From: Arabidopsis thaliana
Lineage: Eukaryota > Streptophyta > Magnoliopsida > Brassicales > Brassicaceae
Assembly (NCBI RefSeq): GCF_000001735.4
Contig: NC_003075.7
Location: forward strand, 10,665,001 to 10,729,000
Length of the DNA stretch: 64,000 nt
Direction: 5' to 3'
A program made the position numbers and the translations under genes. This document shows positions 1 to 64,000 of this stretch, in pieces; positions within the stretch are counted from its first letter, which is position 1, and each line of letters begins with the position of its first letter. The notes beneath the pieces are model-generated. The model ran no database searches. It saw only the letters and a program-made list of their open reading frames with translations, and had not been told where the DNA came from.

Positions 1-515
1 GAGGAGAAGTCAGAAAGTGAAGCTGGAGATATAATTGTAGAGGCAAGAGGAGAAGTCACTGCACTAATAAATTTTTCCTTTTTTTTCCACTAACTAATAA
101 AAATTCCTTTTTTCCCGCCATAAGCGTGACGTCTATTACACGCGTCACTCGTCTAGTGGTTTATAGAAATGTAAAAAAGGAAATCAAATCTTCGTTTAGT
201 AAAAAAGGAAAATCAACCTATAAATTACTGAATTGTATTTGTAAATCAATAAAGTAAATTCAATTTTACCGTCTTTTAATTTCTTCCTCTTCTCTCGTCT
301 CTCTCACGCGACGTTTCTAGGGTTCTTCTGCTTATCTGGAGATTTTGCATAAACTTTCTTTAATGGGTATTGTTTTATCCACCGAATCGTTGCTAATCTG
401 TTTCTGATTTCGTGTGATTATTCGTTCTGTGAATTCCTGTTTAGATTCTGTAAACAAATCCACTGAACGCTTTTTTTTTTGTCGTTTCCTTCTCTGAAGA
501 AACTCTATCAACGAC
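1..515 (+). promoter_or_regulatory. Promoter and leader of first DnaJ-like gene
   Basis: This stretch has no convincing gene apart from the uORF listed separately. The first 60 bases are purine-rich and may be the tail of an upstream gene, but no frame is long enough to judge. From about 110 the sequence aligns with 2985-3390 ahead of the second DnaJ gene. Shared blocks are the TGACGT/TTACGT box near 125, the CTAGTGG box near 154, the pyrimidine-rich initiator near 285-305 and CTAGGGTTCTTC near 317. The leader runs to the ATG at 516 and may hold an intron ending at the GAAG near 500. Confidence 0.6.
363..407 (+). CDS. 14-codon upstream ORF in DnaJ leader
   Basis: ATG at 363 opens a 14-codon frame (MGIVLSTESLLICF) ending with TGA at 405-407, about 110 bases before the main ATG. 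A matching 14-codon frame (MGIVIFTELLHICF) lies at the same place in the second DnaJ copy, at 3224-3268. Length and stop are kept although both upstream and downstream sequence have diverged. It could repress translation of the main frame. If the leader intron starts at the GT within codon 2 (366), the mature mRNA would lack the uORF. Translation is not shown by the sequence. Confidence 0.35.
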   Translation: MGIVLSTESLLICF

Positions 516-2192
516 ATGGAATCTAACAAGGAAGAAGCGAAAAGAGCATTGGATATTGCTGAGAAGAAACTATCAAAGAATGATTACAACAGAGCGAAAA
601 GATATGCTAAGAAGGCTCATCGTATGTATCCAAATCTCGTTGGTTTGGAACAAGTGTTGATAATGATCGATGTTTATATCTCTGCAACAAACAAGATCAA
701 CGGAGAAGCTGATTGGTACAGAGTTCTCGGTGTTGATCCTTTAGCTGATGATGAAGCTGTGAAGAAACGTTACAGGAAGTTAGCTCTTTTGCTTCATCCT
801 GACAAAAACAGGTTTACTGGTGCTGAAGGTGCGTTTAAGTTGATTCTAGAAGCTTGGGATCTATTGTCTGATAAATCTCAGAGAAGTTCTTATGATCAGA
901 AGAGGAAATCGAATCAAGTTAAACAGAGAACGAGTGGAATGCAGAAGCCTAAGAGAAGTTCTACGCCTAAACCAACAGAGTCAGACAAGCCAGCTTCTTC
1001 TTATGGACCTACGCCTCCACCTGAGCCTAGGCCTAAGCGTAGGCCTAGACCTAATATACCTGAGCCTGATATTCCTATGCCTATGCCTACTAGGCATAAA
1101 CCTAAGTCTAAGCCTGATATTTCATTGACAACGGTGAAAGTTGGAACCTTTTGGACGGTTTGCAATAGATGCAAGACGTATTGTGAGTTTATGAGGGCTA
1201 GTTGTCTTAATAAGACTGTACCTTGTCCAAACTGCGGTAAGTATTTCATTGCAACCGTGATACCTTCAGAGTTAGTCAATGGGAGGCTAGTCATCAGATT
1301 GAGTCCTTGTAATCAGTCAACATGGAAAAAAGCAAGTGATGATACTTCTTCAACTTCAGCAATGGCAAAGACTGTACCCGAAAGAGTTAAAAGATGGTTT
1401 GACCCTATGCCTGAGATGGATTCTTCAACGCAAAAAATTGGTACGTTTTGGACAGTGTGCAGTAGATGCAAGACACATTGTAAGTTGGTGAGGGCTAATC
1501 ATCTTAACAAGACCTTCCCTTGTCCTAACTGCAGTCAGGAATTTGTTGCGGCCGAGATGATTATAGAGGTAATCAATGGGGGTCCAGTCATAAAATTGAG
1601 TCCCTCTGTGCAGTCAAATAGCAAAAGGACACGTGATGCTTCTTCCACAACCTCAGCATCTGATAAGGCACAGAGGACTGCATATCAAAAAGAAGAAGTT
1701 TTGAAAAGAGAAAAGATTGATCCTGATGTTGCGTCTGCTGCTACTGGAGAAAATGTAAAAGTAGCAGAGACCCTTTTCAAGGAGCCGATGACAACAGGAA
1801 ACGAAAACTCTACTACTGAAGAAGGAATTGTAAAAGAATCAGAGACCCTTTGCAAGGAGCCGATGACAACAGGAAATGAAAACTCTACTACTGAAGAAGG
1901 AAATGTAAAAGAAGCAGAGACCTTTTTCGAGGAGCCGATGACAACAGGCAATGTAAAAGAAGTAGAGACCCTTTTCGAGGAGCCGATGACAACAGACAAT
2001 GAAAACTCTACTCCTGAAGCAGAGAGGCTTTTCAAGAAGCCGATGTCTACAGGAGACGAAAACTCTACTCATGAAGCTCAAAGGCTTTTCAAGAAGCCGA
2101 TGACAACAGGAAATGCAAACTCTAATCTTGAAGCGCAGAGATGCTTTTTGAGGATATGGCAACGGGAAATGCAATCTCTACTCTTAAAGTAG
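516..2192 (+). CDS. J-domain protein with two FWTxC zinc ribbons (At4g19570-like)
   Basis: A single-exon gene of 558 aa. It belongs to the plant family of soluble J-domain co-chaperones, whose J domain stimulates Hsp70 ATPase activity; the clients are unknown. Residues 1-62 are the helical N-terminal cap (MESNKEEAKRALDIAEKKL) typical of this family. Residues 66-130 are the J domain with the HPD motif at 94-96. A Pro/Arg-rich linker spans about 165-200. Two zinc ribbons follow: residues 209-250 (Cys 216, 219, 237, 240) and 309-346 (Cys 314, 317, 335, 338), each starting with the FWTVC signature. The C-terminus (about 415-545) is a run of degenerate acidic repeats. There is no signal peptide or membrane segment, so cytosolic or nuclear. 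The start is the first ATG in frame and is conserved in both paralogues downstream. Family assignment is firm; the specific role is unknown. Confidence 0.9.
   Translation: MESNKEEAKRALDIAEKKLSKNDYNRAKRYAKKAHRMYPNLVGLEQVLIMIDVYISATNKINGEADWYRVLGVDPLADDEAVKKRYRKLALLLHPDKNRFTGAEGAFKLILEAWDLLSDKSQRSSYDQKRKSNQVKQRTSGMQKPKRSSTPKPTESDKPASSYGPTPPPEPRPKRRPRPNIPEPDIPMPMPTRHKPKSKPDISLTTVKVGTFWTVCNRCKTYCEFMRASCLNKTVPCPNCGKYFIATVIPSELVNGRLVIRLSPCNQSTWKKASDDTSSTSAMAKTVPERVKRWFDPMPEMDSSTQKIGTFWTVCSRCKTHCKLVRANHLNKTFPCPNCSQEFVAAEMIIEVINGGPVIKLSPSVQSNSKRTRDASSTTSASDKAQRTAYQKEEVLKREKIDPDVASAATGENVKVAETLFKEPMTTGNENSTTEEGIVKESETLCKEPMTTGNENSTTEEGNVKEAETFFEEPMTTGNVKEVETLFEEPMTTDNENSTPEAERLFKKPMSTGDENSTHEAQRLFKKPMTTGNANSNLEAQRCFLRIWQREMQSLLLK
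1767..2150 (+). repeat. Tandem coding repeat in DnaJ C-terminus
   Basis: Six to seven degenerate in-frame copies of a 17-24 codon unit built around FKEPMTTGNENST and its variants (EEPMTTGN, KKPMSTGDENST, KKPMTTGNANSN). Units differ in length by whole codons, so copy number can change without breaking the frame. The unit is faintly visible in the tails of the second gene (around 4455-4520) and the decayed third fragment (around 5210-5290), so it predates the cluster's duplication but has expanded only here. Confidence 0.85.
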
Positions 2193-3366
2193 AGAGAACA
2201 CATGATAGATGTGATATAAGAAGTAAGACATTTGGATGTAGAAGTTAATATATATCTGCTTTTGTTTTTTGGTATGCATCAGTAATAGTTTTTTATTTGA
2301 TTTTTGAAACATGAATTTACGACTTAACCTTTTGATTGAAATCTATTTCTTTTTCATTGAAATCATTCATCTCAATCTGCTGCTACCGAATGCTTCTCTG
2401 CTCATTCTCCACTTATCATAAAGGCTCTTTCTTCTTATGTTCACTCTCATAATTCATATAATGAACTACACAGAATTGGGATTATAACATTTTGTTGAAG
2501 TTGAATTCCTTGACTGAATCTGCACAAAGAAAATTAAGCTTGGGTGAGAAGAGATGAAGAAAAGATAAGAAGTAGTTAAAGCTAGAATATTAAGTGTGTG
2601 AATGTGTATCAAGTGGTGAAAGACAAACTATATGTATGTGCGTGAGGACTTGTAACAATCTATATCTATCCTTGTGATCCAATATTATCATTTATCAATG
2701 TAGAAGATTAAAGTAAAGTGTTTATCTTGTTTTCTATCTCCATTAAACGAACAAAACAAAGTGTTAGAGATAGAGAGAAACAGAGAACTAACCTCTAAAG
2801 AGTAAAACAGAGGTTAGGATGTGAGAATGTCAACACATTTTACTTGAGATTTTATAGTTAGAGAATGAAGTGGCTTAATTACCATATTTTAGTTGTGATT
2901 GCATGTCTTCACTTGAAATAGTAAGTTTTAATACTGAATGATTACATACATATTCACCGAGCTGATAAAGTTTCCTTTTTTCCATCCATCAAGAAAATAA
3001 GCGTTACGTGTCAGACACGCCCTAGTGGTTATAAAAAATCTACATTCAATAAAAATCAAATCTTCTTTCAGTAAAAGCAAAATCAACCTATAAATAAATT
3101 ACTTAATAGTTAATACCAAACCATTATTTTACGTCTTTCAATATCTTCCTCTTCTCTCGTCTGTCTCTCGCGGCGGCTCTAGGGTTCTTCCGCTTAACTC
3201 GAGATTTTGCAAACACTTTCTTTATGGGTATTGTTATATTCACCGAATTGTTGCATATCTGTTTCTGATTTTGTGTAATATTTCCTGGATTTTTTTTTTG
3301 AAACTCTGTTATTTTGTCTGTTGCTTCTTTGATTGTTTATGTAGAGGAAGAAACTCTTTCAACGAC
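2193..3366 (+). promoter_or_regulatory. Intergenic DNA and duplicated promoter of second DnaJ gene
   Basis: No gene is seen in 2193-2950, which holds the 3' UTR of the first gene and AT-rich sequence. From about 2960 to 3366 the sequence repeats the promoter and leader of the first gene, so the duplication unit (about 2.86 kb) included regulatory DNA. The shared 14-codon uORF is at 3224-3268. The leader probably contains an intron ending at the TAG near 3345, just before the GAGGAAGAAAC that precedes the main ATG. Confidence 0.6.
3224..3268 (+). CDS. 14-codon upstream ORF, paralogous to the one at 363
   Basis: Frame MGIVIFTELLHICF followed by TGA. It matches the uORF of the first DnaJ gene in length, stop and 9 of 14 residues. 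The caveat is the same: a leader intron may remove it. Confidence 0.3.
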   Translation: MGIVIFTELLHICF

Positions 3367-4452
3367 ATGGACTGTAATAAGGAAGAAGCCAAAAAAGCAA
3401 TGGATATTGCCGAGAAGAAACTTTCGAAGAATGATTACGATGGAGCTAAAACATTCATCAGCAAGGCTCAGGCTTTGTATCCAAAGCTCGATGGTTTGGA
3501 ACAAGTGGTGATGATGATCGATGTTTATATCTCTGCATCAAACAAAATCAACGGAGAAGCTGATTGGTATGGGATTCTCGGTATAGATCCTTTAGCTGAT
3601 GAGGAAGCAGTGAAGAAACAATACAAGAAGTTGGCTCTTTTGCTTCATCCAGACAAGAACAGGTTTAATGGCGCGGAAGGCGCGTTTAAGCTTGTGCGAC
3701 ACGCTAGGGATTTATTATCTGACCAGCCTTGCCTAATTTACAATGTGTATTGCACTTATTGTTTTTGCACACTGTCCAAAAGGTAATGTCTTCCTCCTGT
3801 TTCCGTGGTTTCTTCTCTTTCCATGAAGAATCAGGTTCAGGGTCAGACTCAGACTCAGAAGAGTCAGAATCACACTCGTACGCGTACTTGTGTGGCTTAC
3901 GATCATAAGAGAAAACCAAAACAAGTTAAACGGAAGAGGAGCAGAACGCAGGATCCACCAAAGCCACACAAGTACAAATATAAGTACGAGTTCCGGAAAA
4001 GGAACAGAATGCATAAGCCACACGAGTACGCTTACGAGTGTAATTCTGACTCTTCTGAGTCTGACCCTGAACCTGATTCTTCATGGAAACAGAAGAAACC
4101 ACGAAAACAGGAGGAAGACATTACCTTTTGGACAGTGTGCAAAAACAATAAGTGCAATACACATTGTAAATTAGGCAAGGCTGGTTATCTTAACAAGACC
4201 TTGCATTGTCCAAACTGCCGTCAAGAATTCGTTGCGACAGAGGTAATTCCAGAGATGAAATATGGGAGGCCAGTCTACAGCTTTAATGCTAAATTTCAAC
4301 CAACAAGCAAAAGCACAAGTGATGCTTCTTCTTCTTCTACAACTTCAACATCTGATACCGCAAATGAAGCACAAGATAGAGAGTCGTCACAAGAAGAGTT
4401 TGTTCCTGCTAATGCTTCACCTGCTGCTAGAGGAGATGCAAACGAAGCATAG
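3367..4452 (+). CDS. J-domain protein disrupted by an internal inverted duplication (At4g19580-like)
   Basis: ATG at 3367 opens a J-domain protein closely related to the first gene: N-terminal cap, DWYGILGIDPLADEEAV, HPD motif and LLSD at the end of helix III. At about 3722 the coding sequence runs into an inverted copy of its own later exon. The frame then meets a TAA at 3784-3786 and resumes in the same frame at 3787, continuing through AYDHKRKPKQVKRKR (the expected J-domain tail) to a zinc ribbon (ITFWTVC, then LHCPNC) and TAG at 4450-4452. A working mRNA would have to splice out at least the stop. A GT at 3783 and AGs around 3852-3863 lie inside the inserted DNA, and 3783-3863 (81 nt) would keep the frame. 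Without splicing the product is about 139 aa with a damaged J-domain end. It has one zinc ribbon, against two in the first gene. A live gene and a recent pseudogene are both possible. Confidence 0.6.
3722..4185. repeat. Young inverted duplication inside the second DnaJ gene
   Basis: The left arm 3722-3899 is the reverse complement of the right arm 4014-4185, separated by about 114 bases. Read on the - strand, the left arm encodes the same Ser/Asp-rich linker and FWTVCKNNKCNTHCKLGKAG ribbon start as the + strand right arm. By eye only about six substitutions and one 6-base indel separate the arms (roughly 95% identity). A transcript across both would fold into a stem of about 170 bp. Confidence 0.9.
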
Positions 4453-4869
4453 AGGCTTTTTAACAAGGTGATGACAACAAGAAATGCAAACTCTACTCTC
4501 GAAGCATAGAGGCTTTTCAAGTAACCTATGACAAATGCGAAAATAATAAGTAAGACATGAGGACTTAGCACTCTATATCTCTATTTTTTATTTTGTGTGT
4601 CATTGATAGTTTTATTTTATTTTGATCTTATGAAACTTGGATTTACAGTAATGGAGACACTTCTCTTTGCTATAAAGGTAAGAGACTGATACATCATTCT
4701 TTTTTAATTTCTTTTCTTAGCTTGAAAACTTCTAATAATGATTTGGATCAATAGGTTTTTGAACAGCTAATATCATTGGCATCGGTATTGGATCAATAGT
4801 ACTACACTGCACTATTTAAAGTAAAAGCATTGATGTTGGTTAAAGGTGTTGTCTATGTGCTGTGCAATT

Positions 4870-5340
4870 GAAAGTAGAGTAAAGGCTTAGATTTTGATTT
4901 TGACCGTGTGCAATAGCTGCCAGACATGTTTTGAATATGCAAGGATATTTTATCTTTAACAAGACCTTGCCGTGTCAAAACTGCGGTCAAGATTTCGTTT
5001 CGACCGAGATCACTCCAGAGATGGTCAATGGGAGGCAAGACATCAGACTCAGTACTAATTTTCAGTTTACAAGAAAAAGAGAAAGTGATGCTTCTTCTAC
5101 AACTTCAGCATCTGATAGGGCATAGGCTGAAAAACAAGCACAAGAAACAATAAAAAACATAGTTTGAGGAGTCACGAAAAAAGCTTGATGCTGCTATTGC
5201 TGCTGCTAGAGGAAATGCAAACTCTGCTACATTTGGAGAAGAGAGACTTTCCAAGAAACCGATGAAAAACTCTACTTTCGAAGAAGAAAGGTTTATGAGA
5301 ACTCAAAAGTTAGTAAAACAAAAGACAAATGGTTTATGAG
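4870..5340 (+). pseudogene. Decayed DnaJ zinc-ribbon and tail fragment
   Basis: From about 4890 the + strand reads LTVCNSCQTCFEYARIF, then after a one-base shift FNKTLPCQNCGQDFVSTEITPEMVNGR and SDASSTTSASDRA, ending at TAG 5123-5125. This is the second half of a DnaJ zinc ribbon and its Ser-rich tail. Further fragments of the acidic tail follow to about 5340 (for example KKPMKNSTFEEERFM). No J domain precedes it. The initial FWT is damaged and the frame is broken, so it is a relic of another tandem copy. Confidence 0.8.
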
Positions 5341-6165
5341 AAGAACTGAAACTACTAAAAGAATGACGAAAGTCAGAGAGAGGGAAAAGAGAAAAGAAGG
5401 CGGGAAAGGGAGAGAGGAAAATAACTACTACACTAATAGTTTCCCTTTTCCGTCCCTAAAGTCTAAAATTATTTTTATGTTTGCCCCAATTGTTTTTAAC
5501 AAACTCGAAAATAACCCTTTTGTTTCTAGTCAAAAATTACAATTTTTACACACTGGATCCTTCTTCTTTAATTTTTCGCTTCTCCACCGTTTAGGGCATT
5601 CTGTTATTCAATCGCACAATGTTGCTTGGTTAAGAAGTGGGTCTCCATCAAAAACTGGGCTTTTACACTTATTGGTAAGATGATTTTGCTTTGCACAAGA
5701 ATCCCAAAAGTTTCTTCCTTCTATGGGTTTTGTGTAGTGTCGGAATCTTCAAATCTATTTTGTAATTCGTACGATTACTTTGTTGCTTTATATACAGTAA
5801 CTTGAGAAATCTAGGGCTTGTTCTTTTGACTTGGTGATTTGCATGTATGGTTTTGCCTATAATTAAGATGTTACTTACTAGTTTACACGAGATTCTTCTT
5901 TTTATGAATTGTTTTTATCCATTCTTCGATTGTTGTTTGTGAAATTGTGATTGATTATGTGTAATTATGTAGTGGCTTTGGATAGAGTAACTTCAGATTC
6001 AGAGATCTGTGGCTAAGGACTTGTTTTTCTAACTTAGTGATTTTCATTTACGGTTTTGCTTCTGTTTTTCATCCTTCTTAATCCTTTTTCTTTTGGCTCC
6101 TCCAATTGGTTTTCCATAGAGACAAGGTGCAAAATCGTTTGAAGGATTCTTTGTTCAACAAAGAT
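5341..6165 (+). promoter_or_regulatory. Upstream region and leader of third DnaJ gene
   Basis: No protein gene is supported here. The sequence is AT-rich with a pyrimidine-rich stretch around 5440-5600 that probably contains the transcription start. A likely leader exon ends at the GGTAAGA near 5671. An acceptor TTTTCCATAG ends at 6119, directly ahead of a short leader exon carrying the ATG at 6166, so a 5' UTR intron of about 450 bases is inferred. Confidence 0.45.
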
Positions 6166-7290
6166 ATGGAATGCAACAAGGAGGAAGCTATAAGAGCAAT
6201 GGATATTGCTAAGAGGAAAGTTGCAGAGAATGATTACAACGGGGCTAAGCTTTTTGCTAACAAGGCTCAGGATTTGTATCCGAAACTTGATGGTTTAAGA
6301 CAAGTGATGATGTTGATCGATGTGTATATCTCAGCAGGAAATACAATTAGTGGAGGAGAATCTGATTGGTATGGAATTCTTGGTGTTGATCCTTTGGCTG
6401 ATGAGGAAGTAGTGAAGAAACAGTATAAGAGGCTAGCTCTTTTGCTTCATCCTGACAAGAACAATTGTGAAGGCGCAGAGGGTGCGTTTAAGCTTGTGTT
6501 AGCTGCTTGGTGTTTGTTATCTGATAAGGTTAAGAGAATTGCTTATGATCAGAAGAGGAAGTTGAACGAAGTTAAACCGAAAAGGAGTCGAAAGCAGAAA
6601 CAACCTCCAAAGAAACCACCAAATCAGCCGAAACAACAACCAAATCAGCAGAAACAACCACCAGATCAGCAGAAGCAGCCACCAAATCAGCCTAGACAGC
6701 CACCAAACCAGCAGAAGCAACCACAAAACGAGCCGAAACAACCACCAAACCAGCCTAAACAACCACCAAATCAAGCAAGTACTAATGGTAGAGCTAGAAG
6801 CAAAAAGCCCACTTCCAAAGTTTCTATCTTTTGGACAATGTGCAACAAATGCGAGACACAATATGAGTATGTGAGGGTTTATTATCTTAACAAGACCGTA
6901 CTTTGCCGAAATTGCCGTGGGAATTTTAAGGCAACTGAGATAGAGAAAACACCAACTGAGAAGGAAAAAACACCAACTGAGAAAGAGGAAACACCACAAG
7001 CAACAAACAAGAACACAAATGGTGCTTCGTCTTCTTGTGATAGAGATTCTTCACTAAATGTTAATTTTGATTCTAGTTTTCGACGGGATTCTTCTTTATC
7101 AAGAATGAGTTACTTTAACAGTGGAAATGTGGCAAATCAAGCAGAAGAAAGAGGGAAAAGAGAGGTAAGGGAGTCAGAAGAAGAAGCTGGTAGAGGAATT
7201 GCAAACTCTGATTTGAAAGTAGAAGAGAGAGTTTTTAAGAAGCTGAGGACAGATAACTATGCAGAGTCAAGTAGTGAAATCAAGGTGTGA
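6166..7290 (+). CDS. J-domain protein with Pro/Gln repeat and one zinc ribbon (At4g19590-like)
   Basis: Single-exon frame of 374 aa starting MECNKEEAIRAMDIAK at 6166; the frame is open a little further upstream but has no ATG there and crosses a splice acceptor. The N-terminal cap is followed by a J domain (DWYGILGVDPLADEEVV, HPD, SDKVKRIAYDQKRK). A low-complexity linker of PPNQPKQ/PPNQQKQ units comes next (about residues 145-203), then one zinc ribbon (SIFWTMCNKC, then VLCRNC). The tail is Lys/Glu-rich with TPTEKE repeats. Compared with the first gene it lacks the second ribbon and the MTTGN repeats. It is predicted to be a soluble Hsp70 co-chaperone; no specific function is known from sequence. 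Confidence 0.88.
   Translation: MECNKEEAIRAMDIAKRKVAENDYNGAKLFANKAQDLYPKLDGLRQVMMLIDVYISAGNTISGGESDWYGILGVDPLADEEVVKKQYKRLALLLHPDKNNCEGAEGAFKLVLAAWCLLSDKVKRIAYDQKRKLNEVKPKRSRKQKQPPKKPPNQPKQQPNQQKQPPDQQKQPPNQPRQPPNQQKQPQNEPKQPPNQPKQPPNQASTNGRARSKKPTSKVSIFWTMCNKCETQYEYVRVYYLNKTVLCRNCRGNFKATEIEKTPTEKEKTPTEKEETPQATNKNTNGASSSCDRDSSLNVNFDSSFRRDSSLSRMSYFNSGNVANQAEERGKREVRESEEEAGRGIANSDLKVEERVFKKLRTDNYAESSSEIKV
6600..6777 (+). repeat. Pro/Gln/Lys coding minisatellite in third DnaJ gene
   Basis: About ten in-frame copies of a 6-7 codon unit reading PPNQPKQ, PPNQQKQ and PPDQQKQ. It replaces the Pro/Arg linker found at the same place in the first gene. Confidence 0.85.
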
Positions 7291-8618
7291 AGTAAGCTGA
7301 GGACAGATAATTAGAAGTTTAACAGTGAAGTAGGAACTATGACATTTAGAAGTTTAACAATCAATGATTTTATGATTATGATATTTGAATATTTTGCATC
7401 TAGACTAGGATCTTGTACAGTGGAACCAGGTTAGTTCTTCTTCCTGTCATCTTCAATGTTGAATCTGAAATGTCAAAGCTTTATTTTATTTTTGTTAACA
7501 ATGTGTGCTTTAACAACGTGAGTCAAATTAATCAAAGTGGGTTCACTTAAATTGTTGGAAGAAATTTTACTTCCACTAACTAAATATTTCCTTCTTCGGT
7601 CCCTTCATTCTCAAAAGTTTTTACTTTTGTCCCCAAATATTTTAACGGAGAAGATTTAGTCTCCTACTTCGGGTCATCATATATCACTTGAAAATCGGGA
7701 TATTCGTTAAAAATCCCCCTTTTTTTTTTTTCTTTTCTTGCTTCCTCCCTTTTTTTTTTTTTTTGTTCTTTCCTTTCTCGCGTTTCTTCTCCTAGGGTTA
7801 GGGTTCGACGAACGCAGCTGTTCCACGCGTTTAGTTTCAATTCTCCATCGAAGAAGCCATAATCCGGTGCGTAATCATCGTTTTTGTTATATGTTTCCGA
7901 TTAGGTGTATTATTTTCCGTTTGTTTTCTCGGGTTTGGTAGTTTCACGAACTTTTGCATCTCTCAGATCTATTGTACGTTTTTTCCTTCGTTTGTGACGG
8001 ATTTTTCTGTGAAAAGAGTTTAAATTTCCATGGAGAATTACTCGATTATCTCTAATTTAACTCTTTGGCAATCAAATTTTTCGATTTTATTGTTTTTTTC
8101 TGGATGCGTGAGCTTAGTTATGAACAAGGAGGGTCAACTCGTTTACATGATTCTCTATTCACAGTATTTTCGTGGGAAAGGAGCAATTATGTTTTTGTTT
8201 TCATGATTCATGTCTTTATGTTGCATATTTTGGCCCCTTTTACTCTCATTTAGACTATGTGGTGTTTGTTTTGATGCCATTGTTTTGATTTTCCATCAAT
8301 TAGTAATTTTTTCAGTCCGAATTTCAATTCTTCGTCATTGACCTTGTTGATGATTCCTGTGCTTTCAGATTCCTAAAGAGCTTACATTTGTTACTCAACT
8401 TTAAAGTTTTGACGCTAGAGATTACTATCCTCTTGCTGGGAACTCAACGTGACCAGGTATAAATCTCAGCTCATAGATAAGCAAAGTAGTTTTTTTCTAC
8501 ATCTCTTAGATTTGTACCCTTTTTAGCTCACAGTATCAGTTCAATAACCAAGCTGATCCCTCTTATGAACTTACATTCATTGGTTCTGTTTTTGCTAGAC
8601 TGTGTTTGAAAGATAGCA
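7291..8618 (+). promoter_or_regulatory. 3' end of DnaJ copy 3 and leader of cyclin T gene
   Basis: No separate gene is visible. 7291-7600 is the DnaJ 3' UTR and spacer. A T-rich core (7720-7770) precedes a TAGGGTTAGGGTT telo-box. The cyclin T leader then appears to carry two introns, inferred from splice signals: a donor CCGGTGCG near 7866 with an acceptor TTTCAG near 8369, and a donor AGGTATAA near 8457 with an acceptor TTGCTAG near 8599, just before the ATG at 8619. Confidence 0.5.
7793..7805 (+). promoter_or_regulatory. Telo-box pair (TAGGGTTAGGGTT)
   Basis: Almost two tandem plant telomere-type repeats in the presumed leader of the cyclin T gene. Telo-boxes are known in promoters and leaders of plant genes for translation and cell growth, where they bind Myb-like telomere-repeat proteins. 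Confidence 0.6.
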
Positions 8619-11532
8619 ATGGCTGGAGTATTAGCTGGGGATTGTTCATTCGGTGAGAGTGGTGTTTCATCTTACTCCAGGAATTCCAATGAAAAGCAGG
8701 ACGAGGTTGCCCGCTGGTATTTTGGAAGAAAAGAAATTGAAGAAAATTCACCTTCAAGGTTGGATAGTATTGACTTAAAGAAGGAAACATACCTCCGCAA
8801 GTCATACTGTACATTTTTGCAGGATTTAGGCATGAGATTAAAAGTGTAAGTATAAATTTCTGACCTATATATTTCAGCTTTATACATTGCATTTTCCATT
8901 TGATTACTTCTTGCGAGCTTGGTCTAGGACATGCTAGTTTCTCCTACCATGATAATTGCCTCTATTTTGCTTATAGTATTATAGTGAATTCTTGATCCCC
9001 TTACATTAGGTTCTGTAGGATCGAATTTTGAAATTTATAGAACTTGATATCGTAGAGGTCATTAGAGCATGAATAAGCTAGTCAGAGTTATTGCCTTATT
9101 GGCAACAAAAAGGTGAAACTTGTGGGTTCATCTTGTGTTGTATGGCCCAATAGTCCTTTAATGGCTTTCTGAAATTTAGTATATAGTGATGAACACAATA
9201 CTCTGAATTTATCTTCATATTGACATGGTTTCATTTGCACTGATAGCTTTCACTTTTGGCTCTCTCAATGAACGCGGCTAATATATTTTTCTAATACAGT
9301 CCTCAGGTTACAATAGCTACCGCAATTATCTTCTGTCATCGATTCTTCATTCGCCAGTCACATGCTAGGAATGACAGAAGGGTGAGTATATATTCTTTGC
9401 ACATGGCGTTGTGAATACTTATATACATGGGCCTACTGTTTGTTGTTCGAGCCAGTCTGCTGCTATCTTTGTTTGCATGTATTTGAAGCATTAAATGGCT
9501 CCTTTTCCTTGCGTCCGCTTATATTCATTGTCTCCATGTCTCTGCCAGTTTCCTTTGTATATATATAGAGAGAGCAAATCGGCTGATGCATTAGATGAAT
9601 ATACACTGACTTCTCGCGAATATTCCTGCCATGAATATTAAGCGTTCTCTTAGTCTATTTGGTTAATGCATCTAGTTCTTTGTCCATATTTATCCTTCTA
9701 GAAACTAGCGCAGAACAGTATTAAGATTATTACTGAGTCCTTTTTCCATGTTGTCCTCCCTCCTCACCCAGACGATTGCTACAGTCTGCATGTTCCTTGC
9801 GGGAAAAGTGGAAGAAACTCCTAGGCCGTTAAAAGATGTTATTGTTGTCTCCTATGAGATAATACACAAGAAGGATCCTACTACTGCACAGAAAATCAAG
9901 CAAAAGGTCTGAATATTCTAAACTTTCTCTAATCCGGTTTCCTGTTTAGTAATAAGCGAATTTGCACTGTTTCTCGCATATTCTATTTTACTATGACATA
10001 AGTTTTCTACTAAACCCAGGATTGCACTTGTTTGTGAACAATCCTCCTATGATCATTGTCCTTGTCGTTGGATCTCTCATCTGTGCTGGTCACCGTCTCT
10101 ATTATTTCTCTTCTTTGTACTGAACGTATTTCACTTTTGCAGGAAGTATATGAGCAACAAAAAGAGCTTATACTAAATGGAGAAAAGATTGTACTTTCTA
10201 CGCTGGGATTTGACTTCAATGTTTATCATCCTTATAAGCCTCTTGTAGAAGCGATAAAGAAATTTAAGGTCGCACAGAATGCTCTGGCCCAAGTTGCATG
10301 GAATTTTGTTAACGATGGGTACGTTAAAAGTCTGTTTCCTTGAAAGCTTCAGATAGATCTATCTGTCTTGTATTTTCTTCTTCATACAATGAAAAGATGC
10401 TTGCAGTCTGCGGACGTCACTCTGCCTGCAATTTAAGCCTCACCACATTGCGGCGGGAGCAATTTTTCTTGCTGCGAAGTTCCTTAAAGTGAAATTACCA
10501 TCAGATGGAGAGAAGGTCTGGTGGCAAGAATTTGATGTCACACCTCGACAACTAGAGGGTGAGAGAACTATCTTTATCTTTGAATTAATTTTATGAAACT
10601 GTTTCCACTTTTTCTGTTTGACTTGTATGCCTTATTTTGCATCTGATGCTAAGAGCTACTCCCTTATGTATACTGCAGATGTTAGCAACCAAATGCTTGA
10701 GCTCTATGAGCAAAACCGTGTTCCTGCATCTCAAGTAAGCGAAGTCGAAAGTAGTGTAGGTGGAGGATCAGCTCATCATGTTGGGTCTAGGCCATCAGCA
10801 CGTCTAACTCATGAACATTCAAATTCTGATAATCTCGGGGGCTCGACAAAAGCTACACAAAACCGGAGCAATGATAATGGGAGTGGTGAGGCAGGTAGTG
10901 TCATCACCGAGCAGAAGGGGGAAAGAGATACAGAAACGAAAGATAGCATGCATACTGAAAGTCATCCAGCCCATAAGTCTAGATCGGGAGTTGAGGCACC
11001 TGGGGAGGATAAAATAGAGAAAGCAGGTGCACATTTTCCAGAAGATGATAAATCTAGAATTGTTGGTACAGCTGATGTCACGGTCAGCCAATCCCCAAAA
11101 GACATAAAAATGTTTAGAGATAAGGTGAAGGCCAAACTAGAGGCGAAGAAGGTCCAAGGTGAAAAGACGAGAAAGAAGGATTTGGTGGATGAGGATGATT
11201 TGATAGAAAGAGAACTGGAAGACGTGGAATTAGCTGTTGAGGATGACAAAGATATACAAAACAAAAGCTCCATGGGTACAGAACATGGCGAGATTCTTGA
11301 TGGAAACAACTTGGTGGTCAATACCGAGGAAGGTGAAATGATAGATGATGTTTCTTCAACAATGCCTAGCCGGAAGAGAAAAATGGAAAGTCCTTGTGAA
11401 AAACAGTTAGGAGAAGGAAAGAGACGACACGACAACAGTGAGAATGTGGAAGAAGGTCAGAAGACAAACCCAGGAGGAAGTAGTCATAGTTATGGTGACA
11501 GAGAGCCAAGAAGACACTCCCAAGAGAGGTAG
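8619..11532 (+). CDS. CYCT1;4: Cyclin T, P-TEFb regulatory subunit
   Basis: Six coding exons: 8619-8845, 9300-9381, 9772-9906, 10143-10318, 10407-10558 and 10679-11532. They splice in phase to 541 aa, the length I recall for At4g19600. Cyclin T binds CDKC kinases to phosphorylate the RNA polymerase II C-terminal domain, promoting elongation in the nucleus. The first cyclin box (about 34-140) includes [16 protein letters not shown], the T/K-cyclin signature, and [14 protein letters not shown]. The second box (about 155-260) includes [21 protein letters not shown]. The C-terminal half (about 280-541) is disordered, rich in Ser, Lys, Glu and Asp, with a basic end typical of plant CYCT. The start is chosen because MAGVLAGD follows the last leader acceptor and no other in-frame ATG lies upstream in the exon. 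Confidence 0.95.
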
Positions 11533-12481
11533 ATGATCAAAACCTTCTCATGGTCTATTAGAGACATTTCCCAACCATGATGCGAAATGAGTCCACTGTA
11601 TTTACAATGTTGGTTATCTTTTCATTTTCCTTGGCACTTGTATTCAACAGTTGAGAAACTAAATCAGGTTTCCATCCATCCCATAGGATTTAGGGTCTCT
11701 ATAATTTTGATCTTTGTTAGCATTCCCTTTTGTATATCGGGGGAATAAAAAAGAATTTTGACGAATTTATTTAGAGCCAAGACAATATTAGTGTTTTGTC
11801 ATTCATTGCCGAAGGATGTTTTGATAATAACAATATGAAACAGAGTGGTCAATTGATTTGTCAATGTGTAGTTGTTTTTGTAAGGTTTGTTTTATGTTAA
11901 GTCCACTCGTAACCTTGTTCCCATTGTCATTATACTGCTTTTCGTATGTATCGGTTAGCTTGGTGACCAATCCGGTTAACCACAAAATCAGGCGGAATAG
12001 TTGTCAAATTAAAGAGCAAAAAAGACTCATGAAAAAGAGCTGTAGGGGTTTTCATTTTTTCAATTCGTTTTCAAAATTTTCAGGTTTAAAAATAAATACA
12101 GGTCTGAATTAATTCGCTCGGTTTGAATTTTCGGGTTTAGTCCAGTGTGATTTAGTCGGTTAAGTTGCTCAAAATTTTGGATTTGGTTCGGTTTATTCAT
12201 TATCAAACACAAAAACACAAAAAAAGCCAACCTAAAGAAGGAACAACAAAAGACCTAAAAACCCTCTCGTCTTCTCTTCTTCTTCTTCTTCTTCTCCTTG
12301 CTCTCTCTTGTCGTCGGCGGCAGATTATTCAATCGTTAGGCTATCGTTCCGACACTCTACAGTCATTACAAACATTTCAATACAACAAAAACTCATCCTT
12401 TTCTTCTCTTATTAACCATAATTTCGGATTCCCTTTCTAAGTATACAGCTTTCCCAGAACGAGCTCTTGCAAAGCCAAAGA
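11533..12481 (+). other. Intergenic: cyclin T 3' end and promoter of RRM gene
   Basis: The cyclin T 3' UTR probably ends near 11750, where AATAAAAAAG occurs. From 12240 a CT-rich leader (TCTTCTTCTTCTTCTTC near 12275) precedes the RRM gene. The open frame 12165-12440 is AT- and CT-rich leader rather than protein. The leader exon ends at 12483 inside the start codon. No other gene is seen. Confidence 0.55.
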
Positions 12482-15400
12482 ATGTAAGTATTTGTTTCTT
12501 TAGGGTTTTAGCGAATTCAATCTTAGTAAGTCATCTTCTTCTTTTTTCGACCTTTGTATAATTGCAGGTCGAGGATTTGTGTTAAGAATTTGCCAAAACA
12601 TGTGAAAGAGGATCAACTTCGAGATCACTTTTCACAGAAAGGAGAAATCACTGACGCCAAATTGATGCGTTCCAAGTATACTTCTACTACTCTATCAAAC
12701 TCCATTGTTCTCGCAACTAAATTTTGTACTTTTATTGATTGTTTTAATCTGAATCACACTCTGTTTTTTTTGGTGTGCTTTTTGCAGTGATGGTAAGAGT
12801 AGACAATTTGGTTTTATTGGATTCCGTAGTGCTCAAGAAGCTCAACAAGCTATTAAGTACTTCAACAATACTTATCTTGGTACTTCTCTTATCATTGTTG
12901 AGGTTTGTACTTAAAACTTTGACACTCTGTTTTAACTTCTTTACTAGTTAGGAACTCTGATTTAGACTTTCATTTGGCTTATAGATTGCTCACAAAGTTG
13001 GAGATGAGAATGCTCCTCGTCCGTGGAGTCGTCTTTCACATAAGAAAGAAGAGGAAGCTAAAAAATCTTCTAGTGAAGGCTTAAAAGATGGTAATGCTAA
13101 AGGAGGTAAAAAGAGGAAAGCAGAGGTTGATGATCCTGAATTTCAAGAATTTCTTGAGGTTCATCAGAGGAGTAAGTCGAAAATCTGGTCTAATGACATG
13201 TCGATTCCTCCTGCTCCTGAAGAAACCGGTAAAGAGAAGGTCTTGGTGAAGAAAGCAGATGAGCAAATAGTTTCCAATGGTGTTGAGCCTAAGAAAGCTA
13301 AAAAATCATCTGATACTGAAAAGACTAAAAAGAGCAAAGTTGTTGCTGCCAGTGATGATGTTTCTGATATGGAATACTTCAAGAGTAGGATTAAGAAAAA
13401 TCTGTCTGATTCGGAGAGTGATAATGAATCTGAGGATAGTAGTGAAGATGAAGCTGGTGATGATGATGGTAAAGCTGAGACAGATGGTCAGGATGCTGAT
13501 ATTCGTTATTTTCCTATTGATGGCGATGTTGAAGCTGGCGGAGTTGGTAAAGATGATGATGGCGATGCCATGGAAGTAGAAGGTGATGGCAAGGTGGCTC
13601 AAGAATCGAAAGCTGTCAGTGATGATGTTCTTGACACTGGTCGCCTTTTCGTCCGTAACCTGCCTTACACTGCAACGTACTAGATCTTCTTGTTCATCTC
13701 ATACACTTGTTTTCTGTTTATCTTTCTGTTATTCATCTTATACATCTCTGATTGTTGTCAATAATCTCATGCAATAGAGAAGAAGAGCTTATGGAACATT
13801 TTAGCACATTCGGTAAGATATCAGAAGTCCATCTTGTTCTTGACAAGGAGACAAAAAGGTCCAGGGGAATTGCCTACATCCTTTACCTGATTCCGGAATG
13901 TGCGGCAAGGTATTATTTATGTCAAAAAGTAGTTTTATTACTGCTGGTAACCCCTTGAGGTCTAAGTGCATGCTTTTCAAGAAGTAGCCTTGTGTTGAGC
14001 TCTAGCTGTTAGTTCAGGTTTTAAAACATTTGATGGTGATGCAGGGCAATGGAGGAATTAGATAACTCAAGTTTTCAGGGCCGGTTGTTGCATATTTTGC
14101 CAGCTAAGCACCGTGAAACATCTGATAAACAAGTGTCAGTGGCCTACCCTTTCTAAGTTTTGGTCTTCCAACTTGTAAATTTTTTTTGGACTAGCTTTTC
14201 TGTTAGTTGTTTAACATGGCCTTTTTCAACAGGAATGACACTTCTAACCTGCCAAAAACATTCAAGCAGAAGAGAGAGGAACAAAGAAAGGCATCTGAAG
14301 CTGGTGGAGATACAAAGGCTTGGAATAGTTTATTCATGCGACCCGATACTGTACGTTTTTCCTGTTTAAAGAATGCATCCTTTAGTGTTTTTTAAATATA
14401 GCTTGCTTCATGTTTTTTTTCTTTTCCTTTTTGTGTTGTAGATTCTAGAAAACATAGTCAGGGTGTATGGTGTAAGCAAGAGTGAGTTACTTGACCGTGA
14501 AGCTGAAGATCCTGCTGTACGCCTTGCTTTGGGAGAAACAAAAGTGATTGCGGAGACCAAAGAAGCCCTTGCGAAAGCTGGAGTAAATGTTACTTCTTTG
14601 GAAAAATTTGCTACAAGGAATGGTGATGAGAAAAACCGAAGCAAACATATCCTCTTAGTAAAGAATTTGCCATTTGCTTCCACTGAAAAGGAACTGGCTC
14701 AAATGTTTGGAAAATTTGGAAGTCTAGACAAAATTATCCTCCCTCCGACGAAGACGATGGCCTTGGTACTTTTCTTTCCATGTGTCCTACGTCAGTATAT
14801 TGGACGAATAGTTAATTGCTCTCTAACCTGCCCTTAATTACATGACCTGCAGGCTGTGTTTCTGGAGCCGGCTGAGGCACGCGCAGCTCTTAAGGGAATG
14901 GCATACAAGCGTTACAAGTAAGCTTTAAAATTAACTTTAATGTTTACTAAATCAGGAGGGGAAGAACAACTTCTGTATTAATGTCTAAAATCCGTTTGTC
15001 TTTCCCTAAAGTGCTTCTTGGAGATAAATGACCATGCTAGTTAAAACTAAACTACTTCATCACATTTTCCTATTATCACAGAGATGCTCCCTTGTATCTG
15101 GAGTGGGCTCCTGGAAATATTCTTGAGCCAAAAAATCTTCCTGACACCAATGAAGAGAGAAGTGACATTGAAGAAAATGGCGTGAGAAGAGTCAACTTGG
15201 AGCAGCAGGTTGAAATCGATCCAGATGTAACTGAGGTATGTCCAGTTATGGTAGCTGTGAACGTTTTGAAATCATATGTTTTTTTTCTGTTTGAGTGGAT
15301 ACTAGCTATCAGAACTGAAAGGTAGTTGAGAAAATCTTGATTAGCTTAGGAAACTAAATTGGATATTAGTCTTACCTCGTGGGGCTATATGCGGGTTTAG

Positions 15401-16623
15401 TACTATCTATATAATTTCTGTTCATTAAATTTATGTATATAGATTTTTTTTTTTTTCTGATCCATTTTGTAGACAAAGAAAGTTGCATATGTATCTTTGA
15501 ATTGGTATGTTCGTAACATATCCTTTAAATAATGCGTTATATTTCAGTCAAATGTCCTTAATGTTAAGAATCTGAGCTTCAAGACAACTGATGAGGGTTT
15601 GAAGAAGCATTTCACTAAACTGGTGAAGCAGGGAAAGATTCTCAGTGTCACGGTAAGTTGTTGTTCATTACTGACATATGGTCTTAACTGTGAGAGTCTG
15701 TTTTAATAATCTATTATTTTCCATTCTAAACAGATAATAAAGCATAAAAAGAATGAGAAGTATCTTTCAAGCGGTTATGGTTTTGTAGAATTCGACTCTG
15801 TAGAGACAGCCACCAGTGTCTACAGAGATCTACAGGTATATAATAGTTAAGTCTCTTTGCATATGTATATTTTAAAGTTGATTGGACTTGATGGAGTAGA
15901 GTGGCACTTTCTTCTTTGGCAGGGGACTGTTCTGGATGGGCATGCTTTGATCTTGAGATTCTGTGAAAACAAGCGGAGTGACAAGGTTGGAAAAGATTCA
16001 AACAAGGACAAACCTTGTACAAAGTTACATGTGAAAAATATAGCTTTTGAGGCAACCAAGAGAGAACTAAGACAGCTATTCAGTCCATTTGGACAGGTAT
16101 GCACTTATCTTTAGGATAGAGTGATGTTATGGGCACAGCTTATTAGTTCTATGTTACAAACCATGAACACATACTGTTATTCTCGTATACTGGTCTTATG
16201 TGTGTAAAAATTCTTTTTGTTAGAGAAACTACATGGGTATGAAACATCTGACAACATTCCTGTTGTTTATGCAGATCAAGAGTATGAGGCTTCCAAAGAA
16301 GAATATCGGGCAATATGCTGGTTATGCTTTTGTTGAATTTGTGACAAAGCAAGAAGCCTTAAACGCTAAAAAAGCATTAGCCAGCACCCATTTCTACGGA
16401 CGCCATTTGGTAAGTCTTATGTTGTGCGCTTGTCTCTCCCAAGCCAGATATCCTTTATTTATCCATTCTCTTTGACTGTCCATTTCAGGTGCTCGAGTGG
16501 GCTAACGATGACAATAGCATGGAAGCGATCAGGAAGCGTTCTGCTGCTAAGTTTGACGAAGAAAACGATAATGCAAGGAAAAGGAAAAGCTCGAAAGCTG
16601 TTGAAGGCAAAAATGAAGTTTGA
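12482..16623 (+). CDS. Five-RRM ribosome-biogenesis protein, MRD1/RBM19 type (At4g19610-like)
   Basis: Fifteen coding segments splice in phase to 816 aa: 12482-12483, 12568-12675, 12788-12902, 12985-13676, 13778-13909, 14045-14134, 14233-14350, 14442-14765, 14853-14917, 15082-15235, 15548-15652, 15734-15835, 15923-16096, 16275-16409 and 16489-16623. Five RRMs are visible, starting [37 protein letters not shown] and KLHVKNIAF. An acidic Asp/Glu-rich stretch lies between RRM1 and RRM2. This is the layout of yeast Mrd1 and animal RBM19, which bind pre-rRNA and U3 snoRNA in the nucleolus during small-subunit processing; function here is inferred from them. The first intron starts inside the start codon, AT|G, so the ATG exists only after splicing and the unspliced ATG at 12482 is followed at once by TAA. 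The ending [14 protein letters not shown] to V is the usual basic tail. Confidence 0.92.
12500..12508 (+). promoter_or_regulatory. Telo-box in intron 1 of RRM gene
   Basis: TTAGGGTTT lies 16 bases into the first intron, just after the split start codon. This element is common at the 5' ends of plant ribosome-biogenesis genes. Confidence 0.55.
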
Positions 16624-17241
16624 GAGAATAATAGCTATAGTTTGTATTGACTGACCCATGGTGTTATAAGTCGCTTACTGTGATTCTCCATGGTTGAAAT
16701 TTTGTTATCTACTGTTATATACAGTACAGATATTTCGTTCAACAGTTTATAAAAAACTTTTCATTGCTATTAATTTTGTCCCTTTATTTTTTACACAAGA
16801 AAATATATAATTATACTACTTAATAACTTTCCAATACAAGCAAAAGTAATCAATTCAAATGTAATCCAACAAGATCATACTTTACAATTACTATAGTTTG
16901 TTTTAGTGGTCCTCTCGCTACAGAGTTGATATCCCCTCTTTCCCACGATGCATGATAAAAGACACCACACATTTTTTTTTTTGGTCAAAAGAAAGAACAC
17001 ACATATCCCATGATTTGATTATAATAATAAAGACAAAAAATAGGCTAAAACCGGGGAGATAAAATAACATTTGCATGTCCTTAAATCTAGGAGAACACAC
17101 CATTTAGGTTTTAAACAAACATAATTATGTTAACACAAACATAAAAACACACATAGGTTTCAAACAGACATAGATCTAAGTTAACACAGCCATAAACATA
17201 AATCGTTTACACAACCATAAAATGAGATACAGCTGTATATC
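16624..17241. other. Intergenic between convergent genes
   Basis: This holds the 3' UTRs of the RRM gene (+) and the small unknown gene (-). From 17100 to 17220 there are irregular repeats of AACACAAACATAAA and ACAGCCATAAACATAAA type. No gene is seen. Confidence 0.5.
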
Positions 17242-17844
17242 TCATTCATCATCGTCTTCTTCTTCATCTGTTGTTGTTATGCAATCATAAGCTTCATACA
17301 TGACACGGTCAATAAGCCTATCACAAGAACTCACCTCAGATCTGATGATGGTGAGAGTACGAAATGCCTCACTAGCTTCGGTGGTAGGAAGAGGGTGCAA
17401 AGCACTTAGATAGTCCTCAAGGGCATGATTCTTCAAAAACTTAAGAAGTTTTTTCGCATTGTCTCTATGCTCTGCTCGGAGTCGTCGGCTTTAGGTTGAA
17501 CCACTGTATCATCAACGGCTAGGCCCTCTTCCATCAGACTTGAGTTTAACGCCAAGATGCATTTGCTGAGGCATCTGATCATAGCCCTCACTTCATCTCT
17601 AGTGGTAGTCTACAAAAACCTAAACAAACACACACACATATACAAAATGAACTCTTTCTTAGTCAAATGTACTACTTACAGTTCTTTTGATAAATGGTTT
17701 CACATCTCGAATTAGTTTCTTGGCAAAAGCTTCAGTTTCTTCTGTCAAAGTGTCCTTCAATGTTTCTACATCAGGGAGAGGAGGAGGAGATGTTACACTT
17801 TCAGCAGAAATGTCAGGAAAATCTGAATCATCAGAGCTCGACAT
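17242..17844 (-). CDS. Small unknown acidic protein gene with apparent frameshift (At4g19620 position)
   Basis: I do not recognise this family. Exon 1 (17844 down to 17680) encodes 55 aa, MSSSDDSDFPDISAESVTSP onward, ending in FIKRT at a GTAAGT donor. Exon 2 starts at 17609 after TTGTAG and continues TTRDEVRAMIRCLSKCILALNSS. In that frame it reaches TGA at 17433-17435, giving 113 aa. About 45 bases before this stop another frame opens that reads like the true continuation: HRDNAKKLLKFLKNHALEDY, then LSALHPLPTTEASEAFRTL, ending in an acidic DEEEDDDE tail at 17242. The joint looks like a one-base loss near 17475, but an unseen small intron could also join them. The residues suggest a soluble helical protein. 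It may be a recent pseudogene or a shortened gene. Confidence 0.5.
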
Positions 17845-19125
17845 ACTGCATTTTGAGTTTGGAACTCTCCAACCCTAATTTTATATATATATACACTGTA
17901 CACTACTATAACCAATTGCTCTATTCTTTTCATGTGATATGGGCCTTTTTACTTGTTTTTGGGCTTCCATAAAACTTTGCTTGTTCCCTTTTGTTTCATT
18001 TATTCTATAACCAACATATCTTCCACACACAAAAAAAAAGACTTTAGAATATTCGACAATGATCGCTAGTAAATAAGACGACAAATCTCTATAGTATTTT
18101 TAGAAGGATTTCTTGGCGGGTGGGGCAAAGTCGGTCGGATCTTCTCGGAGCCCCATCGGTTTGTATTTTTTGTTCATGAAAATTTTACTTGTGTTTTCAC
18201 GCCCGACCCGGACCGCCCGGTCCGACCTTGAACCGTGACTCGAATACTTTTTCGGTTTGGGTTTAGTGCTAAAACCCGACAAGTTCAAAACCATAAAAAT
18301 CCACAAAAACTCACCATTAACTCGTGACTCGGTGAACCGGTTGAACCGACCAGGGATCGGTTTTACAAAATTCTCTTGATTTTAGAATAAAATATGAGAT
18401 TTTAGACTTTATTCAATCATTTTTAGAAAAAATTTCAGTTCTTAAACTCATTTGATGAAGACTTCACAATGCCGCCTTAAAAATGAATCGAATGGTGAGT
18501 GAAACATGCGATATTAGTTGTGTGAATTCACGATATTTTGTTAGTTTATCTCCTACTGGCTACTAGGTTCAATAAACTTTAGCAACTTTACAATCATCAG
18601 ACATCAAAACTCAGATGGTTAAACAAAAGACATACAATTTATGCCAAAGTTTTGAAACTATAAAACATGAATCCTTTGGCATTATTTGGCTCAGAGAGGT
18701 AGAACAACATTTTCATAGGGAAAGTAGCTAATTACCTAAGCAAACAAGTGGTGAACATATAAATCTTGGGGAAAGTCTTCATCCTCATAAGCCAAGTAGA
18801 ATCTTCACCGGGAGCATTTTGCAGCAACTAAGTTATTAGCAATCATAAGATTTTTAATTGTTAGTGCAATACGATCTTGATGGAACATTCATAACAAGTC
18901 CAAGAATATGAAAGCATTCAGTGAAATCTTTAGTAAGTGGCAAGGTTGATGAATAAACAGATAGACACTAGAGGTCACAAATACATTGTTTCTGAAAAAC
19001 CCCAAATTTCATCGCCACTAACTAAAGTGTTGTTGTTATAATACAAGAAAGAAAGCAACTTTAATTAACCCATGAAAGAGGAGCACTAGTAGTAGTAGTA
19101 GTAAGTAGGAGGATGATGATTCTGA
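17845..19125. other. Intergenic; start of a segmental duplication
   Basis: 17845-18090 is AT-rich promoter for the small - strand gene. 18100-18370 is locally GC-rich with repeated CGGTTGAACCG-like and GACCCGGACCG stretches; its - strand frame has no recognisable domain. From about 18760 the sequence is repeated at 20310-20500. No supported gene lies here. Confidence 0.5.
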
Positions 19126-19614
19126 TCAAATCTGTAAACGTTGTAATTCTTTGGCTGCTTCTTTGGCAGCTTCTTTGGCTTTGAATTTGGCTCTGTGCTT
19201 CCTACAAGCTTTGAGCATCATGTCCCTTAAACGCTCAGGTTGGCCTCTAACGAAATCTTCATTTCTAAATTCCATTTTCCCAGAGTCCGTCTTCTTAACT
19301 CTTGTAAAGCCCTACCACCAAAATATAACACAGAATCATAACTCGCACGACGACAGAGTGACATGATTCCAAAACTCGATTCGGAGGATATATAGAAAAC
19401 TTACGTAATACTTGAGCTCGGAGAGAAACTCTGAGAGTTTGCCGCAATTGAATCTCAAGAGTATCTTACTGCGGATTCGCGCTTCCTCATTACACATGAC
19501 GAAACCATTGTTGCTTTTGCTCCACGAGATTATTGGATCCGACGAAGGATCTTCCACAAGTTTATAAATTCCGATGTAGAATGTACCCAATCCATTTGGG
19601 AAATTTTGACCCAT
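19126..19614 (-). CDS. Small HSF-like winged-helix protein (At4g19630-like)
   Basis: Two exons, 19614-19405 (70 aa) and 19311-19126, splice at a phase-0 GTAAGT/GTAG intron to 131 aa. The sequence follows the heat-shock-factor DNA-binding domain: FYIGIYKLVEDPSSDPIISW with SKSNNGFVMCNEE (wing start, helix 1-2), then KLSEFLSELKYYGFTRVKKT (helix 3 and turn), then MEFRNEDFVRGQPERLRDMM. In classical HSFs the same places read FLxKTYxMVDDPxTDxxISW and FSSFVRQLNTYGFRKV. It lacks the oligomerisation domain and activation motifs. The intron sits at the YY/GF junction, the conserved HSF intron position. A basic Ala/Lys-rich C-terminus follows (KFKAKEAAKEAAKELQRL). DNA binding is possible but unproven; key base-contact residues (RQLN) are replaced by LSEL, so it may not bind heat-shock elements. 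Confidence 0.85.
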
Positions 19615-20526
19615 CTCTTAAGAATAACACTTGCAACCTAGAACAGAAGATGGTGAGAGAGATACACCAGTCCCAGATCCCTAACACGAAAGAAATATAT
19701 CAAGGAACCCCAAACTCTGAAAGGACCTAGTTTCTTGTGAAAAAGGACCTTTTGGGGCCTGGGCTTACATTGAAGATGTGAAAATTGGCGAGCAAGAGAC
19801 ATGTTGTTTAGTTGTGAAAATTAAAAACAAAAACACCAAAACCTTTTCTTTTGTGTAATTCTAGTTATGGTGTTATTTCTCTTTTCTTTTAGTTCATTTT
19901 GATTTCGATCATAATTTATATATAAAATTTCAAAGGCTATGATTTGACTGTGAAATTTGTGCATATCCTACTACTAGTACTAGACAATGTCCGTTATAGA
20001 TTGATTGGTGATCCCTCCTTACATTTCCTGTCCTCCTTCTAGCTATATCATATGACTTTGGAATGCTACTCTTACCTCCTCAGGAAGATCACTTGCCTCA
20101 AGGTTTGTAACGCAAAAATGCTCAAAAACGTTTTAGGTTATATATATAGTAGCAACAAGGGACGATCACACACACTCATGTAACTGGGAATCGATAACAG
20201 CATCAGTCAAGAAAATACTAGACGAGTAAAAGAGGAAAGTCCAAATACTAAGAGTTGAAAATATTTCTGTTATGACAAATCTTGGGGAAAGTCTCCCCAC
20301 TTCACCAAAAAAAAAAAAAAATCTTGGGGAAAGTCTTGATCAGGTAGATCTCGCACAACAAAGTAGAATCTTCACCGGCAACTAAGTTATTGGCAATCAT
20401 AAGATTTTTGATTGTTAGTGCAATAAGATCTTGATGATCATTCATATATAACAAGTCCAAGAATATGAAGCTTTTCAATTAAATCTATAGTAAGTGGCAA
20501 GTTCCAAACAACAAGTTCATAACAAA

Positions 20527-20997
20527 TCAAATTTGTAAAACGTTGCAACTTGCAATTCCTTTGCTGCTTCTTTAGCTTTGAATTTGGCCCTGTGGTTCCT
20601 ACAAGCTTTGAGCATCATGCCCATTAAACGCTCAGGTTGGCCTCTCACAAAATCTTCTTTCTAAGTTCCATTTCCCAAACTCCTTCTTCTTAACTCTTGT
20701 AAAGCCCTATAATACATAGCAGCAAGATTCAAAATCATTGCAAAAGAGAGATAATTCCAAAACTCGGAGGATTTGAACAAAAAAAACTTACATAATACTT
20801 GAGCTCGGGGAGAAACTCTGAGCGTTTTCCGCAATGGAATCTATTAAGTATACTGCGGATTCGCTCTTCCTCATTACACATGACGAAACCATTGTTGCTT
20901 TTGCTCACGGGATTACTGGATCCGATGAAGGATCTTCCACTAGTTTATACATTCCGATGTAGAATGAACCCAATCCATTTGGAAAATTTTGAGCCAT
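20527..20997 (-). pseudogene. Broken second copy of the HSF-like gene
   Basis: Exon 1 begins at 20997 with MAQNFPNGLGSFYIGMYKLV and keeps the GTAAGT donor after position 20792. A base lost near 20906 (GCTCACGGG against GCTCCACGAG in the intact gene) breaks the frame in the ISW region. Exon 2 (about 20706-20527) keeps its acceptor but has further small losses around the FRNEDF region. Host-gene tandem duplicate, decayed. Confidence 0.85.
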
Positions 20998-21551
20998 GCC
21001 TTAAGAACAACACTTGAAACCTAGAACAGAAGATGGTGATACTTGAGAGACACGGATCCCAGATCTGACGCTCTCAGAACCCCAAAGTTCTGAGAATAAC
21101 CAACCCTAAAACTCTATTTATAATTTTAATATGACTGACTACGTCAAGAAAGACCCTACAATGAATATGTGTCTTCATGGATGAGCTCGTAGCGATGAGC
21201 TCAAGTTGTAGAAGAAAACTTATCAATGTCATACACCAGGTCAAAGATCCTGAAATCTGCGGAAGCAGTTCCATTCTATTGGAGGCTATACAAAGAATTC
21301 GAAGACTATATAGAGAGAGAGGATGATAACTTTTACACATTCTAATATAAATCAAATCCAATTCGTCGACACTGGTTGATGCATAAACAGTTTATCACAA
21401 CAAGATAACAAAAACCATTAGGAGTGTAACATGACTATCTCAAGAACTTGAGGTCATTATAACTAACGTAGTATAGAAGTTACTTGCTTCCCAAGCAAAG
21501 CCACTAAAGAGAATTGATACAAGAAAGCAACTTAAGAAAAGTTTATTCTAA

Positions 21552-21722
21552 TCAAATCTGTAAACTTTGCATTTCCTTGACTGCTTCGTTTGCTCTCTGT
21601 TTCGCCCTACTCTTCCTCCAAGCTTTGTACATCATCGTCTTCAAACGCTCAGGTTGGCCTCTCACAAAATCTTCATTTCCGAATTCCATTTCCCCAGACC
21701 TCTTCTTAATTCTTCTGAAGTC
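21552..21722 (-). pseudogene. Orphan exon 2 of a third HSF-like copy
   Basis: After an acceptor (GGTAG) at 21723 the - strand reads DFRRIKKRSGEMEFGNEDFV, then RGQPERLKTMMYKAWRKSRA and a tail to QSLQI and TGA. This is exon 2 of the winged-helix gene, open throughout (56 aa). No exon 1 is recognisable in the 700 bases beyond 21722, so it is probably a truncated copy. The open frame suggests it is recent, or used by an unseen upstream exon. Confidence 0.7.
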
Positions 21723-21729
21723 CTACCAA

Positions 21730-22440
21730 ATAATTCAACATAAAAGGATTCAAAACTGTACCTGACAACAAATAATGCTCTGACAATTATTATGATATAT
21801 TTTGCTATGATAGTATATTAGTATTCATGTCTTTTAGTTGAAAAAACTTTTTCTTTAATTTGCAATTGCAACTAATAACGCTCTCTCAACCCTAAACCTA
21901 ATGAAGATCGAATACTATTTTTCCTAAAGCTTCGTCGTTACCTCAAAGTATTTTCGTTAATTTTTTTTTTATATAATTGGTTTTCTATGTTTGTTTTTCA
22001 ACCTCTGGAAATATGGGAAATTATTCCCAATATTAACCTTTTCTTTCTCAAAACTCAAAAAATCATGTTACTTGGTAGTTGGTTCATTCAAAGTTTATAG
22101 AAATTTACAAACATTTCAATAATCTTAGAGGACTTTGACACTTCACAAAAATCCTCTTCGAGAATGTCAAGAGTGAGTGATAAAGCTTTGCTTTTGTAGG
22201 CATGTTTGAGTTTATTTTAGAGTTTCTATAACTTGAAAATATTTGCGTTATGACAAATGGATCCATAGCCCCCTCACGCACTTAGTTACTTAGTTGAGTA
22301 TTAGATTTATTTACAAAATAGTGGAGATCAAATCTCAAATACGTAAAACAAAGCAAAGAGACGCAAACACAGAAGTCCATAACTTTAAAGTGACCAAAAG
22401 ATCTCTTTTTAAGAGAAGTGTGTGCCATTACACAATATAA
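21730..22440. other. Intergenic between HSF-like relics and RABF2b
   Basis: AT-rich sequence with no gene seen. It contains the 3' flank of the RABF2b gene on the - strand. Confidence 0.5.
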
Positions 22441-24449
22441 CTAAGCACAACAAGATGAGCTCACTGCCCTATCCATGGCCCTGTCTGGCAGAACCATTCC
22501 TGTTGGGTTTTCTGTTGGCTGTACTCGCGGTAGCCTTCTTGCTGTACCAGCCAAAAGAATAAGTATGATAGGGTTTAATATACGAGAGACAAAAATTGTG
22601 TGAACTGGTTATCAAAGTGTAAGGAAAGCTCACCGATTTCATAGAATATCTCTTTGACATTAGTAGCGGTTTTTGCTGAAGTTTCCATGAAGAAAAGACC
22701 GTTTTCCTGAGCATATGTTTGTGCATCCTGCAAAGGATCAAGAGTGTGAGATATCATCAGGAAATACGTGAATCAGTGAGATTCAGAAGCAAAGTTAAAG
22801 GGTGCGCACATTGTCTATGTATATAATGTCTACTTCATTAGAGATGCATATCTCTGACACACAACAGAACTGTGTTTTTCTGTCCTTTGCAAGTCACAAC
22901 TGAACTTTAATGCACAACGTAAATGATTCTAACAGATACTTCAAAAGGATCAGTCTTGAGAAATGCTACTTATCTAAAATCTAGGCTTTTGGCATAAGAC
23001 AGTAAAATATGGACTTGCGGGATTGCGGGATAAGAAAGGTCATATGAAAACATATATATCATTCTCCAAAGCTGGTTAGAGAAAACTGCACTATACTTCT
23101 TAATGAAACATTAACTGTCTATACAACAAGCCTAATTTATGATTTGTTAAGTGTGTGGGGTCGGTTTAGGTGGCTTGGTTTGTCAGGTTAATGTCAATAA
23201 GGTAGATTGTAATTTTACAACAAAGAGATATCACCTAATGTTCTGACTCCTGTCAAACGTGACATGTGAAATTTCAAAATACAGCTTAACACGTTCAACA
23301 TGATGATCAGCTATTACACACACATAGCTCAACTTTATATTTGACAGTAAAATCCTAACCTCATAATGAGAAAAATCAGTCAGGACAGAGAAGGACTTGC
23401 TTACCTCTGCTGTCACCTTCCTTGCATCTAATAAATCAGATTTGTTTCCAGCAAGGGCCATGACCATATTAGGGTTACCTATTCACACAAATACATTTAT
23501 TCAGTAAAACCCACAGACAGAAACTAAAGCTTGACGGTGCCTGCAACTGGAAGTCATAAACTAACAAAGAACTATCAAATCCAGAACTCAGCTATACAAT
23601 ACCTTGTGCCTGCAGTTCCTGAACCCATTTCTTTGCCCTCTCAAACGAAGCCTAAGAAGATAGCAAGAAAATCAAACAAACTTAATTTAATAGAATGCCA
23701 CTAAATTGCATTTGCATCTACTTAATTTATTATGTACCTGATTCGTAACATCAAAAACAATGATTGCAGCAGCAGCACCTCTGTAGTACATTGGAGCCAA
23801 ACTATGGTACCGTTCCTGACCCGCTGTATCCCAAATCTCAAACTTCACAGTGGCATCGTTCACAGCTAACGTTTGTGAGAAAAAAGCAGCACCAATGGTT
23901 GATTCCTATAACATAAACATATATCAAAGTCAAGAAGCACACACAGAATGTGAACAACAACATAAACATCAATAGAAGAGCCATTAACCTGGAATTCAAC
24001 AAACTGATCTTTGACAAACCGTAACACAAGACTTGATTTTCCAGCACCAACATCTCCAAGCAACACCTGAAAGACTTAACCAAGTACACAGAAACAAATC
24101 AAAATAAGCAAAAAAAAAAAACAGAAACCAAATCAACACTGTTTGCAAGCACCGTGTTCAGATAAATCCCTAAAACCCTATTATGGAAAAACCTAAATCA
24201 AAATCGAACATAAACCCTAACAACAAAATCTGATCAAAGCTCTCCAATTCAACATCACGTATCAAAATTCTCCAAATTAGAAACAGAATCAAATCCAGAA
24301 AACTGAAAATCTAACAAAACGGGTCTGCAAATTCAATCAATTTTACGATCATCGGAGAGAGACAAACCAACCACAAGGGAACTCAAAAGAATCGAGCTAA
24401 TAAGACTGACCAATTTGGCGTTAATGCTCTTGTTTCCAGCTGCAGCCAT
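22441..24449 (-). CDS. RABF2B: Rab5-type small GTPase RABF2b (ARA7)
   Basis: Seven exons on the - strand (24449-24411, 24066-23989, 23905-23738, 23651-23603, 23478-23405, 22727-22634, 22541-22441) splice in phase to 200 aa, identical to my memory of ARA7 (At4g19640). Rab5 GTPases control early/multivesicular endosome fusion and vacuolar trafficking. Motifs: P-loop GDVGAGKS at 17-24, switch I STIGAAF around 41-47, DTAGQE at 65-70 with catalytic Gln69, NKSD at 123-126, ETSAK at 151-155, and the C-terminal CCA for double geranylgeranylation. The start follows directly from a conserved [13 protein letters not shown] exon. Intron 1 carries two telo-boxes. No defects are seen. Confidence 0.97.
24173..24220 (-). 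promoter_or_regulatory. Two telo-boxes in intron 1 of RABF2b
   Basis: AAACCCTA at 24173-24180 and AAACCCTAA at 24212-24220 on the + strand (TTAGGGTTT on the gene's strand), inside the first intron and close to the start codon. This is the same arrangement as in the RRM gene at 12500. Confidence 0.5.
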
Positions 24450-24940
24450 GGATTATCGATCTGAAGAGAATCGCAGGTCGATACGATAATCTTCAGCTCA
24501 AAACTGAGATTGAAGATCAAAAGACGACGGAGACACAAAAAGGTTAAAAAAAATTAGTGAGCGGAAACGCGTCGTCAACAACAACCAATCTCCTCCTCCT
24601 CAATTAATGTTGCTTTCTTTCTAGAACTAACAAAAAATACAAGTAAACAAATATTACACGGCAAGTTAATATGACACGAAAAAACTACGAATATAATCGT
24701 TGGCCCAATGTAGATTTAGGCCCAAGTCTTTTTGGGTTAAGTCCTCTATTGATTTCGTACATGGATTTAAGTATTCAGCATGCATAGGGACTGTTGTGGG
24801 AATAATGGGAATGAGATTTTGAACATAATTAGTGTATAAGCTAAAAGTTAGAAACAAACCATATCTTTGTTGCTTATAAACTTGTAAGATTCTTCATAAG
24901 AGTTTTATATTTACATAAAAAAAAAAACACAACTCTTTCT
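24450..24940. other. RABF2b promoter and TLC gene 3' flank
   Basis: The 5' UTR and promoter of RABF2b (to about 24620) and the 3' UTR of the TLC gene share this 490-bp gap. No gene is seen. Confidence 0.5.
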
Positions 24941-26298
24941 TCACTGTCTTTTCTCAAGAGTTTTCTTCAATCCCTTCACTATCTTACCAAACCAGATCAA
25001 GTTCATGACACTCAATGAAATCGGTACAACAAATACCAGTAGATAACCGAATGTATGCATCTCTATCACCTGCCGAAAAATCCATTGATCATCAATTCAT
25101 TATCTCTAAACCTAACCAATACAACAGCAAAAAAAAAAAAAAAACAGAGTAATTCCTATTTTTCCTAAAGGCTAGACCGTTTGGTTTAGAGATAATCAAA
25201 CCGAAATCTTGATTACCTGATCATAATGTGTGTAGACATGGTAAAACATGTAGATGAACAGAAGAATTCTTGCTGTCTGCAAACAAAACATCATTGCTAT
25301 AAAAAAGGAGATCAAGTTTTCAGACATTTACAACGAAAAACAAAGGTTTTAAGAAACTCACCAACCAAGCAAAGAATATAGCAACTCCATTAACAAGATA
25401 AGCTTTAGATCGTTTCAAACCAGCAATGTCAAGGTACCATCTAAGATTGATCTCTGGTGTAGTCACTTCAGAGATTAAAACCATGTATGTGTAAAGCTGA
25501 GCCTCTCCAGAGAACAAAGAATACGCTACTGCTGTTCCAGATAAGCAGTGATGTAATATCTGAAACAAAAAACACAAGATTGTCAAGTAATTGAAGACCA
25601 CATAAGCTTTCATGTGTCTAACTTACATATTCTGATCCTCCTAAAGAAGGGTATAACCAAAAGATCATTCCAAGATCCGCAAGAAAGTAACCAACTGATA
25701 CCTATGCAAAAAACACATCACAACAAAGTACCATATAAGTTGATCAATGCTCATGAGTAGGACTTGTGAGATAAAATGAAGAAAGATCAAAACTTACTCC
25801 TAAACCAAAGGTAGACAGAGGCGAGTTACGAAACACCGTAAGGGTTTCAAGGCTTCTTTGGTCAGAAAACAAATCAGAGAAGAACGCAAAGTATAATGCC
25901 ATGAATGAGATAAAGATCGCATGGACTGTAGAAATTCCCCTGTCAAGCCAAAGTGATAAGAGACTAGAGCATAACATATAAAGGCTGAAACAAGGAACCT
26001 ATACATACCTGTTGTTCCATTCAATTCTCTTTATTTTTGTGAGAGCTGAGTATGATTTGACATGAATTGAGCTGAATAACTCCGTAAGATCATATACCTA
26101 AGAACATAAGCTACACTGTTTAAAAACAGAATGCAGAAAAAAGTGAAGTTTCTGCAATTGTAAGTGAAGAGAAGCAAAACTTACCAATTTGCAAAGACAG
26201 ATTCCAACAAGAACAGAAGTATATGGAAGAAATGGATCTGCTAATAAATAGTGTTCAACAAAATACTCTGCTTGATTTTGGTAAGATTTGATCTCCAT
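24941..26298 (-). CDS. TLC (TRAM-LAG1-CLN8) domain membrane protein (At4g19645-like)
   Basis: Seven exons (26298-26185, 26097-26009, 25939-25798, 25701-25627, 25559-25362, 25276-25217, 25069-24941) splice in phase to 268 aa. Several hydrophobic segments are visible: YTSVLVGICLCKLVYDL, STVHAIFISFMALYFAFFSD, GYFLADLGMIFWL, LVNGVAIFFAWLTARILLF and FGYLLVFVVPISLSVMNLIW. The central ADLGMIFWLYPSLGGSEYILHH segment, with the HH pair, is the TLC-domain core seen in TMEM56/TLCD4-like proteins. It lacks the longer LAG1 motif (HHxxxxxD...D region) of ceramide synthases, so lipid-related membrane function is a guess from family membership. The start is the first in-frame ATG, preceded by a stop-rich leader. 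Confidence 0.9.
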
Positions 26299-28387
26299 GA
26301 CTGTCTCTAGTTCTCAATTTCTTCTTTGGTGAATGGTTTTAACTCTTCTTCTTCTACAGACTAATCACTTCTCTCAAGCTTTATCATCATCATTACTGAA
26401 ATATAGAAAAGAAAGAGCAAAGTAAGAAACTTCATTTCTGAACAAAAAGTCTTTTCAAGGATTATACAAATGGTTTTGTGAATTACATCAGAAGAAACCA
26501 CAAAAATCTTCGTTATACCCAAGAAGAAGATACTAAAAGACTCTGTTTTTATCGTTTGATCAGAGAAAATCCAATTTTGTAACAATAAGTTTAAACTTTA
26601 AAACGGACAAAAAGTAGAGACAGAAGCAATCAACACGTGAACCGCAAAAGGCTGCAGAAGAAACGCAAAGAAGATGAAGAAGGAGAAGGACGTTACAGAG
26701 ACGATTATGAGAGAAGAAAAAAAGGGTTCTTTCTTCAGAGACTTCGAGAAATTATCCAAAGTTAAGAGAGTTTTTTACCAAGTAACTTGAAGCGCAAGAG
26801 GGTGCAGTAGTAATTAAAAAAACAAAACTACCAAAGTAGTTATCTTAAGAATAATCGAGAGAGAAGACAACTATTGACAAAGATAATTCAGTTTGGGTTT
26901 TGTTTTAAGGATATGCTTAATAGTTAATAACATGTAATTAGGGAGGAAACAAAGGAAGCAGAAAATGGTTGTATAAATTATGGATTCTGACCTTGTTAGA
27001 CGATTTAAATCGAGTGTGCAGGAAAACCTAAGGGAGAATATGTTAATTATGAAATATTATATCTTTTATATTGAAAGCACCAAATCATCTTGTTTTTGGT
27101 TGTATCTTATATATAAAAGGGTAAGGTAGGTGGATTTTAGGAGGAGCCAAGGATTTGTTTTTTGTTTTTTCTTGCAGAAATTTGGTAATTTTGGCTTTTA
27201 TAATTTTGTTACAAATAGTGAATAAAATATTAAAAAAATAAGAGAAAAAAATATTTAAAGATATAGTGAATAAGATTTAACTTCATTGTTATAATCTATA
27301 TTTAATAATTTACTTATAATTATAATTAAAAATTCACTTAAATAAGACATATTAAGATCTTTGAAAATAATTTATATTGTAATTTACTGTCAAAAGGTTT
27401 TGAAAAAAACAACATTTGAAAAATAATCAAAACAAATATAAAATTCATCCGAGTAAGCCACAAGTTTTATATAAAGCTGTTTTACAAAGAAAAATCATTC
27501 CTCTCAAACATAACAAATAGTCAAACAAAACATATGCAAGTTAAACAAGAGTCAAGTTATCTTTTTCCATCATGTTGAACTAAAATCTAAATGCACTTAA
27601 GATAGTCAGAAATATTTTGAAACTAAAACTAGTGATTAAAAGAATACTTGTTATTATATGTTTGGTAGGCGTTTTAGCTTGAAGATGATGACCTAACATG
27701 AATTGAATCTACCATGGACCACTTGAAATTGACCTAATAAAAAAGTTACATATCTATAAAATCAAAAATCAGAAAGACGAACAAACCATTTATGCTCGTG
27801 AAGAAAACTCACCGTTTCTTGCTGCCTTTATCTTGCATACATATAGTCAGCTCAAAGAAATCACCACTTGGTTGGGTTTTGAAGTCGTTTTATAGTGATA
27901 TACTTGAAGAATTTGTAACGCTCGTGATAATAACACGATTTCGTGTGATATGTTTATCACTTTTGACAAGTCTAAACTTGACAAGTCTATTAATTCGGTA
28001 TCAAAAGAGGAATAATAATATCTCACGTCAAGTCTTTTAAGGCCAAGTGTTGATGATGCACTAATTGGTACCTTTATGATATTTCGGAAACTCTTAGGCA
28101 CATATTGAAGTATAGAAAAATAAGATTATGGTCGTTTCGGATATATTATAAACGTTTAGGGGCTTCTCTGAAATTTCCACCTTAATTTGAAGCCAGAACA
28201 AGGTTTAAGCAAAGTAACTGAGATTTGGCTATGAACCCTAAGAATCTTGGGAAAATGGTTGATTCAAATGCTTAATAAGCCCTAATTTCAGGTAAATTTC
28301 TTACTTGAAAGAGTAAGCATTGAGAATTCTTCATAGCTCTCTATTTGATTGTGACTTTCACCTGTTTCTCTTTGTTGTTAGGTTGCG
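26299..28387. promoter_or_regulatory. Bidirectional upstream region between TLC and mTERF genes
   Basis: This 2.1-kb divergent spacer holds both leaders. On the - side, CT/AG-rich sequence near 26330-26700 probably contains the TLC leader and possibly an intron. 27180-27450 is very AT-rich. On the + side a short leader intron is likely between GGTAAATT near 28291 and GTTAG near 28381, just before the mTERF ATG at 28388. Frames in 27790-28100 carry no recognisable protein. Confidence 0.5.
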
Positions 28388-30166
28388 ATGTTATTATCCA
28401 GAAATCAGAGAAGAGTTCATAAACTGTTGAATATGATTTCAAATCTCAACTACTGTATAACTTTCTCATCTATTCCTCGTCAAAACCCAGTTCAAAGGTT
28501 CGACCTTTCTCGTGTTTCAGTTCCATTTCGGAGTTTTCAGATTGAAAGCTGTGTTCGTCAGGATAAATCTAAGTTACAACAACACTCGTCTCACTTACCA
28601 ACTAGGTTTTTCGTTAATCCGGTATCAAGGGCTAGTAGGAATCAAGCTCAAGAAGCTCTTTTTGATTACTTGCATTATACTAGAAGCTTTACTTTTACTG
28701 ATGCAGAGCATATAAGTAAGAATTCTCCTTGTTTTATGTCGACTTTGTTGTCTAAGATTGATGATAATCAGAAAGATGTATCCAAGGGATTGACTAAGTT
28801 CCTTAGGTACAATCCGATAAACGAGTTTGAACCGTTTTTCGAGAGTTTGGGTTTGTGTCCTTATGAGTTTGAAACGTTTCTTCCACGGAAGCTAATGTTT
28901 TTGAGTGATGATGGTATCATGTTTGAGAACTTTCATGCTCTTTGCAACTATGGGATCCCGCGTGGTAAGATTGGCCGTATGTATAAAGAAGCGAGAGAGA
29001 TTTTTAGATATGAATCTGGGATGTTGGCGATGAAGCTAAGGGGTTATGAGAATTTGGGTCTTAGTAAGGCTACAGTTATTAAGTTAGTTACTAGTTGCCC
29101 TTTGCTACTGGTTGGTGGGATTGATGCTGAGTTTTCTTCTGTAGTTGATAAGTTGAAAGGGTTACAAGTAGGATGTGATTGGCTTGGGCGGTACTTGTCT
29201 GACCGGAAAACATATAGCTGGCGCAGAATTCTGGAGACAATAGAGTTTCTTGATAAAGTGGGATGTAAAGAGGAGAAGTTGAGTAGTCTTTTGAAAACGT
29301 ATCCAGCTTTGGTAATCGAAGGCTCCGGAAAGAAATTCTATGTTCTGTTTGGTAGGTTGTTTAAAGCGGGGCTTCAAGTGAATGAGATTTATAGGCTATT
29401 TATAGACAATCCAGAGATGTTGTCAGACAAATGCGTGAAAAATATTCAGAAGACGTTGGATTTCTTGATTGCTATTAGAATGGAAACGCAGTTTATCACG
29501 AAGATTTTGCTGAGTCATATGGAGCTTATTGGTTCATGCTCTCTGCCAGCACCTAGAACTGCTTGTCTTAGTTTGAATGTTAAACAAGACGAGCTATGTA
29601 AGATCTTAAAGAAAGAGCCTTTGAGATTGTTTTGTTTTGTTTCTACAACGAAGAAGAGAAAAAGCAAACCTCTTTCGGAAGACTCGAGGAAATACTTAGA
29701 GAAGACAGAGTTTTTGTTGAGGCTAGGGTATGTAGAAAACTCGGATGAGATGGTGAAGGCTCTAAAACAGTTTCGAGGGAGGGGAGATCAGCTACAGGAG
29801 AGATTTGATTGCCTTGTGAAAGCCGGTTTAAACTATAATGTGGTTACTGAGATCATCAGGCATGCTCCGATGATACTTAACCTGTCTAAAGATGTCATAG
29901 AGAAAAAGATACATTCCTTAACCGAACTTCTTGGCTATCCAATTGAATCATTGGTAAGGTTCCCGGCATATCTGTGTTATGATATGCAGAGGATACATCA
30001 CAGATTCTCAATGTATTTATGGTTGAGGGAAAGAGATGCAGCAAAGCCAATGCTGTCACCAAGCACTATTCTCACTTGCGGTGATGCCCGGTTTGTGAAG
30101 TATTTTGTCAATGTCCACCCTGAAGGTCCAGCCATTTGGGAAAGTATAAACCAATCATCTACCTGA
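28388..30166 (+). CDS. mTERF-family organellar protein (At4g19650-like)
   Basis: Single-exon gene of 592 aa. mTERF proteins bind organellar nucleic acid and act in transcription, splicing or translation of mitochondria or chloroplasts. The N-terminus is basic, rich in Arg, Ser and Asn with almost no acid before residue 35, as in a mitochondrial or dual targeting peptide. From about residue 90 onward are repeated two-to-three-helix units, each with the pattern LGL...(V/I)xxxxPxLL: LGLSKATVIKLVTSCPLLLV, KVGCKEEKLSSLLKTYPALV, AGLQVNEIYRLFIDNPEML, LGYVENSDEMVKALKQFRG, AGLNYNVVTEIIRHAPMIL, then LLGYPIESLVRFPAYLCYD. The final repeat followed by IHHRFSMYLWLRERD is typical of the plant family. The start follows a leader acceptor (GTTAG|GTTGCG). 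Target RNA or DNA cannot be read from sequence. Confidence 0.9.
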   Translation: MLLSRNQRRVHKLLNMISNLNYCITFSSIPRQNPVQRFDLSRVSVPFRSFQIESCVRQDKSKLQQHSSHLPTRFFVNPVSRASRNQAQEALFDYLHYTRSFTFTDAEHISKNSPCFMSTLLSKIDDNQKDVSKGLTKFLRYNPINEFEPFFESLGLCPYEFETFLPRKLMFLSDDGIMFENFHALCNYGIPRGKIGRMYKEAREIFRYESGMLAMKLRGYENLGLSKATVIKLVTSCPLLLVGGIDAEFSSVVDKLKGLQVGCDWLGRYLSDRKTYSWRRILETIEFLDKVGCKEEKLSSLLKTYPALVIEGSGKKFYVLFGRLFKAGLQVNEIYRLFIDNPEMLSDKCVKNIQKTLDFLIAIRMETQFITKILLSHMELIGSCSLPAPRTACLSLNVKQDELCKILKKEPLRLFCFVSTTKKRKSKPLSEDSRKYLEKTEFLLRLGYVENSDEMVKALKQFRGRGDQLQERFDCLVKAGLNYNVVTEIIRHAPMILNLSKDVIEKKIHSLTELLGYPIESLVRFPAYLCYDMQRIHHRFSMYLWLRERDAAKPMLSPSTILTCGDARFVKYFVNVHPEGPAIWESINQSST

Positions 30167-31265
30167 AGTTAAGGTTATTGGCACTATTTCTTGAATTTAG
30201 TACAACTGAGACAGTGAAGGGTTTTTGATATCAATGCCACCTAATGAATCAAAAGGAAGAGTTTGGAGAATTCCGGAACAGAGAGATCCATTAGTGTTAG
30301 CCGATGCTTGTGAAAGAGCAAATGAAGTATGTGCTGAGTTACAGATTTGATGCAGATCTAAAATGTTGCGTGAATTCATTGGAAATATTCTTTAGATAGT
30401 ACTGAGAAGATCTGCAAATTGTTTGTTGGAATATTCCTCCTTAGCCGTCCTACAACATCTGTCCTGCAACATCTGTCCTGTAAACAAACAGATGGACACG
30501 CATAACATTCGAAGGAGACAGTACTGATGATTTGTCCAGAGTCTGTTACAGGTTACTGAAAGATCTCTCATGTGATTCATATACTCTTTAGTAATAGTTA
30601 GCTTGTGTTATGTAATTGACTGCTTCAGTTCAGGTCTAAAGGAAAGCAAATATTTTTGTAACAATTGAAGACATAAATCCAAGTAGTAGAATTTTCTGAC
30701 CAAATAAGCAAGCAATATGTTCTAAATGATTTGGATTCAGAGCATCATATTTTTCCTTTACACATTTTAAAAATCAAAATCCCTTGTAATACAAATTGAA
30801 CCTAAAGCCAAAATGGGATCTTCAATCTTTTCAAAGGAACTATCTCTATTCTCTAGTTCCTGTTTTGCTATCAGAAGCAGGCTTAGATTTTGGTATTGAG
30901 ATTAATTCAACACGAGGATCTTTCCCCTGAGAAAGTGCCTGTTTAGTAATTCTCTTGCAAGAAGCTTGAAAATCTTTTAACTAGCTTAACATTTTTCTTG
31001 TGCTTCTCGTTCTGCTCAATCGTTGCTTCGATTTCACTTCCATATATTACAATTTTCTGACTAAAGAAAGAAGCAAAGCAAAAAGGAAAGGTTTTGCTTT
31101 ATACATTTCAAAAATCCATCTCCTTTAATACAAAATCAAACCTAAACCATGTAATAAACCTGAATACCAAAATGGGATCTCCACTGTTTTCTAAACCAAA
31201 ACCTATAAAATAGCTAATTTCTTCCAAGGAACTATCTCTAGTAGCATTACTTATCTGGGACAAGA
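30167..31265. other. Convergent intergenic region with a partial duplication and a coding-like relic
   Basis: Two blocks resemble each other: about 30690-30860 and 31045-31245 share TTTTCTGACTAAA/CCAAA, the stretch CCAAAATGGGATCT and GGAACTATCTCTA. Between them, read on the - strand (about 31040 to 30845), lies a sequence with protein-like codon pattern: EIEATIEQNEKHKKNVKLVK and, in a shifted frame, CKRITKQALSQGKDPRVELI followed by SIPKSKPASDSKTGTRE and a stop. It looks like the broken 3' end of a duplicated gene, but I cannot name the parent. Confidence 0.4.
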
Positions 31266-33243
31266 TCATGTTGGATTCTCTAAGGCTTCTCTAAGAGAAG
31301 AAGCTGGTGATGAAGAAGAAAGACAAGACCGCGCGACTTTGTCTTTGCTATATGCTTTTTTAACGTCGTTCTTCAGCTCGTTATATCTCATCCTCTTCTG
31401 TCTTCTCTCTTTCACAGTGCCTTTCTCGGGATACGACATATCAGGGATTTCTTCGTCCATATACTGATCCATGTACTTATCCAGAACCTCATAACAAGAT
31501 GGGAAGTATCTCCGACCTGTCTCAACTGCGTTGTTGAACGGTTTCGAATCAGTCAATCTTGTGGTCAGAGAATAAAACTTGAAAGTACATTTCCTTAAGC
31601 TTTTACCTGTTTTCATGAGGGCTTTCATACGTGTAAGCATTCTTTTCGTTTGCACATAAGGCGTTTCATTTAAATCGACTTTACCCAAGTTTTCAGTTGT
31701 ATCATTTGATGGAGGTGGAGTTAGAAGACCTGTGCACTCGCTTGTCCCTTCAACATTAGCAACGTCCATAGCCACATTGGCTTCTGCTGGGAAGAACAAC
31801 TGAGCAAGTCCCACTGCAATGACACATACAAGAATTCAATAAAGAGACATCAACCTTAAGCTATGAGAAATATATATATCGACTAGGTCAATACCTCGCT
31901 TTTCTAAGTATAACAACCTCATTTGGAGATCCTCGGGCATCGAATGGGAACAAGTGGGTGTATCCCCACTAACCAATGGATTCCTTCTAATTTCCCTTTC
32001 CAAGATATCGATGCATAAGCGGTATTTACTAGGTTCTTTCCTTGAGGTTTTGGTATGATAATCTTTCGGCCTAGTGAGTCTCCTACATATATTTACCGCA
32101 CTGCGTCCATCAAACGTGAAATCTGAAGCATTAGCTCCTTTTTGAATAAGTGGTATGATAATTGTTGGCTCTCTACGCATAGCAGCAATATGAAGAACCG
32201 TATACCCCCTGGAATTTCTGAAATTAACATCAGCCATATCTAGATCAAGAACCTGTGTCACAACTTTCGGATCACTGTATGCCACTGCATAATGTAGACC
32301 ATTGGCTTGGTCTAGAGTTATATCTGACTCAGTCAAAAGAAGCTTCACGAGTTCTACATCATCTGAATCCAATGCCTTGAGTACTTTCCCTGTTCTCTCT
32401 ATCGATTTATCCTCCACCTCGGGTATGTTCACCGACTTAACTCGAAGCTGTTTGATTTTTTCCAATACTTCTAAAGGAAGCTCCTTTTCGATACAGAATC
32501 TGTCTAAGTCTGATCTCGCCACTCTCTCAATGCATTGATCAAGAAGCTGTGTCAAATCACAATGAAACGCAACTAAGAGGATAGGAAGAACATTCTCTAC
32601 TAGTGACTTCTCAACATAGTTACGAAGCTTCCGCTGCAGACACAACAACACACAACATTACAGCCTTGACCAATCAAGAACAGATTATTTACCAGCAAAA
32701 TCACAAAGAAACTTTATCTCAAACCTGAAATGACGAAACAAGATCCGGGATTTGGAACACAAATGAAGCATACATCAACTCAACAGCAAAATCAATGGCC
32801 GGTTTACAAGAATCATGAGCACAAACTGAATCAACACAAGTTGAAACCTCGATAGGAAAAGGCTTTAACCTCCCAGTGTAGATATAGCTCAAGAAATGCA
32901 GAAATGCCTCACGTCCCACATTTCCATATGGTAATAAATCTTTCATTTGATACTTAGGTTTCTTCTCACTACTATCTTTATCTTTCTTAAACAGATCAAG
33001 AAAAAACTTGCTCCTAGCAGCTAAAACACATCTATGAACACTCACAGGGTTAGCTTCTTCTTCAATGATGATCTCTGCGTCAGTGTAATCGCAATCTGGA
33101 TTAGTGAGAAGCTGCTCCAAGTTAGAGCTGAGCTCTTCAAGATTAGCAGCTGAGTGATAAGTAGTAACAACAGGAGAAGGGTTTGATAAGTGAGAAGATG
33201 TGAAACTTATAGATGAAGATGGCTCTATTGCAGTTGCAGCCAT
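31266..33243 (-). CDS. NPR4: NPR4, BTB-ankyrin salicylic acid receptor and co-repressor
   Basis: Four exons (33243-32725, 32633-31895, 31813-31607, 31525-31266) splice in phase to 574 aa, matching NPR4 (At4g19660). NPR4 and its paralogue NPR3 bind salicylic acid and TGA factors and repress defence genes when SA is low. Domains: BTB/POZ about 55-195, including the C2HC zinc site CVDSVCAHDSC; a helical linker; ankyrin repeats about 265-375 (NGLHYAVAYSDPKVV, GYTVLHIAAMRREP); and the NPR1-like C-terminal domain. Arg419, the residue changed in the SA-insensitive npr4-4D allele, is the last whole codon of exon 2 (EKR|V). VDLNETP at 465-471 is the EAR-like repression motif. The third intron (31606-31526, 81 nt) is open and in frame, so retention would insert 27 residues. 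GTCAAC W-box cores lie upstream, for example near 33488. Confidence 0.96.
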
Positions 33244-34382
33244 TTTGTTCCCCAGAAGTATCACTCAAAGACTCTGTTTTTGATCTTCAAATCCCCAAGG
33301 ATACAAAAACCCTAAATCTAAATCCAATGACAAGGATCAAATTTTGAGAAGTGATTGGATCAAAAACAATACAGAGAAGATCATAGATATGAAATTAATC
33401 AAGCCCTGAAGAAAAGATCCAAACTTTATGAAAGAACATTCTAATGAATCAATGTGAAGAACAAAGTCAATTCGAGAAATGCTTCAAAAAGTCAACGAAA
33501 ATGGCGGATGAGAAAAAAAAACTAAATGAAACTTAAATCATAAGAGAAAGAACTGAATAGATGGGTAGTCTTCAAAATCATTGCACAAATGAAAAAGATT
33601 TCAAGAAGAAGAAGACAATCTCAGAACAGATGGGAGAAAAAAATCAGAGGTTTATCTAAAAGCTAAAGGTGAGAAATAAGAAGACTGACCAAATAGTAAA
33701 GTCTTTGGAGAATAGTAAAGAAAGAGCCAATTCCTAATCCAATCTCCTAAATTTTGTGACGACGATTCAAAAACCGTAAGCAATGTCGTCAGCAATTGAA
33801 GACGACTTGAGTTGTGGTGAAGTGGGTCTATGACGTCTTAAATAACGTCAGCTTTGAGAAATATACACAAAATGCTAAGTAGATTGATGATAAGTGGACC
33901 CTTTCTAATAAGGTCATAACTTATAAAATGGGTTATGTTATGTCTACACAAAAACTCAAGATAATGCAAGAGTAGATTGATGATAAGTGGACCCTTTTTA
34001 ATGGGTTCTGTATTTTATTTGAAGAGCATGAATAATTGAATTTATCAAACTTTTTCTTTACTTGGTAGTTGGTATATATATGATGATGCTAACCAAGTTC
34101 ATTTTGATTAGTTCTTCAACCAAATTTTGGTAGATTAAATATCATAACATAACACTGAATATAAAAGAGTGTTAATCTTTCTTGCAGGATTTGTAGAATG
34201 GAGATGAGCAAACTCTTCTTCTTATAATTGCAAATAGTTTCATCACAATTCGTTTGTTTGAGTTCATCAAGAATCTAAAACCCTCCCAACAATTACTTTC
34301 GAGAGTGAGATACTCTCGTTTGGCCTCTCTGAACCAAACCAAGCCGGATCCTCAAGGCTATTAAATTACAATTCTACTACTT
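33244..34382. promoter_or_regulatory. NPR4 upstream region and RBR gene 3' flank
   Basis: The NPR4 leader runs rightward from 33244. A W-box core (TTGAC on the gene strand) is at about 33488-33492. Near 33879-33998 a 27-bp block, TAGATTGATGATAAGTGG plus ACCCTTT, occurs twice about 93 bp apart. The RBR gene's 3' UTR fills the right end. No additional gene is seen. Confidence 0.5.
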
Positions 34383-36342
34383 TCACTGGCTATTATACTC
34401 TTCATAGTAATCATCACTTATAACAGACACAAACCTCTCAAGCCAAGGAAGCTGATGAAGATCTTTCATTGCGGCTTCAACATATGATGACTCTGTACAT
34501 GGAGGCGGCGGTGACTGATAAGTAGTATGGTGATCACTGAGACTAAACCCTCCACCTGCTAAGAACCTTTGGATCAGAGCAAGCTGAGATCTTTCTTGCT
34601 CTGAGTACGCGTCCATTACAGTTGGAATTGAGTTAAATGTGTCCCAAGGCCATTGCTCAACTTCTTGAATTGTGTTTTCCTCTACTGCGTTTTCTTGTTC
34701 TTCTTCATCATCGTCCCAAAAAGCACACGTGCAAGTCTGTTGCCCTTCTCTGTACTCTGCTCCACACGAGTAGCAAAACTCATGCCCGCATCTGCGGAAA
34801 ACACAGAGAGTTTTGACATTTATATGCGTAAGAATCGCAAAAGAAACACTTGCTCTAGAATACTAGATTTAAACGTAGGCGAGAAAAAAAAAACCTTAGA
34901 ATCATATGGTTATTACGATACCGTGATTCTGCAGTTAAAGGGTCAAGACTAACTATATTTTATTGGAAGTCAAAAACCTAACTTTGGTGGTTCAAATATG
35001 TATAGATACGGAAAACAATGTGTAGCCATAGATATATATGTGTGTCTTACCGGCAAGTCATGTGGTTGCAGCCTTGAGCAAGCTCGATCATTATACGGCA
35101 TTGCTGACACCGCCTCCACCTCTTATACCTTGCCAAGCGATGCAATGTAATATCATCTGGGTATCTTTCATCAACTGGAAGAATCTGAAACTCTTCACAG
35201 CTCATAGAAGCATGCCAAGGAACACCACAGTCCACACACACAAACCTCTCACAGACTGGACACTCCACACAGCAGCTATTCTCTGACTGAGTAGACGAGC
35301 TTGAGCTAGCCCTTCCTGATGATAGACATTCTTGCGGGTCTAACAGAAAAGAGCAATTGGGATATGGGCAGTAAATCTTCCCATTGTTTTTACTACACAC
35401 ATTTGCTTCCTCGAATGATTTGAAAGTAGTGACGGGAAGGAACGATTTGCATTCCGCTGCTGAGAGATAATGCTTGCATTGCACTTGAGGACACCTGATG
35501 GGAACCTCTGAAGTCTTTACTTTCCCTTCAACGTACGTTTTCATGCAGTGCGAACAGAATTTGTGAGTGCATTTCAATGATAGCATCATCTCAGACTGAC
35601 GGTCTTCACAGCAGATCGAGCAGTTCTCGATCGGTTTATCCCCATCAAGATTAGAAGACACGATTCCTACCGCTACTTGAGCCAAGCTTAGAGCTTCATC
35701 AAGATCACAGAAAGGAGCAAGCTTTAGAACAAACCCATTAAGGTTACTTGTTTTCTCCAATACCCTTTCTCTCAGAGCTACTAAAAGAGGGATCTCGAGC
35801 TGCTCCTCACGAGTTATCTGCAAAGTCAATTCATATAAAACGTGAGCTCAAACCTACAAAGAGATACAAAACCATATGAAAGCAAGTCTCTTCAACAAGC
35901 TAAAGAAGAGAGACTTTACCTGATTATAGAGCAACTCGGAGTCGGTTACAGCAACCACAGAGCTGAGATTGTTCTGTAAAGCTACTTCAAGACCATCCAT
36001 AAGAGCTAAATAGTTAGCTACAGACTCTTCGACATAAAAATCCAACTTCTTCTGAACCTGAATCAACTCCAAATCTCCTGACCTCTCCAACACAACACCA
36101 ATTCCCGAATAACCAGAACCCAAATCTCCTCTTTCGAATATCGAGACTCCTTTAAAGACCATCTTAACAGAGAACTCATCATCAAGATCATCTTTTTTCT
36201 CCTCCTCTACAACTTTAGCTATATCATCACTACCCTTTAACCAAAGTTCTTCATCACCACAACAACTTCTAAACTCTTCCTCATCTCCTAAGTGATTCAA
36301 TGGAAGCTCCTCACATTCACAAGAATCCTCTTGATTTTCCAT
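34383..36342 (-). CDS. RBR-type E3 ubiquitin ligase with RNase H-like N-terminus (At4g19670-like)
   Basis: Three coding exons (36342-35920, 35817-35051, 34791-34383) splice in phase to 532 aa. The N-terminal 45-140 region (GYSGIGVVLERSGDLELIQV, then YLALMDGLEVALQ and VAVTDSELLYNQ) is an RNase H-like (RVT_3-type) fold found in a plant subgroup of RBR ligases; its first acidic catalytic position is not obvious, so it is probably a binding module. RING1 begins CSICCEDRQ, the IBR is around YCPYPNCSFLL to CVDCGVPWH, and RING2 is CQQCRIMIELAQGCNHMTCR. Cys391 in GCNHMTC is the expected ubiquitin-accepting cysteine of RING-HECT hybrid ligases. The C-terminal about 110 residues are acidic and Gln/Ser-rich. 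The start ATG lies just after a leader acceptor (TTTCCAG|ACATGG); the leader intron spans about 36831 to 36346. Substrates are unknown. Confidence 0.92.
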
Positions 36343-38384
36343 GTCTGGAAACAAACCTATCTAAACTACAAAAAGGTACAAACTTTCTTAACTTAGCAAC
36401 ACACCAATGAAACCCATATCGGATCTGCAAATTTCATGAAACAAAACCGAATAAAAATGAGATAAAGCTAATTCTTTTAGATATCATCTAATCTCAATTA
36501 TACCATATACTGAGAGAGAGAGGAAAGGGAACAAAAAAAATGAACTTTGCATTACAGATCAACAAAACAGCTAAGCTTGATGAAGTTACATAAACAGATC
36601 AGCATAAATCAGAGACCAAATCATTTGAAAGTACACAGAAGATAACAAAAGAAGCAGCTCGATTTGTTGACCCACTAAACACCAACCAGACCCTCAATTA
36701 TTACATATTTCAAGGAAGAAAAAAATTCTAATTTATTTAAGTAGCAGAAATCACCAGAGATTTTGTAATAAAACGAGATCGGTTGAAATTAAAGTATCAT
36801 TAAGCAAGAACAGAAATCCAGAAGCTTTCTTACCAGTGGAAGGAGATTTACACTTGGAAACTAAAATTAAGAAGAAAACTCTAAGCTATAATAACATCTT
36901 CAAAATCTCTGTTTTTTTCCAGGAAAAAAAAGAAAATAAACGCATTGTTTTGGATGTTTCTACTGAGTTTTTGTGGAGAGAAGAAGAAGAAGAAGAAGAA
37001 TCATCGGTTCTTCTGGTTTTGCTCTCTCTTCGAATGGCGTAAGAGAAAAGTTTTACTTTTTTTTGTTTTGTTTCTTTATTCTCTCTTTTTTTATTTATTA
37101 ATTTATTTTATTTTTCTGAGTTTTTGGCTTCACTTTGCTGTCATTCTCGTACTGTACAATGTTTTATATTTTCCCACAATGAAATAATTATTTTCACATT
37201 ACTAATCATCAAGTATTTAATTTAAAATATATAGTTTAAATAATTGAAACTGTAATAATGGAATTGGATTAGAACCTGAGCATGAAGAATTATAGCTTAA
37301 GAAACCAAAGTTAGCACATGGACTTTGTCTCCTCTCATTGAGAAAAAAAGCTGTAACTTCATTAAAAAAAAATCTTTCTCTGACTTTTAACATCCAATAG
37401 TTATATTCCCTTTGAATAAAGTTAGCAAAAAGAAGTACAAAAATGAAATTTTTAATAATTGTATTTCTGCAATAGAAGACACTCGAGGACAGTTTATGGC
37501 AGCAGGAAGTTTGAAAATGGAGACAGCAATCATTAGCTTAATTGTTTATAATCTTAATTCAAATGGGAAATGTGAACATGGACTTATCTTTTATTGCAGT
37601 GTTTGTGGCATCTGAAGAAACAGTAATTAACAGAGGAAATAAACAGAACAAATGCGATTACTAATGAATTAACCAAATAAATGGAGCAAACACAGAACAA
37701 ACAATTGAACATCATTTCTAATTTGAATAACACTTCTCATTTGAATCTTGTACATCATTTCTAATTTTAATTTGTAATATATGGGCCTACTGAGACATAT
37801 CAATGTGGCCCAATATCAATAGATGGCCTACTCAGATTTTTCCTTTGAACACAACTAATTAGTAATTCCTAATTTGCTAATAATGAAAACATAAACAAAT
37901 TTTGAAGTAGGAAATAACGATATATTACCAATGGATATGACAAAGAAAACGACAAATTTTGTAGTTTTTTAACAGTTTGTAAATTGTAACATATTCAATT
38001 CAGCGATGTCGGTAGTTCAATTTTAATTCAACATTAAACCAATTTAGCAATACATTTTGACAGTAAAATAATACGACATTTCATGTATCGTTTGGCATGA
38101 TCCACACCTTCCAGGCTTCTCTTCGATTAAACAAAACTATAGGATAATATAAAATACAATTTAAAACCTTTTTCTATCTGATAATGTACATACACAATCA
38201 ATAAAATCAGGATTCCGATTCTCTAGTGTAATCTTTTTTCTATTGATTTAGTCATAACTTGACTTTCCAAATCAGCAGCACCGAGAACAAGCCGGCAAAT
38301 CTTCTATATAAGACAACCAAAGACAAAACAATTTATCTCATCAAAAATTCAAACATCATATATTATAAAACAATCTCAATACTA
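36343..38384. promoter_or_regulatory. Divergent upstream region between RBR ligase and IRT2
   Basis: 36346-36831 is the leader intron of the RBR gene, with the leader exon and a GAA-rich stretch up to about 37040. 37080-37260 is T/A-rich. 37260-38250 is AT-rich with no gene. From about 38280 the IRT2 leader begins; TATATAAGAC near 38302 is a good TATA box about 80 bases before the ATG at 38385. Confidence 0.5.
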
Positions 38385-39621
38385 ATGGCTACTACCAAGC
38401 TCGTCTACATTCTCCTCATCCTATTCACCTTCACCGTATCTCCGGCGATCTCAACGGCCCCGGAACATTGTGATAGCGGCTTTGATAACCCGTGCATCAA
38501 CAAAGCTAAGGCTTTACCACTCAAAATCGTAGCCATTGTTGCCATACTTACAACAAGCTTGATAGGCGTGACCTCTCCTCTTTTCAGCCGTTACATTTCG
38601 TTCCTCCGTCCCGATGGCAATGGTTTCATGATCGTCAAATGTTTTTCTTCTGGAATCATCCTTGGAACCGGTTTCATGCACGTCTTGCCTGACTCTTTCG
38701 AGATGTTGTCATCGAAATGTCTTAGTGATAATCCGTGGCATAAGTTCCCTTTTGCGGGTTTTGTCGCTATGATGTCCGGTCTAGTCACTCTAGCCATTGA
38801 CTCCATTACCACCAGCCTTTATACCGGTAAGAACTCAGTCGGACCAGTGCCTGATGAAGAGTATGGCATTGATCAAGAGAAAGCGATTCACATGGTAGGC
38901 CACAATCATAGTCACGGTCATGGTGTAGTGCTAGCAACTAAAGATGATGGACAGCTTTTGCGCTACCAAGTCATTGCCATGGTTAGTACATATGAAAATA
39001 CTACAAAACGGTCTTGAGTTCAAATCATAAATTAATATGTATAACCATACTCAAGCTATTTTTGAATACCATGAATAGGTATTGGAGGTTGGCATTTTAT
39101 TTCATTCTGTGGTCATTGGACTATCTCTAGGAGCAACTAATGATTCATGTACCATTAAAGGACTCATCATAGCTCTTTGCTTCCATCACTTGTTCGAAGG
39201 CATAGGTCTTGGTGGCTGCATCCTCCAGGTACGAATATACATTCATACTATATAGTTTATGTCTCTTATATCAATTAGAAATTTACGTTCATATGTATAT
39301 AATTTATGTTAACAGGCAGATTTTACAAATGTGAAGAAGTTCTTGATGGCATTCTTTTTCACTGGAACAACACCTTGTGGTATCTTTCTTGGAATCGCAT
39401 TGTCGAGTATCTATAGAGATAACAGTCCAACCGCGTTGATTACGATTGGACTGTTAAATGCTTGCTCGGCCGGAATGCTCATCTACATGGCCCTCGTCGA
39501 CCTTCTAGCTACCGAGTTCATGGGGTCAATGCTCCAAGGTAGCATCAAACTTCAGATCAAGTGCTTCACGGCGGCTTTGCTTGGCTGCGCCGTAATGTCG
39601 GTCGTCGCCGTGTGGGCTTAA
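38385..39621 (+). CDS. IRT2: IRT2, ZIP-family iron/zinc transporter
   Basis: Three exons (38385-38981, 39079-39228, 39316-39621) splice in phase to 350 aa, matching IRT2 (At4g19680). ZIP transporters move Fe2+ and Zn2+ into the cytosol; IRT2 is known from root epidermal cells under iron shortage, in vesicles. A signal peptide ([18 protein letters not shown]) is followed by eight predicted membrane segments. The metal-path residues HVLPDSFE (about 99-106) and [24 protein letters not shown] are present. The cytosolic loop between segments III and IV has a His-rich run (GHNHSHGHG, 172-180). An open frame runs in from 38259, but its residues before MATTKL are leader. Intron positions match IRT1 3.5 kb downstream. 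The start agrees with the TATA position. Confidence 0.97.
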
Positions 39622-40477
39622 ACACTCTTTCAACATAATCAATAAATTATTTGATTTATTATTCAAGGCGACAAATACTTTCGCCTTTGTATATTTGAGT
39701 TTTTGTTTTTAAGTTTGATTCATTTATTAGTTTGTATAGTGCATGTAAGCGTTTGAAAGAAATTTCTTTTTATGACATTGTAAATTTATTTTTATGAATG
39801 CGATGTTTACTTTCTTCTTTGGAATGACATGTATTTAATTATTGGAGTTTGTTGATTGTCAATGTTAGTTAGAAAAAATTAGGTCCGAAATACTAGTGAC
39901 ACGGAAATTAAAGCTATATGAATTAATACTATCAATTATATTTAAAATTACTCTCTTCAAGAAAATGTACATACAGTCTCTTGTTTTAATAAAGAAAAAT
40001 TTCTTACTTTGGTTAGATTTAAATTACACAATATTTCATGACAACTATTTAACCATAAAAACTCGATAATGTACTATATCTAACACATAATTTGTAGGTG
40101 TGAATGGCTTAAGCTAAAAAGCTTATAAATTCTATGTATTTCATTCCATTTCATGGTTTTTTGGTTGAAAACTTTAAGTACAATAACAGACTTACTAACT
40201 AATTTGTAAATTTCCACACATGTTTTGATTCCATACACCTGGAATCATATCAAATACTTGTAAATTCTGAACCTATTGAAACAAGTTGAACCATTTCTTT
40301 CTAAAGATTAAATGCATTATCTTGAAGTATAAGTTCTTAGAACATACTATTAAATAACTTTGAATAGTCTTCAATTTTACTAATGCCTTAATCAAGTTTT
40401 GAAATTATCTTTTTCAAATCATACACACTTCATCCTGACAATTGTAAATGTTTATAGTTTTTAGAATAATTTTTACT

Positions 40478-40703
40478 ATTTTTTTTAATTTGTGTCAATA
40501 TCTGATTTGGTTTGATTCTAGACTTCGTTTGTTTTCTCAAATTGTGCAAGTAAAAAACACGAATATATCTATTTTTTATTTTATGTTCAGAAAAAAAAAA
40601 ATATATATATATATATATATTCGTGTTTTTTACTTGCGCAATTTGAGAAAACAAACGAAGTCTACAATTAAGCGAAATCACACATTGACACAAATTAAAA
40701 AAT
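40478..40703. repeat. Long near-perfect inverted repeat (foldback) between IRT2 and IRT1
   Basis: The left arm about 40478-40568 is the reverse complement of the right arm about 40612-40703 with about 90% identity; the centre is an A-run and an (AT)n stretch. Best-matched core: GACTTCGTTTGTTTTCTCAA and its complement. No clear target-site duplication was found. It could be a foldback MITE or a young inverted-duplication small-RNA locus. Confidence 0.85.
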
Positions 40704-41725
40704 ATTTCTTTTCTCGACCGAAAAAAGAAAATTATTTCACCAATATGGAAAATCTCCCCAAGTTCATTCTATTTTCTGTATCAAAGTTAACGAATAGACA
40801 TATAAGCATTTTGTCACGTCGGTGGAGTATGAGTTTGGCACGTTTTGTTTCGTGCTCGTCCAACCATATGAAAACGTGGGAGGTAAACCACTCAACTAAT
40901 AATATTATACCTTTAAAAAAACTATATTATAAATCCAGTTTGATGCTTATTTTATTAATCATTCTTCAAAGAAATAAAACTTAAATAGTGAAAATTATAA
41001 CCGAAGTTGACTAGTTAGGAGGCATGCCATGGAATATTGGATACATACTCGGCATGGACAGTATTGAATATACAGGATAATGTAGATAACTATATTTTCT
41101 ATAATTTATTTTGTGTCAACTATTTTTTCTATGATTCTGATGATTAATTGCATGACAATCAATCAAATTAATTATGCCTTCTTCTATATAACCATGCAAA
41201 ACCAAAAAAAAAAAGATTATTTCGAAACGACATGAGAATCAAAAGAACTCATAAATCCTAATAGACATGAAATTATGTATACAGTTATAACATTGAAATA
41301 TCTTAATACCTTACCTAAAAGATAACTAGATTAATAACCATAAAACCAATAATCATTAAGTCAATAACCCCATAATCTTATAAATGAAGTCAGTGACTAT
41401 ATGTTCATGTAAAAATGCGTAAGTTCATAGCTAGATGTCCCTTTTTTAGGAGCACATGGATTGACACATTAAACATTCATACCCGATTTCATGGAATTCT
41501 ATTTGTCATTATCCTTTCCCAAAAACTTAGTTGTTTCTTAGTTATTAAACCTTGAAAAAAAATCAATTCAAAAATGAAAAATGACTTATATGTATGTCAT
41601 TTTTGAAAACTAGACATCAAGCTATGAAAAGAGGAATCTATTTACCGAATAAAGGAGGAGGAATCTACATTCATATGTAGTGTTTTTGGTGACTGGATTG
41701 CAACCATACACTGAGCACAAGCTGT

Positions 41726-41731
41726 CACGTG
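41726..41731. promoter_or_regulatory. G-box (CACGTG) upstream of IRT1
   Basis: CACGTG in GCTGTCACGTGTGATG, about 760 bp before the IRT1 ATG. E-box/G-box elements are bound by bHLH factors, a candidate site for FIT/bHLH Ib or PYE/ILR3-type regulators. Function is not shown. Confidence 0.4.
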
Positions 41732-42004
41732 TGATGTTGTGCTCGTAGCATAAACTATAAAGTATAAACCTAATTAAGCTTAAAGTTAAAAATAGTACAA
41801 GATTAAAAAGTAAACGTTTGTGAGAGTTGACTAACAGAACTATAGAAGACGCATGGGGTTGACTTCAAGCGGTCTGCAAACGGCATGAACAATGCATTCA
41901 AACGATAATATAAACCTTAATTCCAATATAGCCTTTTTCAAATTTAAAAACTCGAATGTTTACGAAACTATAACTTGATAAAACTGATTGAAATAAAATG
42001 TACT

Positions 42005-42085
42005 TACATTTTTTTAATAAAATATACTTAAATTTTTTAAATAAAATATACTTTAAAATATACTTAATTTTTTAAAATCATACTA
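42005..42085. repeat. AT-rich tandem repeat in IRT1 promoter
   Basis: About three imperfect copies of a 25-30 bp unit (TTTTTTAATAAAATATACTT and variants), about 400-480 bp upstream of the IRT1 ATG. Confidence 0.6.
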
Positions 42086-42486
42086 TGGATTTTAAACAAA
42101 ATAAATTGTCACTGAGTCATATTTCTTTGGATAAAAGAACTTTACATAAGTGATTGGTACAATATAATAATATGCAAATTTAAGACATTTTATTAAGTTT
42201 ATATTATCGTTTAAATGCATTTTCTATCAACTTAATAAAATCTAGCTAGGTACTTTCATAATTCTATCATTATTCCTTTTGAACGATTAATTACTTTATT
42301 TTCTCGTTTCACACTGGAAGCAAACGAGTAATCAAATAAAATTTCGTCATCATCGACAATAAATGGCATGAAAACAACCAGCACACATTACTATATAAAC
42401 CGATTCATCTAGTAAGTCCAAAGTCACACAAACATTAAACAATCTAAACACACAACAATCCAAAAGAAAAAAGAAAAAAAAAAAAA

Positions 42487-43723
42487 ATGGCTTCAAATTC
42501 AGCACTTCTCATGAAAACAATCTTCCTCGTACTCATTTTTGTCTCTTTTGCAATCTCTCCAGCAACTTCAACTGCGCCGGAAGAATGTGGAAGCGAGTCA
42601 GCGAACCCGTGCGTCAACAAAGCTAAAGCTTTGCCTCTCAAAGTCATAGCAATCTTCGTAATCCTCATTGCAAGCATGATTGGTGTTGGAGCTCCTCTCT
42701 TTAGCCGTAACGTTTCGTTCCTCCAACCAGACGGAAACATCTTCACTATCATTAAGTGTTTCGCCTCCGGGATCATCCTTGGAACCGGTTTTATGCACGT
42801 TTTACCTGATTCTTTCGAAATGTTGTCATCTATATGTCTTGAAGAGAACCCGTGGCATAAATTTCCTTTCTCCGGATTTCTCGCTATGTTATCGGGTCTA
42901 ATCACTCTAGCCATTGACTCCATGGCCACGAGCCTATACACCAGCAAGAACGCAGTTGGTATCATGCCCCATGGTCATGGTCATGGTCACGGCCCCGCAA
43001 ATGATGTTACCTTACCAATAAAAGAAGATGATTCGTCAAATGCACAGCTCTTGCGATACCGAGTCATTGCCATGGTTCGTACGCACATATATACATACCG
43101 AATATCATTGTATTTTAAATGACATATTACCGAATACATAGGTATATCTAACTTTCTACGGATATATAGGTCTTGGAACTTGGGATCATAGTTCACTCGG
43201 TGGTCATTGGATTATCTCTAGGAGCAACTAGTGACACTTGCACCATTAAAGGACTTATAGCAGCTCTTTGCTTCCATCAAATGTTCGAAGGCATGGGTCT
43301 TGGCGGTTGTATCCTCCAGGTAAATATACTTTAGATAAAAGAAAAAAAATTATCTTTAGCCAAATGTTGAAATTGTATATACAAATATGAAACATCTAAT
43401 GTTTAAGATAATTTCAGGCTGAGTATACAAATATGAAGAAATTTGTTATGGCGTTCTTTTTCGCGGTAACAACACCATTCGGAATAGCGTTAGGGATCGC
43501 TCTATCAACTGTTTACCAAGATAATAGCCCAAAAGCTTTGATCACGGTTGGACTTCTAAATGCATGCTCCGCTGGATTGCTCATTTACATGGCACTCGTG
43601 GATCTTCTAGCTGCGGAGTTCATGGGACCTAAGCTTCAAGGTAGCATCAAAATGCAGTTCAAGTGTTTAATCGCGGCTCTTCTCGGGTGCGGTGGAATGT
43701 CGATTATCGCCAAATGGGCTTAA
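42487..43723 (+). CDS. IRT1: IRT1, root high-affinity iron transporter
   Basis: Three exons (42487-43074, 43170-43319, 43418-43723) splice in phase to 347 aa, matching IRT1 (At4g19690), the main Fe2+ uptake transporter of root epidermis, which also takes up Zn, Mn, Co and Cd. Signal peptide residues 1-28, then eight membrane segments. Known functional residues fall where expected: Asp108 and Glu111 in HVLPDSFE, Asp144 in LAIDSMA, His205 in HSVVIG. Lys154 and Lys179, the ubiquitination sites controlling endocytosis, flank the loop HGHGHGHG (162-169). Exon borders are identical in place to IRT2, so the pair is a tandem duplication. The start is the first ATG after the A-rich leader. No defects are seen. 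Confidence 0.98.
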
Positions 43724-44558
43724 CTAATACTCCAGATATTGCGGAATTGAAATCATGTGGATTTCATTATCGAACTAAAACCGTTTTAGGTTTACGTCTC
43801 GATTCTCTATCGGTTTTTTATCTTCTCTTACAAAAGATTTGCGTGGATCTATCACATTTTAAGGAACATGTCTTTTGGTAGATATGTAAATGTGATAGGC
43901 CCCACGATTCATAGTTTTCTTTTGTATCTTCCTTTATTTTGTCAAGGCAGTATAGTTCATATCGTGTAATGTTTTTGCATCTCATATAAATAAATAAAAC
44001 TTTTGCTGCTTTTTCAAGATAAGTAAATTAAAGAAAAATATATATTATTTTACTTTGTAATCTATATTCGACAAATCTAAATACCAATAATTGGAACTTT
44101 AATCACAATCACGTAGTCTATAAATATACTTACTAGCTTGGCAATATTGTCAATCACTTGCATATCGTCCCATACTGCTTTAAATCTCAAATTTATTTTT
44201 GAGTATTACTAGGCATTGATATCCTTGTAGTTGATTTAAGTATATAATTTAAACAAGTTCTCTAACCGGGTTCTGTTGATAAAATCAATATGTCTACCAA
44301 TTGAACCAATACCAATAAATTTTAGTCTTCGCTTGAAACTAAAGTCAAAGTTCGAACAAACAAAATCAGATACATAGTCGAAGTTTATAAACTTTATATG
44401 CAGATTCAGTCGATTTCCAAAAGCGCTGGTTTTACTTGGAAAATGTATATCTATCGACCCATTTATGAAGGCTCACTTGATTTGGGTACGGGCATTACTT
44501 TCAGCCCAATTATGTGTCCTTCTAACAAAAAACTTATCTCCACTCACCTAACTCTATC

Positions 44559-44664
44559 TTATTAGTGAGAAGGCATCCTACATTGAGATAACAGCTCGGA
44601 TTGGTGAAGAGAAGAACCAAACTCGAGCTGTGATCTCAATGTAGGATGCCTTCTCACTAATATA
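44559..44664. ncRNA. Candidate miRNA-like hairpin
   Basis: Arms 44559-44604 and about 44617-44664 are almost perfectly complementary over about 46 bp with a loop of about 12 bases. The matched core is GTGAGAAGGCATCCTACATT and its complement. Mismatches are few (an A/C at one position and the bases next to the loop). Size and pairing fit a young plant miRNA or siRNA precursor, or a very small foldback element. I recognise no known miRNA in it. Transcription is not shown. Confidence 0.45.
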
Positions 44665-45849
44665 TCTCTCTATTTAATCTATGTATCTGTTTTACATTGG
44701 TCACTAAACTATGTAACGTACCATTTTCATATAAATATGGTTCTCGTGAACCATATTGTCGCTTCTCCAATTATAACATTTCCATGCTCTGGATTGAATC
44801 ACATAGGACATGAACATAAGCCTCTTGTACATTGATGTTCCTCTTTCTTAATTTGTCATCCTCTTCATGACTATGAGTATGATCATGACCATTGAAGGAA
44901 GTGAAGAAAATACATCATTCATCAGTGAAGCAGTATGTTTATAGCTTAGTTATAAGCATTTTAGAGTCTCAAAACTTCACAATATTGTGCTTTAACTTTA
45001 ACATTTTCCAAATTTATGCTGTAATATATGTATCGTTTTTGGGTGACCTACATCTCGAAAAATATTGAAGTTTAACTGTAGATTCACTTTAATTTTACTT
45101 GGTTATCTCATTCTTCTTCTAATGGAGTTACTTAGCCCCCATTCCCCAACATGGTCACCTCATTTAGGTTAATTTATAAAGTTTGAGGTGTCACAATATG
45201 AATGGATTTACATAATTCAGTATTCTTTTAATTAAGATGCTGGTGGGATAAAGAGGAACAATATTATCAAGGCTGATTTGTTCATACTTCATACTCATGC
45301 AGTCATATAGCTAGGATATTTCCATGGCTCTTCTCACTGTTTTCTTTTGTAGGATATTTTCTCTGACTTATGTTTTCGTCAAAATGTAGGTTTACGGTAG
45401 AAAAGTCCTATCAAAATTTCCGTTCTAAGAGTTGTAAGATTTCATCATTTGCATGATTTTTTTTGTAGTGTGCTAGTTCATAAACAAAACCAAAATCCAA
45501 CAAATTATAGCCACTCTTTATGTACCGTTACATTTTCATCCAAATCCAACTAAATGTTTTGATAAACTCAAACTAAAATATCTATTATTATTGTTATTGA
45601 CTTGTTTCTAATCTAAATTTGATTTGGGAAAATAAATAAGATACTGGATTGAGACATGGTAATCGTTTCTTGGACGCGTTCATTGTAACTCGTGAATTCA
45701 TCACATCGTCGTATTCATCGTTTTGTCTATACATGCAACGCACATGATATGACCCAATCTAATATATTTATTGCACGACAACAATAATGACTATGCAATA
45801 TTTTTAGTCGGATGGAGAAATATGATTCTTTTTTATTCATATATCTTGT

Positions 45850-45925
45850 GGACGGTTGGAATACACGTAAGATGCTTCTGTTTTCAAACCCCTCTCGAGA
45901 GTTCGAATGTCATGTAATAATAGTT
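45850..45925 (+). repeat. Possible tRNA-derived SINE remnant
   Basis: TGTGGACGGTTGG resembles a pol III A box and GAGTTCGAATGTC, about 50 bases later, resembles a B box. The spacing fits a tRNA-derived SINE head. No poly-A tail or target duplication could be defined, and 48110-48160 holds a weaker counterpart. Confidence 0.3.
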
Positions 45926-46699
45926 ACATATAAAGTACTGCCAAAATTAACAAATCTTTACTATGAAAGTAGGACTTTCATTAAAATTCAATAATTCTTT
46001 CCAAAAATATTTTGCAAAATGAATGGAGCATGAGGAAGGGCCAAGGAAGAAGAGAACCTACGATTTTGGAAGAATATCACCCATTCACTTTACATGTCTT
46101 GTCCTGAGATTCTATTGTTTTTTTCTTCGGATATCCTGTCTATAAATAATTTAGGATCTTGAATTTTCATCTCCGAAATCGCCATGTGAAAAATATACAT
46201 ATATATTATATATATTAACTAAGAACTAATGTACAATTATACAAATTCTTATCAACATATCTTAAATAGACGAGGTTAGTTCCAAGGTTGAAATGGCTCT
46301 TTCGTCCCTATTATAAGACAAAATTAAGTTTTCTTTTCTACGATTCGTCATTTAGTTTTCTTATCGATTGTAGCACTGTGTTTGCGTCTATGTTTCTACG
46401 TATGATGAATCACTAATTGGCCGATACTCAATTTTTATAGATGTTGGATGTAAATTACGATAAGTATTTTTGACTTTTCTCAAGATCAGTGATTAGATGA
46501 GCAATTAATGTAAAGAAATTTGCTATTGAAACCCATTTAAGAAGTCGGCGCAATATAGAGGCTCGTGGTCATGAAATCAGTGGATAGAGTGCTAGACCCG
46601 ATAACATAACGATATATTCGCTAAAAAAAGTTTGTGCAGCCACTTATCTTCGTTTTGATATCTTGAAAAATAATCCTCAGAACAAACAAATTTCAGTTC

Positions 46700-47045
46700 A
46701 AATGATATATGGTAATGTTACGGGTCTAGTCACTCTAGCCATTAACTTCATGGCTACGAAAGTAATTTCACAATTTTCCGAAAATTCTGTATGTGATCAT
46801 TTTTGAAACTGGTTTTACCTGATTCTTTTGATATGTTGTTGTCGGGTGCTTTGTAATATCGATCTTCTCGTATGATTGCCTCCTCTTGTCTTTCTAGTTT
46901 TTTTTTCTTATGGAATCTATCACATTATACATGTCTTGTGGTAGATTTGTAATGGGATTGGTCACACGATGTCATAGTATTCCTATGTTCCTTTTTTCTC
47001 TCCAAGGTATCTTGCCGTGTAATATTTTTCCATCTCTCAAATCTA
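46700..47045 (+). pseudogene. Scrambled relic of a third IRT gene
   Basis: CGGGTCTAGTCACTCTAGCC and ATTAACTTCATGGCTACGA (46720-46760) match the IRT exon 1 segment around [45 protein letters not shown] (46808-46840, given here only as its landmarks) matches the earlier [14 protein letters not shown] segment, so the order is reversed. 46915-47040 matches the IRT1 3' UTR (ATCTATCACATT, TGTCTTGTGGTAGAT, GTGTAATATTTTT against GTGTAATGTTTTT). No frame survives. Confidence 0.7.
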
Positions 47046-48632
47046 GAGTACTAATAATTAAGAAATCTAAAGCCTAATAGATAGTGTATGGACCGACAAA
47101 AAATAATAGATAGTGTATGGAAGTATCCGAACAGCCCATTTGAGAAGCCAGCCCTTTTACGGAATCACTTCTTCTAGTATTTGGTTGTTATTCGGATAAT
47201 CGGATCTTCTAATTCATGCTAGGTTTGGTAATGGTACGACGATAATGTTTGATATTATTCTAAAATAAACGATAACTATCCTTTAAAATAATATCTAAGA
47301 CTTTAGAAACGCTTTATAGATTTTTATAGTCCCCACAAATAATAACAACCATGATTTTTTCTGATATCTAAAATTATAAGAGTATTTCGCATCAGAAAAA
47401 AAAAAAGAATACAATCCAAATATACTTATGAATTGTTGGAAGTAAATTTTTTAGACAAAGCTCCAATTAGTCACAAACATTATCTTTGCAACAATCACTA
47501 ACTAATTTATTTTTTCTTATTCCCTTGTCCAAACTCGTATAAAGTATAAACAAATTAAAAGATAGGGTTAGGTGAATATAACATAAAACTTTGGGCGAGG
47601 GTAAGTAACTACGTAATGTAGGGGCATGGCCAAAAGGAAAAAAATAAGTATGGGTAAGAACGAAGACATGGAAAAATGTGAATTCAAACTCTCTCTTTAA
47701 TTAATTTCTGTACGAATCATCGCAGAGTCGTACCATTTTCATTTTCGCCACTATTTCGTTTCGTGCCATTTGATCCAAATAATTCTAAGACATAAATTAA
47801 ACTAAATTATTGGATAGAGACATGGTAACGTTTCTTGGACGCAATCATCGTAACTCGTGAATTCACACATCGTATTCATCGTTCTAATTTCGTCGTTTAT
47901 AGAATTAATATAGGATATAATTTTAAAAATCCATTTTAGTGGGGGTATTTTATTTTGTCTAGACATGCACTGCACATGACATGATCCGAATATGAAATAT
48001 TTATTACACGACAACTATAATGACTATGAACTGAAAATGTCGTTGAGACAATCGAATTCAGACTATTTCTTTTTCTTTTATCATAATTTATTTTAGTTTC
48101 GATAGCGAAGTATGATTCTTCTGGTTGAATATAGTTGCGGGGTTGGAAAGATAAAGGATACTTCCAAATTGCAATAGTATATATCCATAGACCATTTTTA
48201 TACCTTTTTCAATTTATATCGACGCTATGATAATCTTTAAAAGGTGGTAGATAATTCAAACTCATGTGATCGACTTTGAGAATAAGCAACCAAACAACGG
48301 TGCAACTTAAAAAGAACTCTGGAATATTTACTTTTCAAAACATTTTCGAATCACTTTAAATTCATTTATATGATTTATTCTTTCTTTTTTTCCCACACAT
48401 AATGAGAGGAGGAGCCTTTAAATTCTCTTCGACAAATTATTTCGTCTTTCTTTTTTGCAATTTTCAGTCTTGGATTCCATTTAAGTCGTAAGAAAATCAA
48501 GAGTTAACCAAAAACTAATTTATATGTACTTACAAAAAGAAAAGAATCAATTTGCTATTTCTTTTGCGAATATAATCCTAAGGAAACAAAAAAAATATAA
48601 ATTAAATTGTAACGAACAAAAAAAAAAGATGG

Positions 48633-49635
48633 TCAAGAAGACATGTTAACATGCACACTAGCGTTCATGACCATATCGCAAACCGGACAAGTCCGTAACA
48701 AAGCCGAACCACCACAAACCGTACACAAACACAAATGACGACATGGTAACACCAACACACTCGCTTCTCTCTCACCGCACCGTTTACAACCACCACCAAC
48801 CGCCGTTACCGCTTCACCACCACCATCACCGCAACAACTTCCACAACTCGATTCCGCATCGTCTTCTACAACGGCTGAAGCGGTTGGAAACGTTTCGAGT
48901 TGAGCAAGAACTTGGTCTAGGTTTGTTCGAAGAGTATTAGCGTTTGCTTCGTTGGTTTGAGCGATATCACGCCAAATCTGATTTTCGACGTAAAGACTCT
49001 TCACCCTCTCTTGTAAAACCCAGTTTAGGTTTCGAATCCGTACGATTTCATCGTCTTTCTCTTTTAGTTTCTTGGCTATAACGTTTTGAACCGCAGACGC
49101 TAACATCCGCGTTTGCGTTTGTTGCCTTGCTTCAATCTCTATTCTTAGCTTCTCCGTTTGCTGAGCTACGAACCTATCGATCTCTGACTGTTGTTGGTTT
49201 TGAATCTGAGATACGAGTTCAACGTTTATCAACGACGGTGATGATGAGTCAAACGCTACGGACCTCCGTTTAACCGGAGCGTTTGAGTCTGAGAATTGAA
49301 AATCTCGCTGGCGTTTTGTAGACAGAGGAGGAACAGTGAAATTGTAACTGAGACCACTTTCTGCTTTGTTGAAGTTGGCTTTCGCAGCTAAAGGCTCAAC
49401 GGCGAAAGATTCTCCGGTTATTAACGGAACTTCACCGCCGGTAAACTCAAACTCGCCGTGGTTCATGTTTTCTTGAAATTTAACACAATCTCTGCAAATA
49501 ACAAAAATAAAAAAGATTAGAGGAAAATAAAAACAGAGGAAGTTTGTTTGTGAGAAGAATATAAAAATGAGATTTTTACCTGTTTGGTGATATAAACTGA
49601 GAGAAAATGTTCATGTGATGAGCTTGAACAGCCAT
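48633..49635 (-). CDS. BOI: BOI, RING E3 ubiquitin ligase
   Basis: Two exons (49635-49580 and 49491-48633) splice in phase to 304 aa, matching BOTRYTIS SUSCEPTIBLE1 INTERACTOR (At4g19700) in memory. BOI and its relatives ubiquitinate BOS1, bind DELLA proteins, and restrain cell death and gibberellin responses. The first exon encodes MAVQAHHMNIFSQFISPN, the family's conserved start. The middle (about 110-225) is a coiled coil with the WRD motif (EIDRFVAQQTEKLRIEIEA, then ENQIWRDIAQTNEANANTLR). The C-terminus is a C3HC4 RING: CKRCGEREASVLVLPCRHLC, then CTVCGGSALLRTCPVC. A Gly-rich linker lies before the RING. No defects are seen. Confidence 0.95.
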
Positions 49636-52600
49636 TGTTGTTGAAAAAAGCTCCTAGAGATTCTGAAACAAAGAGAGAGAGAAGAGGGAGGAGTTGTGGC
49701 GACTGGTGAAGAAATCTATGGGATTGGCTTTTATTTAAGGGAGAGAAAAAAGTCAATATTTTTTTAATTTTCTATAAATACATATTTATTACTTTTACTA
49801 TTTAAATATTTTAGATATTTAGAATAATTATGAATTCAAATTAGATATTGACTTTCATGGTATATTACCAATTGTGTTTAGTAATTAAAGTTTTTGTAAA
49901 TTAAATGTTAGTAAAATACAGTTGATTTTTGTAAAAGGAAAAAGAAAAAGAAACAACCAATTTTATGAACTTAAAAGGAATATAATCTAGAGAAATATAA
50001 AATATACTAAGTTTTTATTCAACAATATATACTATCTTTCTTGAAGTTTGCAAATATTGGGACGTGTAAAAAGTTTTTTTTTTGTAATATTTCTTTCTTA
50101 TTTATTGATGCACTCATGCATGTTTCCTTAGCAACATCCACATAAACATATGCAAGCTTGACTAGTCAAAGAGCCATTATAAAATCAATAAATTTTTTTT
50201 TGCTAATATGTTAATGATATTAGCATAAACTATTCGATTTTTTCTTTTGTTGAAAAAACTATTAGATTTTATGTTCTTGTCCATCCTTTTTTGTATTATT
50301 TCTAAAATTTAAAGATGCAAATCCTATAAAAAAAGGTGCAAAGCTGTTTTTTCCTTAAATGCATTTTTAAAAATGTGTAAAGCTGTCTTTCCTAATAAAA
50401 TTTTTATGTTAGTTCACTGTATTCTCTTCTGTAAAAAGATTCCAAATTAACCTCTCTTTAGTCAACCCATATTTTTCTTATTAACTTTTCCTTATTTTGT
50501 GATTACTGTAATTAAATTTCATATCAAAAGATAGTATTAAATATGCATACTCTTCATTTCTTCAGTTTTATTTTATTTAAAATTTAAACCATTCCCATGA
50601 TTTTAATTTTACAAACTATAAAGTTACTCTCGTAATTTTATTCAATGTGGCAAAGCTCCGCTTTATATCTGCCATGTCATCTTCCACCGTGGCATATTTG
50701 GGACTTGTGATTTACTTTTCTAAATTTTCCGTGAGCTATCTTAAGATCATGTAGCGGTGCATTGTATTAAACGAAATGGCACAAAACAATAATTTAACCA
50801 TTGTAAATACATTTCTAAAGTTAATATGTTTCTTAATTTTGTTTTGTCGTAACTGGTTAAGTTGCACGTGAGAAGCGTGTGGGGCCATGATGTGAAGATT
50901 GAGGCCACGTCTAAGTGGGACCAAGAAAAACTTTCTGTTTCATTTCTTCGTGAAATTTTCAATAAATTAATAATTGTTTAGAAATAAATAAAAAAGATTT
51001 ATTGTTTCGGTACCACCAATTTTGTTTGCTTCTTGAATTGTCGTCTGGTCGCTTTTTAATTTTTAATTAGTAATTTCCGTATTAAAGAAAAAAAAAAGGA
51101 AAGAGAAAATCGGAATCATTCGATAATGTTATATAGTACGGACAAGTAGGTCTTGTCATAAAAGTGTGATTTCCTCGGTGTGGGACAGGTCGACCACACC
51201 AAACGAATAGTCTTTTTCTTTTCCTTATTTTCGTTTTCATGCCTCTCTCTATTTTTTTTTATTGTTAATCGATTTTTTATCCACTAAACAAACATTATCA
51301 TGATGCGTATCTAATGTTGTTCATACCAATTTTTACATAGTAACTTGAGCACAAAAGAGTTAATCGATTATTTTTGTTATAGTTATTGAAAAAACACATA
51401 TATATTTATTAGGGCTAGACATAAGTACTCGTTACTCGTCTTATATTCGCTACTTGATTCGTATTCGCCTTGAAAAAACAAATGCTCGTTTTTAACAAGG
51501 CAAGTAACAAGTAGTATAATTTAGATACTTGCAAGTACAAATCAAGTAACAAGTAATGAAAAAAAACTAATACTCGACTCGTTTGACTCGATACTCGTCA
51601 TTATTTTACCATTTTCTATACATATATTGTATTGTTTTAGTGTTAGACACATTTTAAAACTATATTAGAAGTAAAGTAAATTTTAAATAAGTAAAAAATA
51701 TGATAAATAAAATAATAAGTAATTTTAAGTAATTCGAAAGTGTTACTTGCAAGTAATTTATTTGCAAGTAATTCGCAAGTAGCAAGTAATAACTCGTAAA
51801 TACTTGTAAATAACTCGTGAATATCAAGTAGTAACTCGTAAGTACATGTAAGTAACTCGCAAGTAGCAAGTAACAGGACAAGGCAAGTAACTCGCAAGGC
51901 AATCATATTTTAGCAAATACTTGAAATTGTAAGTACTCGTTTTCAATAAACCAAATACAATTACTTATTTGATTACTCGTACAAGGCAAGTCGAGTAACA
52001 AGTATCCCTAAAATAGCAAGTACTAGCCTTGCGCCCACCCCTAATACTTACGTTAAAGTGGACGATCTCAATCTCTTTTTACAACCGAGAATTGTGTAAA
52101 TATCGGTTCAGTCTTTCTTTACCGATACATCATATCTATTTTGAACTCAACAACATTTTTTGGTGTAATAGAAGTTTTTCCACATATGATATTAAAAGAA
52201 AAATCAATTTAGAAGACCAAACCACGATTATTTTCCTTAAAAGTAACAGTACTGAACAACTTTGAGGATAAACCAGACTCGTCGAAAAAGACAACTTCGG
52301 TTGTCTTTTCTTTCTCAACTTCATTTGTATATATATTTTGTCGACATATTCGTTTGTCTAATTATCGATTTTGCTCCAATGTCAGAAACTAAGCCTAACA
52401 TCATCACTTGTTCAGAGCTTTTTATCATTTTAGAATAGACTACTTATTTGTCCCATTATACGTTTTCAAATTCATTTTCAATTTATATTCTATATGTGGA
52501 TTTCTAATTAATATTGATTTCGTAAGTTAGACAAACGAACAAGATAGATGTGGACGTACGTGGCCGAGTTCATGCTATATATGAAGGAAACGTGACAAGA

Positions 52601-55600
52601 TGAAAACTCCTAACTTTTTAAAATCAAACAACTAGTGTGAATTGAATTCTCTAATCATGTATATAGCTAGTGTCGTCAATTGCTTTATTTTATAAACATA
52701 TACATTGATTCTTTCAGTCGCGGATTAGTTATTACTAATTATTTGCGTAATAGATAGATATTTTTTTCAAATTAAGTTTCAAAAATTATAAAAACAACGA
52801 GATATTTTTTTCACCTAAGATGTTTATACTTTATAGAGACTCAAACAAATATTCAACAATTTTACATAGATGATCGAACTTAATATTTGATTTTGATCCA
52901 CTTGACAATTTTACATAGATGTTTTTTTTTCCACAAAAAAAACTCCTACGTTTATATTGTCCCTTTTACAGTTAAACCTTTTCATTTTCATTTTGTTTTA
53001 TATGCTATGTGTTATGTATGTACTATTTCTCTTTAACAACAGATAATGACATGACATTAATATTTACATTCATATTATATAAAAAGACAAGAAAAAATGC
53101 GGAAAGAAAGTTGAAGAACGACATATATAACTTTTGAAAACTCGAATTGGTCCATCCTTATCGGCACCAACTACTAGTAGGTGTCAGTCAGATTGATCCA
53201 TCCCGGCTTGGTCTATGCACGAGTTTAACGGATGACATATACATATAAGGTCGATTCGTTTTTTTTTTAGTTCACGGGTCATTTTTTGTTTTCTTTCTAA
53301 TTTTATTCTGATTCTAATTTAAGGGTTAGTCTGGTTGATCCGTTTTTTAATATGTATATTATGATTTTATGATAAATAATTACATATCTATATATATTTA
53401 TGATGAATATGAAACAAGTCTAAAAATATAAATATAAAAACATGAAAGGGTCATATATATTGATTGGTTGATTCTCCGAAGCCACCACCACTATTTCTCT
53501 TCATTACATGATTGCATTAATGATAAAAAAAAAGATTATTTAGTAAAACTATTTGGTTAGAAGGAATCGTCAATTCACAAAAGTGATGCTCATGGTGTAA
53601 ATTGGTTCGATCATCACCTCCCCCTTTTTTCTTTAGAAAAAGTAATAATAAAAGAAAATGTCGCATAATGTTCTTTTCTTTGGTTAAGGTGACGAATTTT
53701 TTTTATTCAACAAACATATTTTTAAGAAGTCGATAATTTTATTTGGAAAAGGTTAATTTCTTAGGGCTTCTCGATTTTGCCGAAACGTCAACATGGGAGT
53801 ATGACTTATTTTTTTCACAAAGTATGAGTGTGTGACTTTTTTTTGGGTATACATACGGCATAAAAAGAAAATTTCTTACGAAACATTGTGCATATGGGGG
53901 ATGTGAATTTGGTTTTGTTTTGAAAAGACAATTTCACAGACGTAACAACCGGACTAAAGCAAAGCAACGTGTAAGTAAAGAAAACACGAAGATAGATAAA
54001 GTTGAGACTACTAAATAAAATAAATTAGGAAGACACAATTACAATCTGTATATATCCATTATAATTTCAAAGTAAAAGGTTTATCTGTGACAAACAAATT
54101 AAAAAAATAAGAGGTTCATCTAACAAGCATATTATAACAATTAGGTGGTGATCTAGACTTGGGAATTGATAATTATATTAATCATGATGTAGGATAAGAT
54201 ATAATAAATTAAATAGTGCTTGCTAAGTTGGAGAAGGGAGGGCATATTAGGTGAAGATTTTAGTGTACTTTTAGAAACACATGCACAGCTTAAGAATAAT
54301 TAGTGGAGACTGATCAGAACCTACGGCTAATTTGTCTGTATTATATGATAATGACATCGTAAACTTTATTAAACATCTAATAGAAAGTCCTATAAATGCT
54401 TAATCATGTGACCAATTCGTAGATCACTTTTTTGTAAATATTATTTTAATTAAAATTCATGACTGTATGTGTTTACCAGCAAACAAACAAATTTCATCAT
54501 ATGCATGCCACAAATTGTATTTAATATCTACAAATATATATATGTAAGAAGCTCTAGAACATATATGTAAGCAGCTAGAAACAAAAGCATGATATTGTAT
54601 TAGTTATTATAATGATCCCTAAATTACGAAACTTAATGGTGCGAAGCATCGTAAAAAAGTTACAAAAGGATTCAAAAATGGTGGACTACACTTGTCGAAA
54701 GCAAAAAGAAGAAAAGTCACTTTGCCTTTTAACCTGATTTTCAAGTGACTTTTTTGTTTTTTGTTTTTTAATATAATAATTTCATAATTAGAGTAAGGGA
54801 TAATGGCAATTATGAGCATCCTTATTTTTTTAACCTTCCATCATGTATTTGCCCCCCTTCCTTCATGTTTGCTTAAGTCAGTGGGACAAAAAAGAAAAAG
54901 TGAGATCAAAAGTAAACCAACTAATTATATAACAAAGTGCACAAACGTAGTATTTTATTAGGACTTTAGGAGTATCTAATCTGGATTTTTACTTTCTAAT
55001 ATTCGGATTATGGTTTTCCGACTCTATAGCTATAGGAATCGACTCAAATCCATATCCATAATTAATATGGTTCATATTTTTGTCAAACAAAGTATATAAC
55101 TGGTTTAAATTTTCTGAAGAAGCTTTTTAATTTAGTATTTTCTCCACCTCATAATTTAGCTTACCATATATTATCTAATGAAGACAAATTAAAAGTCAGA
55201 TCAAATAGTTCAAACCAATATATAAACTACAATGTATAAAAGGGTCGACTCCCAAACTTGAGTGAAATTAAGTATTTTAAAACTCACACGTTATTTTAAT
55301 CCGTGTTTTGTTCAGGTTTATAACATATCGTTTAACTTGGAATAATGTTTGGTTCCACTATAAGTTTATCACACATAAGTTTTGGTCCGATATTCGCCTT
55401 TAAATTCTACTTTTCCAAACGTGAGACGAAACTTTTTTGTTTACTTTGGAACAAGTTCTTGTTCTCTTTGCTTTTATAAAGTAACTTATTTGATTTTATT
55501 TGCAAATGCGACCAATGTCTAAATGGATATCTACATATACGTCTTTCTTTTGTTTATATATACAAAAGCGTCGACCATATGAGGTCACAAAAATAAGAAA

Positions 55601-58600
55601 AAAACTAACTATTTAAACCTCGAAAAGGGTTAATAGTTGAGAATAAAAGGAAAAACTGATAGATTAGGGACAAAAATCGATGACTATGCAATAAAAAGAA
55701 AGGTTGGACAACGAAGTTGATAAATAAAAAATGGTTACAAAATGAAGGAGTACTTGTCATTAAGAAAATCGAATTAGGTTAGATTTATTGTCATTACTCA
55801 TTATCATGATTATCATCATCGCCACCACCTATCTAAAATCGAATCATGTAAATGCACTCCACATTTCTTTTTTTTCCCCACCAATCCCGCCGATTAAGTT
55901 TTGACCACGACATCGATCAGATCTAATCACACTCACTCCATCAAATATCTTTGATTACTTTATATATTTCATATAAAACAAAAGATAAATTAGTAAGTAT
56001 TCTATGATTAACATTGTCATGATTTGGACAAACATCGACTACCGTGCTAATCTTTGAACTCAATATGCCTTAAATTTATGTCCAACGGTGCATTATAACT
56101 TGGTTTACATTACAATAATAGTATCGTGATTAGCTGACCGCTTTAAATTTTGAGTGATTAATTATTACAAGAATAACCGGCCACGCTAATTACATATAGG
56201 TTCTGTATAAAACTTACGCGTGTATACATGAGTTTTCTAAGTCGTAACTCGAAAGATATCTCTTCAAATATATATTTTTTGTTGAAGTCTTCAAATATAT
56301 AGTTGAACATGAATAATAATGTTTGTCTATATCTATTTTTCATCTTAATAAAAATATGTAACTTTAGAGACGATTTTGAGAAATTACAAATAATACAGTA
56401 CTATTTTAGGGTTACTTTTCAAATATATCATTTTGTTTCCACATATACAATTTTTAGTCTGTCTAGCGTGATATCTTTTTTTTTAAAAATAGCGTATGTG
56501 CTAACTTAAAAAAATAAAATTCCATGGGCATATCAATTTAAGAAAAAACTTTACATTTATGCATATAAACTATACATTTATGTTATAAACTAAAATTTAC
56601 AAAGAAAACAGTTTTCAATTAAAATCACTATGCTCAGTTATATCTTTGTAAACTTCTGGTGAGTATATATGTTTTAATTAGTGTAATGTCATTACAAGTA
56701 AAAGAGTAAACAATAATGTCTCATAAAATGGAACTTTAAATCTACCATTACGATGTGAACTGCATTTCGCCTCAATTATAATATCATATTTTCGCATTTA
56801 TCTCATATATAGTAATGCTATACATTTTTGTTTAAATATTAATTTGAGATTCAATTCTAACACGCCAGACTATACCTACATAGTCTATTTTCCTTTGAAC
56901 TAGTGTCTATATAAATCATCTATCATGCTTTCGTAAGAAGGGTTCCATTTCCTAATATAATGCTCTATTATTAAGAAGACCATATGTTAAAGTATGAGCA
57001 GAAGGGAAATAAAAGATACCAACATATTTAAACTATATACAATTATAGCTAGTCAATACATGATTATATGTGAATGTGACTATACAATATACACATGTCC
57101 CATATATAGCCATTAATATCACGAGATTTGTCAACAATAATAATAATGCTCAACCACAAATGTCATAGGAGGGGGTCCAAATAAAATTTCAATAATGTCT
57201 TTTTTTCTAAAGTTGAGTACGTTTGATATGACAAAAAATTTTGGGCTTTTATTTATCTGTGTACTATTAAATTAAAATGTGAATATATATAAGGACAAAA
57301 TTGATTAGACGTTTTACGAGGGTCTTCTGTTTATTTTTGGCTTTTGATTGTTTCTATCACTTTTGTGGACCAATTCATGTTTTCTTATAAACTAATAAAG
57401 GATAAATATTCGAACAATCAAACTACTTTTATTTAGGCCATGAGAGTTATAATTGTATTAGTCTAAACAAATTAGAATTCTTTTACTTAAGAAATTTGTA
57501 GCCACAATCAACATAGTTTCTTTTGTAACATCTCTACTAGAACAATAATATTGACATTTTACATATGATTTGAGAAAAAAAAATGAAGTAGAACAACTAA
57601 AAAGAAACTATCTAGCTAATCAAACAGGGGACACGCACACGATATATTAGCCGTAGGCGACCCAACTGAGCTAATGCTAATGGCTCCCACCACACTAATA
57701 GATCAGTCCCAACCAAAAACCTATGTGGTGTTTGGAATTAGAGGGGCTATTAAAATTTTAGTTATACCCGAAAAGGAATAAAAAATGCGTCAATATCTTT
57801 AAGCAGCCCCAAGATTCTAATCTTAGGCGGCTATGATGACTAAAAAAACCAATCAAAGGAAATGTGATTTGGATAATTTTTAGTTAAATGTCAATATCAG
57901 TCCCAACCGATACGTTGATGAGACTATTACTATATCATTCCTCGATATGCATGCATACATTCAAGTTACAGCAAATTGTCTCGTTACTAAAATATTCATT
58001 ATTTACTCTTTAAGTTATGAAATGATTGAAAAATATTCATTTTTATATCTAAATAAGTAGTATATATATAAAAGTAGTAAATTAATAATGTTTTTTTTTA
58101 ATCAAAATTCAAGTATGCCACCTAGTACAACAAAAACTATACTCCTGTATATTTGTAACAACAATTCATACAGTCAAAATTTCATTTGTTAAAAACATGA
58201 GATATAATTAATAAAATACAATTTCTTGATTTCTAGCTATGGAAACTAATATTCTCCCTTGAGTTGGATTAACCGCATGACACATTTATAGATCCAATAC
58301 GGTAGTATGCGTTGTCAATCTAACTATTGACAGTTTACGCTCTTGCTCATTAAAACCAAATAGACTATCGTAGATTTTGTCTAAGAGTTGCACAAAATGT
58401 CTTCTATCCTTTCTTTTCACAAGGATTGCATATGTTTGACTTTCTTCCTCGTAACATCAACGCCTACTTCGTAAATTTTTATTTTATTTTGTCTCGATAA
58501 ATAATAAATTCATATTTCATGACAATTGTTAGATCCTCAGAAATCTGAAATACCAGTATGCTAGAAATGCCACATATTTGTAACTTCTTTTAGATTCAAC

Positions 58601-60228
58601 TTGTTGTATTTCAGCTTTTGCTTCTTAGTAAAATTAATTTCGGTGGTTTATTTTTGAAAAATCACACATACGACATCATTTGATACAAGTGTAAAAACTG
58701 TTTAGTACAATTTTTCAATTCCTTGAAAGCTAAAAGGGTTTCATATTCTAAAACGCATAACAAATACGATACATATTCAAATGCACGTAGATGTATATAC
58801 CGAGATACATGTGGTTTAACCTGCTCAATGGTGAAAAATCCAACTCTACAAACGTTAACACCATAATTAATTGTTTTCATAGTCTAAACGCAACTAATTT
58901 CCTGTAAAAAGTATCAGTACCAACATGGCCTATATCAAGTACACAAAAACATCATTAACTGTTATTCCAATTTCATTGAGCATTGAGTTGTATCAGCATC
59001 ATCCATGTTGGTTCATGTGGGTCATTCACGAGACCAATGGATGGTGACAGAAAACATGCATTTTCAATTAGCAGGTGAGTTAATAAATGAACTAATACCA
59101 CTTTTATTATTATAAGCTTAATGAGTGTATTTGGATATTTTTTGTTTTAGTTAAAGTAAACATACATAATGATGACAAAAAACAAACGATATTTTATTTT
59201 GTCAACATTTCCTATACGATGCATAGACATGATCAATGCAGTGAGATATTTTGTCAACTAATCATATCAATGCTCAATGAAATCAAAATGGATATTTTGA
59301 CGGTTCACGGTTTGATTGGTCTAACACACCGGTCCGACAAGGCTTTGGAAACCATTTTTTATATCCATCTGATTACCAAGAAAATATACTGTATAAGATA
59401 AACACAATCAATCAATAGTATATAAGACCATTCTCTAAACACTATCTTTAATTATAATGTGAGTGGATCACTCGTATCTCGGATTTCAGCCCAATTTGTT
59501 TTAACATGATAGGCTTGTTAAACGAGAGGCTGGCTCATCCATCGAATTCCTTTGACATGATCCAAAGTTACTCTTATCGCAAATAGATTAGACTACGGTT
59601 CAAGCCATAACACTTAAATCCACACTTCATAGTCTCTTGACCAAACAACACACTTATGCACACTATCTTTTTAAATAAAACAACCGTAATTTGGGTCGAT
59701 ACATATAGGGTTCCTTATGTAAGCCCAAAATGTAAATTGGCTTTAATCAGCCATTAAATGGGCCAACAAGGCCTTTAAATCAAAACAGTATAACGACAAA
59801 AACGTACTTGGACGTCAAAAACAGATAGACACGTGGCAGTTTATTGTTGATAGACAAAAATCGTGAAGCCGCTTCTTGGAATGGAGATTCTTCACTTTGG
59901 TGGACTAGAGACTCTTTGAGGTCTCAAGTTAACTCTTTAAAGTTTAAACCTTTTGACTTAATTCAAAGCCGTACAACTTTTTTTGTTCGCCGCCGCGTCG
60001 CCGGAAAATCATCACCGTTAGTCTTCTTCTCTTCCTTGGTTTATCTTTTTGCTGCTAAAATCAAATTTAGGGTTTAATCACTTCACTGTTGTAACAATTA
60101 CTGATTCTTACTCAAATTGATTCGTTGAGGCATTGTCTTTTCGAATTTGATAGTTTTAACTGAATCTTCTTGTATTAGCTTCAAGCTTATATACTATGTG
60201 AATTTGGTAGCAGGTATATGCGATAAAC
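49636..60228. other. 10.6-kb gene-poor AT-rich region
   Basis: No protein or RNA gene could be supported in this stretch. 49636-51000 includes the BOI promoter, with a G-box CACGTG at 50865-50870. A non-autonomous hAT-like element occupies about 51405-52045. 52050-59800 is AT-rich with frequent homopolymer runs; its short open frames lack codon bias or known motifs. 59820-60228 is the promoter and leader of AK-HSDH II, with a likely leader intron ending near 60213 (GTAGCAG). Confidence 0.6.
51405..52045. mobile_element. Non-autonomous hAT-like element with CAAGTAACTCG-rich core
   Basis: The left end TAGGGCTAGACATAAGTACT and the right end AGTACTAGCCTTGCGCCC then ACCCCTA read as imperfect inverted termini of TAGGGGTGGGCG type, common for plant hAT MITEs. 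The core is built from short motifs (AAGTAACTCG, CAAGTAGCAAGTAA, TACTCGT) in both orientations. No transposase frame is present. The expected 8-bp target duplication is not clear (TATTTATT on the left, ATACTTAC on the right), so the ends may be off by a few bases. Confidence 0.6.
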
Positions 60229-63200
60229 ATGGCGACTCTGAAGCCGTCATTTACTGTTTCTCCGCCGAATAGTAATCCGATTAGATTTGGAAGTTTTCCG
60301 CCGCAATGCTTTCTCCGTGTTCCGAAACCGCGGCGACTTATATTGCCTAGGTTTCGGAAGACGACTGGTGGTGGCGGCGGCTTGATTCGATGTGAGCTTC
60401 CAGATTTTCATCTATCAGCAACAGCAACTACTGGTTAGTTTTTTGTTTTATCTTGATATATGAGTTTTTTTGGAATTGTAGTCATAATGTATTGCTCAAT
60501 TTGGTTACAGTATCAGGTGTATCGACGGTGAATTTAGTGGATCAAGTTCAGATTCCTAAAGGTGAAATGTGGAGTGTTCACAAGTTTGGTGGGACTTGTG
60601 TGGGAAACTCTCAGAGGATCAGAAATGTAGCAGAGGTTATAATCAATGATAATTCCGAAAGAAAACTTGTGGTTGTCTCGGCGATGTCGAAGGTTACGGA
60701 CATGATGTATGACTTAATCCGCAAGGCACAATCACGAGATGATTCTTATTTATCCGCGTTGGAAGCTGTCTTGGAAAAGCATCGTTTAACAGCTCGTGAC
60801 CTTCTCGATGGAGATGATCTCGCTAGTTTCTTGTCACATTTGCATAATGATATTAGTAATCTTAAAGCAATGCTTCGTGCTATATACATAGGTAGTGTGA
60901 TAGTAATCTTATTTACTTTTACTTTGAGATTTCAGAGGAAGGAACTGACATCTTTCATTTGCAGCTGGCCATGCATCAGAGTCGTTTTCAGATTTTGTTG
61001 CAGGACATGGGGAGCTTTGGTCTGCTCAGATGCTATCATATGTTGTCAGAAAGGTTTGAATTATGAGTTATGATAATTACATGTGAAGTTATTGAGGTTG
61101 TATGCTTTTATCATCTCTCTTTTCTTTTTACTGTAGACTGGGCTTGAGTGCAAGTGGATGGATACTAGAGACGTGCTCATTGTTAATCCCACCAGCTCTA
61201 ATCAGGTTGATCCTGATTTTGGTGAATCTGAGAAGAGACTCGATAAATGGTTCTCCTTAAATCCGTCGAAAATTATTATTGCGACTGGGTTTATTGCTAG
61301 CACTCCGCAAAATATTCCAACAACTTTGAAAAGAGATGGGAGTGATTTCTCAGCAGCTATTATGGGTGCTTTATTGAGAGCTCGTCAAGTAACCATTTGG
61401 ACAGATGTTGATGGTGTATACAGTGCGGATCCTCGTAAAGGTATGTCCTGTTTTTTTTTTCTTTGCCTGTAAACCGTTTTACAAATAACTAGAAGTTTTG
61501 CTGCAGTTAATGAGGCAGTGATACTCCAGACACTTTCTTATCAAGAGGCCTGGGAAATGGTAAACTTTGCGTTCCTGTTATCCTAAATTCAGGAGGCCAA
61601 GTACAAACTTCTGATCAAAACTCTTAACTTCATGCAGTCTTATTTTGGAGCAAATGTGTTACATCCTCGCACCATCATTCCTGTGATGCGATATAATATT
61701 CCGATTGTGATTAGAAATATTTTCAATCTCTCTGCACCGGGAACAATAATCTGTCAACCTCCTGAAGATGATTATGACCTTAAACTGACAACTCCTGTCA
61801 AAGGGTTTGCAACTATTGACAATTTGGCCCTCATAAATGTTGAAGGGTAAGCTACTTTCTCCGTTGATGTGCGAGTGTTATTTCCATTCTTTTAAATAAC
61901 AAGCTGCATTCATACCTATCCTATTGACTGCTCTCTTCCAATTCATTCTGATAGTACTGGAATGGCTGGTGTACCCGGTACTGCAAGTGACATTTTTGGC
62001 TGTGTAAAAGATGTTGGAGCTAATGTGATTATGATATCACAGGTGCCTTAGTTTCTAACTTTACCTTAGTATTATAGCAAATTTTTTCATTATAGAGGCA
62101 GAGTCTTATGTCATGGATATATTCATTGTTCAGGCTAGCAGTGAGCATTCTGTGTGCTTTGCTGTGCCTGAGAAGGAAGTAAACGCAGTCTCTGAGGCAT
62201 TGCGGTCGAGATTTAGTGAAGCTTTACAAGCGGGACGTCTTTCTCAGGTCTCTCTCTCTCTGATTCTGTTTTACCTAGGACAGGTCTTCCCTGCATAATC
62301 TAATTCAGCATATATTTGATAAATTTTTCTGGGCCAGTTCACTATTTTGAACAATAGTATATTTTATTTTCTCAGATTGAGGTGATACCAAACTGTAGCA
62401 TCTTAGCTGCAGTCGGCCAGAAAATGGCTAGTACACCTGGAGTTAGTTGTACACTTTTCAGTGCTTTGGCGAAGGTGATTATTACTTAAATACTGTAACC
62501 AGCATGATGAGGGATCATCCATCTCATATACTATCGTTTGCTTGATTGCTCCCTTGTAATTGCTTGTTTTTGTATCTCGCTTGTAGGCTAATATTAATGT
62601 CCGAGCTATATCTCAAGGTTGTTCTGAGTACAATGTTACTGTCGTTATTAAACGTGAAGATAGCGTTAAGGCGTTAAGAGCTGTACACTCGAGGTTTTTC
62701 TTGTCAAGAACAACATTAGCAATGGGAATCGTAGGACCGGGCTTGATTGGTGCAACATTACTTGACCAGCTGCGGGATCAGGTGAACTTCATAATGTTGT
62801 TGAGTCTTTTCAAAATGCTACATTACCTTCTTTCTGGCTCTATTGGTCCTTTACGAAGCTGATTAGGCATTTAATTATGTTTTTCAGGCTGCTGTTCTCA
62901 AACAAGAATTTAACATTGATCTGCGTGTTTTGGGAATCACTGGTTCAAAGAAGATGTTATTGAGTGACATGTAAGAATGACTAATTCTGTACATTTCTTG
63001 ATTCTGTCGCGGCTGTAGTATTTTATCTGAAAGACATTCTTATTCATTCTGACATTTTCTTCTATATCCGCAGATAATTTTCTCTGTTTTAACACCACAT
63101 GTGTACCTACGTTTTTTATTGCAGTGGTATTGATTTGTCGAGATGGAGAGAACTTCTAAACGAGAAGGGAACAGAGGCGGATTTGGATAAATTCACTCAA

Positions 63201-64000
63201 CAAGTGCATGGAAATCATTTTATCCCCAACTCTGTAGTGGTTGATTGTACAGCAGACTCTGCTATTGCAAGCCGTTACTATGATTGGTTACGAAAGGGAA
63301 TTCATGTCATTACCCCAAATAAAAAGGCTAACTCAGGTCCCCTCGATCAGGTAATATATTCTTCTCATCAAGTATACTTCTTATGAAACTCTGTTAAAGA
63401 AACTCAATAGGAAATGTTCCTGTCCTGTGTTGGTTTCTTACTCCACTGATGTTTCTCTGTTTGTGTGCTCAGTACTTGAAACTGAGAGATCTTCAAAGGA
63501 AATCCTACACTCATTACTTCTACGAAGCCACTGTTGGAGCTGGTCTTCCAATTATCAGCACTTTACGTGGTCTCCTTGAGACAGGAGATAAGATACTACG
63601 CATAGAGGGCATTTGCAGGTCTGTTAATTAACAGATCCACCACAGTTTGACTCTGAGTTCTTTTCTGATGATTTCTCTTTTGGATTTTGTTTTTTTGTTC
63701 TTTCCTCCAGTGGAACTTTGAGTTATCTATTCAACAATTTTGTTGGAGATCGAAGTTTCAGCGAGGTTGTCACTGAAGCAAAGAACGCAGGTTTCACTGA
63801 GCCTGATCCAAGAGATGATTTATCTGGAACTGATGTTGCAAGGAAGGTACGTTAACTCTTCTATCTATCAAACTAACCTAGTAAAGTTCTGAAACTGATG
63901 ATAGTCTCTCTCATTGAGCCAAAACCCTTCTGTTTGTGCAGGTGATTATCCTCGCTCGAGAATCTGGACTGAAATTGGACCTCGCTGATCTCCCCATTAG
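60229..64000 (+). CDS. AK-HSDH2: AK-HSDH II, bifunctional aspartate kinase-homoserine dehydrogenase (truncated by window)
   Basis: Fifteen exons are visible: 60229-60433, 60511-60891, 60965-61053, 61137-61440, 61507-61559, 61638-61846, 61955-62042, 62134-62247, 62376-62474, 62587-62781, 62888-62970, 63125-63350, 63473-63618, 63711-63846, and 63942 to the window edge. They give 795 aa of an expected total near 916 (At4g19710). The enzyme phosphorylates aspartate and later reduces aspartate semialdehyde, feeding Lys, Thr, Met and Ile synthesis in plastids, with feedback by threonine. Residues 1 to about 85 are a chloroplast transit peptide (Ser/Pro/Arg-rich). The kinase begins with VHKFGGTCV at 91-99. 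Two ACT domains lie about 400-555 (GTGMAGVPGTASDIF and ANINVRAISQGCSEYNVT regions). The dehydrogenase NAD(P) loop is GIVGPGLIG at 561-569, with CTADSAIASRYYDW and TPNKKANSGP downstream. The start is the first ATG after the leader acceptor. No defects are seen in the visible part. Confidence 0.96.

Follow-up and report, generated by a model that had tools for sequence, protein, structure and literature searches.

Young MIRNA loci can be born by inverted duplication of protein-coding genes, as Allen reportedly set out in 2004, and this model of plant miRNA birth has often been inferred from diverged foldbacks. Evidence for a recent origin of 16 MIRNA loci from protein-coding genes by this route is given in passages of PMC1790633, which also state that DCL1 has limited activity on perfectly paired double-stranded RNA and that new inverted duplications possibly go through a stage of mixed siRNAs. 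For endogenous inverted repeats, processing relies on DCL2, DCL3 and/or DCL4, with DCL1 assisting (excerpts of PMC12825306). An inverted copy of flanking sequence, shared bases and a small deletion are described as possible traces of template switching (excerpts of PMC8794818) and of templated-insertion end joining (excerpts of PMC7407515).

Here we report an inverted self-duplication, real and well preserved, inside a coding gene of Arabidopsis thaliana. It lies in a window (the whole stretch of DNA analysed, 64,000 nucleotides; G000:C4:10665001-10729000) of a genome of 119.66 Mb in 7 contigs, in a cluster of three neighbouring DnaJ genes, the second of which (gene 2, start at 3367) carries the inverted self-copy. 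We take genes 1, 2 and 3 to be At4g19570, At4g19580 and At4g19590, respectively. We hold with moderate confidence that one event copied a tract of gene 2 in inverted orientation and thereby made the stop at 3784 and the hairpin, and that, if the gene is transcribed, processing by siRNA-making Dicers is most likely. The observed part of this reading comprises the anatomy of the repeat, the assignment of the inserted arm by means of paralogs, the junctions, the stop, the predicted fold and the guide complementarity; from the sequence we infer the repair mechanism, the age and small-RNA production from gene 2, as well as its transcription, dicing and silencing. Because the source, the copy, both junctions and insert-free paralogs are all readable, the birth of a hairpin gene can be described here nearly base by base. 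If the siRNA reading is true, the locus would show a proto-MIRNA at the moment of its birth, and the parent sequence, both junctions and two target genes would all lie within 7 kb; if it makes no small RNAs, it would be a clean example that an intragenic inverted duplication need not start RNA silencing.

In its structure, gene 2 belongs to a known class, the young gene-derived inverted duplications. As in the young MIRNA and proto-MIRNA loci described in excerpts of PMC1790633 and PMC13128112, its arms were copied from a protein-coding family, form a long, near-perfect stem and possibly target the parent family; unlike in those loci, the copy lies inside its own source gene, 114 bp away, and contains a stop, and the hairpin is only predicted. 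Like gene 2 as predicted, IR71 (excerpts of PMC12825306) folds one transcript into a long, near-perfect hairpin of the sort that DCL2, DCL3 and DCL4 would be expected to cut, but it is a double-stranded RNA of ~3 kb with known siRNAs, whereas gene 2 has a predicted stem of 168 bp within a coding gene. The template-switch hairpins of rRNA and of human/mammalian microRNA genes (excerpts of PMC8794818) resemble gene 2 in the one-step copying of a nearby reverse complement, followed by later mismatches; the largest template-switch-like pattern in the rRNA discussion of that source measures up to 59 bp, whereas the copy in gene 2 has ~172 bp and lies in a plant coding gene. The insertions attributed to SD-MMEJ / polymerase theta (excerpts of PMC7407515, which give no length limit) likewise join a copy of flanking DNA, in either orientation, to a small deletion, and also show short stretches of shared sequence (5-7 nt and 1 nt at the two junctions of gene 2), but in our judgement the tract copied in gene 2 is long in comparison.

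The kind of event is already known; the instance in gene 2 was not found in print in the literature searched. That literature, which excluded most subscription papers and supplementary tables, gave no mention of At4g19580, and two papers contain one of the neighbouring codes At4g19570, At4g19590 and At4g19585. The search for intragenic inverted copies returned no paper, and the searches on inverted repeats, on self-complementary mRNA, hpRNA and DnaJ, on MIRNA birth, on template switching, on end joining and on natural variation returned general papers.

The DnaJ cluster and the inverted repeat

Genes 1 and 3 encode proteins with a J domain and a zinc ribbon (Pfam DnaJ and Zn_ribbon_20). The J domain of gene 2 (DnaJ, PF00226; 62.6 bits) covers positions 1-56 of the 63 positions of the profile and lacks the last 7, and its Zn_ribbon_20 match (25.3 bits) is slightly below the curated cut-off of 27, which genes 1 and 3 exceed. 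The region upstream of gene 2 is retained (259 of 342 columns alike in comparison with gene 1). The features of the cluster are listed in Table 1.

Table 1. Positions of genes, repeat arms and candidate elements in the DnaJ cluster (window coordinates).
Feature	Position	Strand	Evidence
Gene 1, DnaJ paralog, open frame, insert-free	516-2192	+	ORF, domain search, paralog alignment
Possible target site in gene 1	1442-1462		guide scan
Gene 2 frame up to the insert-made stop, 139 aa, J domain with HPD motif	3367-3786	+	
Hypothetical alternative intron, 147 nt, in frame (312 aa); donor weak, acceptor fair	3694-3840	+	
Inserted left (5') arm, reverse-complement copy of 4014-4185	3722-3899	-	BLAST, alignment
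Hypothetical intron, 81 nt, in frame, removing the stop (334 aa); donor AG/GTAATG fair, acceptor AAGAG poor	3783-3863	+	
In-frame TAA stop inside the inserted arm	3784-3786	+	
Spacer (loop), 114 nt, native to the gene, part of the linker that follows the J domain	3900-4013	+	alignment
Right (3') arm, source copy in place; linker at 4014-4125, first part of the zinc ribbon at 4126-4185	4014-4185	+	
Gene 2 zinc-ribbon coding part, now past the stop	4126-4236	+	Zn_ribbon_20 profile
Gene 3, DnaJ paralog, open frame, insert-free	6166-7290	+	ORF, domain search, paralog alignment
Possible target site in gene 3	6825-6845		guide scan

An earlier note on this DNA had described an inverted copy of a later part of gene 2 at the end of its J domain, ahead of a 114-nt spacer, and both the local alignment of the arms and the comparison with seven paralogs bear this out. 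The 178 nt of the left arm are the reverse complement of the 172 nt of the right arm, with 167 of 178 alignment columns identical; the differences are five substitutions and one 6-nt indel of a TCAGAC unit, and the first 81 columns are free of any difference. The arm identity, previously put at about 95%, is better stated as 93.8% if the indel is counted and as 97.1% over the 172 ungapped columns. The copied stretch had been taken for the zinc-ribbon exon, which holds for 60 nt (Zn_ribbon_20 begins at 4126), but the remaining 112 of the 172 nt are linker.

A BLAST search of 3600-4300 against the plant's own genome gave the arm-to-arm match at 273 bits (E 5.5e-72) among 15 matches in all, some of them to the family over the J domain or the zinc ribbon, and the right arm as genome query matched itself and the left arm and nothing else. 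In a control scan for inverted repeats (14-base seed, distance up to 2000), 19 of the 20 sampled 10-kb pieces (200 kb of contigs C1 and C5, spaced along the two chromosomes and not random) had no inverted repeat of at least 60 nt, and the remaining piece gave a 110-nt pair at 76%. The scan tool does not cross gaps and reported the gene 2 repeat split at the indel, into a 183-nt pair (86%) and a 63-nt pair (90%). A chance repeat was rejected on the basis of the arm BLAST match, the z score of the predicted fold (see below) and the 20-piece control. That the repeat is an artefact of assembly or cloning is hardly credible: a cloning foldback should give identical arms, whereas five substitutions and a 6-nt indel separate these two, and the insert site has lost 16 bp to the replacement.

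The cluster has several further repeats and domain variants. Gene 1 contains an imperfect repeat array in its C-terminal coding part (1748-2159), gene 2 retains sequence related to these repeats, with two TAGs (4431-4530), and gene 3 has a coding repeat of 21 nt (a 7-residue, proline/glutamine-rich unit) between the J domain and the zinc ribbon (6574-6794). The first zinc knuckle reads C-x4-C in gene 2 (4135-4160) and C-x2-C in genes 1 and 3; both arms of gene 2, which are identical there, contain the additional 6 nt, which therefore probably predate the inverted copy. The zinc-ribbon stretch of gene 2 (4126-4188) also scores above the cut-off for the Pfam WCCH motif (PF03716; 26.7 versus 22.4 bits), which is absent from the Pfam match table for genes 1 and 3. 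Between genes 2 and 3 lies a DnaJ fragment (4890-5340) that resembles the zinc ribbon and tail of gene 1, has no J-domain match listed, contains an in-frame stop (C4:10669955-10670134, 1 TAG) and is probably a decayed partial duplicate.

Polarity, junctions and probable origin of the insert

The polarity of the insertion rests on paralogs. A protein search gave 49 matching stretches genome-wide, from which the J-domain ends of seven paralogs (gene 1, gene 3, four on C5 and one on C2) were aligned and the remainder left out. A long extra stretch was present in gene 2 only and absent from all seven. Because these paralogs lack it, the left arm is to be regarded as the insert, with 16 bp of the J-domain end apparently replaced, and the converse, in which the right arm is the copy and the left arm the original, was rejected on the same seven. 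The zinc-ribbon part of the right arm is in the sense orientation, as expected for the family.

The site in gene 3 reads TCTGA-TAAGGTTAAGAGAATT-GCTTATG, and the other paralogs are similar. Between TCTGA and GCTTA, there are 172 nt in gene 2 versus 16 nt (TAAGGTTAAGAGAATT) in gene 3. The ancestral letters at the junctions are those suggested by the paralogs, and the junction position is our own reading of the alignment, in which the aligner itself set the gap a few columns further on. GCTTA (5 nt) is common to the copied tract and the target at the right junction, or GCTTATG (7 nt) if one later T-to-C change is allowed, since the copied source and gene 3 have a T where gene 2 now has a C; at the left junction, they share 1 nt (A). 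No target duplication was seen at the insert site, where 16 bp are replaced. On these two grounds, and with no other genomic match to the arm, the insertion of a MITE or another transposon was rejected.

We propose that one mutational event copied ~172 bases of gene 2, comprising the linker and the start of the zinc ribbon, in reverse into the end of its own J domain and replaced 16 bp there. The route would have been template switching at a replication fork or repair of a break by templated insertion, primed in either case by a few shared bases. A single event of this kind is the most likely mechanism and fits the junctions, which join an inverted flanking copy and a small deletion to some shared bases and show no target duplication. 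The junctions of gene 2 suit template switching and templated-insertion end joining alike. Against the reading stand the single shared nucleotide at the left junction and the length of 172 nt, which in our judgement seems long for a templated insertion.

With a rate of 7e-9 substitutions per site per year, the five substitutions in 172 sites correspond to an arm age of ~2.1 My (Poisson interval 0.7-5.1), assuming that the arms are neutral and free of conversion. All five mismatches fall in the last 91 of the 172 columns (one-sided chance 0.04); the figure is therefore rough, and the arms may be partly homogenised, so that ~2 My is possibly too low. The word 'newborn', which had been applied to the locus, is thus to be taken in a relative sense, at roughly 2 My by the divergence of the arms.

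The reading frame of gene 2

A stop within the insert had already been noticed, and it is indeed in frame: the J-domain frame enters the insert and ends at the TAA, which gives a product of 139 aa without linker and zinc ribbon. Unless splicing removes the insert, gene 2 can no longer make a DnaJ protein with both domains. The insertion altered the length by a multiple of three (172 nt in, 16 out), and the frame downstream of the insert stop is open from 3787 to 4452, so an intron could rescue the protein.

Candidate splice sites were scored by simple counts of consensus letters only. The two in-frame introns in Table 1 would remove the stop and give a two-domain DnaJ protein of ~312-334 aa, with the insert turned into a spliced part of the gene. 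For the best donor, at 3783, every in-frame acceptor up to 3911 is poor, and the better ones nearby shift the frame when used with it; the donor at 3694 is weak, and the other candidate introns listed suffer from weaker donors or from acceptors just as poor. The database protein length for gene 2, presumably 312 aa, would fit the intron at 3694-3840. Such a rescue is favoured by this length, the preserved frame and the existence of in-frame candidates, but the poor quality of the sites, and the absence of any extra stretch at this position from the seven paralogs aligned, make it quite unlikely.

The frame of gene 2 ends in a TAG at 4450, at a point where the repeats of gene 1 have GCAGAG; the following repeat copy in gene 2 carries the same TAG. 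These changes, together with the stop inside the insert, the zinc ribbon that scores below the cut-off passed by genes 1 and 3, the degenerate DnaJ fragment that adjoins (C4:10669955, 1 TAG) and the lack of the code At4g19580 in the literature searched, would fit an inert scar, that is, a decaying and hardly transcribed gene copy in which the inverted tract plays no small-RNA or regulatory role. This is possible, if less probable than the reading that we prefer: the J-domain frame is open, the gene 1-like upstream region is retained, and some local inverted duplications in Arabidopsis thaliana are, according to excerpts of published work, sources of small RNAs.

Predicted hairpin and candidate guides

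The preferred reading, a single inverted copying that created both stop and hairpin, has its second element in the RNA fold. The predicted fold of 3700-4210 has -326.9 kcal/mol versus -118.6 +/- 5.6 for 100 shuffles (z -36.9), and a 511-nt stretch of gene 1 folded for comparison has -121.4 kcal/mol. Of the left-arm bases, 168 of 178 are paired to the right arm, with a single G-U among the pairs, in good agreement with the ~170 bp expected earlier; the longest uninterrupted helix has 83 bp. A sense transcript would thus form a 168-bp stem with a 114-nt loop. The spliced forms fold less strongly (-201.4 kcal/mol for 430 nt and -176.5 kcal/mol for 463 nt, values for different lengths); splicing could remove part of an arm, which counts against the hairpin reading.

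Gene 2 has the long repeat, predicted to fold as one transcript, and the arms from a protein-coding gene (the right arm in place, the left arm as its copy) that characterise inverted-repeat and proto-MIRNA loci, and also the nearby reverse-complement copy with sharp junctions that characterises template switching. It lacks the short, imperfect and bulged stem of MIRNA genes that is suited to DCL1, having a perfect helix of 83 bp within a stem of 168 bp. The near-perfect stem would be expected to feed siRNA-making Dicers rather than to serve as miRNA precursor, and the locus resembles a long endogenous hairpin or proto-MIRNA. If gene 2 is transcribed, DCL4, DCL2 and DCL3 would most likely process the hairpin to mixed siRNAs of 21-24 nt.

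The suggestion that the locus marks the birth of a miRNA is thereby narrowed: the inverted self-copy is proto-MIRNA-like, but the 83-bp perfect helix does not suit a miRNA precursor. A maturing MIRNA gene, with genes 1 and 3 under the control of a single defined miRNA released by DCL1, is very improbable. Inverted duplication of protein-coding sequence is, in excerpts of published work, a route to young MIRNAs, and the complementarity to gene 1 is good. Against it stand the very long and very perfect stem (83 bp with zero mismatch), the little-diverged arms and the absence of an Rfam match in 1-9000 at the gathering score and in 3600-4300 at E up to 1. Rfam covers some plant miRNA families only.

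The 5' arm, which is antisense to the family in a sense transcript, would yield guides against the gene's own mRNA and, from its zinc-ribbon end, also antisense guides against genes 1 and 3. All 158 possible 21-nt guides of this arm were scanned with a simple penalty scheme of our own, modelled on those of plant target prediction (cut-off 4 or less). Gene 1 is fitted by 17 of them (19 guide-site pairs, best penalty 1.5) and not by the other 141, and gene 3 by 4 of 158 (4 pairs, best 2.5). The fitting guides all start between 3732 and 3769, at the zinc-ribbon end, and a few extend up to 8 bases into the linker. No site at a penalty of 4 or less was found on either strand of 55,001 control bases, and the DnaJ fragment at 4890-5340, though related, was fitted by no guide at 4.5 or less. 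With up to 3 mismatches, the target site of the best guide has 9 matches genome-wide, and a reversed control pattern has 2; of the 9, two are the arms themselves, gene 1 holds two, gene 3 one and further DnaJ matches on C5 two, and the last two lie elsewhere. The misfit of most guides to gene 1 and of the related fragment counts against the preferred reading, as do the missing Rfam match and the lack of At4g19580 in the literature searched. The proposal that small RNAs could reach both neighbours therefore stands in terms of sequence fit, but for these few guides only.

The guide complementarity follows from the homology of the genes and is not evidence of function; an action in trans on the DnaJ cluster is possible in sequence terms, no more. 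The fullest version of the preferred reading is doubtful, namely that a single repair event, probably in Arabidopsis thaliana alone, turned gene 2 into an intragenic hairpin gene with a J-domain-only product and with siRNAs that would dampen the gene itself and its two neighbours.

The window contains one other inverted pair, at 40478-40705, with 95-nt arms that are 91% complementary and a TA-rich loop of 38 nt. As a genome query, this element matched itself (on both strands) and four places that match only its TA-rich middle; since these four matches are confined to the middle, it does not seem to belong to any large MITE family and is a possible hairpin locus.
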